From positions 1 through 46,708 of the forward strand of contig JABGRQ010000156.1 of the NCBI GenBank assembly GCA_018648225.1: DNA of 46,708 bases. Direction: 5' to 3'. The position numbers and the translations under genes are program-made. This DNA comes from Chloroflexota bacterium. GTDB lineage: Bacteria; Chloroflexota; Anaerolineae; Anaerolineales; UBA11858. Under the pieces are notes generated by a model that had not been told where the DNA came from, made no database searches, and saw nothing but the letters and a program-made list of their open reading frames with translations. Each line of letters starts with the position of its first letter. Within the stretch, counting starts at the first letter, position 1. This document shows, piece by piece, positions 1 through 46,708 of this stretch.

Positions 1-9
1 AATCCACAT

Positions 10-51
10 AGTAGGGATTCTTCACCCCCTTCGGGGGTTCAGAATGACATT
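10..51. repeat. Dispersed GAATGAC-type repeat, truncated by the window edge
   Basis: The stretch holds an arm of the form GGATTCTTC, a small C/G hairpin and CAGAATGAC. The same ends recur at 4658-4734, 17279-17360 and 28192-28309. Bases 60-95 (TGAAAAGCACCTAT) resemble the interior of the 28192 copy, so the element may extend to about 95. It lies upstream of the hydrogenase operon. Confidence 0.6.
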
Positions 52-123
52 TTTTTCGATGTATTGGTGTTTGAAAAGCACCTATTTTGAATTTTCGGAT
101 AAATACTTAGTGAGATTAGCGAG

Positions 124-157
124 TTGCAATTATAAAATATAGCAACAAGGAGAAGCA
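124..157 (+). promoter_or_regulatory. Probable hydrogenase promoter and ribosome binding site
   Basis: An AT-rich TATAAAATAT near 131-140 could serve as a -10 element, flanked by a short TTGC/GCAA dyad. I see no good -35 box. AAGGAG at about 147-152 is a strong ribosome binding site for the first hydrogenase gene and supports the start at 158. Confidence 0.4.
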
Positions 158-1237
158 ATGAGTTTTAAAGTAATTCCAAAATCTGCGCTGCCAGCGTGGA
201 TCGAGTTTCTCGCCTCAGCGCATACAGTCTATGCCCCGCAGACTCGGCAGGGCAAAACCCGTTTTACTGAAATTCATTCAGCCGCTGAAGTAAACCTGGA
301 CTATGCCACCACCATCTTGCCCCCCAAGAAGATGCTGCTGCCACAGCGTGAGGAATTGATCCGTTTCAAGGGTAATGGCAAAGAAACCGAACCTGCTGTC
401 CAACCGGTATTCGATACCCGTCCGACGGTTATTTTGGGCATTCACACCTGCGATATGCACGCGGTGAGTTTGCTGGATGAAGTCATGCGCGCCCCGATGG
501 TCGATCCGCATTATCGGGAGCGGCGCGCCAACACAACGCTGGTCAGTCTCGACTGCCTCAAACCCTGCTCGCCGGAGGCCTTCTGCCAGGATATGGGCAC
601 GCATTTTGTTCCCGAAGAATTTGACCTGCACCTCACCGATCTGGGTGAAGCCTATGCCGCCGGGATTGGCTCCGAAAAAGGTGCCGCCCTGCTGGATGGC
701 TTTGCCCCCGCACGCGCGGCCCTCCCCGAAGATTTCGACCGTCTCAATCAGGTGATGAGCCAGCGTTTATCGCGCTTCCCCTATCGCCTGAATGCGGACG
801 CGCAAGATTTGCCCAAATTACTTTCAGTCACGCAATCCAGCCCGGTGTGGGCTGAAATCGGCGCAAAATGCCTGGGATGCGGCACCTGCAATCTCACCTG
901 CCCCACCTGTTTTTGTTTTGATGTCTTCGATACAGTTGATTTTTCGCTGCAATCGGGTACCCGCGCCCGAGTGTGGGATTCGTGCCAATTAGAGCGTTTT
1001 GCGCTGGTCGCCGGGGGACACGATTTCCGCAACAAACGCGCCAAACGGCTGCGGCATCGCTTTGCCCATAAATACGAATACCTCAGCCAGTACGATGGCC
1101 TAGAAGGTTGCGTAGGCTGTGGGCGCTGTGCCACACAATGTCTGGTGAAGATCACGCCCATCGGTGTGTTGAATCAACTCTCCACAGAGAAGCACTATAT
1201 TGGTGAAACCAATAGCAAAACGGAGGTGCGCGCATGA
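158..1237 (+). CDS. hydB: Group 3b [NiFe]-hydrogenase beta subunit, 4Fe-4S dicluster electron-transfer protein
   Basis: Electron-transfer subunit of a soluble NAD(P)-linked hydrogenase, related to AsrA of anaerobic sulfite reductase. It should carry electrons between the flavin subunit and the hydrogenase small subunit. Two four-cysteine ferredoxin-like motifs are visible: C238-x2-C241-x2-C244-x3-C248, followed by extra cysteines at 251 and 253, and C318-x2-C321-x2-C324-x3-C328. The 359-residue length fits the family. The start is supported by AAGGAG. The stop overlaps the next start by 4 bases (ATGA). The gene order beta-gamma-delta-alpha matches the archaeal sulfhydrogenase hydBGDA operon, which is the main reason for naming it hydB. 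A role in sulfur reduction cannot be told from sequence. Confidence 0.9.
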   Translation: MSFKVIPKSALPAWIEFLASAHTVYAPQTRQGKTRFTEIHSAAEVNLDYATTILPPKKMLLPQREELIRFKGNGKETEPAVQPVFDTRPTVILGIHTCDMHAVSLLDEVMRAPMVDPHYRERRANTTLVSLDCLKPCSPEAFCQDMGTHFVPEEFDLHLTDLGEAYAAGIGSEKGAALLDGFAPARAALPEDFDRLNQVMSQRLSRFPYRLNADAQDLPKLLSVTQSSPVWAEIGAKCLGCGTCNLTCPTCFCFDVFDTVDFSLQSGTRARVWDSCQLERFALVAGGHDFRNKRAKRLRHRFAHKYEYLSQYDGLEGCVGCGRCATQCLVKITPIGVLNQLSTEKHYIGETNSKTEVRA

Positions 1238-2085
1238 GCACCCCTTTGCGTGAAGCCTTGAAATCCACTTCCATTTATGCTCCCGTAATGGCGCGCATCG
1301 TCAATGTGCAATCCATGAGCCATCAGGAAAAACTCTACACCATTGAACTGCCCGGCGGCTTGTCGCTCGATCATCAACCCGGCCAATTCGTCGAAGTCTC
1401 CCTGCTGGGTGTGGGCGAAGCGCCGATCAGCATTTCTTCTTCGCCCAGCCGCAGCAACGGATCATTTGAGTTATGCATTCGCAAAGCAGGCGATCTGACA
1501 AACGTGATGCACACCCTTCAGACGGGCGACTTTCTGGGCATCCGCGGCCCGTATGGCAACCCCTTCCCGCTGGAACGTTTCCAGAGCAAGGATTTGCTGT
1601 TCATCGTCGGTGGCCTGGGATTGGCCCCGGCGCGCGCGCTGATCAATGAAGTGCTCGACCATCGCAGCCAATATGGACGCGTGATCGTCCTCTACGGGGC
1701 GCGTACTCCCTCGGAGTTGCTCTTCACCGACGAACTCGCCGAATGGCAGGCGCGTGACGACGTGGATTTCCGCGTCACTGTAGATCAGGCCGATGCCAAT
1801 TGGACAGGCAATACCGGCGTGATTACCACCCTGATCCCCGATATTCCCGTCTACGTACATAACACTATCGCCGTGACCATCGGCCCGCCGATCATGTATC
1901 GCTTTGTGCTTGCCGAACTGCTCAGTAAAGGGCTGCGCGACGCTAATATCTGGCTCAGCCTGGAGCGGCGCATGAAATGCGGCGTGGGCAAGTGCGGCCA
2001 CTGCCAGATCAACGATAAATTCTGCTGCCAGGATGGCCCCAGCTTCTCCTACGCGCAAATTAAAAATCTTGGGGAGGCAATGTGA
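1234..2085 (+). CDS. hydG: Group 3b hydrogenase gamma subunit, FAD/NAD(P)-binding reductase
   Basis: Diaphorase subunit that should exchange electrons with NAD(P)(H). It has a ferredoxin-reductase-type FAD barrel (about residues 15-110, with the flavin-site stretch APISISSSPSRS), a nucleotide-binding half starting at VGGLGLAPARALI, and a C-terminal 2Fe-2S motif C249-x4-C254-x2-C257 followed by C264/C265, as in dihydroorotate dehydrogenase electron-transfer subunits. The length of 283 residues is normal. It overlaps hydB by 4 bases and its TGA stop overlaps the start of hydD, so translation is likely coupled. Confidence 0.9.
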   Translation: MSTPLREALKSTSIYAPVMARIVNVQSMSHQEKLYTIELPGGLSLDHQPGQFVEVSLLGVGEAPISISSSPSRSNGSFELCIRKAGDLTNVMHTLQTGDFLGIRGPYGNPFPLERFQSKDLLFIVGGLGLAPARALINEVLDHRSQYGRVIVLYGARTPSELLFTDELAEWQARDDVDFRVTVDQADANWTGNTGVITTLIPDIPVYVHNTIAVTIGPPIMYRFVLAELLSKGLRDANIWLSLERRMKCGVGKCGHCQINDKFCCQDGPSFSYAQIKNLGEAM

Positions 2086-2828
2086 TGCCCGCAAAACCGA
2101 AAATAGCCTTCTTTGATTTCGCCAGTTGCGAGGGCTGCCAGCTAACCGTGGTCGATTCGTTGCAAACGCATGTCGAATTGCTCGACGCGGTTGAGATCGT
2201 CCAGTTCCGCGAAGCCATGACCGAGCGCGGCGAAGATTATCAAATTGCCTTCGTAGAAGGCAGTTGTACCCGCCAACAAGATGAAGAACGCTTGTTAAAA
2301 ATCCGGGAACAAGCCGCTGTGGTGATTGCCCTGGGAGCCTGCGCCCACATGGGTGGCGTGAACGCCTTGCGTAACCGCCAGGCCGTGGCCCAGGCCAGCG
2401 CCTATGTCTATGGCAACGATGTCGAAACGCCAAAAGCCTATGCCGCACGCCCGGCCAGCGAAGTCATCACCGTCGATTATTTCATCCCCGGCTGTCCGAT
2501 TGACCAAAACGAATTTATCGCCGCGGTCAAAGCCCTGTTGCAGGGACGCGCCCCACAATTGCCCGACTATCCCGTGTGTGTGGAGTGCAAGCTGCGCGAG
2601 AATGCCTGTGTGATGCTCCAGGGCAAAGCCTGCCTGGGTTCTGTCACCCGCGCCGGTTGCGATGCCATCTGCACCGCCCTGGGTGTGGGCTGCGAAGGCT
2701 GCCGTGGCCTGATCCCCAACCCCAACCTGGAAGGCCTCGCCATCGCCATGAGCGAAAATAATATCCCCTTCGCCGAATCCGAAGCCAAACAGCAGCTTTT
2801 CCTCACCTATCAACTGATGGACGTGTAA
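2085..2828 (+). CDS. hydD: [NiFe]-hydrogenase small (delta) subunit
   Basis: Small subunit carrying the iron-sulfur clusters that wire the NiFe site to HydB. The N-terminal SCEGCQLTVVD provides the proximal-cluster cysteines C15 and C18, and GACAHMGG and PGCPID supply further expected ligands. A cysteine-rich C-terminal half (VCVECKL, NACVMLQGKACLG, GCDAIC, GCEGCRG) would hold the medial and distal clusters. I prefer ATG at 2085, seven bases after GGGGAGG, over the GTG at 2082. The sequence TGATG couples it to the hydG stop. No twin-arginine signal is visible, consistent with a cytoplasmic enzyme. Confidence 0.9.
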   Translation: MPAKPKIAFFDFASCEGCQLTVVDSLQTHVELLDAVEIVQFREAMTERGEDYQIAFVEGSCTRQQDEERLLKIREQAAVVIALGACAHMGGVNALRNRQAVAQASAYVYGNDVETPKAYAARPASEVITVDYFIPGCPIDQNEFIAAVKALLQGRAPQLPDYPVCVECKLRENACVMLQGKACLGSVTRAGCDAICTALGVGCEGCRGLIPNPNLEGLAIAMSENNIPFAESEAKQQLFLTYQLMDV

Positions 2829-2830
2829 CT

Positions 2831-4129
2831 ATGACAGTAACCACTAAAGACGTAAAAATAGACGTTCACCATATTACCCGCGTTGAAGGCCACGGCAATC
2901 TGGTTGTCGATGTGCAAAACGGCGAGTTGAAACAATGCGATTTGCAAATTATCGAAGCGCCGCGTTATTTCGAAGCTATGTTGTTGGGGCAGCCCTATCA
3001 TCAGACTTCGCATCTCACCTCGCGCATTTGTGGAATTTGTGCCGTGACCCATGCGACGGCCTCGGTTTTGGCGGTGGAACATGCCTTGGGGGTGGTGCCC
3101 ACGCCCCAAACGGTGCTGCTGCGCAAATTGCAGATGCACGCCGAAATGCTCGATAGCCATGTGCTGCACGCCTATATGCTGGTTGCCCCGGACTTCCTCG
3201 GTGTGGGTTCTGTGATTCCCCTGGCGGGTTCTCATCCCGAAGTGGTGCTGCGCGCCCTGCGCATGAAGAAATTAGCCGGTGATATTTGCGCTGCCATCGC
3301 CGGGCGGCACACGCACCCCATCTCGATGGCCGTGGGCGGCTTCACACATTTCCCTTCAATAGAAGAACTCAAAGCTCTGCGCCAACGCCTGGATGCCCTG
3401 CTCGAAGATGTGGATGCCACAGTGATCCTCTACGAAAACCTGCCCATGCCCGCTTTTGAGCGCGACACCGAGTTCATGGCGCTCACCGCCGAAGATGAAT
3501 ATTGCTTTATCGGCGATACGATTGCCAGCAGCGAAGGCATCACCTGGCCGATTGAAGAATATCGCCGCGTGACCAACGAGCATGTGGTGACTCATTCAAC
3601 CGCCAAGCATACTTACAACCAGCGCGAGACCTATATGGTGGGATCGCTGGCGCGTTTCAATCTCAATCACGAAAAATTACACCCGCGCGCCCGCTCGGCT
3701 GCCGAAGCGCTCAACCTGAACCCGGGCTGCATCAACCCCTATATGAATACCACCGCCCAGGTGGTCGAAATTGCGCATTGCGTAGAAGATTCAATTGCCA
3801 TTATCGACCATTTGCTCGCCGATGGCATTCAGTGGGAAGATTTGGTCACCCCGCCGCGTAGTTCTGGCGATGGTGTGGGCGCCTGCGAAGCGCCGCGCGG
3901 CACGCTGTATCATCATTACGAAGTCACCGACGGGCTGGTGAGCGGCGCCAACTGCATTATCCCCACCGGGCAGAATTTAGCCAATATCGAGGCCGATATG
4001 CGCGCCCTGGTTCCCCAAGTGATGCACAAAGAGCAGCATGAAATCACTCTGGCGCTGGAAATGCTCGTGCGGGCTTACGATCCGTGCATTTCATGCTCCA
4101 CGCATATGCTGGAAATAAAATATGTCTGA
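2831..4129 (+). CDS. hydA: [NiFe]-hydrogenase large (alpha) subunit
   Basis: Catalytic subunit that binds the NiFe(CN)2CO centre. The L1 motif RICGICAVTHA gives C67 and C70, and the L2 motif DPCISCSTH gives C419 and C422, so all four nickel ligands are present. Only seven residues (MLEIKYV) follow His425; by family precedent a short tail of this kind is removed by a maturation protease after nickel insertion. The 432-residue length suits group 3b. No hyp maturation genes for the CN/CO ligands are in the window, so they must be elsewhere if the enzyme is active. The start has no strong ribosome binding site, which suggests coupling to hydD two bases upstream. Confidence 0.93.
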   Translation: MTVTTKDVKIDVHHITRVEGHGNLVVDVQNGELKQCDLQIIEAPRYFEAMLLGQPYHQTSHLTSRICGICAVTHATASVLAVEHALGVVPTPQTVLLRKLQMHAEMLDSHVLHAYMLVAPDFLGVGSVIPLAGSHPEVVLRALRMKKLAGDICAAIAGRHTHPISMAVGGFTHFPSIEELKALRQRLDALLEDVDATVILYENLPMPAFERDTEFMALTAEDEYCFIGDTIASSEGITWPIEEYRRVTNEHVVTHSTAKHTYNQRETYMVGSLARFNLNHEKLHPRARSAAEALNLNPGCINPYMNTTAQVVEIAHCVEDSIAIIDHLLADGIQWEDLVTPPRSSGDGVGACEAPRGTLYHHYEVTDGLVSGANCIIPTGQNLANIEADMRALVPQVMHKEQHEITLALEMLVRAYDPCISCSTHMLEIKYV

Positions 4130-4649
4130 TGTGTTGGTTTGCGGCCTGGGTAATTCCTTGCGCGGCGATGACGGCGCCGGTTTAGCCGTGCTGGATGCAC
4201 TCAGCGAGCTTGCCTTGCCCGCGAATGTGGCGCTGTATAATGGCAGCCGCAGCGGTTTGCTAACCACGCTAGTCACTGAACGTTATGAACGCGTTTTTGT
4301 GATCGACGCGGTGGAAATGCAACAGCCATCGGGAGCCTGGCAGCGTTTTGATCTCGATGCGGCGGCGTTTTCACCCGGCGATATGCGCGCCAATCTCTCG
4401 CTGCACCACGCATCCCTCCCTGAGACGCTGGCGATTGCCCAAGCTTTAGGGGTTGCCCTGCCCCAGATTACGTTGTATGGCATCCAGCCTCAGAGCGTGG
4501 CATTGGCTCAGGGTCTGAGCGCCCTGGTGGCAGAAGCGGTTCGAGATGTAACCCAGGAGCTTTTAACGGCAATCCACACAGAAGTAGAAACCGAATATCT
4601 TGAAAAGCAACCGCAAATGAACGCGGATAAAATAAAAAAATATCAATAA
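4122..4649 (+). CDS. Hydrogenase maturation endopeptidase (M52 family, HycI/HyaD/FrxA-like)
   Basis: Nickel-dependent protease expected to trim the C-terminal tail of HydA. The N-terminus VCGLGNSLRGDDGAGLAV has the family GxGNxLxxDDGxG signature, VIDAVEM supplies the second acidic metal ligand, and HHASLPETLA is the usual third region. It overlaps hydA by 8 bases. The last 16 or so residues (from about LEKQPQMNADK) run into a dispersed repeat of the CCGCxxATGAACGCGGAT type, so the native C-terminus was probably shorter and was extended by the repeat. Confidence 0.88.
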   Translation: MSDVLVCGLGNSLRGDDGAGLAVLDALSELALPANVALYNGSRSGLLTTLVTERYERVFVIDAVEMQQPSGAWQRFDLDAAAFSPGDMRANLSLHHASLPETLAIAQALGVALPQITLYGIQPQSVALAQGLSALVAEAVRDVTQELLTAIHTEVETEYLEKQPQMNADKIKKYQ

Positions 4650-4734
4650 AGAAATGCGTCATGCTGAACGAAGTGACACTTGCACCTGAACGCAAAGACG
4701 CTTTGCTAGACCCTTCGCATTCGCTCAGAATGAC
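4611..4734. repeat. Composite dispersed repeat between the hydrogenase operon and the response regulator
   Basis: Two repeat types are joined. ACCGCAAATGAACGCGGAT at about 4611-4629 lies inside the end of the protease gene. A GTCATGCTGAAC...TCAGAATGAC inverted element lies at 4658-4734 and includes an ACGCAAAG core. The latter shares ends with 10-51, 17279-17360 and 28192-28309. No terminator with a U-tract is obvious, so transcription may run on into the signalling genes. Confidence 0.6.
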
Positions 4735-4757
4735 AAAAATGATCGAAAGGACAAAAA

Positions 4758-5153
4758 ATGGCTAAAATTCTCTTGATTGATGATGATGTTGATATCATCG
4801 CGGCTTGCCGAATGACGCTGGAAAGTGTGGGGCATGAAATCATCGAGGCCCACAACAGCCAGGACGGCATTGAAAAAATCCGGGCAGAGCGCCCTGAGCT
4901 AGTGATTCTGGATGTGATGATGGAAACACACACCGCCGGTTTCCAGTTGGCGCTCAAGTTGCATAACCCCGACCCGACTTCAGAATTTGCCGAGTTCAAG
5001 GATTTGCCCATTCTGATGCTGACGGCGATCCATAGCACAACGCCGCTGCGCTTTGAACCCGACATTGACTATTTGCCGGTGGAGCTTTTTGTGGACAAAC
5101 CCATTGATCCCGCCGGGCTGCTCGGCAAGGTCGATTGGATTCTAAGCCGGTAA
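4758..5153 (+). CDS. Single-domain response regulator (receiver only)
   Basis: A stand-alone CheY-like receiver domain of 131 residues. It has the acidic pocket IDDDVD near the N-terminus, the phosphoacceptor D52 in VILDVMM, TAIHS as the switch Thr region and K in VDKPID. There is no output domain, so it should act through protein contacts or as a phosphorelay intermediate. A GAAAGGA ribosome binding site precedes the start. It sits between the hydrogenase operon and two histidine kinases, all on one strand, which suggests a shared signalling pathway, but the stimulus is unknown. Confidence 0.85.
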   Translation: MAKILLIDDDVDIIAACRMTLESVGHEIIEAHNSQDGIEKIRAERPELVILDVMMETHTAGFQLALKLHNPDPTSEFAEFKDLPILMLTAIHSTTPLRFEPDIDYLPVELFVDKPIDPAGLLGKVDWILSR

Positions 5154-5175
5154 CGAGTACAATAAATTTATTGCT

Positions 5176-5246
5176 ACCCTCACACTCCATCCCCCTCTCC
5201 CAGAATTGGGAGAGGGGAGTCGAGCGTAAGCGAGAGGGATGAGGGC
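5176..5246. repeat. Dispersed CCCTCACxC/GTGAGGG-type repeat (copy 1)
   Basis: An imperfect inverted repeat with C-rich arms (CCCTCACACTCCATCCCCCT, CTCTCCC) and G-rich complements (GGGAGAGGGG, GGGATGAGGGC). Related copies lie at 20370-20416, and inside genes at 22676-22715 and 39013-39089. It covers the first possible start codon of the downstream kinase. Confidence 0.65.
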
Positions 5247-5256
5247 CAAATTTGTT

Positions 5257-7221
5257 ATGCGAGAATTCATCATCGGCATTTTGCGCGGGCGTTTGCAGAT
5301 ATTGCTGATTGCCGTGTTCTCCCTTTTGGTAGGGATTACAGTGGCATTAGGCTCCTTGCTGGTTGCGCGGGTGATTGAATCGTATCTGGTGAATGCCCAA
5401 AATGAGCGCGTGGCGCGTGATATGTATCTGGCGCAGTCTTTTTATCAACTGGAGTTAGATGAGGCTGTTGCTGCCTGCCAGCGGGTGTTAACCGATACGG
5501 AACTCTTGCAACGATTTCGGGCCGCACAGGTGGGAAATGCTATTGCGCGGGATTATTTGGTTGAAAAAATTGCCCGCAAAATATCAATCCCGCCCCTGTC
5601 TGGCACGCATCTGATTGTGCTACTGGATACCCACGGAGAAATCGTTATCGCCCGCACCGTATCGGCGGATGGAAAGCTGTCTGAACCCTATTCGGGCGGC
5701 AATTGGAGCGAACTACCCATCGTAGCCAGCGTGCTGGCAACGGGGGAGGGTTACGGCGCTACAGAGATTATCTCGGCAGAACTCCTGGACAATATTGGCC
5801 TGGTTGAGCAAGCGCATGTGCCTTTACGAGATACGCCTCAATCGGCGCCAGACCTGTTGTTTGAGAACGAGGGCACTGCCGGATTAACGCTGACGGCTGC
5901 GTATCCATTGCATGATGCCGATGAAACACTTTTGGGCGTGGTGCTGGTAGGGTATTTATTCAACAATGATTTCACGCTGGTAGACCGCATTCAAGACCTG
6001 GCCGGAGTGGATACGGTGACGATCTTTTTCGGCGATATGCGCGTCTCGACCAATGTTCCGGATGCGGATGGCAGCCGCGCGGTAGGAACGCGCATTTCCA
6101 GCGAAGTGGGAAAATCTGTTTTAGAGCAAGGTCAGGCTTATAACGGTGTGGCTTTTGTAGTCAACGAAACTTATATGACGCGCTACGAACCATTACATGA
6201 TCATCAGGGGAGCGTAGTGGGTAGTCTGTATGTAGGCGCGCGGGTGGCTTCGTTTGAACAACTGGTCAAAGACTTTAATGACCGCGTAGTATTGATTATT
6301 ATTATTTGTCTGGCGCTCACGGCTATTACGGCTGTGCCGATTGCTCAAATTATCACGCGCCCCATTGTGCGCCTGGTTGAAGCCAATCAACGTCTGGCTG
6401 AAGGCGATATGACCGTACGCGTGCGCGCCGAGGGCAGCAGCGAACTGGCAACCCTCGGCGAATCGTTCAATATCATGGTGGAAAAACTCGATAGCGCCCA
6501 ACAGCAGTTATTGCATAAAGAAAAACTGGCCTCGCTGGGGCAGCTTGCCGCGGGCATAGCCCATGAATTGAATAATCCCCTGGGAACAATTTTGCTGCTG
6601 GCAGATGTGCTCAAAAAAGAAACCCCTGAGGATGACCCCAAACGCGAAGACCTGAAAGTGATTATTCAGGAAACGGCGCGCTGCAAAAATATTGTTGCCG
6701 ATTTACTGAACTTCTCTCGCCAACAAGAATTGCTGACTCAAGATGTGTATATCCCCGCGTTGGTGGAACAAGTATTGACGAGCATTTACCACCAACCAGC
6801 TTTTGAAGGTATAAAGATCATTCAGGATTTTGATGCCCAGATACCCGCCATTCAGGCTGATCCGGCCCAATTGCAGCAGGTATTCATCAATTTATTGAGC
6901 AATGCCGCCGACGCAATTGATGGCGAAGGGCAGATCGAAATTTCAGCCCAGCCTACCAATGGACAGTGGATAGAAATCAAGGTGAGTGATTCGGGCTGTG
7001 GTATTTCGCCCGAACATTTGCGTAAACTCTTTGCCCCGTTTTTTACCACCAAGGCACTGGGTAAGGGTACCGGGTTGGGGCTTTCGATAGTGTACGGCAT
7101 TATTAAAATGCACCGCGGCCAAATTGTGGCGCAAAGTCAGGAAGGTGTTGGCACTACCTTTGTGATTACGCTGCCGGTGCAACTCCCTCAGGCGCAGTGG
7201 AAGAAAGATTATGGAAGCTAG
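5257..7221 (+). CDS. Membrane sensor histidine kinase (cache-HAMP-HisKA-HATPase)
   Basis: Inner-membrane sensor kinase. Residue numbers count from the upstream ATG at 5239. One membrane helix lies at about 17-38. An extracytoplasmic cache-like sensor region of about 300 residues follows, then a second helix near 350-372, a HAMP linker, a HisKA domain with H442 in GIAHELNNPLG and a HATPase domain (NLLSNAADAI, DSGCGIS, GKGTGLGLSI). I favour ATG 5257, because 5239 lies inside a dispersed repeat directly abutting its only GAGAGGG, while 5257 has GAGGG about 12 bases upstream. It overlaps the next gene by 11 bases. The ligand is unknown; a redox or hydrogen-related cue is only a guess from the neighbours. 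Confidence 0.85.
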   Translation: MREFIIGILRGRLQILLIAVFSLLVGITVALGSLLVARVIESYLVNAQNERVARDMYLAQSFYQLELDEAVAACQRVLTDTELLQRFRAAQVGNAIARDYLVEKIARKISIPPLSGTHLIVLLDTHGEIVIARTVSADGKLSEPYSGGNWSELPIVASVLATGEGYGATEIISAELLDNIGLVEQAHVPLRDTPQSAPDLLFENEGTAGLTLTAAYPLHDADETLLGVVLVGYLFNNDFTLVDRIQDLAGVDTVTIFFGDMRVSTNVPDADGSRAVGTRISSEVGKSVLEQGQAYNGVAFVVNETYMTRYEPLHDHQGSVVGSLYVGARVASFEQLVKDFNDRVVLIIIICLALTAITAVPIAQIITRPIVRLVEANQRLAEGDMTVRVRAEGSSELATLGESFNIMVEKLDSAQQQLLHKEKLASLGQLAAGIAHELNNPLGTILLLADVLKKETPEDDPKREDLKVIIQETARCKNIVADLLNFSRQQELLTQDVYIPALVEQVLTSIYHQPAFEGIKIIQDFDAQIPAIQADPAQLQQVFINLLSNAADAIDGEGQIEISAQPTNGQWIEIKVSDSGCGISPEHLRKLFAPFFTTKALGKGTGLGLSIVYGIIKMHRGQIVAQSQEGVGTTFVITLPVQLPQAQWKKDYGS

Positions 7222-8359
7222 CGGCAAAATTCTAATTGTGGATGATGAAGTCGGCATTCATCGTGGCGTGCAGCGGGCGCTCGAACCGCAAGGATATTCC
7301 ATTGAAACGGCAGCCACCCTCGAGGAGGGCCTGCAAAAAATTCGGCAAGCAAAATTTGATCTGGTTTTGCTGGATGTGATGCTGCCCGATGGGCGCGGTA
7401 TTGATCTGGTTGCCCCCGCGCACGAAATCGACCCAGATATTGTCGTCATTATCGTCACCGGTTATGCCACCGTTGAACTGGCTGTGGATGCCATCAAGCA
7501 GGGCGCCTACGATTTCATTGCCAAGCCTTTCAGCGCCGATATGCTGTTGCTAACCGTGCGCCAGGGGATGGAAAAGCGTCAGCTTTTGCTTGAGGCCCAG
7601 CGTCTGCAAGCCATTGAGCAGGAAGCCGCGTTGCTGGCGATCGAAAAAGAATCCGCCGAAAAACTCAGTGAATTTAAATCGACTTTCACGCTGATGGTAG
7701 CGCACGAACTGCGCTCACCGGTCAGCGCGGCGCAAAGTTTATTGCGCACCCTGATCCACGGCCTGGCTGGCACTGTATCTGAAAAACAGGGCGAAATTCT
7801 CACCCGCATTGACGCCCGGATGGATGAACTGATGACGTTGATTAACGACCTGCTAGACCTGGCCTCCAGCAAAACCCTCGCTGACGAACCGTTGCTCACT
7901 CTGTTGCCCCTGCAGGCCGCCTTGCAGGCCAGCCTCGATCGTTTTTGCATCCAGGCCGAGCACAAGAATATTGCAATCTCGTTTCATATTTCTGAAACGC
8001 CGCTTGAAATTCTGGCAACTTCGGAGTGCCTTGAACGCATTTTGGGCAACCTCATCAGCAATGCTATCAAGTACACCCCGGAGGGCGGCTCGGTAGAAGT
8101 GAGTATGCAGTTAGTGTCCGATGAGGTGGAAATTTGTGTTGTGGATAGCGGAATTGGCATCCCGCAGGCTGCCCTGGAAAAATTGGGGGATGAGTTCTAT
8201 CGAGCAGAGAACGCCAAACGAAGCGGCATTACGGGAACGGGCCTGGGGTTGAGCATTGTTAAACAAAATATCGACTACCTCGGGGGGCGGATGCAAATCC
8301 ACAGCGTGGAAGGGCAAGGCACCACTTTTCGAGTTTACCTACCCCTGGCGAAAGCTTAA
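7211..8359 (+). CDS. Hybrid receiver-histidine kinase (REC-HisKA-HATPase), soluble
   Basis: Cytoplasmic protein with an N-terminal receiver domain (IVDDE near residue 8, phosphoacceptor D55 in LLDVMLPDG, Thr in VTGYA, K in AKPF). A charged, probably coiled-coil linker (about 120-155) follows, then a HisKA domain with H165 in MVAHELRSP and a HATPase domain (NLISNAIKYTPEGG, DSGIGIP, GTGLGLSI). The 11-base overlap with the membrane kinase indicates coupled expression. The order kinase then REC-kinase suggests a relay in which the membrane kinase phosphorylates D55 and tunes this second kinase. No DNA-binding output is encoded nearby. Confidence 0.87.
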   Translation: MEASGKILIVDDEVGIHRGVQRALEPQGYSIETAATLEEGLQKIRQAKFDLVLLDVMLPDGRGIDLVAPAHEIDPDIVVIIVTGYATVELAVDAIKQGAYDFIAKPFSADMLLLTVRQGMEKRQLLLEAQRLQAIEQEAALLAIEKESAEKLSEFKSTFTLMVAHELRSPVSAAQSLLRTLIHGLAGTVSEKQGEILTRIDARMDELMTLINDLLDLASSKTLADEPLLTLLPLQAALQASLDRFCIQAEHKNIAISFHISETPLEILATSECLERILGNLISNAIKYTPEGGSVEVSMQLVSDEVEICVVDSGIGIPQAALEKLGDEFYRAENAKRSGITGTGLGLSIVKQNIDYLGGRMQIHSVEGQGTTFRVYLPLAKA

Positions 8360-8396
8360 CGCACACAGATCGATTGTTACTCCGTTTCGTGGAAAC

Positions 8397-8422
8397 TTAG
8401 CGCCTTTGCGCTAAATAATTTT
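8397..8422 (+). terminator. Possible terminator after the signalling genes
   Basis: TTAGCGC and GCGCTAA form a 7-bp stem with a 4-base loop, followed by ATAATTTT. The T-run is short. The arm also resembles the GCGCxTTTGCG repeat core, so it could be a degenerate repeat rather than a terminator. Confidence 0.45.
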
Positions 8423-8433
8423 GCACGAAGGAT

Positions 8434-9405
8434 TTACTCCAACTCCAGCAAGTGCTCAGTATGCACCGAGCGGCGGCTGCCGGTTTCGCAGCGCAAAATG
8501 ATCGAATCGGTTTCAGCCATTGCGCCGCTGTAATGCACACCATTCAGCACACCCCCATTACTGATTCCTGTAGCTGCAAAATAGATACTATTCCCGTTTA
8601 CCAACTCGTTGCTGGTGAGGATTTGTTGCCTATCCAGCCCGGCGACGCGTACAGCTTCGGCCTCCTCAGGCGATTGCGGAGCCAGGCGTCCCAACATGGC
8701 CCCGCGGAGTGATTTAACTGCACAGGCTGCAATCACCCCCTCCGACACGCCGCCGATGCCCATGAGAATATCCACATTCAAATCCTGACTGGCAGCCATC
8801 AGCGCACCTGAAACATCCCCGTGGCTGCGAGCAATCACGCGCGCGCCGGTCGCCTGAATTTCTTTAATCAGGTCTGCGTGACGCGGCCGGTCGAGTACAA
8901 AAACCACCAGATCGCGCACATGCTTGTTCGTAACGCGCGCCACCAGAGCCAGCGTCCACGCCGCGGGGGCATCCATACACTCCGGGACGAGGGCCTCGGC
9001 GGCCCGGCTCCCCACAATAATTTTTTCCATATACACCGCGGGAGCAGGCGCCCACATCGAGCCGCGCGGCGCAATTCCAGCAACTGAAATCGCTCCGGGG
9101 CTACCTTTGATGAGCAAGCTGGTGCCATCAATCGGATCGGCTACAATATCCATGGGAGGGCCTTTTCGGTTGCCAATATGATTTCCGCTGTTGAGGGGCG
9201 ATGCCAACCCCAAACGGCCTTCTTCCCCAATTACAATGCAGCCATCTACATCCAGCGTGTTGAAGGTATCTGCCATTGCAGCGGTAGCCGTGAGGTTAGC
9301 GGCAATCGGATCGCCGCGCCCCATCCAGCGTCCGGCGGCCAACGCCGCGGCTTCGGTTACTCGCACCAGGCTCAAGCCTAAATTGGGGGAAATTTTTTCG
9401 CTCAT
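8434..9405 (-). CDS. glpX: Class II fructose-1,6-bisphosphatase (GlpX)
   Basis: Hydrolyses fructose-1,6-bisphosphate to fructose-6-phosphate in gluconeogenesis. The family signatures are visible in order: AAALAAGRWMGRGD, VIGEEGRLG (metal-binding acidic pair), DPIDGTSLLIKG (the lithium-sensitive phosphatase DPxDGT motif) and the GGVSEGVIAACAVKSLRG segment. At 323 residues it is the normal length. An AGGA element precedes the start. It lies 2.5 kb from a phosphofructokinase that runs the opposite reaction, from the opposite strand. Confidence 0.93.
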   Translation of the reverse strand: MSEKISPNLGLSLVRVTEAAALAAGRWMGRGDPIAANLTATAAMADTFNTLDVDGCIVIGEEGRLGLASPLNSGNHIGNRKGPPMDIVADPIDGTSLLIKGSPGAISVAGIAPRGSMWAPAPAVYMEKIIVGSRAAEALVPECMDAPAAWTLALVARVTNKHVRDLVVFVLDRPRHADLIKEIQATGARVIARSHGDVSGALMAASQDLNVDILMGIGGVSEGVIAACAVKSLRGAMLGRLAPQSPEEAEAVRVAGLDRQQILTSNELVNGNSIYFAATGISNGGVLNGVHYSGAMAETDSIILRCETGSRRSVHTEHLLELE

Positions 9406-9461
9406 CTATTTATCCTGAAAAACTGCATTATCTTTGTTCATCATGACACTCACAAGCTGCT

Positions 9462-11582
9462 CTACGCGTCAACCGCTTCTAATAGACCGGCATTTTCCCA
9501 GGCTAATAACCCGCCGCGCAACACGCGCACGCTTGGATAACCTTGTTGCGCGAAGAGATACGTCACCCGCGTGCTGCGTCTGCCCCCATGGCATACAAAA
9601 ACAACATTTTCATTGATCTCAATTTGGTCGGTATCCGCAAGCAGGTTCGATAAGGGGCGTGATTCTGCCTGCGGTATGTGTTTGCGCTTAAACTCGCGCG
9701 GTTCGCGCACATCAATAATCCGCGGCGGGCTGGGAGTATGCAGTTCAACCCATAGCTCCAGCGGTGGAACCCCCGCTACATCTCCGGCAGGAATCTCAGT
9801 CTTGATGGACAACTCCAAGGCATGTTCTGCCTTTTTGGGAAGATTCTGACATTCCAGAAAAACATGCTGACTACACTCATAAACGCAAATCGCCGGATCG
9901 AGAATGCGATGATAGAGAAAACTAATCGCGTGTTCGTAGCGCAGGCAGTGGTCTTCACCCAGCTTCTCGATAAAACCGGTGCTTTGCATCATTTTTAATA
10001 CGGGTGGTTGAATGCGCATCAAGAAAATATCGCCGCCGCGCTCGCGCATATAGTCCACGATACTTTCCAGGGTGTGAATCCCACTGATGTCGCATTGGTG
10101 AACGCTGTTCAACCGCAGCAGCAAAAAGCGCTGGCCGGGATGCTCATCCAAATGCGCTCGCAGAGTTTCTTCCACATGGTTGACCGCGCCGAAATACAAA
10201 TCGCCGAGAATATCGAAAATGGCTAATTGTGGGCAGTGAGCTTTATCGGGCTGATAACTGAAATGACGAAAATTCTGAGCGGGCAGCACGGGCACAACGC
10301 TGGGGACGCTGGTGCGCAAAATATAAATCGCCAGGGAAAGCATGATCCCAGTTAGCACAGCAAATTGCAACGGCAGGAACAGTGTTGCCAAAAAAGTGGC
10401 TATCATAATGAACCGGTCGCCACGGGTGCCTTGCAAAATGCGCCGGATTTCCACCTGATCCACCATGCTATAGGCCGTGACGATGAGTACCCCTGCCAGA
10501 GCTGTGCGTGGAATATAAGCCGCTAGCGGGCCAAAGGCCAGCATGAAGATGAGTACAAAAATCCCGGAGAAAATACTGGCAATCGGGGTGCGTGCTCCGG
10601 CATCGTAGTTGATGCCAGAGCGGGTAAATGAGCCTGATACGGTATAGCCTGAAAATAGGCCGCAGGCAATATTGGCTAAGCCCTGTCCCACAAATTCCTG
10701 GTTGCTATCGAGACGTTGCCCGGATATGCTGGCGATGGAGCGCGAGATGGCAATTGCCTCCACCAGCCCGATGGCGCCTAACGCCAGCGCGCCGGTTGAA
10801 AGTTCCCCGATGACGGCCAAATCCAGTTTCAGCTTGCTGAGGGGAGGCAGGCTGCGGGGTAGTTCACCGATAATTTTGACACCCTGTTGATCAAGATGGA
10901 ACATACCGACGACTGCCCCGGCGATAATCATGGCGATGAGAGGGGCAGGCCATTTGGGTTTTAACGCACGCACCAGAAGAATGAGTAAAATAGCGGCAAG
11001 GCCAACCCCAAAGCTGATAATATGCGTCTCCATGATGTGCAGACTAATCTCTTTAAGCGTGAGCAATAGCGATGGCGTGCTGGCAATATTTAAATTCAGT
11101 AAATGGCGCAGTTGGTTCGCGCCAATTAAAACCCCTGCTCCGGCGGTAAACCCAATAATGACCGAGTCGGAGATAAAGTTGACCATAATCCCCATGCGAG
11201 CCATACCCAGCGCCAAACGAAAAATGCCCACCATGATGGCCATTAAGCCCGCGATCGCCAGAAATTCCGGAGAGCCGGGTTGTGCCAACGGCAACAAAAT
11301 GGTCAGCACCAGCAGCGAAGTTGTATTGGTGGGGCCCGTATGAAGGTGATTCGATGCGCCCCACAACGCCCCAACGATGGAAGCCACAATCGCAGAATAC
11401 AGCCCGATTTGCGGCGGCAATTCGGCAATCATGGCGAAGGCAATCGCTTGAGGCAACATCACAATCGCTACAGTCAACCCGGCGATGAGATCGGGGCGCA
11501 GATCGCCGCGGTCGTAGTTTTTCAGCAAGAAATACGGACGGGTGAGGTAACATGAGGCGTTTTTTAAGATTTGGAGATTCAT
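9462..11582 (-). CDS. SulP-family anion transporter with STAS and C-terminal rhodanese domains
   Basis: Membrane transporter, probably for sulfate, bicarbonate or another anion. Residues about 20-420 form the SulP core with roughly ten or more hydrophobic helices (start RPDLIAGLTVAIVMLPQAIAFA; GYTVSGSFTRSGINYDAGARTP in the middle). A STAS domain follows (about 455-560, with HQCDISGIHTLE). The last 110 residues are a rhodanese domain whose loop FVCHGGRRST places a cysteine at about 664, so the persulfide-forming residue is kept. The SulP-STAS-rhodanese order hints at sulfur chemistry coupled to transport, but the substrate cannot be read from sequence. Confidence 0.9.
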   Translation of the reverse strand: MNLQILKNASCYLTRPYFLLKNYDRGDLRPDLIAGLTVAIVMLPQAIAFAMIAELPPQIGLYSAIVASIVGALWGASNHLHTGPTNTTSLLVLTILLPLAQPGSPEFLAIAGLMAIMVGIFRLALGMARMGIMVNFISDSVIIGFTAGAGVLIGANQLRHLLNLNIASTPSLLLTLKEISLHIMETHIISFGVGLAAILLILLVRALKPKWPAPLIAMIIAGAVVGMFHLDQQGVKIIGELPRSLPPLSKLKLDLAVIGELSTGALALGAIGLVEAIAISRSIASISGQRLDSNQEFVGQGLANIACGLFSGYTVSGSFTRSGINYDAGARTPIASIFSGIFVLIFMLAFGPLAAYIPRTALAGVLIVTAYSMVDQVEIRRILQGTRGDRFIMIATFLATLFLPLQFAVLTGIMLSLAIYILRTSVPSVVPVLPAQNFRHFSYQPDKAHCPQLAIFDILGDLYFGAVNHVEETLRAHLDEHPGQRFLLLRLNSVHQCDISGIHTLESIVDYMRERGGDIFLMRIQPPVLKMMQSTGFIEKLGEDHCLRYEHAISFLYHRILDPAICVYECSQHVFLECQNLPKKAEHALELSIKTEIPAGDVAGVPPLELWVELHTPSPPRIIDVREPREFKRKHIPQAESRPLSNLLADTDQIEINENVVFVCHGGRRSTRVTYLFAQQGYPSVRVLRGGLLAWENAGLLEAVDA

Positions 11583-11597
11583 AGTTGTTTCGATTCG

Positions 11598-11612
11598 CAG
11601 TATACAATACTG
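11598..11612. promoter_or_regulatory. Small dyad and possible -10 upstream of the SulP gene
   Basis: CAGTAT-ACA-ATACTG is a perfect 6-bp dyad ending 16 bases from the SulP start codon. On the - strand it contains TATACT, a plausible -10. No convincing -35 was found. Confidence 0.3.
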
Positions 11613-11726
11613 GCGAGCATACTATAACGCGAACAGCCTTATCGGTAAAGAATTCGTGAGCGGATCGCGGTAAAATTTAGTCAAACGATATTTTTATGTG
11701 AGCTATACTATATCCAGCAAAGGTAA

Positions 11727-11839
11727 TTGCTCAGGCTAATGCCTTCGCAGAGAGAATTCCGAAAAAAGGGGTGTGCGTGGGGGCATACGCCCCCACGCAC
11801 ACCCCTTTTTTTGGCCTCTTCCTGTTCGAGGCTGAGCAA
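11727..11839. repeat. Very long hairpin in the divergent SulP/phosphofructokinase region
   Basis: A perfect 23-bp stem spans 11762-11784 and 11789-11811 with a 4-base loop. It begins with six A, ends in seven T and has a GGGGTGTGCGTGGGGG core. An outer pair, TTGCTCAGGCT (11727-11737) and AGGCTGAGCAA (11829-11839), pairs over 11 bases with one mismatch, giving a cruciform of about 113 bp. A related hairpin with a GGGGTATGTGG core lies at 29206-29254. Because both flanking genes point away, it terminates neither; it may be an insulator, a 5'-leader structure or a mobile repeat. The rest of this 336-base gap holds only weak promoter-like sequence (TACAAT at 11874). Confidence 0.8.
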
Positions 11840-11918
11840 TCACCAGAAAAGTTAGAAACACTATAAATTTAACTACAATACGCGGCGCATCGGCGCGCGA
11901 GAAAGAGACAACATTATC

Positions 11919-14150
11919 ATGATAAAACGAATAGTAGTTTTTACGAGCGGCGGCGATGCCCAGGGCATGAATGCCGCGGTGCGTTCGGTTGTCCGCACCG
12001 GGTTAGAGCACGGCCTGGAAGTGTATGCCATCTACGAAGGTTACCAGGGCATGGTCGATGGCGGCGAGAGAATTCGTAAAATGGATTGGGATTCAGTCGG
12101 GGGTATTTTGCAAGGCGGCGGCACAGTCATTGGAACGGCGCGCTGTGATGATTTCCGTCAACGCGCCGGACGCTTGATTGCAGCCAGAAATTTGATCGAA
12201 CGCGGCATCGAGGGGCTGGTCGTCATTGGGGGGGATGGCTCACTCACCGGGGCGAATCTCTTCCGGCAGGAGTGGCCCGGTCTGGTGGCAGAACTCGCCC
12301 AAAGCGGAGCAATCACCCCCGAGCAAGCCAACGCTCATCCGAATCTGCTGATTGTCGGGATGGTTGGGTCCATCGACAATGATTTCACCGGAACGGATAT
12401 GACCATCGGCACCGATTCTGCGCTGCATCGCATCACCGAGGCCGTGGACGCGCTCACCAGCACGGCAGCCAGCCATCAGCGCACGTTTGTCGTCAAAGTG
12501 ATGGGGCGCAATTGTGGCTACCTGGCGCTGATGGGCGCACTGGCCTGCGGCGCCGATTGGGTGCTGATTCCCGAAAATCCGCCTGATGTAGAAAACTGGC
12601 AGCATGTGATGGCCGAGCGTTTGCGGGCTGGTCGTGCTGCCGGACGCCGCGACAGCATTGTGGTTTTGGCCGAAGGTGCGCGTGACCGAGATGGCAACTA
12701 TATTGGCAGCAGCGATGTACAACGCGTCCTTGAAGAACGTCTGGGCGAAGATGTGCGCGTGACGGTCTTGGGGCATGTGCAACGCGGCGGACGCCCCAGC
12801 GCTTTCGACCGCAATCTGGGTACATTTTTGGGCTATGATGCTGTCCAGGCGCTCATGGAAGCGCAGCCCGACGATGAACCGCTGCATATTGGCATTACCG
12901 GAAATCGCATTACCCGCAAACCCCTGATGGCCTGTGTCGAAACTACACAGGCCGTTGCGCAAGCCATTGCCGCTAAAGATTACGAAAAAGCGATGCAGTT
13001 GCGCAGCTCCAGTTTTACGGATGCCTTCAACACGCTAATGGTCATGGTGCGCGCCTTGCCACACCCCCCCGCACCAGGGCAAAAACGCTTCCGGATTGGC
13101 GTACTCAATGCGGGCGCGCCCGCGCCGGGGATGAACACAGCCACGCGGGCTGCTATGCGCCTGGGGCTGGATCGCGGCCATATTATTTTAGGGATTGCCA
13201 ATGGTTTTGAGGGTTTCGCAGCCGGAGAGATTCGCGAACTTGCATGGATGAGCGCCAGTGGATGGGCTTCGCGCGGCGGCTCCGACCTGGGCACCAGCCG
13301 CCACCTGCCCAAAGGCAGCGACTTATATCAAATTGCCCGCAATATCGAAATCAATGAACTGGATGCCTTGCTGGTGATTGGCGGATGGAATGCCTACGAA
13401 GCCGCCAATAAGCTGTATAACGAGCGCACCAATTATCCCGCCTTCAATATCCCGGTTATTTGCGTGCCCGCTTCGATCAACAATAATTTACCCGGCTCGG
13501 AGTTAAGTATTGGGGCGGATTCGGCGTTGAATAGCATTGTGGATGCGGTTGACAAGATTAAACAATCGGCAGGGGCGACGCGGCGCTGCTTTGTGGTGGA
13601 AGTGATGGGCCACTGGTGCGGGTACCTGGCTCTGCTGGGGGGCATGGCAACGGGGGCAGAGCGGGTCTACATCAATGAAGAGGGGGTTACCCTCAGTGAT
13701 TTGCAACGCGATGTAGATACGTTGAGCCGCGGCTTTAAATTAGGCAAGCGCCTGGGGTTGATGATTCGCAACGAATATGCGAATTCAGTGTATTCCACCC
13801 ATTTTATGTGCGCGCTCTTCGAGGAAGAAGGGCAAGATTTATTCGATGTGCGCCCGGCTATTTTGGGGCATCAGCAACAGGGTGGCGATCCCTCCCCCTT
13901 TGACCGCATTCACGCCACGCGGCTCTCGCGGCTGGCGCTCAATTTTTTGATTGACGAATGCGAGGCTAATTCCACGCGCAGTTCGTTTATCGGATTGCAA
14001 GAAGGCAAATATCGCTACCATGCGATGCGCGATTTTGAGCGTATGGTCGATATGGAACATCAACGCCCGATCAACCAGTGGTGGATGGATTTACGCAAGA
14101 TCAACAGACTGTTAGCCCAACCCGCCCAGAGCGAGATGGTCGAAAAATAA
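11919..14150 (+). CDS. pfkA: Tandem-fused 6-phosphofructokinase of eukaryotic type
   Basis: Phosphorylates fructose-6-phosphate in glycolysis. Two PFK modules are fused in 743 residues. The N-half is catalytic: FTSGGDAQGMNA, GGDGS at 104-108 (the ATP-type glycine rather than the pyrophosphate-type aspartate) and SIDNDFTGTDMTIGTDSA with catalytic D153. The C-half (from about residue 390) keeps the fold but has lost catalysis: GGWNAYEA replaces GGDGS and INNNLPGS replaces IDND. This matches animal and fungal PFK, where the C-half became the allosteric site and also reads SNNVPGS, later GHxQQGGxPxPFDR. Usual bacterial PFK is a single half of about 320 residues. The start is weakly supported by AGAAAGAG. 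A bidirectional hairpin terminator follows. Confidence 0.93.
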   Translation: MIKRIVVFTSGGDAQGMNAAVRSVVRTGLEHGLEVYAIYEGYQGMVDGGERIRKMDWDSVGGILQGGGTVIGTARCDDFRQRAGRLIAARNLIERGIEGLVVIGGDGSLTGANLFRQEWPGLVAELAQSGAITPEQANAHPNLLIVGMVGSIDNDFTGTDMTIGTDSALHRITEAVDALTSTAASHQRTFVVKVMGRNCGYLALMGALACGADWVLIPENPPDVENWQHVMAERLRAGRAAGRRDSIVVLAEGARDRDGNYIGSSDVQRVLEERLGEDVRVTVLGHVQRGGRPSAFDRNLGTFLGYDAVQALMEAQPDDEPLHIGITGNRITRKPLMACVETTQAVAQAIAAKDYEKAMQLRSSSFTDAFNTLMVMVRALPHPPAPGQKRFRIGVLNAGAPAPGMNTATRAAMRLGLDRGHIILGIANGFEGFAAGEIRELAWMSASGWASRGGSDLGTSRHLPKGSDLYQIARNIEINELDALLVIGGWNAYEAANKLYNERTNYPAFNIPVICVPASINNNLPGSELSIGADSALNSIVDAVDKIKQSAGATRRCFVVEVMGHWCGYLALLGGMATGAERVYINEEGVTLSDLQRDVDTLSRGFKLGKRLGLMIRNEYANSVYSTHFMCALFEEEGQDLFDVRPAILGHQQQGGDPSPFDRIHATRLSRLALNFLIDECEANSTRSSFIGLQEGKYRYHAMRDFERMVDMEHQRPINQWWMDLRKINRLLAQPAQSEMVEK

Positions 14151-14151
14151 A

Positions 14152-14191
14152 TACAGCAGGTGGGCAAAACCCACCTGTTGTATTTATTTTT
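14152..14191. terminator. Bidirectional intrinsic terminator
   Basis: AAATACAGCAGGTGGG and CCCACCTGTTGTATTT pair almost perfectly around a 4-base loop, with A-rich and T-rich ends. It lies between the converging phosphofructokinase and ABC exporter genes and serves both. The right arm runs into the end of the exporter gene. Confidence 0.85.
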
Positions 14192-15968
14192 CGACCTTTT
14201 TACCTGTTTGCACACCCCATAGACCGGCGTATATTCCTGGGCTGGCAACCAGTTCGTCATGCGTGCCTTGTTCAACAAGCTGGCCGCGCTCCAATACGAA
14301 AATTTGGTCTGTATTGCGCACCGTGGAGAGTCGATGGGCAATGATGATAGTTGTACGCCCCACGGCAATATGTTCCAGCGAACGTTGAATCAGGGCTTCA
14401 GTCTCATTATCCACGGAAGAAGTCGCCTCATCCAGAATCAACACAGGCGGGTCTTTGAGTACCGCGCGGGCGATCGATATACGCTGGCGTTGCCCGCCAG
14501 AGAGCTTTTGTCCGCGTTCGCCGACGATGGTCTCATACCCCTGGGGGAGTTGCATAATAAAATCGTGCGCTTCGGCAATTTGGGCCGCTTCAATAATTTG
14601 CTCATCGGTGGCATCAAATGTGCCGTAGGCAATATTCTCGCGCACCGTGCCGTGGAATAGAAAAACATCCTGGCTGACAAATCCGATGGCCCGGCGCAGC
14701 GATTGTTTTTCCAGGGCGCGCAAGTCGTGCCCGTCTAGCTCTATGGCGCCTGATTGCACATCATAGAAGCGCAACAGCAGTTTTACCAGCGTACTTTTAC
14801 CCGCGCCCGTCGAGCCGACAATCCCCACACTTTGCCCTGCCTCAATATTCAGCGACAACCCTCGAATAACGGCTTGATCTTTGGCCGATTGATATTCAAA
14901 GCTCACATCTTTGAGCTGAATCGCCCCTTCTACGGTATCTACTTCTAAATTAGTATCACCACTGGGGATGGTTTGCTGTGTGTCCAACAAATCCAGCACC
15001 CGATCAGTGGAAGCCATCGCCCGCTGGTATAAATCCAGCGTATCTCCCAGGCGAGTGAGCGGCCAGAGTAAACGCTGGGTGATGAAGATCAATATGCTGT
15101 AAGTGGCTACGGCCAATTGACCACTGAGCGCCAACTGCCCGCCGAAGATGAGAATGGCAATGAAGCCGCTCATAATGACCATGCGGATCAGGGGCACAAA
15201 GGCTGAACTGAGGGTGATGGCATCGCGGTTGGCCTGACGATAATGGTTACTTTCAACGGTCAGGCTGGCAAGTTCGTGTGTTTCGGCGGTGTAGCTTTTA
15301 ATGGTGGCGATGCCGCTCAGGTTATTGGAAAGTTGTGCATTGAGGATGCCAACGCGCTCACGCACTTTTGCATATTTGGGGGCCAATGTACGCTGAAAGC
15401 GAATCGAACCCCAAACGATGATGGGCATTGGCAGCATCGCCATCCAGGCTACGCTGGGCGCGGTGTAAAAGAAAATGCCGCCGATCACCAATACGGTTGT
15501 GATAACCTGCCAGATGTCGTTGACCCCGCCGTTGAAGAAACGCTCAAGCTGGTTGATGTCGTCGTTGAGAATCGCCATCAGGCCGCCGGTGCTGCGGTCT
15601 TCAAAATAGGCCAGCTCGAGATGCTGCACATGGTCGTAAGCGTCAATGCGCAATTCGTGCTGCAAAGTTTGGGCCAGATTGCGCCAGGCGACTTGATATA
15701 AATACTGAAACGACGACTCGAAAACCCAGATAAAAACCGTCAACCCGGCCAGCGCCAGCAATTGATGGCCGGTATCTTTAATGCCAATACGGGCAATCAG
15801 CGAATCTTGCTGCTGCACGACCACATCTACCGCTGCGCCAATTAACATCGGCGGGGCCAGATCAAAGATTTTATTGAGTATGGAGTATAGCGAGGCGATG
15901 ATAATGCCGCGCCGCTGCTCGCGGGCGTAGGCCCACAAACGGGTGAGGGGGTGTTGTTTTTTTGTCAT
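14184..15968 (-). CDS. ABC exporter, fused membrane and ATPase domains
   Basis: Type IV ABC exporter half-transporter of 594 residues. The N-terminal 320 residues hold about six membrane helices. The ATPase part has Walker [11 protein letters not shown], signature [10 protein letters not shown], Walker [11 protein letters not shown] and the H-loop IIIAHRLS. It would work as a homodimer or with a second half encoded elsewhere, since only one is present. Its start overlaps the stop of the upstream FAD oxidoreductase gene by 4 bases (ATGA). The neighbours (FAD enzyme, methyltransferase, UDP-glucose dehydrogenase) suggest export of a lipid or glycan precursor, but multidrug export is equally possible. 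Confidence 0.9.
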
Positions 15969-17266
15969 ATCATCAACTGCGCCGCCCGGCGGCCAATCTC
16001 CACAGCGAAGTTGGTGCCGCGATCCCAGGGATAAACCTGGCTCATGCTGGCAAAGTACAATCCGGAAATTGGCGTTTCAATGGCGGGAATATTACGGGAA
16101 TGGTTGACCTCAGGGATCGGCTGCGCGTATCTGGTTTTGTGGAGCCAACTCTTGATGAGCCAATCGGACTCGAACCGGGGGTTGAACTGCCGCAAGGCAG
16201 GCAGATACTGTTCCAGAAGTTGATCCTGGCTAAGTTCGAAATAGGGATGATCGGTTTCGAGATAGTCGCCACAATAAACGATATGTTCTCCCCCAAAATG
16301 CTCCGCCGAGACATAATTAGTATGCTCTACCAATGCCAAAAAGGGGTACCCGGCATCTTTGGGAAGGCTAAACCAGTAGTAGCCTTCTTCGGAGAGTTGA
16401 TGTTTGAGCGATAGTGTGATGACAACTGCTCCCATCGATTTTAGATTCAACAGCCCGCGCAAATAATCGTCAGGGAGGGCTGGAACCAATTTTGCCATCA
16501 ACGCCGGGGATGTTGTGGAAAGTACCTTGTCGTAAGTGGGTTGAAGGTTGGATGTTACAGGTTGAAGGTCGGTCTGGCAGATCAGGCCAGTTTCATCACT
16601 TTGACGAATTTGACTCACCGCCGTATTAACGCATATTTCCACCCCCAGGCCGCGCAAAATTTCGGCGAAATCATCACAAAAAGCCTGAAAGCCCCCCTGA
16701 TACGTACCCAGCCGCGTGGTGCGGGCGTGCAAACGCGCCCAGAACCACGACATAGGTACATCTTTATAATGCGGGCCAAACTTGCCAATCAGCAACGGCT
16801 CCCACATTTTTTCATAAACGCGCTTCCCCGCCCATTTTTGAATCCAGGCGTGAGCGGTAATCTTCTCGAGGGCGCGCCAATTCTTCGTCAGGCGCAGGTA
16901 AACGCCTACCAGCCCGAAGCGGAGCTTATCCAGCCCCCAGCCCAGGCCGGGGAAAAGCAGCGCCTGAAGAATCGAATCGAAAGGATACCATTTTTCATTA
17001 TGAAGCAGAACGGTATAGGGGCGCGGGAATATAACTTTATCACTCAGGCCGAGTTCTTCGATCAGGCCGAGCATGTACTCGTCGGAGGCGAACCAATGAT
17101 GGTAAAACTTCTCTACCGACCAATCCCAATGGGGTTCTTTGAAACCCGAGGCCAGGCCACCCACCTTTTCGCTGGCTTCATAGATCGTAACACTGTGACC
17201 GGCGCGCACAAGATCATACGCGGCAGACATGCCCGCGATCCCCGCGCCAATAATAGCGATGTTCAT
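15965..17266 (-). CDS. FAD-dependent oxidoreductase (UDP-galactopyranose mutase / protoporphyrinogen oxidase-like)
   Basis: Flavoprotein of 433 residues with an N-terminal Rossmann motif [21 protein letters not shown] and the downstream GGLASGF signature of the amine-oxidase/NAD_binding_8 group. The C-terminal stretch [20 protein letters not shown] is the second FAD contact region. The exact reaction is not evident; proteins of this kind beside sugar-nucleotide genes are often linked to cell-surface glycan or lipid synthesis. Residues about 231-243 ([13 protein letters not shown]) are encoded by a dispersed GGTTGAAGGTT repeat inserted in frame. Translation is coupled to the ABC exporter downstream. 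Confidence 0.75.
16538..16572. repeat. GGTTGAAGGTT repeat inside the FAD oxidoreductase gene
   Basis: Two copies of GGTTGAAGGT separated by about 12 bases, in frame within the gene. The same unit appears at 32197-32231, 43039-43103 and 43760-43822. Confidence 0.6.
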
Positions 17267-17278
17267 GATACTTCCTCC

Positions 17279-17360
17279 GTCATTCTGAGGAGCGGAGCGA
17301 CGAAGAATCTAGTGAAACGCTCTACGCTGCGCTAGACCCTTCGGCTACGCCTCAGGGCGA
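17279..17360. repeat. Dispersed GTCATTC repeat between methyltransferase and FAD genes
   Basis: Starts GTCATTCTGAGGAGCGGAGC, contains AGAATCTAGTGAAACGC and CTAGACCCTTCGGCTACGC, and ends CTCAGGGCGAC. It matches the family seen at 4658-4734 and 28192-28309. It fills nearly the whole intergenic gap. Confidence 0.65.
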
Positions 17361-17362
17361 CT

Positions 17363-18247
17363 CTAGGTTTCCCGAAAGTCGTAGATGCCGTCCACGATGG
17401 GCCAGGTGCGCACACAGTTTGTGCAGTGGAGCGCGTCGGGGGATTCTGTCAGGGAAGTTTGTCCACACGCCGGGCAACGGAAGAAGCCCTCGGGTGCGGC
17501 CCCTTTAGAACTATCACCCGCCCGGGAACGGGTAAATACGCTGGGGGTCAGTTGCCACCAATCGCCTGTCAGTTGTGCCATTGCATCGAGTGCAACTAAA
17601 ATTTTCGTCGGAATCAATTTTTTAAGGATGCCAATCCGAAAATGGGAAAGCGTTAATTGCCGCTCAAGCTGAAAATCGGCCGCGTGGAGCCATTGGCGCA
17701 CGGTGCGAGGGTGAAAATCGAAGTTGAGTGGCACAAATTCAACCGACTCTGGCGTGAAGGGATTCCAACTTTGTAGGCGCAAAATGTAGCGCAGAATGGC
17801 CTTGAGATTGAGTTTGCTGGCGAATTCCAGGATAAAGATGGCACCGGGTTGCAGCACGCGGCGGATTTCGTCCAACGCCTGCGGAGCCTCAGCGAGATGA
17901 TGCAGCACGCGAATCATAGTGGCGGCATCAAACAGACGATCCACGAAGGGCAGGCGATAGACATCCCCGGCGATATAGGTGTAGCGGTCGCTCTTACCGA
18001 GGCGAGCCTGAGCCTGCTGCATTTGGGTAAAGGAGTAGTCGAGCAGAACGACGCGCTCAAAATTACGATAGCGCTGCGTGTTGCGTCCGGCGCCTGCGCC
18101 CAGTTCGAGCATGAGTTTGCCTTCCGAGGGGAGTAGGCGGCGTAGGGCTACAGCTTCTACCTGATCTTCGTAGGCGCGCCCGCCCTCTTCCCAGAACGTG
18201 GTCTGGTAATCGGAGCCTTCGTAATTGCAAATGGGAGGTTGGGTCAT
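17363..18247 (-). CDS. Class I SAM-dependent methyltransferase with C-terminal zinc ribbon
   Basis: The first 200 residues form a methyltransferase: LMLELGAGAGRNT is motif I, DRYTYIAGDVYRLPF is the motif II/III area and VLHHLAEAP the post-motif helix. The last 45 residues hold a four-cysteine zinc ribbon (CPAC ... CTNC) followed by WPIVDGIYDF, which resembles the Trm112-type domain usually found free or at the N-terminus of such enzymes. The substrate is unknown. It lies in a - strand group with UDP-glucose dehydrogenase upstream, so a glycolipid or surface sugar is a reasonable guess. Confidence 0.82.
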   Translation of the reverse strand: MTQPPICNYEGSDYQTTFWEEGGRAYEDQVEAVALRRLLPSEGKLMLELGAGAGRNTQRYRNFERVVLLDYSFTQMQQAQARLGKSDRYTYIAGDVYRLPFVDRLFDAATMIRVLHHLAEAPQALDEIRRVLQPGAIFILEFASKLNLKAILRYILRLQSWNPFTPESVEFVPLNFDFHPRTVRQWLHAADFQLERQLTLSHFRIGILKKLIPTKILVALDAMAQLTGDWWQLTPSVFTRSRAGDSSKGAAPEGFFRCPACGQTSLTESPDALHCTNCVRTWPIVDGIYDFRET

Positions 18248-18263
18248 ACGTGATAAGATGGGA

Positions 18264-18315
18264 GACGGAGGACGGAAGGCCGATGACTCTCGTCGTCTGT
18301 CTTCCGTCCTCCGTC
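18264..18315. repeat. GACGGAGGACGGAAG inverted repeat
   Basis: A perfect 15-bp inverted repeat, GACGGAGGACGGAAG at 18264-18278 and its complement at 18301-18315, with a 22-base interior. A related element is at 29846-29918. No U-tract follows, so it is a dispersed repeat rather than a typical terminator. Confidence 0.7.
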
Positions 18316-18335
18316 ATTTGTGATTGTTTTGAATG

Positions 18336-19664
18336 CTAGGCTTCCGGCGTATTTGTGCCGTTGTAGCCGCGCCCCAAGCCGCGATAGATAAAGTTGAGTG
18401 CTTTCATCTCATCGGGGTCGTAGATGTTACGGCCATCGAAAATGACTGGCTGCTTCATGCTTTCGCGCAGTTGCCGGCGGTTGAGTTGTTTGAACTCGTT
18501 CCACTCAGTGTTGACCATCAGTGCGTCGCAACCTGCCGCCATCGAGTAAGGATCGTTGTACATTTCGACATCCGGCAAGAGTGGGGCGGCAACTTCCATC
18601 GAAACGGGATCATAGCCGCGCACGGTTGCGCCTGCGGCAATGAGTTGCGTGGCAATGTCAATCGAGGGAGCATCGCGCATATCATCGGTGTTGGGCTTAA
18701 AGGCCAGCCCCAACATGCCAATGATCTTGCCCTTGACATCGCCGCCAAGCATTTGGATCACGCGTTCAACCGCCATTGGTCTGCGGTCGGCGTTGATGTC
18801 CATGACAGCATGTAATAACTGCGGATGTTTGCCTTTTTCTTCGGCCATGTGCGCCAGGGCAAGTACATCTTTGGGGAAGCAGGAACCGCCATACCCCAGA
18901 CCCGCGTTCAGGAAGTGATGTCCAATGCGCTCGTCGTAGCCCATGCCGGTAGCGACTTCAGTCACATCGGCGCCCAGGGCTTCGCAAATATTGGCGATTT
19001 CGTTGATGAAAGAAATCTTGGTTGCCAGAAAGGCATTGGAGGCGTACTTAATCATCTCGGCGGTGCGCAGATCGGTAATCACGATGGGCGCGCGCAGCGG
19101 CAGGTGCAGTTGAGCCACTTTATCGGCGGCATCGCGGTCGAGCGAGCCAAGTACCGTGCGGTGCGGGTTCATGAAATCGAAAATAGCTGAGCCCTCGCGC
19201 AAAAATTCGGGGCAGGATACCACCGAAAAGGGAGTGGCTTCAGGTTGATTCCGTTTGACAATTCCGGCCACCCAATCGCCGGTGCCAACTGGCACAGTAG
19301 ACTTATTGATAATCACCAACTCGCTGCTCATATGCCTGGCAACATCACTGGCGGCCGCCTCAACATATTGCAGATCGGCTTCACCATCGACCCCTGAGGG
19401 AGTTCCGACAGCAATGAAGACAAACTCGGTGTCTCCATCTAGCCCTTCTTTATAGGACGTAGTGAATGTCAGTCGGCCTGATTTAACATTACGTTCGACA
19501 AGTTCTTCAAGGCCTGGTTCGTAAATGGGCATTTCACCATTTTTCAGGCCTTCAATTTTTTCTTCGCTAATATCCAGTGCGATAACGCGATTGCCAAGAT
19601 CGGCAAAACCGGCGGCTGTAATTAACCCTACATAGCCGACACCGACAACACAGATTTGTTTCAT
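18336..19664 (-). CDS. ugd: UDP-glucose 6-dehydrogenase
   Basis: Oxidises UDP-glucose to UDP-glucuronate with NAD+. The N-terminal Rossmann motif is [12 protein letters not shown], the family signature region [15 protein letters not shown] is present, and [11 protein letters not shown] contains the catalytic cysteine. The reading frame is open further upstream (to 19751), but GGAGG at about 19674-19679 and the family N-terminus MKQICVVG place the start at 19664, giving 442 residues. It is divergent from an Rrf2 regulator and heads the - strand group containing the methyltransferase, FAD enzyme and ABC exporter. Confidence 0.95.
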
Positions 19665-19743
19665 AGTGATTGATCCTCCAGAACGCGAAGTGACAGTTAT
19701 GTACTGCGCAGAATACTGCAAAATCTTACCATAGGCTGTGCTA

Positions 19744-19790
19744 TTGCGCACGAGTACCCATGCGCAAGGTCATTGACATGCAATGACCTT
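19744..19790. promoter_or_regulatory. Two adjacent perfect dyads in the ugd/Rrf2 divergent region
   Basis: TTGCGCA (19744-19750) pairs with TGCGCAA (19761-19767). Directly beside it, AAGGTCATTG (19766-19775) pairs with CAATGACCTT (19781-19790) with a 5-base spacer. The second has the size and spacing of a transcription-factor operator. The binding protein is not known. Confidence 0.5.
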
Positions 19791-19805
19791 AATCACTTGT
19801 AGATT

Positions 19806-19872
19806 GGATAAATATACTCTAAAATATAACCGATAAATTTTATCCGTAAGACCAAATATAGGAAAATATCTT
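19806..19872 (+). promoter_or_regulatory. Promoter and probable autoregulatory site of the Rrf2 gene
   Basis: AT-rich region with TATACT near 19814 as a possible -10. GATAAA-T-TTTATC (19832-19844) is a perfect odd-length dyad, and a further GGATAAA lies at 19806. Rrf2 proteins commonly bind AT-rich dyads over their own promoter. TAGGAAA precedes the start codon. Confidence 0.45.
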
Positions 19873-20292
19873 ATGCAAATCACTCGCCAGGCAGACTACG
19901 CGGTACGAGCCGTTTATTATCTCACGACCTTGGGACCAGGCAAACGGGCGGCAACTAGCAAAATTGCCGAAAAACAACATATTCCGGCCTCATTTTTAGC
20001 AAAAATTGTATCCCAATTATCCGTAGCCGGGTTATTGCACACCTCGCGCGGCGCCCGTGGCGGCGTTTCGTTGGCACGCGATCCCCAAGAAATCAGTTTA
20101 TTGGATGTTGTCGAAGCGATTGACGGCCCAATTTTGCTGAATGAATGTGTTGGCGATGATGGGGTTTGCACGTTTAATGATATTTGTCCCATGCGCCCGG
20201 TCTGGTGTGAAGCGCAAAAGAACCTGATTGATCGCCTCAGCTCGACGCATTTCTCTACATTTTCGCCGAAAGAAGAAGCACCGGAAGCATAA
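19873..20292 (+). CDS. Rrf2-family transcriptional regulator
   Basis: A 139-residue winged-helix regulator starting MQITRQADYAVRAVYYL, typical of Rrf2/IscR/NsrR. The recognition helix region is ASFLAKIVSQL, followed by the wing GGVSLARDP. Cysteines in NECVGDDGVC, DICPMRPVWC (spacings of 6, 5 and 6 residues) could hold an iron-sulfur cluster, so it may sense redox, NO or iron-sulfur status. It is transcribed away from ugd and has its own terminator, so its targets may lie elsewhere. Confidence 0.9.
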   Translation: MQITRQADYAVRAVYYLTTLGPGKRAATSKIAEKQHIPASFLAKIVSQLSVAGLLHTSRGARGGVSLARDPQEISLLDVVEAIDGPILLNECVGDDGVCTFNDICPMRPVWCEAQKNLIDRLSSTHFSTFSPKEEAPEA

Positions 20293-20322
20293 CTCCTCAC
20301 CGAGCGAAGTTTGAATCTCCTG

Positions 20323-20361
20323 CCCCTCCTGGCGTATAATATCCGGGAGGGGTTTATTCTT
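20323..20361 (+). terminator. Intrinsic terminator of the Rrf2 gene
   Basis: CCCCTCCTGG pairs with CCGGGAGGGG (one G.T wobble) around a 10-base loop, followed by TTTATTCTT. Confidence 0.75.
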
Positions 20362-20369
20362 AATTTACT

Positions 20370-20416
20370 ACCCTCACCCCTGCCCTCTCCCATAGGGAGA
20401 GGGTTAGGGTGAGGGC
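20370..20416. repeat. Dispersed CCCTCACCC repeat (copy 2)
   Basis: CCCTCACCCCTGCCCTCTCCC and GGGAGAGGG...GGGTGAGGG arms form an inverted repeat immediately upstream of the urocanate hydratase ribosome binding site. Related to 5176-5246. Confidence 0.65.
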
Positions 20417-20437
20417 AAATTCACTACGGAGGCTCTA

Positions 20438-22090
<1,653 letters not shown>

Positions 22091-22095
22091 ACGAA

Positions 22096-22134
22096 AAATA
22101 AAAAGAGCGCCGCTAGCGGCGCTCTTTTTATTTT
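22096..22134. terminator. Bidirectional intrinsic terminator
   Basis: GAGCGCCGCTAGCGGCGCTC is a perfect 20-base palindrome flanked by AATAAAAA and TTTTTATTTTT. It separates the converging hutU and glycosyltransferase genes. Confidence 0.9.
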
Positions 22135-23648
22135 TCAGTATACAACTTCCACGGCTCATCAGGATGATAATGAACCACCGTCCGCTGTGGGAATAGCGTC
22201 ATAATTTCGTTCGTAGAGCGCGGGCCGCGGTGATAAACGAATACAAACGGCGCATCGAAAAAGGGATTGCTTAATTCGAGCAGGGCGGCGTACTCGCGCC
22301 AATTTTCCGGGTGTACAATCACTAACGCCGGGGTTAGTGCCTGAGCATCAACTGTTAAAAAGGGTTGCAGAGCGGCGCGTTCGATGCCATACAACCCGCG
22401 CAGTGAACCGATACGAATCGGCGAATAAAACACTGCACTCATCGCCACCAGCAGCGCAACCAGTCCAGTCACGACCAACGGGCGCGCCATCTTCCAACCC
22501 GAAAAACGCTGCGGCCAGCCTGCCAGCCTGTCGATGCCAGCCGCACTCAGCAATACCAGCCCTGGCAGGGCTTCGTAATAATAGCGCGGCCCGAAGAGCC
22601 ACGCCCCCACCCAATAGGCGGCATAAATCAGTACAAGCACGGGGAAAATGCTGACGAGCAGCCAGATTTTGCCCTGGCCCCCTGAGGGCGGGGGGAGAGG
22701 GGAGGGGTGAGGGCGAAGCAGCGCCCACAGGCCAAACGGAAAGAAAATCCACGAGAGCTTGCCCCAGCCGAACAGGTCACTCAGCCCGGCATGCAGGCTA
22801 AATTTGGTATTTGTCCAGGCATATTTCAAGTTATGCCCGTCGGCAGTCACGCCAAACCCCGGCCCAAAGCCCAGCCTGTCATACGGCCACCACAGGGTAT
22901 AGGGATTGGTCAGTGCGTTGCCGGTGACGGCGTACTGCCACAACAGATGCAGACTCCCGACGAGCAGAGCGACAGTGCCAATTACCAGCACGCGGCGGCG
23001 GATATTCTGAGGGCCGCGCCACAACAGAATCAGCCCGTGGATGCCAAAGGGTAGGGCGATTCCCAGGGCTGTCAGGGGGCGGCTCAGGGCCAGGACCCCC
23101 AGGGTAAGTGCCGCGCTCAAGGTGAGCAGCCAGCCCCGAGCTGAGTCCGACTCATCCAGCGCCTCGAGCCAGAAAAGTGCAAATCCTGCGCTGAGTACCA
23201 GCCCCCAGGCGTGAGAAAGCAGTGCGCTGGAATTCATCAAAAAGAAAGGGGAACTTAGTAACAGAGCCGCTGCCAGCAGAGCGATGCGCTCATTGAGTAG
23301 TTTTTTCCCCAGCCGATACGTCAGCCAGATGCCCAGCCCGGCCAGAAACGGGTTGACCCAGGCGCGCAGCCCCAGGCGCTCGCCAAGCGAGAGTACCACC
23401 GGCCAGCCGAGGGGATATTTACCAAAACGCTGCCCGTTGTGATCGACGACGAAGGGCACCAGAAAACTTTTGGGGTTGTCGGGGGAGGGGGTGGTGAGTT
23501 GGCCGCGGGCAATGACCTGCGCCTGCCAGACGTAGGCAAATTCGTCTTCAAGATGCGGAATGTCTTCGAAGATATTGAGCGCGATCCAGCCGGTAATTAG
23601 GGTGGCGAGGGCGCTGAGGGCGAGGGCGAGCCAATCGGTGCGGGACAT
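22128..23648 (-). CDS. Membrane glycosyltransferase, GT39/ArnT-like
   Basis: Polytopic membrane protein of 506 residues with about ten or more hydrophobic segments. HLEDEFAYVW in the first external loop fits the catalytic acidic residue of polyprenol-phosphate-sugar-dependent glycosyltransferases (GT-C fold), followed by GKYPLGWP as in many dolichyl-phosphate mannosyltransferase-like proteins. It likely moves a sugar from a lipid carrier to a lipid or protein outside the membrane; donor and acceptor are unknown. Residues about 311-324 (RPHPSPLPPPSGGQG) are encoded by a dispersed repeat inserted in frame between membrane segments. Confidence 0.75.
   Translation of the reverse strand: MSRTDWLALALSALATLITGWIALNIFEDIPHLEDEFAYVWQAQVIARGQLTTPSPDNPKSFLVPFVVDHNGQRFGKYPLGWPVVLSLGERLGLRAWVNPFLAGLGIWLTYRLGKKLLNERIALLAAALLLSSPFFLMNSSALLSHAWGLVLSAGFALFWLEALDESDSARGWLLTLSAALTLGVLALSRPLTALGIALPFGIHGLILLWRGPQNIRRRVLVIGTVALLVGSLHLLWQYAVTGNALTNPYTLWWPYDRLGFGPGFGVTADGHNLKYAWTNTKFSLHAGLSDLFGWGKLSWIFFPFGLWALLRPHPSPLPPPSGGQGKIWLLVSIFPVLVLIYAAYWVGAWLFGPRYYYEALPGLVLLSAAGIDRLAGWPQRFSGWKMARPLVVTGLVALLVAMSAVFYSPIRIGSLRGLYGIERAALQPFLTVDAQALTPALVIVHPENWREYAALLELSNPFFDAPFVFVYHRGPRSTNEIMTLFPQRTVVHYHPDEPWKLYTEK
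22676..22715. repeat. CCCTCACCC-type repeat inside the glycosyltransferase gene (copy 3)
   Basis: GGGGAGGGGTGAGGGCG and adjoining G-runs match the arms at 5176-5246 and 20370-20416. The copy stays in frame and encodes a proline-rich loop. Confidence 0.6.
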
Positions 23649-23659
23649 GCGTTAAACCT

Positions 23660-23750
23660 TAACGCAAAGGTGCAAAGATGCAGAGTCGCAAAGAAAAATA
23701 TATAAAATCTTTGCCCCTTTGCCCCTTTGCCCCTTTGCGTCTTTGCGTTA
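23660..23750. repeat. TAACGCAAAG inverted-repeat element (copy 1, complete)
   Basis: A 91-base element with perfect 10-base ends, TAACGCAAAG and CTTTGCGTTA, and an interior of CTTTGCCC-type short direct repeats. It lies between the glycosyltransferase start and the stop of the upstream gene. Other copies are at 24791, 25229-25310 and 32233-32298. Confidence 0.8.
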
Positions 23751-23754
23751 AAAA

Positions 23755-24777
23755 TCATGCGGCAATTTCTTTGAGCGCGGCTAGAGCTTGCTCATGTAAA
23801 ATGCCATTGGTAGCGCAGATGCCGCGCGTGTTGGCGAGGGTACGGCCGAGGCCGAAATTGAGTTCTTGCCCGTGCAGATCGGTGACGCGGCCTCCGGCTT
23901 CTTCGGTGATGATCGAGCCAGCGGCTTGATCCCAGATTTTTTCGCGGTAGTCGGGGCGGCTTTTAGAAAGCATCCGCAGGTAGATTTCGCCGCCGCCGGA
24001 GGCCAGTACGGCGTATTTGGCCTGACTGTCCATGCGCACGGCCTGGGCCTGCACGCCGAGTGCTTCGGCAAAAACATCCATTTTCGTGACGTTGGTATGT
24101 CCGGACTCAAATGAGCGCATCAGTCGCGCTTGTGTGGGATCGGCCTGTGTAGAAACGTGAATTTGGGTGAAGTCGGTGTTGCTGCCGTTGAGGAACGCGG
24201 CCCAGGCTCCCTGACCGCGGGCGGCAATGTAGATGCTGCCGCCCTCACCCCCGGCCCCTTCGCGAAGCACACCCGCCAGGGTGCTCCCCGCGGGAAATGG
24301 AAGTTGAGGGCAGCCTAATGCGCCGATTTGAACTTTGCCGTTTTCGACTAACGCTAACGCCACAGCATATTGATCGCCGCGCAGGAAGCCTTTGGTGCCG
24401 TCAATGGGATCGAGTGTCCAGAAACGCGGCGCCGATTCGGCAGAGCCGCGGTCAATCCAGTTGCAGACTGTTTCGGGGGTAGCCCCCTCAGTGAAGCGGC
24501 TGACGAAATCGGTGATGCGCGCCAAAGTATCTTTTTCTTCGGGGGTTTGCAGGACAGCCGAATCTTCTTCACCGACCATTGGGTCGTTGGGGAAGTGCTG
24601 GTCGAGCAGGTAGCCTACTAGCGCCTGTGCGGCGAAATCGGCCACGGTGACGGGAGAGCGGTCGTCTTTTGTGAGGGCAGGCGAGATCATCTCGGCCTGA
24701 ACTTGTTGTACGAGTTCAGAAGCCTGCCGCACAGCGTGAAGGGCAAATTTTATTTCGGGGGTGTTTGTGTTGAGCAT
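23755..24777 (-). CDS. 3'(2'),5'-bisphosphate nucleotidase / inositol phosphatase family (HAL2-like)
   Basis: Lithium-sensitive magnesium phosphatase of 340 residues. Motifs in order are VTVADFAAQ, VGEEDSAVL (metal-binding glutamate), LDPIDGTKGFLRGDQYAVA (the DPxDGT motif; the KGFLRG form is typical of the HAL2/PAP phosphatase branch) and WDQAAGSIITEEAGG. The likely substrate is 3'-phosphoadenosine 5'-phosphate from sulfate assimilation, but inositol or other phosphates are possible. It ends a few bases from a complete TAACGCAAAG element and starts just after another partial copy. Confidence 0.87.
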   Translation of the reverse strand: MLNTNTPEIKFALHAVRQASELVQQVQAEMISPALTKDDRSPVTVADFAAQALVGYLLDQHFPNDPMVGEEDSAVLQTPEEKDTLARITDFVSRFTEGATPETVCNWIDRGSAESAPRFWTLDPIDGTKGFLRGDQYAVALALVENGKVQIGALGCPQLPFPAGSTLAGVLREGAGGEGGSIYIAARGQGAWAAFLNGSNTDFTQIHVSTQADPTQARLMRSFESGHTNVTKMDVFAEALGVQAQAVRMDSQAKYAVLASGGGEIYLRMLSKSRPDYREKIWDQAAGSIITEEAGGRVTDLHGQELNFGLGRTLANTRGICATNGILHEQALAALKEIAA

Positions 24778-24790
24778 GGTATTCCTTATT

Positions 24791-24822
24791 TAACGCAAAG
24801 GCGCTATGGTGCAAGGGCGCAG
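24791..24822. repeat. TAACGCAAAG element, partial copy
   Basis: TAACGCAAAGGCGC and GCAAGGGCGCAGAG resemble the left part of the complete elements; the right end is missing. It borders the GxxExxY gene on one side. Confidence 0.6.
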
Positions 24823-24828
24823 AGTTTT

Positions 24829-25212
24829 TTATAGATTGTTGACGACACGGTGAATACCATTTTTTACGAGTCTTTCACCGAAGTTGATGACCATACCCAG
24901 TTTGACATTTGTCAATCGCAGGTAAGTGAGTAATTGAGCTTCAAATATCTTGTTGTATTGAGATGTTGATTTTATCTCGACAATTACTAATCCACCAACC
25001 AGTAAATCGAGACGAAGCGGGTTTCCTAATTGTTCCCCTTTATAGACTATGGGAATGATTTTTTGTTGTTCAACTGAGATGTCGCGTTGCTGAAGTTCCC
25101 AAATCATCGCTTCTTCGTAGACACTTTCCAGCAATCCTGGTCCACCAAGTGTACGATGAACTTCAATCGCTGATTCAACAATCACACGGCTAATCTCATT
25201 TTCCTTCATCAT
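24829..25212 (-). CDS. GxxExxY protein (PD-(D/E)xK nuclease-like fold)
   Basis: A 127-residue protein with the family name motif GLLESVY and a nuclease-like core RLDLLVGGLVIVEIKS (D then ExK), characteristic of the PD-(D/E)xK superfamily. The biological role of this widespread family is not established. The gene is placed between two copies of the TAACGCAAAG repeat (24791 and 25229-25310), an arrangement like a small cassette. It may start at either of two successive ATG codons. Confidence 0.85.
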   Translation of the reverse strand: MMKENEISRVIVESAIEVHRTLGGPGLLESVYEEAMIWELQQRDISVEQQKIIPIVYKGEQLGNPLRLDLLVGGLVIVEIKSTSQYNKIFEAQLLTYLRLTNVKLGMVINFGERLVKNGIHRVVNNL

Positions 25213-25228
25213 TTCACCCTATATTTTT

Positions 25229-25310
25229 TAACGCAAGGCCACAAAGATGCAAAAACGCAGAGCTTTTTTATTTTTCCTTTGCGTCTTTGTTCCCTTGCGT
25301 CTTTGCGTTA
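25229..25310. repeat. TAACGCAAAG inverted-repeat element (copy 3)
   Basis: An 82-base element from TAACGCAAG to CTTGCGTCTTTGCGTTA, with an A/T-rich centre and inner repeats of CTTTGCGTCTTTG. It lies between RimO and the GxxExxY gene. Confidence 0.75.
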
Positions 25311-26657
25311 AATCTCTTGTGCTGTATCTAACACGCCTGTAAGATCATACGGCATTGCGCCTGTGATGCGGACGGGGGTCATCGCTCCGATGGGGAGATC
25401 GTCTTCGACGATGACCATGCCGTCAATTTCGGGAGCGTCGCGATAGCTGCGTCCCAATGAGATGCCATCGCCCTGGCCTTCGATGAGCACATCCAGGCTG
25501 GCACCGACAAGGCGCTGGTTGCGGGCCAGTGAAATGGCTTGCTGCCGCTCCATGAGCTGCTCCCAACGGGCTTGTTTCACATCTTCGGGAACAGGATCAC
25601 CCAAAGGCTCGCTGGTTGTGCCCGGTTCAAAGGAGAACTGGAACGCGCCAACGCGGTCAAATTGAATCTCGTCAATGAAATCCAGCAAGGTTTTAAATTC
25701 GGCATCGGTTTCGCCGGGATAGCCTACAATGAAGGTCGTGCGCAGAGCCAGATCGGGCATAGCAGCGCGCATTTTCTCCAGGGTACGGTAGACCCAGTTC
25801 ATATTGGCGGGGCGGCGCATCCGGCGCAGGGTATCAGGGTGGGCGTGCTGCAGAGGCATATCCAGATAGGGCAGCACTTGTGGATTTTCAGCCATAACTT
25901 CGATGAGTTCATCAGTGACATAGCCAGGATAGGCGTAGAGCACCCGCAGCCAGGGTACATCAGGGACGGCGGCGCTCAACTCGTCGAGCAGGGTTGCCAG
26001 ACCGTTGCGCATGCCGAGATCGTGGCCGTAATCGGTGGTGTCCTGGGCGATCAGGTTGATCTCGTACACGCCCATCTCTTGCAGCGCGCGCGCGTCGGTC
26101 AGAATCGCCTCCATAGGACGGCTGACGGCAATACCCTTGATGAGCGGGATGGCGCAAAAAGCGCATGGGCGGCGGCAGCCATCGGCAACTTTCAGGTAGG
26201 CGCTGCCTCCTTGCACGTTGACGCGCTGCGTCCCGGCATCGTCGCGGCCTACGTCGGCGACATCGGGCAGATGGTAGAGCGGGCCAGGGTGTTTGCCATC
26301 GCGCAATTGGCTAACGACATCGAGAATATCCATCCAGCGGCGCGTGCCAAGAATGCCATCAATGCCAGGGACTTGTTCAATAACATGCTGGCCGTAGCGT
26401 TGCGTCAAGCATCCGGCGGCAATCAACACCTGACCGGGTTTCTTTTCGGCGGCCAAGTTTTGCAAAGTTTGCAACGATTCGTCTTTGGCCGGACCAATGA
26501 ATCCACAGGTGTTGACGATGAGTACTTCGGCCTCGGCAGGTTCATCGGTGGGTGCAAAGTGGTCTTGCATCAGCAACTGCGCCATCGAGTCGGAATCGAC
26601 TGTGTTTTTGGCGCAGCCAAGGGAGATCAGGTGGAAGTTTTTTTGAGTAAGGGGCAT
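25308..26657 (-). CDS. rimO: Ribosomal protein S12 methylthiotransferase RimO
   Basis: Adds a methylthio group to the conserved aspartate of ribosomal protein S12, a radical-SAM reaction. The N-terminal UPF0004 domain begins ISLGCAKNTVDSD and includes NTCGFIGPAK. The radical SAM cluster site is CRRPCAFCAIP (CxxxCxxC). The last 65 residues form a TRAM domain. I use ATG 26657 instead of the upstream TTG at 26666, giving 449 residues. The stop lies at the end of a TAACGCAAAG repeat. The RodZ-like gene is immediately upstream on the same strand. Confidence 0.93.
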   Translation of the reverse strand: MPLTQKNFHLISLGCAKNTVDSDSMAQLLMQDHFAPTDEPAEAEVLIVNTCGFIGPAKDESLQTLQNLAAEKKPGQVLIAAGCLTQRYGQHVIEQVPGIDGILGTRRWMDILDVVSQLRDGKHPGPLYHLPDVADVGRDDAGTQRVNVQGGSAYLKVADGCRRPCAFCAIPLIKGIAVSRPMEAILTDARALQEMGVYEINLIAQDTTDYGHDLGMRNGLATLLDELSAAVPDVPWLRVLYAYPGYVTDELIEVMAENPQVLPYLDMPLQHAHPDTLRRMRRPANMNWVYRTLEKMRAAMPDLALRTTFIVGYPGETDAEFKTLLDFIDEIQFDRVGAFQFSFEPGTTSEPLGDPVPEDVKQARWEQLMERQQAISLARNQRLVGASLDVLIEGQGDGISLGRSYRDAPEIDGMVIVEDDLPIGAMTPVRITGAMPYDLTGVLDTAQEI

Positions 26658-26744
26658 AATAACCAATCACTTAAAATTGATTCAATCTCAGTATAACCAA
26701 ATGATAAAAAGTGCGTAGAGATTGAACCAATTTGTCGTATCCGT

Positions 26745-28016
26745 CTACGGACTTTGCGTTCCGCGCGGCGTGCGTGTAACCCGCGGGGTGCGCGTTGGGG
26801 TGGGCGAAATAGTTGGCGTGGGGGTAATCAGGCCATCGGGAGCCAGGATAAAATTGACAACTTCATTATCGCCGCCCAGCACGCCCAATTCCACACCGTT
26901 ATAGGTCACTTGCAGGGCTGCCGCATCTCCGCTGAGAACTTCGATGCTTTTTTCCCCGGCGAAGGTTTGAATGCTGCCGGGCGCGAGACGTGCATTAAAG
27001 GCAATTTTTCCATCTACAATCACGCGCACAAAAGCGCGCCGCCGGGTTGAAACCTGCACTTGTACAGCCCCTTCGATAATTTCATTCGCCGGATCAGCTG
27101 GATTATTTGCCCCGGTAATGCCGCCAACCACCGTTTCGGCAGCCACATCAATCAGAGATGGCACGGTAGCGGTTGCGCTAGGTTCAACCGAAGGTGTAGT
27201 GGAGGGCAGCAACACATCAGCGATTGAGGGTGCGGTGGGCTGGGGTGTTTCTGGCAGGTTGCGCGCGGCAGAAATTTGCAATCCGGCCCAGAGTATAAAG
27301 GTGATCACTGTGAAAACAATCATCCCGCCAATCAACATTTCGCGCGAGAAAAAGCGCCGTATTGGTGTAAGCGGTTTCACCGGAGCGCGTTTGGGACGTT
27401 GTTCGGTGACATTATTTTGTTTTTGCTCTGCCTTGCGTTCGCCTAATTGTGCCTGTAATTTTTCGGCATAGCGCAGCAGCATGGGTTCGGGGTCGAGGCT
27501 GAGAAACTCGGCGTAGTTTTTTAACATCCCGGTGCCTTGTACGGCAGAGGGCAAGTCATCCATATCGCCGCGCTCTAAAGCCTGTAAATAGTGCAGCCTG
27601 AGATGTGTGTGCCGGGCGACATCGTCGAGAGATAGCCCCAGGAGTTCGCGCTGATTTTTTAGCGTCTCACCAACTTTAATGAAATTTGTTTCTGCTTCTT
27701 GTGTGGGGGTGATTTTTGCAGACGACTTAACATCGGTAGGCTTGTCTTCTGCTAGGCTTGCCTGAGGCGGCATTAACGCCATCAGGGCATCTTTTTCCAA
27801 AGCCTCGAAAAGCGGGATAGTATCCAGGTGCAAATAACCGGCATAGGCACGCAGAAAACCGCGCATCTGCACACGCGATGGCAGCGCGTCGAAATTTCCG
27901 GCTTCCATAGCGCGTAAATAATGTAAACCAATATGGGTTTCTGCCGCCGCTTGTTCAAGCGTTAATTTCAGCGCTTCACGCGCCAGGCGTAATTTATTGC
28001 CAACCGCTGCACTCAT
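26745..28016 (-). CDS. RodZ-like cell-shape protein with two tandem HTH domains
   Basis: A bitopic membrane protein of 423 residues. HTH_25-type helix-turn-helix domains occur at about residues 7-65 and again at 114-175, sharing patterns such as RLAREALKLTLEQAA / KNQRELLGLSLDDVA and LHYLRAMEAGNFDALPS / LHYLQALERGDMDDLPS. A single membrane helix is at about 227-247. After a low-complexity linker comes a DUF4115-type domain (RRAFVRVIVDGKIAF ... GELGVLGG-like region), then a Pro/Thr-rich tail (PTPTISPTPTRTP). Standard RodZ has one HTH that binds MreB, so the duplication is unusual. Confidence 0.85.
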   Translation of the reverse strand: MSAAVGNKLRLAREALKLTLEQAAAETHIGLHYLRAMEAGNFDALPSRVQMRGFLRAYAGYLHLDTIPLFEALEKDALMALMPPQASLAEDKPTDVKSSAKITPTQEAETNFIKVGETLKNQRELLGLSLDDVARHTHLRLHYLQALERGDMDDLPSAVQGTGMLKNYAEFLSLDPEPMLLRYAEKLQAQLGERKAEQKQNNVTEQRPKRAPVKPLTPIRRFFSREMLIGGMIVFTVITFILWAGLQISAARNLPETPQPTAPSIADVLLPSTTPSVEPSATATVPSLIDVAAETVVGGITGANNPADPANEIIEGAVQVQVSTRRRAFVRVIVDGKIAFNARLAPGSIQTFAGEKSIEVLSGDAAALQVTYNGVELGVLGGDNEVVNFILAPDGLITPTPTISPTPTRTPRVTRTPRGTQSP

Positions 28017-28100
28017 GGGAAGTATTATATCGGAAATCTGGCGCTTTGATATTTTGTGTGGGTGTCTCTACCGTACATTTGCACCCTGTGGCTCAAAAAT

Positions 28101-28450
28101 AGGTCGCGGATGACGTGGATCGGGCAGATTTTCACGGATTTTTTGTTTTATTGTATGGGTCAATAGTAGCTTGAATAGCGAAACCATCGTTGTCATTCCG
28201 AGCGCAGCGAGGAATCCCTTTGAAACGGGTTGATTCATCACTTGCATAGGCACTTTTCAACATTCCGGCTAAGGGATTCTTCACTCCGCTGCGCTCCGTT
28301 CAGAATGACGCGTGCTCAAGCTTTGGTTGATGATTACAGATTTTTTGTTTTATCTGCGAAAATCCGTTGGTTCCGCGTCATCCGCGTTCCGTTTTCACAG
28401 ATATACGGGAGAGAAGTGCGAAAAAAACGGACACGCATAAACATGGATTG
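28101..28450. repeat. Nested repeat island in the rplI-rodZ gap
   Basis: This 521-base gap holds no convincing gene. A GTCATTC...GAATGAC element spans 28192-28309 (inner arms GGAATCCC and GGGATTC). It is flanked by two inverted copies of another repeat: CGCGGATGACGTGGAT with ACGGATTTTTTG (28106-28145), and AATCCGTTGGTTCCGCGTCA with ATCCGCGTTCCGTTTTC (28361-28398). Both flanks also contain GATTTTTTGTTTTAT. It looks like one repeat family inserted near or within another. Confidence 0.65.
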
Positions 28451-28470
28451 AGGTGAGATTTATAGGAAAA

Positions 28471-28511
28471 ACAAAAAAAGGCCAGAGGCGGTTACACCAC
28501 TCCGGGCCTTT
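28471..28511 (-). terminator. Intrinsic terminator of the L9 gene
   Basis: On the - strand AAAGGCC and GGCCTTT close a stem with an inner CGGAGTGG/CCGCCTCTG helix, followed by a run of seven T. It begins 27 bases beyond the rplI stop. Confidence 0.8.
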
Positions 28512-28537
28512 ATAATGCTGATCTTGTGATTTACGGT

Positions 28538-29155
28538 TTAGAGCTGATCGAGAATATCATCCACGCTGGGCGGGGAATCGTCATCGACGCCTTCATCCGA
28601 TTCCACTTCATCAGGTTCCACTTCATCGAGATAGACGACTTCGGCAGCTTCGTCCTCATAGGTGAGTTCTTCCCTGGCTTCAGCTTCCGCAACCGCGGCT
28701 TCGGGGCTTTCACCTTCGCGATGGACAATCACCTCAATGGCGGGGATCAGGTCGACAGTCAGACGAACTTCAATGCTGTGGGAGCCAATCGTGCGCAAAG
28801 GCTGAGCATCAATCTGGCTATGGCTGATTTCCACACCCACTTCCTGAGAAAGCGCTTCAGCGATCATACGCGTATTGACGGAGCCATACAGACGGCCAGT
28901 TTCACTGGCGCGCACCGGGAAGGTCAGAACCACTGCTTGCATCTGTTCGGCAAGGCCACCCAGTTCTTCGTTGAGTACCGAGCGTTGCTTATCAGCTTCG
29001 ACACGGATATTATCCACCATTTTCAGCGCACCGGGGGTAGCCAGCACAGCCAGTCCATGGGGGATTAAATAATTACGGCCGTATCCATTGGCAACTTTTT
29101 TAACGTCACCGGCACGGCCAAGTTTGTACACATCTTGCAAAAGTAATATTTTCAT
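28538..29155 (-). CDS. rplI: Ribosomal protein L9 with acidic C-terminal extension
   Basis: Large-subunit protein that binds 23S rRNA. The N-terminal domain is clear: MKILLLQDVYKLG, VANGYGRNYLIPHGLA. The C-domain runs from FPVRASETGRLYGSV to RLTVDLIPAIEVIVHRE at about residue 147. Normal L9 is about 150 residues; here about 57 more follow, nearly all Asp/Glu/Ala/Val with EPDEVESDE-type stretches. The gene stands alone rather than with rpsF, ssb and rpsR. It has its own terminator downstream and a long hairpin upstream. Confidence 0.95.
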   Translation of the reverse strand: MKILLLQDVYKLGRAGDVKKVANGYGRNYLIPHGLAVLATPGALKMVDNIRVEADKQRSVLNEELGGLAEQMQAVVLTFPVRASETGRLYGSVNTRMIAEALSQEVGVEISHSQIDAQPLRTIGSHSIEVRLTVDLIPAIEVIVHREGESPEAAVAEAEAREELTYEDEAAEVVYLDEVEPDEVESDEGVDDDSPPSVDDILDQL

Positions 29156-29182
29156 TTGTTCAAGCCCTTTCGTTTGACTTTG

Positions 29183-29274
29183 CTAATTTACGACGAAAGT
29201 AGCCAGAAAATAGGGGTATGTGGAGAGCTTTACTCTCCACATACCCCTATTTTCGGAAGTCTTTTCGCCGTAAA
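29183..29274. terminator. Long perfect hairpin between trmO and rplI
   Basis: A perfect 22-bp stem at 29206-29227 and 29233-29254 with loop CTTTA, A-run on one side and T-run on the other, core GGGGTATGTGG. Outer arms AATTTACGACGAAA and TTTCGCCGTAAATT pair with one mismatch. It could terminate trmO, and it resembles the hairpin at 11762-11811, so it may be a mobile repeat acting as a terminator. Confidence 0.7.
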
Positions 29275-29346
29275 TTTAGTTGATTTTCCCGGGCGAAGGG
29301 TACAACGCACCGAGCGGCGGGATTTTACCAGATGAATGGGAACCCG

Positions 29347-29826
29347 TCAACGGAAGCGTTCGTCCGAGCGTTTCTCAGCAACCGTATTTCTAGGCTTGCT
29401 CATCCAGCCGGTGCGCACGGTTTCATCAGGTTCAAAGGCAGGAATATAGGGCTTGATATCGAGTAGGGGCGTGCCGTCGAGAATATCTACATTTTCGATG
29501 TGTAAAATATTTTCTTGGGATTTAACCAATCGGACGATGGATAACCCGATGGGATTTGGCCGCCGAGGGGCACGCGTGGCGAACAGGCCCCGGGGCTGAT
29601 CATCGAGAAAGGGCGTGACGCGCAGCCCGAAGCCCTGCGAACGATGCAAATGATACAACAAGATGATATGCGAAAATCCATCCAGATCGGCCAACCCGGA
29701 CTGGAATTCAGGATACACCTCCACTTCCCCGCGGATACCTTGTGCTCCAGTGGGTTGGATGGGCATGCCCTCGATTTCGGTAAATGGGCTATGGATGATG
29801 CCGATAGGGATGTAAGTGATTGTCAT
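29347..29826 (-). CDS. trmO: tRNA (N6-threonylcarbamoyladenosine-37) methyltransferase TrmO-like
   Basis: Small SAM-dependent enzyme of the TsaA/UPF0066 family that methylates t6A37 in threonine tRNA. It has the N-terminal PIGIIHSPFTE, the DLDGFSHIILLYHLH segment, the hallmark ATRAPRRPNPIGLS and the later VDILDGTPLLDIKPY. The length of 159 residues is typical of the single-domain form. Confidence 0.92.
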   Translation of the reverse strand: MTITYIPIGIIHSPFTEIEGMPIQPTGAQGIRGEVEVYPEFQSGLADLDGFSHIILLYHLHRSQGFGLRVTPFLDDQPRGLFATRAPRRPNPIGLSIVRLVKSQENILHIENVDILDGTPLLDIKPYIPAFEPDETVRTGWMSKPRNTVAEKRSDERFR

Positions 29827-29845
29827 ACGCTGCGCTCCTGACGAC

Positions 29846-29918
29846 AGAAGACGGAGGACGGGGGACAGGTATTCAACCCGGTCTCCCGTCCTCCGTCCCC
29901 GGTCTTCCGTCCTCTGTC
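29846..29918. repeat. ACGGAGGACGG inverted repeat (second copy)
   Basis: ACGGAGGACGGGGGAC (29851-29866) pairs with GTCTCCCGTCCTCCGT (29881-29896) with one mismatch, and another CTTCCGTCCTCTGTC follows. It fills the trmO-GTPase gap and is related to 18264-18315. Confidence 0.65.
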
Positions 29919-30912
29919 ACCGGTCTGTTTTAAGCTCTACTACGTCGCCTTCAGCGAGCACATACTCGCGGCTGACCATTTGCCCCTCAAAGGCTGTGCT
30001 GCCCCACACACGCGCTGATTTGAGATTCTCTTTAAAGTCCTGATGCACTTTTTCGGCAAAATCTTCCACGGTGCTGCCGTGTAGGAGCACAAAGGGCAAG
30101 TTGAAGTTGGGGTCAGCTCCGGGAGGGCGCGAGTAAACGCGTATAATACCCAAATTTCTGTAAACCACCTGTGCCAAACGACCAAAATTGCGCGCTTGCA
30201 TCACCGAGATGGGAATCAACGGGCATTCCTCTCCTTCAAGCAGTTCACACAAGACTTCAAAGTCTTTGTCTTGCGCGTCGGTATCGGTTTTATTGACCAC
30301 ACCGATGATTGGCATGATCTTCATGCGCAATTCGTCTTCATACTGATCGCGCAAATATTCGGGCACAATACGACGCTCGGCCAGCAAGGCCAGGGTATCT
30401 TCGATCTGGCCGATGGGGTCAGCCAGCAAATCGACAATCAATAAGGCCAAGTCGGCGCGGTGGATGAGATTGAAGAGTTCGGGGTCTACAAAATCGGCAT
30501 CCAGGGGCGGAGTGTCGAGGAGTTGCACCTGGATATTCTCGATTTGCCACATCCCCGGGGTGGGCACCCAGGTGCTGAAGGGGTAGGCTGCCACCTCGGG
30601 GTTGGCATTGGTCAGCGCTGCCACCAGGGCAGATTTCCCTGCGTTGGCAGGTCCCAACACCACCACTTGTCCCGCCCCCTCCGAATCGATATGATATGCA
30701 GAACTTTGCCGCGCCGCGCCTTGGCCCCCTTCGGAGGCCGTCCTCAATTTCGAGAGCTTGCGCCGCAGATCAGCCCGCAGATGATCGGTGCCCTTATGCT
30801 TGGGCACAATGCTGTACATCTCTTCCAGCCAGGCGATGCGCTCGTGGTTGGTAGTTGCCGCGCGGAATTGTTTCTCGGCTTTGGCGTAGTCGGGAGGGAG
30901 ATTGGTAGGCAT
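29917..30912 (-). CDS. Obg/DRG-like GTPase with C-terminal TGS domain
   Basis: P-loop GTPase: G1 GPANAGKSALV, G3 LLDTPPLD (modified from the usual DxPG), G4 NKTD, then a C-terminal TGS-like region (WGSTAFEGQMVSREYVLAEGDVVEL). The N-terminal 80 residues are helical, as in DRG proteins that bind ribosomes or RNA. The order GTPase then TGS resembles archaeal/eukaryotic DRG more than standard Obg, which carries an N-terminal Obg fold. ATG 30912 is preferred over TTG 30918. The molecular target is unknown; adjacent genes (trmO, rplI) are translation-related. Confidence 0.85.
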   Translation of the reverse strand: MPTNLPPDYAKAEKQFRAATTNHERIAWLEEMYSIVPKHKGTDHLRADLRRKLSKLRTASEGGQGAARQSSAYHIDSEGAGQVVVLGPANAGKSALVAALTNANPEVAAYPFSTWVPTPGMWQIENIQVQLLDTPPLDADFVDPELFNLIHRADLALLIVDLLADPIGQIEDTLALLAERRIVPEYLRDQYEDELRMKIMPIIGVVNKTDTDAQDKDFEVLCELLEGEECPLIPISVMQARNFGRLAQVVYRNLGIIRVYSRPPGADPNFNLPFVLLHGSTVEDFAEKVHQDFKENLKSARVWGSTAFEGQMVSREYVLAEGDVVELKTDR

Positions 30913-30921
30913 AGGCAATTA

Positions 30922-30984
30922 AGACTGGACTGGTTTTTCGAGTAGCGCTCCGAACGGCGGTACGTTGAAAAACCTGTCCAGTCT
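30922..30984. repeat. Imperfect 18-bp inverted repeat between kbl-like and GTPase genes
   Basis: AGACTGGACTGGTTTTTC (30922-30939) pairs with GAAAAACCTGTCCAGTCT (30967-30984) with one mismatch; the 27-base interior has weak extra pairing. There is no following T-run on the - strand beyond CTTAATTG, so a dispersed repeat is as likely as a terminator. Confidence 0.6.
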
Positions 30985-30991
30985 GGTAAAT

Positions 30992-32176
30992 CTACGCAAT
31001 CACACCAAGCTGGCGGCCAACACGCAAGAAGGCCTCCAGCCCTAGATCAAGGTCTTCCTTCTCGTGCGCCGCGGAGATCATCACCCGGATGCGGGCTTTG
31101 CCGCGCGGCACGGTGGGGAAGCCCAGCGCCATGCCAAATACGCCCGCTTCGAAAAGTTTGCGGCTGAATTCCTGCGCCAGTGGCGCTTCACCGAGCATCA
31201 CGGGCGTGATCGGGGTGACGCTTTGGCCGGTATCGAAGCCCAGGGTGTTCATTTCGGTCTTGAAATAGTTGGCATTATCCCAAAGTTTATCAACCAGCTC
31301 GGTGGATTCTTCGAGCATGTCCACAGCTTCGAGGCAGGCCGCCACATCGGGGATCGTCATCGCCGACGAGAACAAAAAAGGCCGTCCGCGCTGCCTGAGC
31401 CACTCGACCACCTTGGCGTTACCGGCCACCACGCCGCCCATCACACCAAAGGCTTTTGACATGGTGCCAACTTCAACATCGACTTTGCCATGCAAATTGA
31501 AGTGATCGACGATACCGCGGCCACCTTTGCCAACTACGCCCTCGCCGTGGGCATCATCAACCATCAGGATAGCCTCATAATTCTGAGTCACGGCATAGAT
31601 TTCATCCAACGGGGCCAGATCGCCATCCATGCTGAAGACGCCATCTGTGACCACCAGCGCCCGCCGGAAATTTGCTCGATGCGCCTTGAGTTGCACTTCA
31701 AGATCGGCCGCATTAGCATGTTCGAAGGCAATAATCTTGGCCCGCGACAGGCGGCAACCATCGATGATGCTGGCATGGTTGAGCGCGTCGGAGAAAATGG
31801 CATCTTCTTTACCCACCAGCGCGGGGATGACAGCCAGATTGGCGGTGAAGCCCGATTGGAAGGTGATGGCCGCATCAACACCCTTGAACTCAGCCAGGCG
31901 TTGATCCAGTTTGACATGCATATCCATTGTCCCGGCAATGGTGCGTACCGCGCCGGGACCGACGCCATATTTATCCATTGCCTTTTTAGCCGCTGCCACC
32001 AGCCGGGGATGATTGGCTAACCCCAGGTAGTTGTTGGAGCAAAAATTGAGCGCCTTTTTGCCATCCACTACCAGCCAGGCGCCTTGTGGCGAACTCAGCG
32101 TGCGGATATTGTTGTAAAGCCCGGCGTTGTGCAGGTTTTGTAGTTCTTCGTCAATCCAGGTCAATTTGTCGGTCAT
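30992..32176 (-). CDS. kbl: AONS-family acyltransferase, probable glycine C-acetyltransferase
   Basis: PLP enzyme of 394 residues that condenses glycine (or another amino acid) with an acyl-CoA. Features include [13 protein letters not shown], the [15 protein letters not shown] region, [11 protein letters not shown], the cofactor-binding DDAHGEG and the PLP-lysine region [12 protein letters not shown]. It could be 2-amino-3-ketobutyrate CoA ligase or 8-amino-7-oxononanoate synthase (BioF). Neither threonine dehydrogenase nor other biotin genes are adjacent, so Kbl is preferred only on overall resemblance. GAGGAG provides a strong ribosome binding site. Confidence 0.8.
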
Positions 32177-32196
32177 TGGCTCCTCGTTTCAGGTGG

Positions 32197-32231
32197 AAAA
32201 GTAGCAGGTTGCAGGTTGCAGGTTGAAGGTT
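32197..32231. repeat. GTTGCAGGTTGAAGGTT repeat
   Basis: Tandem 7-base-like units AGGTTGC and AGGTTGAAGG. Same family as the in-gene copies at 16538, 43039 and 43760. It abuts the TAACGCAAAG element at 32233. Confidence 0.6.
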
Positions 32232-32232
32232 T

Positions 32233-32298
32233 TAACGCAAAGTCGCAGAGTTTTTATCTTTTTTTCTCTGCGTCTTTGCTCCCTTGCGCCTTTGCGTA
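32233..32298. repeat. TAACGCAAAG inverted-repeat element (copy 4)
   Basis: Ends TAACGCAAAG and CTTTGCGTA, with a T-rich centre and CTGCGTCTTTGC units. Its right part forms the last 15 codons of the GIY-YIG gene. Confidence 0.7.
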
Positions 32299-32538
32299 GA
32301 AAATAAGTTGTTGTTTTTTTGCCCGCGGTAATTTTTTGATAGCACGTTCGCGCTGGAGGGCCGCGGAGCGATTGGTCTGCGGCTCTACATACACAAGTTG
32401 CACTGGACGCCGCGTTTTCGTGTAACGCGCCCCGCGTCCGGCGTTATGCGCGGCCAAACGGCGCTGTGGATCGGTCGTCCAGCCGGTGTAGAGCGTGCCA
32501 TCACTGCATTCAACGATATAACAGTAGGCTTCGTTCAA
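32254..32538 (-). CDS. GIY-YIG domain protein (UPF0213-like)
   Basis: Small protein of 94 residues with the GIY-YIG nuclease fold: YIVECSDGTLYTGWTTD supplies the paired tyrosines and RRLAAHNAGRGARYTKTRRP the Arg and following region. The last residues (FYAKAQGSKDAEKKR) are encoded by a dispersed repeat and are unlikely to be native. Function of the small free-standing family is not established. It lies four bases from the end of the prephenate-dehydrogenase-like gene, so it is co-transcribed. Confidence 0.85.
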   Translation of the reverse strand: MNEAYCYIVECSDGTLYTGWTTDPQRRLAAHNAGRGARYTKTRRPVQLVYVEPQTNRSAALQRERAIKKLPRAKKQQLIFYAKAQGSKDAEKKR

Positions 32539-32541
32539 TCG

Positions 32542-33534
32542 TTACTCTTCGCGGCGGGGTGGTTTGCCGCCAAAACGCAGTAAATCGCTAAAGACACTTT
32601 TGGCAACGGGTGTTTCAAGTTGGGGACGGTCTTCAGCGCTCCAATCGGCTTCCAGGCGCTCTTGCCACCACTGCTCACGCCCTGCGTAGGCACGTTCCAG
32701 GCGTTCGGCGAGAGCATCGTAATCGTCATGCTGAATATCTTCACGCAGCGCCTGTAACGCAGCGATAACGCTGCCTAACATCCGCAATGTATTTTCCTGG
32801 TTGAGTCTGGCGATGCTGGTGAGTGAGGCCGAATCGCCAAAATGGGCAATCGGGCCAGATACTTCGGCGTAGGCGCGCCCGGCCAGTTTGCGAGCTTCGC
32901 GCCACCCCGGCTGATCGACAGTGGCGTTGAGCAGCGCCGCGCCCAAAAATTGGGGCATCACATGTGTAGCGGTCATAATACCGTCTAGTTCGACGATGTC
33001 GGCAAATAGTGGCGTAGCCTCTATCAGGCGCACAAGATCGGCAGCCAGTTTGATGGCTTTTGAATTACTCTGTGGCGAGGTAGAAATAGCAATAATGCCA
33101 CCGCGGAAAAGATCGGCACGGGCGGCTTCAATCCCCTTTTGGTCGCTGAGTAAATACTGTTGGGCTACCGAAGGGGTCAGGCCTACATAGGCACAATTTT
33201 CCGGTAATGCCGCGGCCACCCACTCGGCGATGCGCGATTTCACCGGGGCTGTGTCCATCAAGATGGCTCCGCTCTTCATTGCCGGGGCGACTAACTCAAT
33301 CATCTCGCAGACCGCATCAAGCGGCAGCGCGATAATCACCGCGTCGGCATCGGCAACGGCATCTTCTGCATAGCGCACGGTTTCGTCTACGGCGTTATGT
33401 TTTTTGGCCTGAGTCGCTATTTTCAGGTTAATGTCAAAACCAACGCGCCGAACAGGATTCTGGCCTTCGCCCAGCGCCATGCCCAGCGATGCACCGATCT
33501 GTCCCAGACCAATAATTGCCAGTTTTAATTTCAT
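32542..33534 (-). CDS. Prephenate dehydrogenase-like protein lacking the HPM histidine
   Basis: NAD(P)-binding protein of 330 residues with Rossmann motif IIGLGQIGASLGMAL and the later TyrA-family layout (DADAVIIALPLDAV, DTAPVKSRI, LFRGGIIAIS, ATHVMPQFLGAALLN). In true prephenate dehydrogenases the segment after the beta-strand reads GxHPMxG with an essential histidine; here it is YVGLTPSVAQQY, so that histidine is absent. It may act on a different substrate or have lost dehydrogenase activity. An AAGG element precedes the start. Upstream lies the HD-domain gene, 11 bases away. Confidence 0.75.
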   Translation of the reverse strand: MKLKLAIIGLGQIGASLGMALGEGQNPVRRVGFDINLKIATQAKKHNAVDETVRYAEDAVADADAVIIALPLDAVCEMIELVAPAMKSGAILMDTAPVKSRIAEWVAAALPENCAYVGLTPSVAQQYLLSDQKGIEAARADLFRGGIIAISTSPQSNSKAIKLAADLVRLIEATPLFADIVELDGIMTATHVMPQFLGAALLNATVDQPGWREARKLAGRAYAEVSGPIAHFGDSASLTSIARLNQENTLRMLGSVIAALQALREDIQHDDYDALAERLERAYAGREQWWQERLEADWSAEDRPQLETPVAKSVFSDLLRFGGKPPRREE

Positions 33535-33545
33535 AAGTAGCCTTT

Positions 33546-34073
33546 CTAATGGCGATCATCTGCAGCTTGCAGTAATTTCAGCAGACGGTCTTCCGGTGAG
33601 TGTGGGTTATGTGTGGATATTTCTTCTTGATGACAGCGGATGAGCGTCACTGCTCCGGGGGTGGTGCCTGCCTCTTGCGCAAGATCAGCCCCCCAACCAG
33701 GATGCTGCGCAGCCACCACGAAGGGGCGTGCCAACCCTCGGGGTGGATTCACTCCCCAAGCCTGACTCTGCCGCGGGAAAAACCACTTCCCCAAAACAAC
33801 AAAAACCCGCTCCCATAGGCACAGCGGGTAGCGGATTTTGCCAATATCATGCAGCAGGGCGGCAATCAGCAGATCGGGGTTGGTATGGCCCTCCTGCTGG
33901 AGTGTTTGTAATACGCGCAAGCTATGACGCTGTTCGCTGGCCTGCAAGCGGGAAAATAACGTCATTTGCGCGGGAGTCAACAACTCGGATGCGCTTTGTT
34001 TTTGGTGTTGGGTAAGGGGGGCGGCGCTGAACGCAAACCAGAATTGGCGCGTTCGATAGCGAATGCCGTTCAT
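33546..34073 (-). CDS. HD-domain phosphohydrolase-like protein
   Basis: Small metal-dependent HD protein. RHSLRVL and LLIAALLHDIGKIRYP provide the H...HD metal site, and QHPGWGADLAQEAG and IRCHQEE the later histidines. The open frame extends to 34127, but ATG 34073 overlaps the TAA of the M50 protease gene (TAATG), so I take 34073, giving 175 residues. The substrate is unknown; nucleotides or a cyclic dinucleotide are possible. Confidence 0.78.
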   Translation of the reverse strand: MNGIRYRTRQFWFAFSAAPLTQHQKQSASELLTPAQMTLFSRLQASEQRHSLRVLQTLQQEGHTNPDLLIAALLHDIGKIRYPLCLWERVFVVLGKWFFPRQSQAWGVNPPRGLARPFVVAAQHPGWGADLAQEAGTTPGAVTLIRCHQEEISTHNPHSPEDRLLKLLQAADDRH

Positions 34074-34723
34074 TAGAAGCCTACCAGAAGCCTGTACAAG
34101 AACCGGAGCGGGGGGAAGATGATCCACTGAAATAGATCAATACCGATATACGGGCCGCCGACGATGACCAGCATCAAGATCATGGGGCCATAGGGGCGCA
34201 TCTTTGCTAAAACATCTTTTCCGGCGGGCGGCAGTAGATAATCGGCAATTTTATCGCCATCCAATGGTGAAATGGGCAGCAGATTGAAGAGCATCAATAA
34301 TAGATTGATGAAGACGAAATCGTATAACAACTCGGATACCGTGGCAAGCGCAAAATTGCCAGGATATACGGCATAGGCAGCGTTCAACCCCAGGCGTAAG
34401 GGGAGCGCGGCGACAATCGCCATAAGCAAGTTCGACATCGGCCCAGCCAGCGCCACCCACATCAGCGCGGCAGGTGAGCGACGCTGTAACGCATAGGGGT
34501 TTACCTGCACGGGTTTTGCCCAGCCAAATCCGGCCACAATCAGCATCAGCGATCCTAACGGATCGAGATGCGCCGCCGGGTTGAGGGTCAGCCTTCCGTT
34601 GAGACGCGGGGTATCATCGCCAAAATAATTTGCTGTCCAGGCGTGGGCGAATTCGTGCACCGAAAAAGCGGTTGCTAAAACAATCAGGCGTGAGATCAGG
34701 GTTGTCAGGTCTAAATCTAGCAT
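34073..34723 (-). CDS. M50-family intramembrane metalloprotease (site-2 protease-like)
   Basis: Short polytopic protein of 216 residues. SVHEFAHAW holds the zinc-binding HExxH, NPAAHLDPLG is the family-conserved stretch after it, and LLPISPLDGDKI gives the third zinc ligand aspartate. There are about five to six hydrophobic helices and no PDZ or CBS domain, as in the compact YwhC-type group. GAGGTGA lies before the start. It is the first gene of the long - strand run and is translationally coupled to the HD protein. Confidence 0.92.
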   Translation of the reverse strand: MLDLDLTTLISRLIVLATAFSVHEFAHAWTANYFGDDTPRLNGRLTLNPAAHLDPLGSLMLIVAGFGWAKPVQVNPYALQRRSPAALMWVALAGPMSNLLMAIVAALPLRLGLNAAYAVYPGNFALATVSELLYDFVFINLLLMLFNLLPISPLDGDKIADYLLPPAGKDVLAKMRPYGPMILMLVIVGGPYIGIDLFQWIIFPPLRFLYRLLVGF

Positions 34724-34847
34724 TCATCACCTCGTCAATAATGAAGTGGATTATACCATCAGGGCTTAATGCGAGTAAAATTAGCCATACCATCAACCCG
34801 CTTGCGGTAGCGGAATTCCACAAAAAAACCACACAGGAGCAAGCATC

Positions 34848-36266
34848 ATGCCCGATCGGTTACAGCGATTTTCAAGAGAAGATATAGAAAAAATTCATGC
34901 GTCTTCAATGCGTATTCTGGGCGAGATAGGGGTGGTTTTTCAAGCGCCCGAAGCTTTGCAGGTTTTCAAGCAACATGGCTTTAAAGTAAACGGACAGACC
35001 GTATTTTTTAACCAGCATCAACTCACAAAAGCCCTGGAAACGGTGCCGCAACAGTTTGAAATCACGGCGCGCAATCCGGAGAAAAGCGTTCTTGTGGGCA
35101 GCGGCGATCCGGTGTTTGCGCCGGGTTATGGCGCACCCTTCATCACGGATGCCAATGGCACTCAACGCCAGGGCAAGCTGGATGACTATATCAATTTTTG
35201 TAAGCTTGTGCATACATCTGAGCATATCGATATGCTGGGTTACGAGATGATTGATCCCAGCGATGTGCCCTCTGAACATGCATACCTGTATATGATGCAG
35301 GCCAATCTGACCTATTCTGATAAACCCTTCATGGGGTCTGTGGTACCCGTGAGCGCGGCGCTGGATGCCATTGAGATGGCAAGTTTCTTGTGGGGCGGAA
35401 AGGAATTCATTCAAGACAAGTATGTCATCCTGCCGACAATCAACCCTATCTCGCCGCTGGTATGGGATGAGAATATGTCTGGAGCGATTGTGGCCTATGC
35501 AGAAAATAACCAGCCAATTATGTTTGAAAACCTGATGATGTCTGGCTCCACCGGCCCGATCACCCTGGCGGGCACGATTGTGTTGCAGAACGCCGAGATT
35601 CTTTCGGGGCTGGTGCTTACGCAATTGATTACCCCAGGGCTGCCCGTCATTTTTGGCAATATTCCCGGCATCACTGACATGCGCAGCGGAAATCTCTCCA
35701 TCGGCGCGCCAGAGACTTCGATCTTTGTTTCGGCAAACGCACAGATGGCTCAATTCTACGGAGTCCCTGGGCGCAGCGGCGGCAATCTCACCGATGCCCA
35801 CATTCCCGATATGCAGGCCGGGATCGAATCGGCGCTGTGTATGTTAACCGCCATGCGCTCTGGCACGACTTTCCTGCTGCATTCTTGCGGAATTCTGGGA
35901 GCTTATCTCTCGATGAGCTATGAGAAATTCATCCTTGATGAGGAGATCATCGCCATGGTCAAGCGCATACTACGCCCGGTGATAATCTCCGATACGACGA
36001 TTGATTTCGATACCATCAACGAAGTCGGCGCTGGTGGCGAATTCCTTAGCCATCCCACAACTTTTGAACATTTTCGAGATGAGCATTTTGACACCACTTT
36101 GTTCAATCGTCTGGGGTATAACGAGTGGGTACAACAAGGCAAAAAAGATGCCATCACGCGGGCCGGAGAAATTTATAAAGCGCGCTTGGAGAGCTACGAA
36201 AAACCTGAACTTGACCCAGAGATTGAGAAGAGAATTAGCAACTATATTCAGGAAAAAGTATGTTGA
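34848..36266 (+). CDS. Trimethylamine methyltransferase (MttB) family protein, non-pyrrolysine type
   Basis: Cobalamin-linked methyltransferase family protein of 472 residues. The MttB-like segment GRSGGNLTDAHIPDMQAGIESAL and the flanking GNIPGITDMRSGNLSIGAPE are clear. In methanogen MttB a TAG-encoded pyrrolysine sits in the active site; here the frame has no internal TAG, as in the MtgB-like homologues that demethylate glycine betaine or related quaternary amines. GGAG precedes the start. No corrinoid protein or partner methyltransferase lies nearby. The stop overlaps an amidotransferase gene by 7 bases. Confidence 0.87.
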   Translation: MPDRLQRFSREDIEKIHASSMRILGEIGVVFQAPEALQVFKQHGFKVNGQTVFFNQHQLTKALETVPQQFEITARNPEKSVLVGSGDPVFAPGYGAPFITDANGTQRQGKLDDYINFCKLVHTSEHIDMLGYEMIDPSDVPSEHAYLYMMQANLTYSDKPFMGSVVPVSAALDAIEMASFLWGGKEFIQDKYVILPTINPISPLVWDENMSGAIVAYAENNQPIMFENLMMSGSTGPITLAGTIVLQNAEILSGLVLTQLITPGLPVIFGNIPGITDMRSGNLSIGAPETSIFVSANAQMAQFYGVPGRSGGNLTDAHIPDMQAGIESALCMLTAMRSGTTFLLHSCGILGAYLSMSYEKFILDEEIIAMVKRILRPVIISDTTIDFDTINEVGAGGEFLSHPTTFEHFRDEHFDTTLFNRLGYNEWVQQGKKDAITRAGEIYKARLESYEKPELDPEIEKRISNYIQEKVC

Positions 36267-36967
36267 AAATTGGAATTTTAGATACCTTCCCACCTAACGA
36301 AATCACCATCAATTGGAATCACACCCCCGTTGATGCATATATCCGCTTTCTGGAACAGGTTAGCCCGTCGTTTTCGTATACCGGGTATGCTGTTGCCCAG
36401 GGTGAGTTTCCTGCTACGCTTGATGCGTGTGATGCTTATCTGATCACAGGCAGCCCGCGCGGCGTTTATGATTCCGACCCGTGGATTGCCCAATTAATTA
36501 ATTTTATTCAAGCGAGTTATCAGGCAGGCAAGAAACTGGTCGGGATTTGTTTTGGGCATCAAATTTTAGCGCATGCTCTAGGCGGGTATGCGGCCAAATC
36601 CGTAAAAGGCTGGGGGTTGGGTTTGAAAACGTTTAATGTCAGTGTCCAAAAACCCTGGATGGAGCCTGTGCCTGATTCGTGTTCCCTGTATTTCGTACAT
36701 CAAGATCAGGTGACACAATTGCCGCCCGAAGCCGAATTACTCGGCGGCAATGATTTTTGCCCGAATCTCTTTTTCAGCATAGACGATCAAGTTTTTGGCA
36801 TTCAAGGACATCCCGAATTCACGCCTGACCTGATGCGCGCGATTGTAAAGACGCGTGAAAAATTTGTGGGGGCAGAACCCTATGCTGAAGCGCTCGATTC
36901 GCTCGACAGCGGCACACCTGATAATCGTCTTTTTGCACAGTGGATTACAAAATTTTTAACTTCATAA
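36260..36967 (+). CDS. Class I glutamine amidotransferase-like protein
   Basis: A 235-residue stand-alone GATase1 domain. The nucleophile elbow GICFGHQILAHALGG gives the catalytic cysteine, and GIQGHPEF the histidine. It resembles GMP-synthase-like or gamma-glutamyl amine hydrolase proteins. The 7-base overlap with the MttB-family gene implies a joint pathway; I infer processing of a gamma-glutamylated or methylated amine, without direct proof. Confidence 0.85.
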   Translation: MLKIGILDTFPPNEITINWNHTPVDAYIRFLEQVSPSFSYTGYAVAQGEFPATLDACDAYLITGSPRGVYDSDPWIAQLINFIQASYQAGKKLVGICFGHQILAHALGGYAAKSVKGWGLGLKTFNVSVQKPWMEPVPDSCSLYFVHQDQVTQLPPEAELLGGNDFCPNLFFSIDDQVFGIQGHPEFTPDLMRAIVKTREKFVGAEPYAEALDSLDSGTPDNRLFAQWITKFLTS

Positions 36968-37026
36968 CACCAATCCTGCGGACTTCAGTGCATTTCAATC
37001 TTTATGCTTTGTGGGAAATATGTGGG

Positions 37027-38532
37027 TTATGTTGGGATAATGTGGGATAACAAAGCCAAACTCAGCAGCACAATCAACCCTGCAACCATCAACCAGCCAA
37101 ACCAGTCGCCAAAATGAGTGTACATTGTCTCGCCTTCAACTGTATATGTCTCACCCAAGATTACGCCGCGCTGGTTGATCTCACCTTCGGCGGTAATGCG
37201 TCCGTAAGGATCGATCACCAATGAGATGCCGCTGGTCGTGCCCAGACCCATCGCCACGCGATTCTCCGCGGCGCGAAAAACCCCATCCGAAGCGTGGAAT
37301 GGCGGGAAGTTGGGGTTGGCATCAAAATCATCATCAACGGTCATCAATACGATCTCTGCACCATTGCGGGCCAGCTCGCGCGTGATCTCGAGACGATGCC
37401 GATCCCAGCAGACAGCCAGACCAACTTCACCGTAGGGGGATGTGAAAACGGGATAATCGCGCGGCCCCGGCACGAATCCGGCGGCTTCTTCACCGGAAGT
37501 CGTGTTGATCTTTGCTCTCCGGCCGGATTCTACGCCCGCGGGAGATACCATCAACGCCGTGTCGTGCATCCCGCTGGGAGCATTCCACACCACATCGGCG
37601 ACGATATAGCTGCCCATCTCGGTTGCTAATCCTTTGAGTTGATCCATGAAATAGGCATCATCCGCGTCTGCAAACTCATTCTCCGACCAGACAACAAAGT
37701 CGGGATGCTGATCAGCAACAGAGCGAGTAAGCACTGCATCCAAATCGAAAATGGCCTGCGATATTTCGGGAGAATTGGCTTTCGTGCCATCAAATTCGCC
37801 CGTCGCAAGAATATCAGGGGCCTGGTTGACTAAATCTGTCAGCGCAGCAATGGTGAAGGTATCATCAGGAGGCTTGGGAATAGAAAACGCTCCCCAACTT
37901 AGTACAACGACAACGAAAGCCAGAGCAGCTAAACTTGTTCTCAAGCTAACTCTCAAACCTTCTAGCTTTCCAACTTTCAACACGAAAAACACAATCGCCA
38001 CATTCGCCAGCATGATGAGAAAACTCAATCCCGGAAATCCAGTAACGCTCAAAACCTGCAACGCAGGCGGGAAGCGCCAGGCGCTCTTGGCGAGCAGTAC
38101 AAACCACCAGTCATCAACAACCGGGGCGATGAATTTGACGAATTCAATCGCCGACCATGCTACAGGCAACGCAAGCAGTTTGAACACCCCAGGAAGGCGC
38201 GTTTCCAGCCACACGCCCAGTTGGATGATTCCGGCGTAGAAGCTGCCCACAGCCAAAATCAAAAAGTAGCCCAAAATAGGTGGGAAAATGTCCGGATACC
38301 AGTTATGCACCCCAATGGACAGAATCACGCCAAAGGGGAGCGCGATCGCGAAATGCTGTTTGGTCGGCGAAACCGCGAGCACTAGCAGCAACGGCACGAG
38401 GGCAATCCATCCCAAAAAGGGGATGTCGAATCCCGGCATGGAAGCCGTGAGCAAAATCCCAGACAGGGTGGAGAGAAGCAATTTAGCCAAAATGGGCAAT
38501 CTTACGAGTTTGGTTATAGCGTTACCTGACAT
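37027..38532 (-). CDS. lnt: Apolipoprotein N-acyltransferase-like membrane protein
   Basis: Polytopic N-terminal half with about six or seven helices, then a carbon-nitrogen hydrolase domain and a last membrane helix (WFGWLMVAGLIVLLSLALL). The catalytic triad can be read as E in VVWSENEFAD, K in GRRAKINT and C in GLAVCWDRHR. Lnt acylates the N-terminal cysteine of lipoproteins; the K-region here differs from the classic form, so the substrate could be different. Residues about 183-193 (KVGKLEGLRVS) may derive from a TTGAAAGTTG-type repeat. The 59-base gap downstream of the amidotransferase has no clear terminator. Confidence 0.82.
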   Translation of the reverse strand: MSGNAITKLVRLPILAKLLLSTLSGILLTASMPGFDIPFLGWIALVPLLLVLAVSPTKQHFAIALPFGVILSIGVHNWYPDIFPPILGYFLILAVGSFYAGIIQLGVWLETRLPGVFKLLALPVAWSAIEFVKFIAPVVDDWWFVLLAKSAWRFPPALQVLSVTGFPGLSFLIMLANVAIVFFVLKVGKLEGLRVSLRTSLAALAFVVVVLSWGAFSIPKPPDDTFTIAALTDLVNQAPDILATGEFDGTKANSPEISQAIFDLDAVLTRSVADQHPDFVVWSENEFADADDAYFMDQLKGLATEMGSYIVADVVWNAPSGMHDTALMVSPAGVESGRRAKINTTSGEEAAGFVPGPRDYPVFTSPYGEVGLAVCWDRHRLEITRELARNGAEIVLMTVDDDFDANPNFPPFHASDGVFRAAENRVAMGLGTTSGISLVIDPYGRITAEGEINQRGVILGETYTVEGETMYTHFGDWFGWLMVAGLIVLLSLALLSHIIPT

Positions 38533-38541
38533 TCTGTTCTC

Positions 38542-40662
38542 CTAAAGAGTGCTCTTCAAAAGTTCGAGTGTACTTTCTACTGCAACGTCACCCTGATGCG
38601 TTCCGGCGATATTTCCCTGAGCATCTAGCACAACTACGCCTGCCATCTGATTGACGTCCTTCAGGTCGGCAGCGTTAGTGACTGTGCCGTCCCAATCGGG
38701 CAAGATAAGTACATAATCTTCGGCGTTGAGGCCTTCGGGCAGCGCCGCGGCGGCTTCTTCATAAGAACTGCGCATGGCGCGCTCAGCAAAATTACGGAAG
38801 AGTTTCGGCACTGTGCGCAGGTCTACTACGTTGGCGATCAGTAGATTTTCCGCTTTGGTGTAAGCCTCCACAGCACGGATGGCGGCGTTCACCTGCGCGG
38901 CTTCTTCGGAGGTCTCCTGCGTGTGGAAGATCAGCACAGCGGGTTTGCCGATGGCTTTCAGGCCAATCTCGCGCCCGGAGCCAATCGCTTTGAGCATCAC
39001 ATTGGGGAGTTTCACCCCCGGCCCCTCTCCTTCAAGCGAGTTGGGAGTCTGACTCCCTCTCCCAGTGGGAGATGGCTGGGGTGAGGGGTCTGACATCTCA
39101 ATTCCCGTCATCAAAACTACCTCTTCGCCATCCAGATAACCACGCACATGGCTGGCGGTCTCGCGCCCGGAGAGCAACGCCGCGCTCATGCCGCCTGCAA
39201 AAGTCCATGCACCTGCCAAAAAGAGATTGGGAATCGGTGTGGCCGCGTTCAGGCGGTTGAAGTACATATTCTCCACCGACTGCTCGGTGCCGTAGATGCT
39301 GCCTGCCGGATTGCGGCTGTAACGCCAATTGGTCAGCGGGGTGCCAATTTCTTTGTATTTTATTGCCTTTCGCAAACCAGGGATTAATTTTTCAGCGCGC
39401 TCAATCAACTCGTCGGCAGCGGCCTCTTTGAGTTCAAGATATTGCGGATTTTTACCATAATCCTTGAGTGAGCCGCGCGTGCCCCATTGATCAAAGCTAT
39501 CCCAATGAGCCAACGAGAAAATTCCTAAAACCGAACCGCGCGCGGGGGAGCACGCCGGGTCCACCTGATCGTAATGCGTAATCGAAATTCCGGTGCGCTC
39601 GAACACTCCATCCAAAACGGCCCGGTAATCTTCTTCGGCCTGATAACTCTCGTTGACGAAGATTTCGTGATGCGGCCAGCCTTCCGCCTTGAGATCACGA
39701 TCCAGCCCGAGGTAGACGATCAAGTTTGAGATAGCGGGCGGGGCGGACTCGATTTCGGCTTGATACTGCGCAGGAAGATGTTCACGCCCCACAAATTTGA
39801 GCAGCGTATCAGGTGCATTGGCGTTGCTGATGACCACATCGGCCTCGACGCGTAAACCCTTTTCGGTCTCTACAGCGACCGCTTTTCCATTTTGGATTTC
39901 TATGCGATTGACCGTTTGCCGATAACGAATCTCGCCGTCGTTGTCTTTGATGGCAGCCTCGATGGCGCGGCTCATCGCCATGCTGCCGCCTTCGGGGTAA
40001 TACGCCCCGAAGAGATGATAACTGACCCAGGGGAAGATAAAGGTTGCTGCGTTAAGTTGAGCGGGTGGCAGGCCGTAATAGCCCCACAACGTCGAGAAGA
40101 CAGCCTTGAGCTGCTCGTCGTTAATGAACCGCGCCATGAAATCGGCCCAACTCATGGACATGGTTGCCAGCATCTTGGGGTACACGGTGGGCATCCGCTC
40201 GATGGGGGGGCGCGTGCCGATGGTCGCATCTTCACCAAAACGGCGCACCTGCCAGTAAGTCTCGATCATCTCCGCGATCATGGCGCGAATACCATTTTTC
40301 TCGTGGGGGAAGTTGCGAATCAGTTCGGCTTCATAGGCTACCGGATCGGCGTGGGCGGTGATTTCGTGTTCGGGGAACTGCACGGTGTAAAAGGGGTCCA
40401 TACGATGAAAGTGGACGCGCTCGGTCACGCCCAAATCTTTGAGCACAGGGTACGCCCAGCCGCCGGGTCCGGCGCCATCAATGGCATGCAGGGCAACTTC
40501 AAAGCGATATTTGCCGCGCCGGAATTCGTGGGCGTAGCCGCCAGGGACGCTGTGATGCTCGAGAACGAGAACTTTTTTGCCAGCTTTCGCAAGGTAAGCG
40601 GCAGATGAAAGCCCCCCCAGCCCCGCGCCGATGACAACAACATCGTATTTTTCTATGGTCAT
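38542..40662 (-). CDS. Phytoene desaturase-like FAD protein with thioredoxin-like C-terminal extension
   Basis: Residues 1-520 are a carotenoid isomerase/phytoene desaturase-type flavoprotein: VVVIGAGLGGLSSAAYLAKAG, GGYAHEFRRG and, near the end, NLFLAGAWTFAGGMSAALLSG. Residues about 524-549 are encoded by a dispersed repeat (DPSPQPSPTGRG ... GEGPGVKL). The last 155 residues look like a thioredoxin/peroxiredoxin fold (KPAVLIFHTQETSEEAAQ, GVVVLDAQGNIAGTHQGD) without a CxxC. AAGGAG precedes the start. The substrate may be a retinoid, carotenoid or other lipid. It lies downstream of a PadR regulator. Confidence 0.83.
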   Translation of the reverse strand: MTIEKYDVVVIGAGLGGLSSAAYLAKAGKKVLVLEHHSVPGGYAHEFRRGKYRFEVALHAIDGAGPGGWAYPVLKDLGVTERVHFHRMDPFYTVQFPEHEITAHADPVAYEAELIRNFPHEKNGIRAMIAEMIETYWQVRRFGEDATIGTRPPIERMPTVYPKMLATMSMSWADFMARFINDEQLKAVFSTLWGYYGLPPAQLNAATFIFPWVSYHLFGAYYPEGGSMAMSRAIEAAIKDNDGEIRYRQTVNRIEIQNGKAVAVETEKGLRVEADVVISNANAPDTLLKFVGREHLPAQYQAEIESAPPAISNLIVYLGLDRDLKAEGWPHHEIFVNESYQAEEDYRAVLDGVFERTGISITHYDQVDPACSPARGSVLGIFSLAHWDSFDQWGTRGSLKDYGKNPQYLELKEAAADELIERAEKLIPGLRKAIKYKEIGTPLTNWRYSRNPAGSIYGTEQSVENMYFNRLNAATPIPNLFLAGAWTFAGGMSAALLSGRETASHVRGYLDGEEVVLMTGIEMSDPSPQPSPTGRGSQTPNSLEGEGPGVKLPNVMLKAIGSGREIGLKAIGKPAVLIFHTQETSEEAAQVNAAIRAVEAYTKAENLLIANVVDLRTVPKLFRNFAERAMRSSYEEAAAALPEGLNAEDYVLILPDWDGTVTNAADLKDVNQMAGVVVLDAQGNIAGTHQGDVAVESTLELLKSTL
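39013..39089. repeat. CCCTCACCC-type repeat inside the FAD desaturase-like gene (copy 4)
   Basis: ACCCCCGGCCCCTCTCC, a central GGGAGTCTGACTCCC palindrome, CTCTCCCAGTGGGAG and GGGGTGAGGGG are arranged as an inverted repeat, kept in frame and encoding the linker between the two domains. Confidence 0.75.
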
Positions 40663-40679
40663 GTTTAGCTCCTTAGATA

Positions 40680-40712
40680 AGTATTGATATATAATTATTG
40701 ATATTCATAAAC
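40680..40712. promoter_or_regulatory. AT-rich control region of the FAD desaturase-like gene
   Basis: Two direct TATTGATAT units 15 to 16 bases apart around ATATAATTAT. It shares AATTATATAT with the dyad upstream of padR, so it is a candidate second PadR site. Confidence 0.4.
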
Positions 40713-40734
40713 AAAAAAAAGAGAGTGGTCTCGT

Positions 40735-40767
40735 AGGTGACAGTCACGCATAACGTGACTGTCACCT
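40735..40767. repeat. Perfect AGGTGACAGTCACG hairpin
   Basis: A perfect 14-bp stem (40735-40748 and 40754-40767) with loop CATAA, seven bases beyond the PadR stop. On the - strand a run of T follows about 12 bases later, so it could terminate padR; a related stem is at 46191-46219. Confidence 0.75.
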
Positions 40768-40774
40768 TTCGTTT

Positions 40775-41323
40775 TTACCACCCCTCCACCATCCCAATCG
40801 TCTCATCCAGCCAGCGGACGAACATCTCTTCGAAGAGTACGCCGAAGCGGCGCGTGGCATCCCAAAGCTCGGCATCTTTTTCTAACTGCGGCATCCCTTC
40901 CGCAATTTCCCGGATGAAAGCGTGGGTGGCGGTTTCGTAATGTTCCATCTGGCGCTGGTGCAGATCGCGCAGCAGGCGCAATTGGGTGAGCATTTTTTCT
41001 TTATCGCCGCCCGCCGAAAAGAAGAGTTTCACCAGCAAGCCTTCTTTACGCGGCTGAAGCTCCGTTTCGGGTTGCGCCAGCCAGTCGTTTAAGTCAGCGT
41101 AGCCTGCCTCGGTAATCGTGTACACGCGCCGGTCGGGTCGGTTTTCCTGGGCTTCAATGTGTGATTTTAGCAAATCCTCTTCTTCCAGTTTTTTCAGCGT
41201 GGTGTATATTTGGCTCTGTTTGGCGTGCCAAAAATTGGCTGTGGACTCGTCCATAAATTGTTTGAGTTCATAGCCGGTCATGGGGGTGTAGTTGAGAAAG
41301 CCAAGCAAGACATATTTGAGCAT
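40775..41323 (-). CDS. PadR-family transcriptional regulator
   Basis: A 182-residue winged-helix repressor: MLKYVLLGFLNYTPMTGYELKQFM is the family N-terminus, QSQIYTTLKKLEEEDLL the recognition helix and RRVYTITEAGYADL the wing, followed by a long helical C-terminal domain. A perfect 12-bp dyad lies directly over its promoter. Immediately downstream is the FAD desaturase-like gene on the same strand, the obvious target. Confidence 0.92.
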   Translation of the reverse strand: MLKYVLLGFLNYTPMTGYELKQFMDESTANFWHAKQSQIYTTLKKLEEEDLLKSHIEAQENRPDRRVYTITEAGYADLNDWLAQPETELQPRKEGLLVKLFFSAGGDKEKMLTQLRLLRDLHQRQMEHYETATHAFIREIAEGMPQLEKDAELWDATRRFGVLFEEMFVRWLDETIGMVEGW

Positions 41324-41332
41324 TGCATCATC

Positions 41333-41360
41333 CTTTATATATAAATAATTATATATAAAG
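41333..41360. promoter_or_regulatory. Probable PadR operator
   Basis: CTTTATATATAA-ATAA-TTATATATAAAG is a perfect 12-bp inverted repeat with a 4-base spacer, 10 to 37 bases upstream of the padR start. Its position over the promoter fits autorepression. Confidence 0.65.
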
Positions 41361-41452
41361 CAATAATTTTGTCAAGCAGAAAACCCGTTTTCCTCACAAA
41401 TTCATTCGATTTGGGGTATGATATAGCCACAATCGGTCGTCAGTGACCCGTA

Positions 41453-41504
41453 TTCAGTTACCGTCTGGATGCTGACCACTGCTTACTGATAACTGGTTAC
41501 TGAA
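41453..41504. repeat. TTCAGTTACC/GGTTACTGAA repeat
   Basis: Arms TTCAGTTACC and GGTTACTGAA pair with one mismatch, with inner TACTGATAACTGG units. It occupies the leader of the fumarase gene, whose GGAGG ribosome binding site follows at 41509-41513. Confidence 0.6.
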
Positions 41505-41518
41505 GTCTGGAGGTTTCC

Positions 41519-42397
41519 ATGCAACCTGATCTCACCCAAAATATTCTCGAATTGGTACGCCTGACAGCCACCAATCTGCCCCTGGATGTGGAAGCAAAAC
41601 TTCGCGCCTCGCTGGCACAAGAAGAAGCGGGTTCGGCAGCGGCGGGCGCGCTGGATACGATCATCCAAAATGTGGAAATGGCGCGCGCTAACTCCACACC
41701 AATTTGCCAGGATACTGGCACGCCACTCTTTTATGTGCATTACCCCGAGGGCTGGAGCACGCGCAAACTTCGAGCGCAGATTCAGGCCGCGGTGGGGCAG
41801 GCCACCAAACAATCATACCTGCGCCCCAACTCGGTCAACGCCGTCAGTGGCAAAAATACGGGTGATAATTCCGGCGATGAGCACTATCCCACGATCCATT
41901 TTGAAGAAGTGAACGAAGACCAACCCCTGACAATCGAATTGATGCTTAAAGGCGGCGGCTGTGAAAATGTTGGCGCGCAGTACAAGCTGCCAGATAACAA
42001 ACTCGGCGCGGGACGCGATCTCGAAGGGGTGCGTAAAGTCGTGCTGGATGCGGTTTTTCAGGCCCAGGGCAAGGGTTGCGCCCCCGGCTCGTTGGGCGTA
42101 TCCATCGGCGGGGACCGCGGTTCGTCGTATCTGGCCTCCAAAGAAGCTTTGCTCGGCCAGATGGAAGAAGCGAACCCCGCCCCCGAGATCGCCGCATTGG
42201 AAAAACGCATTACTGGGGAAGCCAACCAGATGGGCATCGGCCCGATGGGCTTCGGGGGCAAAACCACTGTGCTGGATACCAAGATCAAAGGGCTGCATCG
42301 TTTACCGGCCAGCTATTTCGTCTCGGTTTCGTATATGTGCTGGGCCTACCGCCGCCGCAAAATGATTGTAGCAAATGACAAGGTAGCGTATTCGTAA
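41519..42397 (+). CDS. Class I fumarate hydratase alpha subunit / tartrate dehydratase-type
   Basis: Iron-sulfur hydro-lyase half of 292 residues. Cysteines in CQDTGTPLFYVHYP, GGGCENVGAQYKLP and GKGCAPGSLGVSIGGDRGSS are the expected 4Fe-4S ligands. In two-subunit class I enzymes the beta subunit normally follows, but here the next gene is the SEDS protein, so the beta subunit must be elsewhere. Fumarate hydration is likely, tartrate dehydration possible. A strong hairpin follows the stop. Confidence 0.9.
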   Translation: MQPDLTQNILELVRLTATNLPLDVEAKLRASLAQEEAGSAAAGALDTIIQNVEMARANSTPICQDTGTPLFYVHYPEGWSTRKLRAQIQAAVGQATKQSYLRPNSVNAVSGKNTGDNSGDEHYPTIHFEEVNEDQPLTIELMLKGGGCENVGAQYKLPDNKLGAGRDLEGVRKVVLDAVFQAQGKGCAPGSLGVSIGGDRGSSYLASKEALLGQMEEANPAPEIAALEKRITGEANQMGIGPMGFGGKTTVLDTKIKGLHRLPASYFVSVSYMCWAYRRRKMIVANDKVAYS

Positions 42398-42407
42398 ATC
42401 AAAACAG

Positions 42408-42437
42408 GCGATCAGGGATTATCTAATCCCTGATCGC
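42408..42437 (+). terminator. Hairpin after the fumarase gene
   Basis: GCGATCAGGGATTA and TAATCCCTGATCGC pair perfectly over 14 bp with a 2-base centre. No U-tract follows, so it may be a repeat or a rho-assisted stop. Confidence 0.5.
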
Positions 42438-42488
42438 TAATCGGGGGAATGATTTCACAGCCGCGGCTTTTCCCGATACAATAACCCT

Positions 42489-44876
42489 ATGGATAAAACC
42501 CAACGCCGATTATTTGTGCTGGCAGCCCTGTTTGTGGGATTCTACGCCCTGGCCTTGACACTCTCCCCGGCGGCGCGCGCCCGCGCCTGGGATGTAGATT
42601 ACCGTATCGGGCATTGGCTGGGCTATGCGATCTGGTTGGTGGGTTTTGCTCTGGCAATGCGCGAGACCCCCCGACGCCTGCCCAAAAGTGATCCTCTGTT
42701 GTTGCCCCTTATCGCCCTGCTCAGCGGCTGGGGCCTGCTGACCATCTGGCGGCTGACCTTTACCTACGGCCTGCGTCAAACTATCTGGCTGGCGGTGGCT
42801 CTCGGCGCGTTAATCGCGGGGTTACGGTTGAAGAATCTGCTCGATGTGTTGCAACACTACAAATATATCTGGCTGACCAGTGGCCTGATCCTCACTGCCC
42901 TGACCCTGTTTTTCGGCACCAACCCCCTGGGCTACGGCCCGCGCCTGTGGCTGGGATGTTGTGGGGTGTACCTACAACCATCGGAACCGCTGAAGTTGTT
43001 GCTGATCGTTTATCTCGCCGCGTATTTGGCAGATAATCGGTTGAAGGTTGGCAAGTTGAAAGTTGAAAGTTCGCCCCCAAACCTTCAACCTTCAACCTTC
43101 AACATATTAACCCCCACCCTCATTATGACCGGCCTGGCATTGTTGTTGCTCATCGTCCAGCGTGATCTCGGTACAGCCTCACTCTTCATCTTCATCTACT
43201 CGGTGATGATCTTCCTGGCAACCGGCTGGCGCTGGATTCCTGTGCTGAGTACTCTGGGGCTGGGGTTTGCCGGAGTAGCGGGCTACCTGCTCTTCGATGT
43301 GGTGCGCCTGCGCGTGGATGCCTGGATCAACCCCTGGCTGGACCCCAGCGGGCGTTCCTACCAGATTGTGCAATCGCTGATCGCGGTTGCCAACGGCGGA
43401 CTCTTTGGGCGCGGCCCCGGAATGGGCAACCCAAGTGTTGTCCCCGTAGCGCACTCCGACTTTGTCTTCGCGGCGATAGCGGAAGAAACCGGCCTGCTGG
43501 GGACATTGGGCCTGTTTGTACTGCTGGGGCTGATTGTACAGCGCGGTTTGCGCATCGCCCGCACCGCCAGCGATCCCTTCCGGCATTATCTGGCTGCCGG
43601 GCTGACAGCTTATATCGCCGCCCAGGGCATTCTGATTATTGGCGGCAATCTGCGCCTGCTGCCCCTCACTGGCGTAACGCTGCCCTTTGTCTCCTACGGC
43701 GGCTCATCACTGCTGACTTCGTTTATTGCGTTGCTAATACTTTTACATATTAGTGTGCCGGTTGAAGGTTACAGAATGAAAGTTGAAAGCTCGCCTTCAA
43801 CTTTCAACCTTCAACTTTCAACCCTTTTATTTAGCGCCATCGCCGCCGCCGCCCTCGTCAATGGTTGGTGGGGCTTTGTACGCGGGCCTGATCTGCTCAC
43901 TCGCACCGACAACCCGCGTCGCGCGATTGCCGATCTAACGGTGCCGCGCGGCGCGCTGCTCGATCGCAATAATACCCCCCTGGTCGAAACCGATGGCCAA
44001 GCCGGAGGCTACGCGCGCCGCGTCCACACTCCTGAGCTGGGCTCTCTGCTGGGATACAGCCATCCGGTTTATGGGCAGGCCGGTCTCGAAGCCACACTCG
44101 ACCCTTATTTGCGCGGCCAAACGGGAAATGATCCCCTCACAATCTGGTGGCATCACCTCCTCTACGGCGCGCCACCCCCGGGCCTCGATATCCGCCTGAC
44201 CCTCGATCTGAATCTGCAAAATACAGCCGATGAATTGCTTGGCGATCATTCCGGCGCGCTCATTCTGCTGGATGCCCAAAACGGCGATATTTTAGCGCTG
44301 GCTTCACATCCTGGATATGATCCAAATCAGTTAGATGAGCTGTGGGATGCCCTGATCGAAGATGAACGCGCCCCGCTGCTGAACCGTGCTACCCAGGGAA
44401 GCTACCCAACCGGGAACCTGGGGTTGGTTCTGTTCCCGGAAGGCTTGCCTGCCGCCTGGCTGGAGTATGTTCCCCTGCGCCTGCCCGGTGATGATACAGC
44501 CCTGACCGCAGAATCTGCCAGCCCGATGAGCATCGCCTTGTTAGCCGCCGCGCTGAGCAATGATGGCCTGCAACCGGTGCCCAAGATCGCCCAGGCGTAT
44601 CAACATCCTGAAAATGGCTGGAGCCTGCTCCCGGCGTTGGGCACGGCGCGCCATTACCCGACTCTGGCCGATGCAGTCAGCTTTGCCGCGGAGGGCGAAC
44701 AAACCTGGCACATCTCGCTGGCCCCCGCGGGTGAAGAATTAATCTGGTATCTAGGGGGCACACTGCCCGCCGCGGAGGGCAAGGCGCTGGCCGTTGTGGT
44801 AGTGTTAGAAGAACGCAATTTGGCCCTGGCCGAGGCAATTAGCACAGCGATGCTGCACGCCGCACAAACTCCTTGA
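42489..44876 (+). CDS. SEDS (FtsW/RodA) protein fused to a catalytically dead class B PBP domain
   Basis: Residues 1-415 form a SEDS peptidoglycan polymerase: VQRDLGTASLFI, GGLFGRGPGMGNPSVVPVAHSDFVFA and LPLTGVTLPFVSYGGSSLL. After a repeat-encoded linker and one membrane helix (about 447-465) comes a class B penicillin-binding module: PRGALLDRNNTPL, GYSHPVYGQAGLEATLD, LTLDLNLQNTADELL, GALILLDAQNGDILALASHPGYDPN. The catalytic stretch normally read as YPPGSTFK is YPTGNLGL, so the serine and lysine are gone, and SxN and KTG motifs are not visible. The 795-residue product would pair a polymerase with a structural or regulatory partner in one chain. Confidence 0.88.
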   Translation: MDKTQRRLFVLAALFVGFYALALTLSPAARARAWDVDYRIGHWLGYAIWLVGFALAMRETPRRLPKSDPLLLPLIALLSGWGLLTIWRLTFTYGLRQTIWLAVALGALIAGLRLKNLLDVLQHYKYIWLTSGLILTALTLFFGTNPLGYGPRLWLGCCGVYLQPSEPLKLLLIVYLAAYLADNRLKVGKLKVESSPPNLQPSTFNILTPTLIMTGLALLLLIVQRDLGTASLFIFIYSVMIFLATGWRWIPVLSTLGLGFAGVAGYLLFDVVRLRVDAWINPWLDPSGRSYQIVQSLIAVANGGLFGRGPGMGNPSVVPVAHSDFVFAAIAEETGLLGTLGLFVLLGLIVQRGLRIARTASDPFRHYLAAGLTAYIAAQGILIIGGNLRLLPLTGVTLPFVSYGGSSLLTSFIALLILLHISVPVEGYRMKVESSPSTFNLQLSTLLFSAIAAAALVNGWWGFVRGPDLLTRTDNPRRAIADLTVPRGALLDRNNTPLVETDGQAGGYARRVHTPELGSLLGYSHPVYGQAGLEATLDPYLRGQTGNDPLTIWWHHLLYGAPPPGLDIRLTLDLNLQNTADELLGDHSGALILLDAQNGDILALASHPGYDPNQLDELWDALIEDERAPLLNRATQGSYPTGNLGLVLFPEGLPAAWLEYVPLRLPGDDTALTAESASPMSIALLAAALSNDGLQPVPKIAQAYQHPENGWSLLPALGTARHYPTLADAVSFAAEGEQTWHISLAPAGEELIWYLGGTLPAAEGKALAVVVVLEERNLALAEAISTAMLHAAQTP
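43039..43103. repeat. GGTTGAAGGTT inverted repeat inside the SEDS gene (first)
   Basis: GGTTGAAGGTTGGCAAGTTG and AAGTTGAAAG units, a short centre, then CCTTCAACCTTCAACC complements. It encodes residues about 184-205, a cytoplasmic loop between membrane helices. Confidence 0.8.
43760..43822. repeat. GGTTGAAGGTT inverted repeat inside the SEDS gene (second)
   Basis: GGTTGAAGGTTACAG and AAAGTTGAAAGC followed by CTTCAACTTTCAACC complements. It encodes residues about 424-445, the junction between the SEDS and PBP parts. Confidence 0.8.
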
Positions 44877-44913
44877 TGAGGGAGGACAGTTGACGATTAG
44901 AAGTCAACTACAA

Positions 44914-45288
44914 TTACTCACCTAATTCGGCTTTCTCGAACCATTCCGCTTCAGGCGTGACGTTGGCCTCTGGGTCCGGGCCGGTATCGCCGTTCCACTG
45001 GGGGGTATTCTCGGCGGTGACCAGCGGTTTGACAGTCATATCCGCGTTGACCACAATCTGGCAGGACAGGCGGAATTGGCCTAATGTGCCATTATTCTTG
45101 AGTTTGTTGTATTCGGCACGCGTCATTTCAGCGGGTTCGCCGTTCTCGAATTCCACGCGACAAGTTGTACAGCGCGCATTTCCTCCACAACGATGACCGA
45201 TGCCAACTCCGGCTTCTTCGATGGCCAGAACCAATTTTTTTCCGGCTTCAACCTGGCTAGTTTTTCCATTAACAATTAATTTAGGCAT
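44914..45288 (-). CDS. 2Fe-2S ferredoxin
   Basis: Plant-type ferredoxin-fold protein. Cluster ligands are in HRCGGNARCTTCRVEF (C-x5-C-x2-C) and LSCQ. The open frame extends to 45384, but ATG 45288 has AGGAG in front and starts the fold (MPKLIVNGK), giving 124 residues. An acidic C-terminal tail (TGPDPEANVTPEAEWFEKAELGE) is longer than usual. It is divergent from the MerR gene. The electron partner is unknown. Confidence 0.9.
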   Translation of the reverse strand: MPKLIVNGKTSQVEAGKKLVLAIEEAGVGIGHRCGGNARCTTCRVEFENGEPAEMTRAEYNKLKNNGTLGQFRLSCQIVVNADMTVKPLVTAENTPQWNGDTGPDPEANVTPEAEWFEKAELGE

Positions 45289-45377
45289 GTGAAAATCTCC
45301 TGTAGGGCTTACGCAACACGATGAAAAATATCCCGATTTGTTGATGCATCGATTATACACGATGCCGCGATTTGCCC

Positions 45378-45415
45378 TTGACATTAACGTTACGTCATAG
45401 TTTATACTCCAGGCT
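45378..45415 (+). promoter_or_regulatory. MerR-type promoter with 19-bp spacer, leaderless
   Basis: TTGACA (45378-45383) and TATACT (45403-45408) are separated by exactly 19 bases, the elongated spacing that MerR regulators act on. Imperfect TGACxTxA half-sites lie between them. The expected transcription start falls on or one base before the ATG at 45416, so the mRNA would have no leader. Confidence 0.75.
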
Positions 45416-46168
45416 ATGAACTACACCGTCAAACAACTCGCCGATTTAGCCGGTATTAGCCCGCGCACGCTGCATTATTATGACGAAATCGCGCTACTCA
45501 AGCCCTCGGCACAGGGCGAAAATCGCTATCGTTATTATGATGAAACAGCCATGCTGCGCTTGCAACAGATTTTATTCTACCGTGAGCTGGGATTAAATCT
45601 AAAAGAGATCAAGGCAATACTGGATCAGTCGGAATTTGATGTTTTGAGCGCGCTTGAAGTACATAAAACAACTTTGCAAAAGCGCATCCAGCGGCTGGAA
45701 CGTTTGATCCAAACAGTGGATGATACGCTGAATTATTTAACAGGAGATATCAAAATGAGCGAAGAACAAATTTTTGAAGGTTTTAGTGAAGATCAACAAG
45801 AAATCTATGCCGAAGAAGCCCGCCAGCGTTGGGACCCGAAGTTGGTAGATCAATCCATGAAACTTTGGAAAAGTTATTCCCCCGAAAAAAAGCAGCAAGT
45901 TATGGATGAGGGCAAAGCGGTTTATGTGGATATTCTGGCGAATATGAAAACGGGCAAAGAACCCGGCAGCGCGGAAGTTCAGGCTTGCCTTGTCCGCTGG
46001 CATGAGCACATGCGCTACTTCTATGAGCCAACCTGGGCTATCTTGCGCGGTCTGGGGCAAGGGTACGCCACTGATCCTGCATTTCGGGCCAATTTTGAGA
46101 AAATGCACCCCGATTTGCCCGATTTTCTAAATACAGCCATACAAATTTATACGGATGGCAAGATATAA
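45416..46168 (+). CDS. MerR-family regulator with TipAS effector domain
   Basis: Residues 1-70 are a MerR winged helix (MNYTVKQLADLAGISPRTLHYYDEIALLKP), residues about 75-110 the dimerisation helix, and residues about 114-250 a TipAS antibiotic-recognition domain. An in-frame ATG at 45755 (residue 114) is preceded by AGGAG with 8-base spacing, so a free 137-residue TipAS protein could be made from the same gene, as known for Streptomyces tipA. The promoter has the 19-bp spacer. Ligands are probably peptide antibiotics or other small drugs. Confidence 0.92.
   Translation: MNYTVKQLADLAGISPRTLHYYDEIALLKPSAQGENRYRYYDETAMLRLQQILFYRELGLNLKEIKAILDQSEFDVLSALEVHKTTLQKRIQRLERLIQTVDDTLNYLTGDIKMSEEQIFEGFSEDQQEIYAEEARQRWDPKLVDQSMKLWKSYSPEKKQQVMDEGKAVYVDILANMKTGKEPGSAEVQACLVRWHEHMRYFYEPTWAILRGLGQGYATDPAFRANFEKMHPDLPDFLNTAIQIYTDGKI
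45742..45757 (+). promoter_or_regulatory. Internal ribosome binding site and start in the TipA-like gene
   Basis: AGGAGATATCAAAATG lies inside the coding sequence, in frame (113 codons after the first start) and exactly at the boundary between the DNA-binding and effector parts. Confidence 0.65.
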
Positions 46169-46190
46169 CGATTCTCAATTTGCCACAAGA

Positions 46191-46232
46191 TGACAGTCAT
46201 TTTGCGCAGTGATTGTCACCGGCTTATTTTTT
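46191..46232 (+). terminator. Probable terminator of the TipA-like gene
   Basis: TGACAGTCA and TGATTGTCA pair over 9 bases with one wobble, followed by TTATTTTTT. The stem resembles the hairpin at 40735-40767. Confidence 0.6.
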
Positions 46233-46682
46233 AGCTTTACGCACCGAGGCAGCTTGTTTAACTCGTTCCACAAATTCGTTGGCGGCCATCGTAGCAATAC
46301 TTTCGCCAATCAGGGGGAGCGGTAAATCATCGAGCTTGCGAAAACGCACACACGATTTGCCAACATCAAAGCGTTTTCCCGTCGCACGGTATGCTTGCTC
46401 AAAATCTTCACGGGCAGCATCATCCATATAAATGCCTGTCAGGTAAACAGCCATATGATTCTTTTGTGAGGCCAGGGCAGCATACATGAGCGGTTTTTTG
46501 TTATAAGTATCGGGATAAATTTCCAGGGGAACCTGATAGGTTATCATGCCCCAATTGATGACTTCTTCATAGCCATCGGGTAAATTTTCGAGAATCGTCT
46601 GGCGAACTTTTTCGAGGGCCAGGTGGCGCTCCTCCGGTAATTGGGCCAGATATTCAGCCACGGTTTTGGCGTCTGATTTCAT
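46224..46682 (-). CDS. DUF1801 (YdhG-like) protein
   Basis: A 152-residue cytoplasmic protein with the family pattern: VAEYLAQLPEERHLALEKVRQTI, then EEVINWGMITYQVP and later GKSCVRFRKLDDLPL. The function of the family is not settled; it has a compact fold related to frataxin-like and iron-chaperone annotations, which I do not endorse. AAGGAG precedes the start. Its end converges with the TipA-like gene. Confidence 0.87.
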   Translation of the reverse strand: MKSDAKTVAEYLAQLPEERHLALEKVRQTILENLPDGYEEVINWGMITYQVPLEIYPDTYNKKPLMYAALASQKNHMAVYLTGIYMDDAAREDFEQAYRATGKRFDVGKSCVRFRKLDDLPLPLIGESIATMAANEFVERVKQAASVRKAKK

Positions 46683-46708
46683 ATTTTTCTCCTTTGTCTG
46701 CTTTACCC

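Follow-up and report, generated by a model that had tools for sequence, protein, structure and literature searches.

The window analyzed here is the whole stretch of 46,708 nucleotides (contig JABGRQ010000156.1 of a Chloroflexota bacterium), and near its end it carries one gene whose product joins a SEDS polymerase to a class B penicillin-binding protein (PBP) part in a single chain. The gene, its domains and two upstream elements are listed in Table 1. Its neighbours are a fumarase gene upstream and a ferredoxin gene on the opposite strand. Elsewhere on the contig lies an MttB-family trimethylamine methyltransferase gene (34848-36263), and after it comes one for a protein like class I glutamine amidotransferases (36260-36967).

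Table 1. Positions of the fusion gene, its domains and sites, and the elements upstream of it (TM, transmembrane; TP, transpeptidase; positions are those of the window)
Feature	Position	Strand	Basis and remarks
SEDS polymerase + TM anchor + pedestal + pseudo-transpeptidase reading frame	42489..44876	+	795 aa, ATG start, intact; homologues found
SEDS polymerase domain, residues 1-423	42489..43757	+	PF01098 and model on FtsW/RodA
D324 codon, SEDS catalytic Asp (VPVAHSDF)	43458..43460	+	Aligned to E. coli RodA D262
Single TM helix of PBP part, residues 436-464	43794..43880	+	AlphaFold helix
Hinge behind TM helix, residues 472-488	43902..43952	+	R472, N475, R477, R487, G488 near-invariant
Pedestal (dimerization-like), PbpA type, residues 475-560	43911..44168	+	Weak PF21922 PBP_dimer_2 match 487-551; fold match to M. 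tuberculosis PbpA
Pseudo-transpeptidase domain, residues 565-795	44181..44873	+	Core sheet kept, helical SxN subdomain deleted
Lost SxxK site, N643-L-G-L646	44415..44426	+	Alignment with homologues
Lost KTG site, aligned I742-S743	44712..44717	+	Alignment with homologues
Promoter-like TTCACA-17-TACAAT directly 5′ of ATG	42454..42482	+	Consensus match only; such matches no more numerous than in shuffles
13-bp inverted repeat between upstream fumarase gene and fusion	42408..42437	.	Terminator-like on - strand

Pfam searching gave PF01098 at residues 91-423 (E 1e-71, 242 bits against a cut-off of 26.4), and PF00905 at residues 589-641 only, which are model positions 1-42 of 299. The SEDS part scores below the NCBIfam equivalog cut-offs (ftsW 245.7 vs 337.5 bits, rodA 206.6 vs 336.7 bits) and would by these not be classed as a canonical FtsW or RodA.

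The AlphaFold model of the 795-aa protein (32-sequence alignment) has a mean pLDDT of 88 and a pTM of 0.83. Its SEDS half matches FtsW and RodA structures at Z 31-36 overall (36.0 for FtsW 8bh1, 32.8 for RodA 6bas); the match to their core begins at about residue 62-67 and is preceded by two extra N-terminal helices. Residues 480-794 match M. tuberculosis PbpA (3upn) with Z 32.7 and rmsd 3.0 over 308 aligned residues, and model residues 436-795 have the architecture of a class B PBP, namely an N-terminal TM anchor, a pedestal and a TP fold. A chance resemblance to PBPs is ruled out by this model and its fold match. As modelled, the protein is a SEDS polymerase followed by a TM helix, a short PbpA-type pedestal and a TP fold. 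An earlier reading made from the sequence only had called the PBP recognizable over its whole length, which holds for the structure and fails for the sequence, where the TP domain is shortened and the SxN helical subdomain, kept by most homologues, is absent from this short form. The model of the long form of Leptolinea (pLDDT 90) gave Z of about 40-41 on PbpA over 370 residues of its PBP part.

Loss of the active site and its spread among relatives

The sequence-only reading described a SEDS polymerase fused to a PBP that has lost its active site, with YPTGNLGL at the place of SxxK and with SxN and KTG missing, and the alignment with 64 active homologues bore out all of this. YPTGNLGL covers residues 639-646, and N643 and L646 occupy the SxxK positions of Ser and Lys; nothing in the fusion aligns with SxN, and I742 and S743 fall at KTG. 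All three motifs are present in 64/64 active rows. The polymerase residue D324 is kept, being invariant in 61/61 relatives that cover the site.

The loss is not peculiar to one gene. Searches at class and phylum level and in named genomes, followed by reading of the loci, gave 174 SEDS-PBP pairs. On manual checking, 109 of these were dead (82 fused, 27 split as two genes), 64 were active and one, L194, was ambiguous and is excluded from both counts. Among the dead rows the SxxK Ser occurs in 5/109 and its Lys in 1/109, the two together in none; the KTG Lys occurs in 0/109, and its G is retained in 38. The earlier reading had asked whether an alternative Ser/Lys pair could be in place or whether a sequencing error had removed SxxK. 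A substitute pair was sought by conservation among the dead homologues and none was seen; no Lys is conserved, and the sole highly conserved Ser is S606 (S-x-P before the motif), which is equally conserved in active enzymes. A sequencing error or frameshift is ruled out because separate assemblies agree on the loss, which recurs in 109 homologues; that of Leptolinea sp. HRD-7 (AP024710.1) is taken from a complete genome record. As judged from its motifs, the PBP part is without the active site of a class B PBP (SxxK, SxN, KTG), and it is predicted to perform neither covalent penicillin binding nor transpeptidation because the nucleophile is missing.

Other positions of the TP fold are held in the dead proteins. 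W711 is near-fixed there (92/96), with V and I being the commonest residues in active enzymes, and W753 and E774 are near-invariant in dead proteins also. The long dead forms have two invariant Cys (72/72 and 75/75), one of them at the middle position of SxN, whose flanking S and N are lost.

Across the order, where 101 relatives were searched, the pair occurs as short fusions of about 800 aa, as long fusions of about 880-930 aa or as two adjacent genes. From the wider set of pairs, those of Leptolinea and of Anaerolineaceae MAGs (L112-L114) may be named as dead examples. In other classes of Chloroflexota, in Actinomycetota and in Clostridia the homologous pair is active and mostly split. Three actinomycetotal loci (L119, L120 and L130, two of them from Coriobacteriia MAGs) are fused and have SxxK and KTGT intact; they form one clade on the SEDS tree and thus represent an independent fusion of an active pair. 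The covalent joining of a pseudo-PBP is a fact of this gene, and fusion is neither necessary nor sufficient for the dead state; with 27 dead pairs split and 3 active pairs fused, it is ruled out as the cause of the loss.

In the ambiguous L194 (G106:C189), the stretch from SxxK to SxN is replaced by a low-complexity segment rich in E, L and G and the KTG is kept; L244 (G173), of the same genus, is active. L194 may have lost its site recently, as a third case, or its assembly may be faulty.

Ancestry, selection and known relatives of the pair

The SEDS tree was built only from the pairs retrieved with the fusion query, and FtsW and RodA paralogues were left out. The family is placed on it with the actinobacterial and Chloroflexota RodA-PbpA pairs, and 108/109 dead rows form one clade within the class Anaerolineae with a local support of 97. 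In a careful SEDS tree the support of the dead clade is 84/85, and 99/93 when the active L244 of the same class is taken with it as sister. The remaining dead row, L269, is a fusion from outside Anaerolineae by genome grouping and is placed among active rows; it may be a second loss. A constraint holding all dead rows together was not rejected (p-AU 0.06), and in the tree of the PBP part with the motif columns masked all dead rows fall on one side, a placement to which long-branch effects possibly contribute. According to these trees the loss of the active site is ancient and class-wide, going back to an ancestor of most Anaerolineae, a large class whose members are mostly uncultured. At least 8 changes of the fusion state are required on the large SEDS tree, and fusion has therefore been gained or lost independently of the loss of the active site.

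For the pair closest to the fusion (L011-L012) the dN/dS values are 0.081 for SEDS, 0.110 from the TM helix to the TP core and 0.121 for the C-part; other pairs are mostly at 0.1-0.5, and the value is below 1 in all parts, which rules out a pseudogene. Dead and active pairs were also compared at 40-50% SEDS identity; in this comparison, whose pairs are phylogenetically non-independent, the identities of dead vs active are 37 vs 31% for TM helix and hinge, 34 vs 31% for the pedestal (a modest contrast), 44 vs 46% for TP-N and 25 vs 41% for TP-C. These sequence comparisons indicate that the dead PBPs are under purifying selection with the drift confined to the catalytic half. Conservation of TM helix, hinge and pedestal together with a loose C half would be expected of an activator or scaffold, with the part facing SEDS in use and the catalytic pocket idle.

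Among the closest known systems is the actinobacterial RodA-PbpA pair of M. tuberculosis type (PbpA PDB 3un7/3lo7/3upn), which shares the SEDS lineage and the short-pedestal fold of PbpA type. It differs in that PbpA is an active transpeptidase which binds penicillins, whereas the PBP of Anaerolineae has no active site and is often in one chain with SEDS. The gene order adds a further likeness, as FhaA/FHA genes lie upstream in both: the dead split locus L117 has the order FhaA-FHA-PNP-SEDS-PBP and Nocardia L155 has FhaA-FHA-PP2C-SEDS-PBP-kinase-PASTA kinase, and this shared arrangement links the family with RodA-PbpA loci of Actinomycetota. At the fusion gene itself FhaA/FHA genes are not adjacent, and the FhaA_N match of the genome is on another contig (C96). 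A nucleoside phosphorylase gene (PNP_UDP_1) lies directly upstream of the SEDS-PBP gene or genes in several lineages of Anaerolineae (L112, L113, L117 and L064).

The RodA-PBP2 and FtsW-FtsI complexes (8tj3, 6pl5, 8bh1) resemble the fusion in having a SEDS core with a class B PBP (bPBP) built from a TM helix, a pedestal and a TP fold and in the conserved catalytic Asp, but the PBP of these complexes is a protein of its own and an active enzyme. SEDS and PBP in a single natural reading frame are mentioned, with the Rhodococcus RHA1 genome cited, in one paper (PMC10449877). Natural fusions share the single chain, and those at L119, L120 and L130 differ in retaining SxxK and KTGT. Engineered dead bPBPs, namely B. 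subtilis PBP2B S309A and C. difficile SpoVD S311A, are alike in that a structural role is separable from catalysis and that others crosslink; these are laboratory mutants, whereas the dead state in Anaerolineae is natural and class-wide.

Proposed role of the pseudo-transpeptidase

The genome which carries the fusion has its other wall enzymes in place. FtsW and FtsI are encoded on one contig with mur genes, RodA is present and PBP2 adjoins MreB, so that the fusion is a third SEDS gene separate from those of FtsW and RodA. There are also a MecA_N-type PBP, two active class A PBPs and four YkuD proteins (L,D-transpeptidase candidates). The search for a separate active PBP, which the sequence-only reading had advised, thus succeeded, as did that for the same fusion in relatives, and crosslinking enzymes are available in trans. 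The idea of a polymerase working without its transpeptidase is accordingly retained for its own partner and dropped for transpeptidases in general, because FtsI, PBP2 and the MecA_N-type PBP are intact elsewhere in the genome. Co-occurrence of the MecA_N PBP is uninformative as evidence of a trans donor, because 98/101 genomes carry one whether or not the fusion is present.

The same genome also has a class A PBP paralogue (C87:5745-8585; L006/L310) in which both active sites are degenerate: SxxK has become SLLT, SxN has become NDY and KTG has become KMG, and the GT51 catalytic Glu (ED..FY) is replaced, the sequence being RDPDFW. Its relatives occur in 46/61 genomes of the order; the SxxK Lys and SxN are gone in 24/24 of those read, and the GT51 Glu in nearly all.

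We consider the fusion to be probably an accessory third SEDS polymerase of RodA-PbpA type, in which the pseudoenzyme PBP would serve as allosteric activator or scaffold, the role proposed in the sequence-only reading, and crosslinking would take place in trans. The class B PBP partner would have turned into a pseudoenzyme in the ancestor of most Anaerolineae and would have been fused to the polymerase in several lineages. The SEDS half, from its sequence, would polymerize lipid II; the TM helix, hinge and pedestal may have kept their contact with the SEDS core and either turn it on or stabilize its active shape, and the TP fold would persist as a non-catalytic structural or docking part. The glycan would be crosslinked by FtsI, PBP2, the MecA_N-type PBP, class A PBPs or L,D-transpeptidases. 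In vitro, the TM helix of PBP2 is enough by itself to stimulate E. coli RodA significantly (PMC10449877), and catalytically inactive PBP2B of B. subtilis (PMC5656894) and SpoVD (PMC12713402) still support division with other enzymes giving the crosslinks. In one case the dead bPBP is rescued by B. subtilis PBP3, a relative of S. aureus PBP2A; the parallel between this type and the MecA_N PBP found here is suggestive only.

Against the activator model it may be said that the rate of change is highest in the C half of the PBP, as could equally be the case in a passenger under slow decay. In addition, none of the 10 genomes sampled from the sister genus g4 yielded the gene, so that its function, whatever it may be, is dispensable in that genus. 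Ranked highest among the rivals, and still unlikely, is a TP fold repurposed so that its sheet or groove recognizes stem peptides, nascent glycan or a partner such as an active PBP, and kept for this instead of pedestal activation. The near-equal conservation of TP-N in dead and active enzymes, the near-fixed W711, W753 and E774 and the Cys pair of the long forms speak for it; however, the C-part which would line the groove is strongly variable, and in the short form, on which selection still acts, the helical half of the groove is missing altogether. Rather improbable, and placed next, is that only the TM helix and pedestal matter and the TP fold is an inert remnant under slow trimming. The short forms without the helical subdomain, the C-part having dropped most in identity and the effect of the PBP2 TM helix on RodA would agree with such a remnant, but the fold is complete enough for a confident model, the conserved W711, W753 and E774 sit within it, and dN/dS of the C-part is well below 1 after an ancient, class-wide loss.

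The two lowest-ranked explanations concern what the fusion makes or catalyzes. The SEDS half could deliberately produce an uncrosslinked or non-standard glycan, for example sheath strands or a substrate of L,D-transpeptidases, a transpeptidase partner being then unwanted. The four YkuD candidates and the place of the fusion as a third SEDS beside FtsW and RodA fit this, yet unrelated control genomes also commonly carry YkuD proteins, and we give this explanation little credence. That the PBP part has remained an enzyme by using other residues has hardly any probability, since conservation points to no replacement Ser or Lys, the KTG Lys is missing from 109/109 dead rows and SxN is deleted in short forms; the SxxK Ser of five dead rows and the 38 retained KTG glycines are the points in its favour. 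The activator or scaffold role remains the preferred explanation.

SEDS-PBP fusions and engineered dead bPBPs are already known. A natural, class-wide pseudo-bPBP paired with SEDS was not found reported in the literature searched, which was a limited search and not proof of absence. Whether SEDS polymerases need their bPBP for catalysis or for activation only is a question hitherto debated on the basis of structures and of point mutants made in the laboratory. The family presented here is a natural experiment in which the catalytic site is lost, the polymerase Asp is kept and the PBP body is under selection, and a dead PBP that is natural and sometimes in a single chain makes a non-catalytic role directly testable. 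It also gives a warning for annotation, as Chloroflexota genes labelled penicillin-binding transpeptidase may be non-enzymes. We lean towards the view that in most of a bacterial class a SEDS-bPBP synthase has become a polymerase-only machine, in which the transpeptidase would be a dedicated non-catalytic allosteric subunit, activation would be split from crosslinking and no beta-lactam target of its own would be left, giving a wall polymerase that should be beta-lactam-blind at its own partner.
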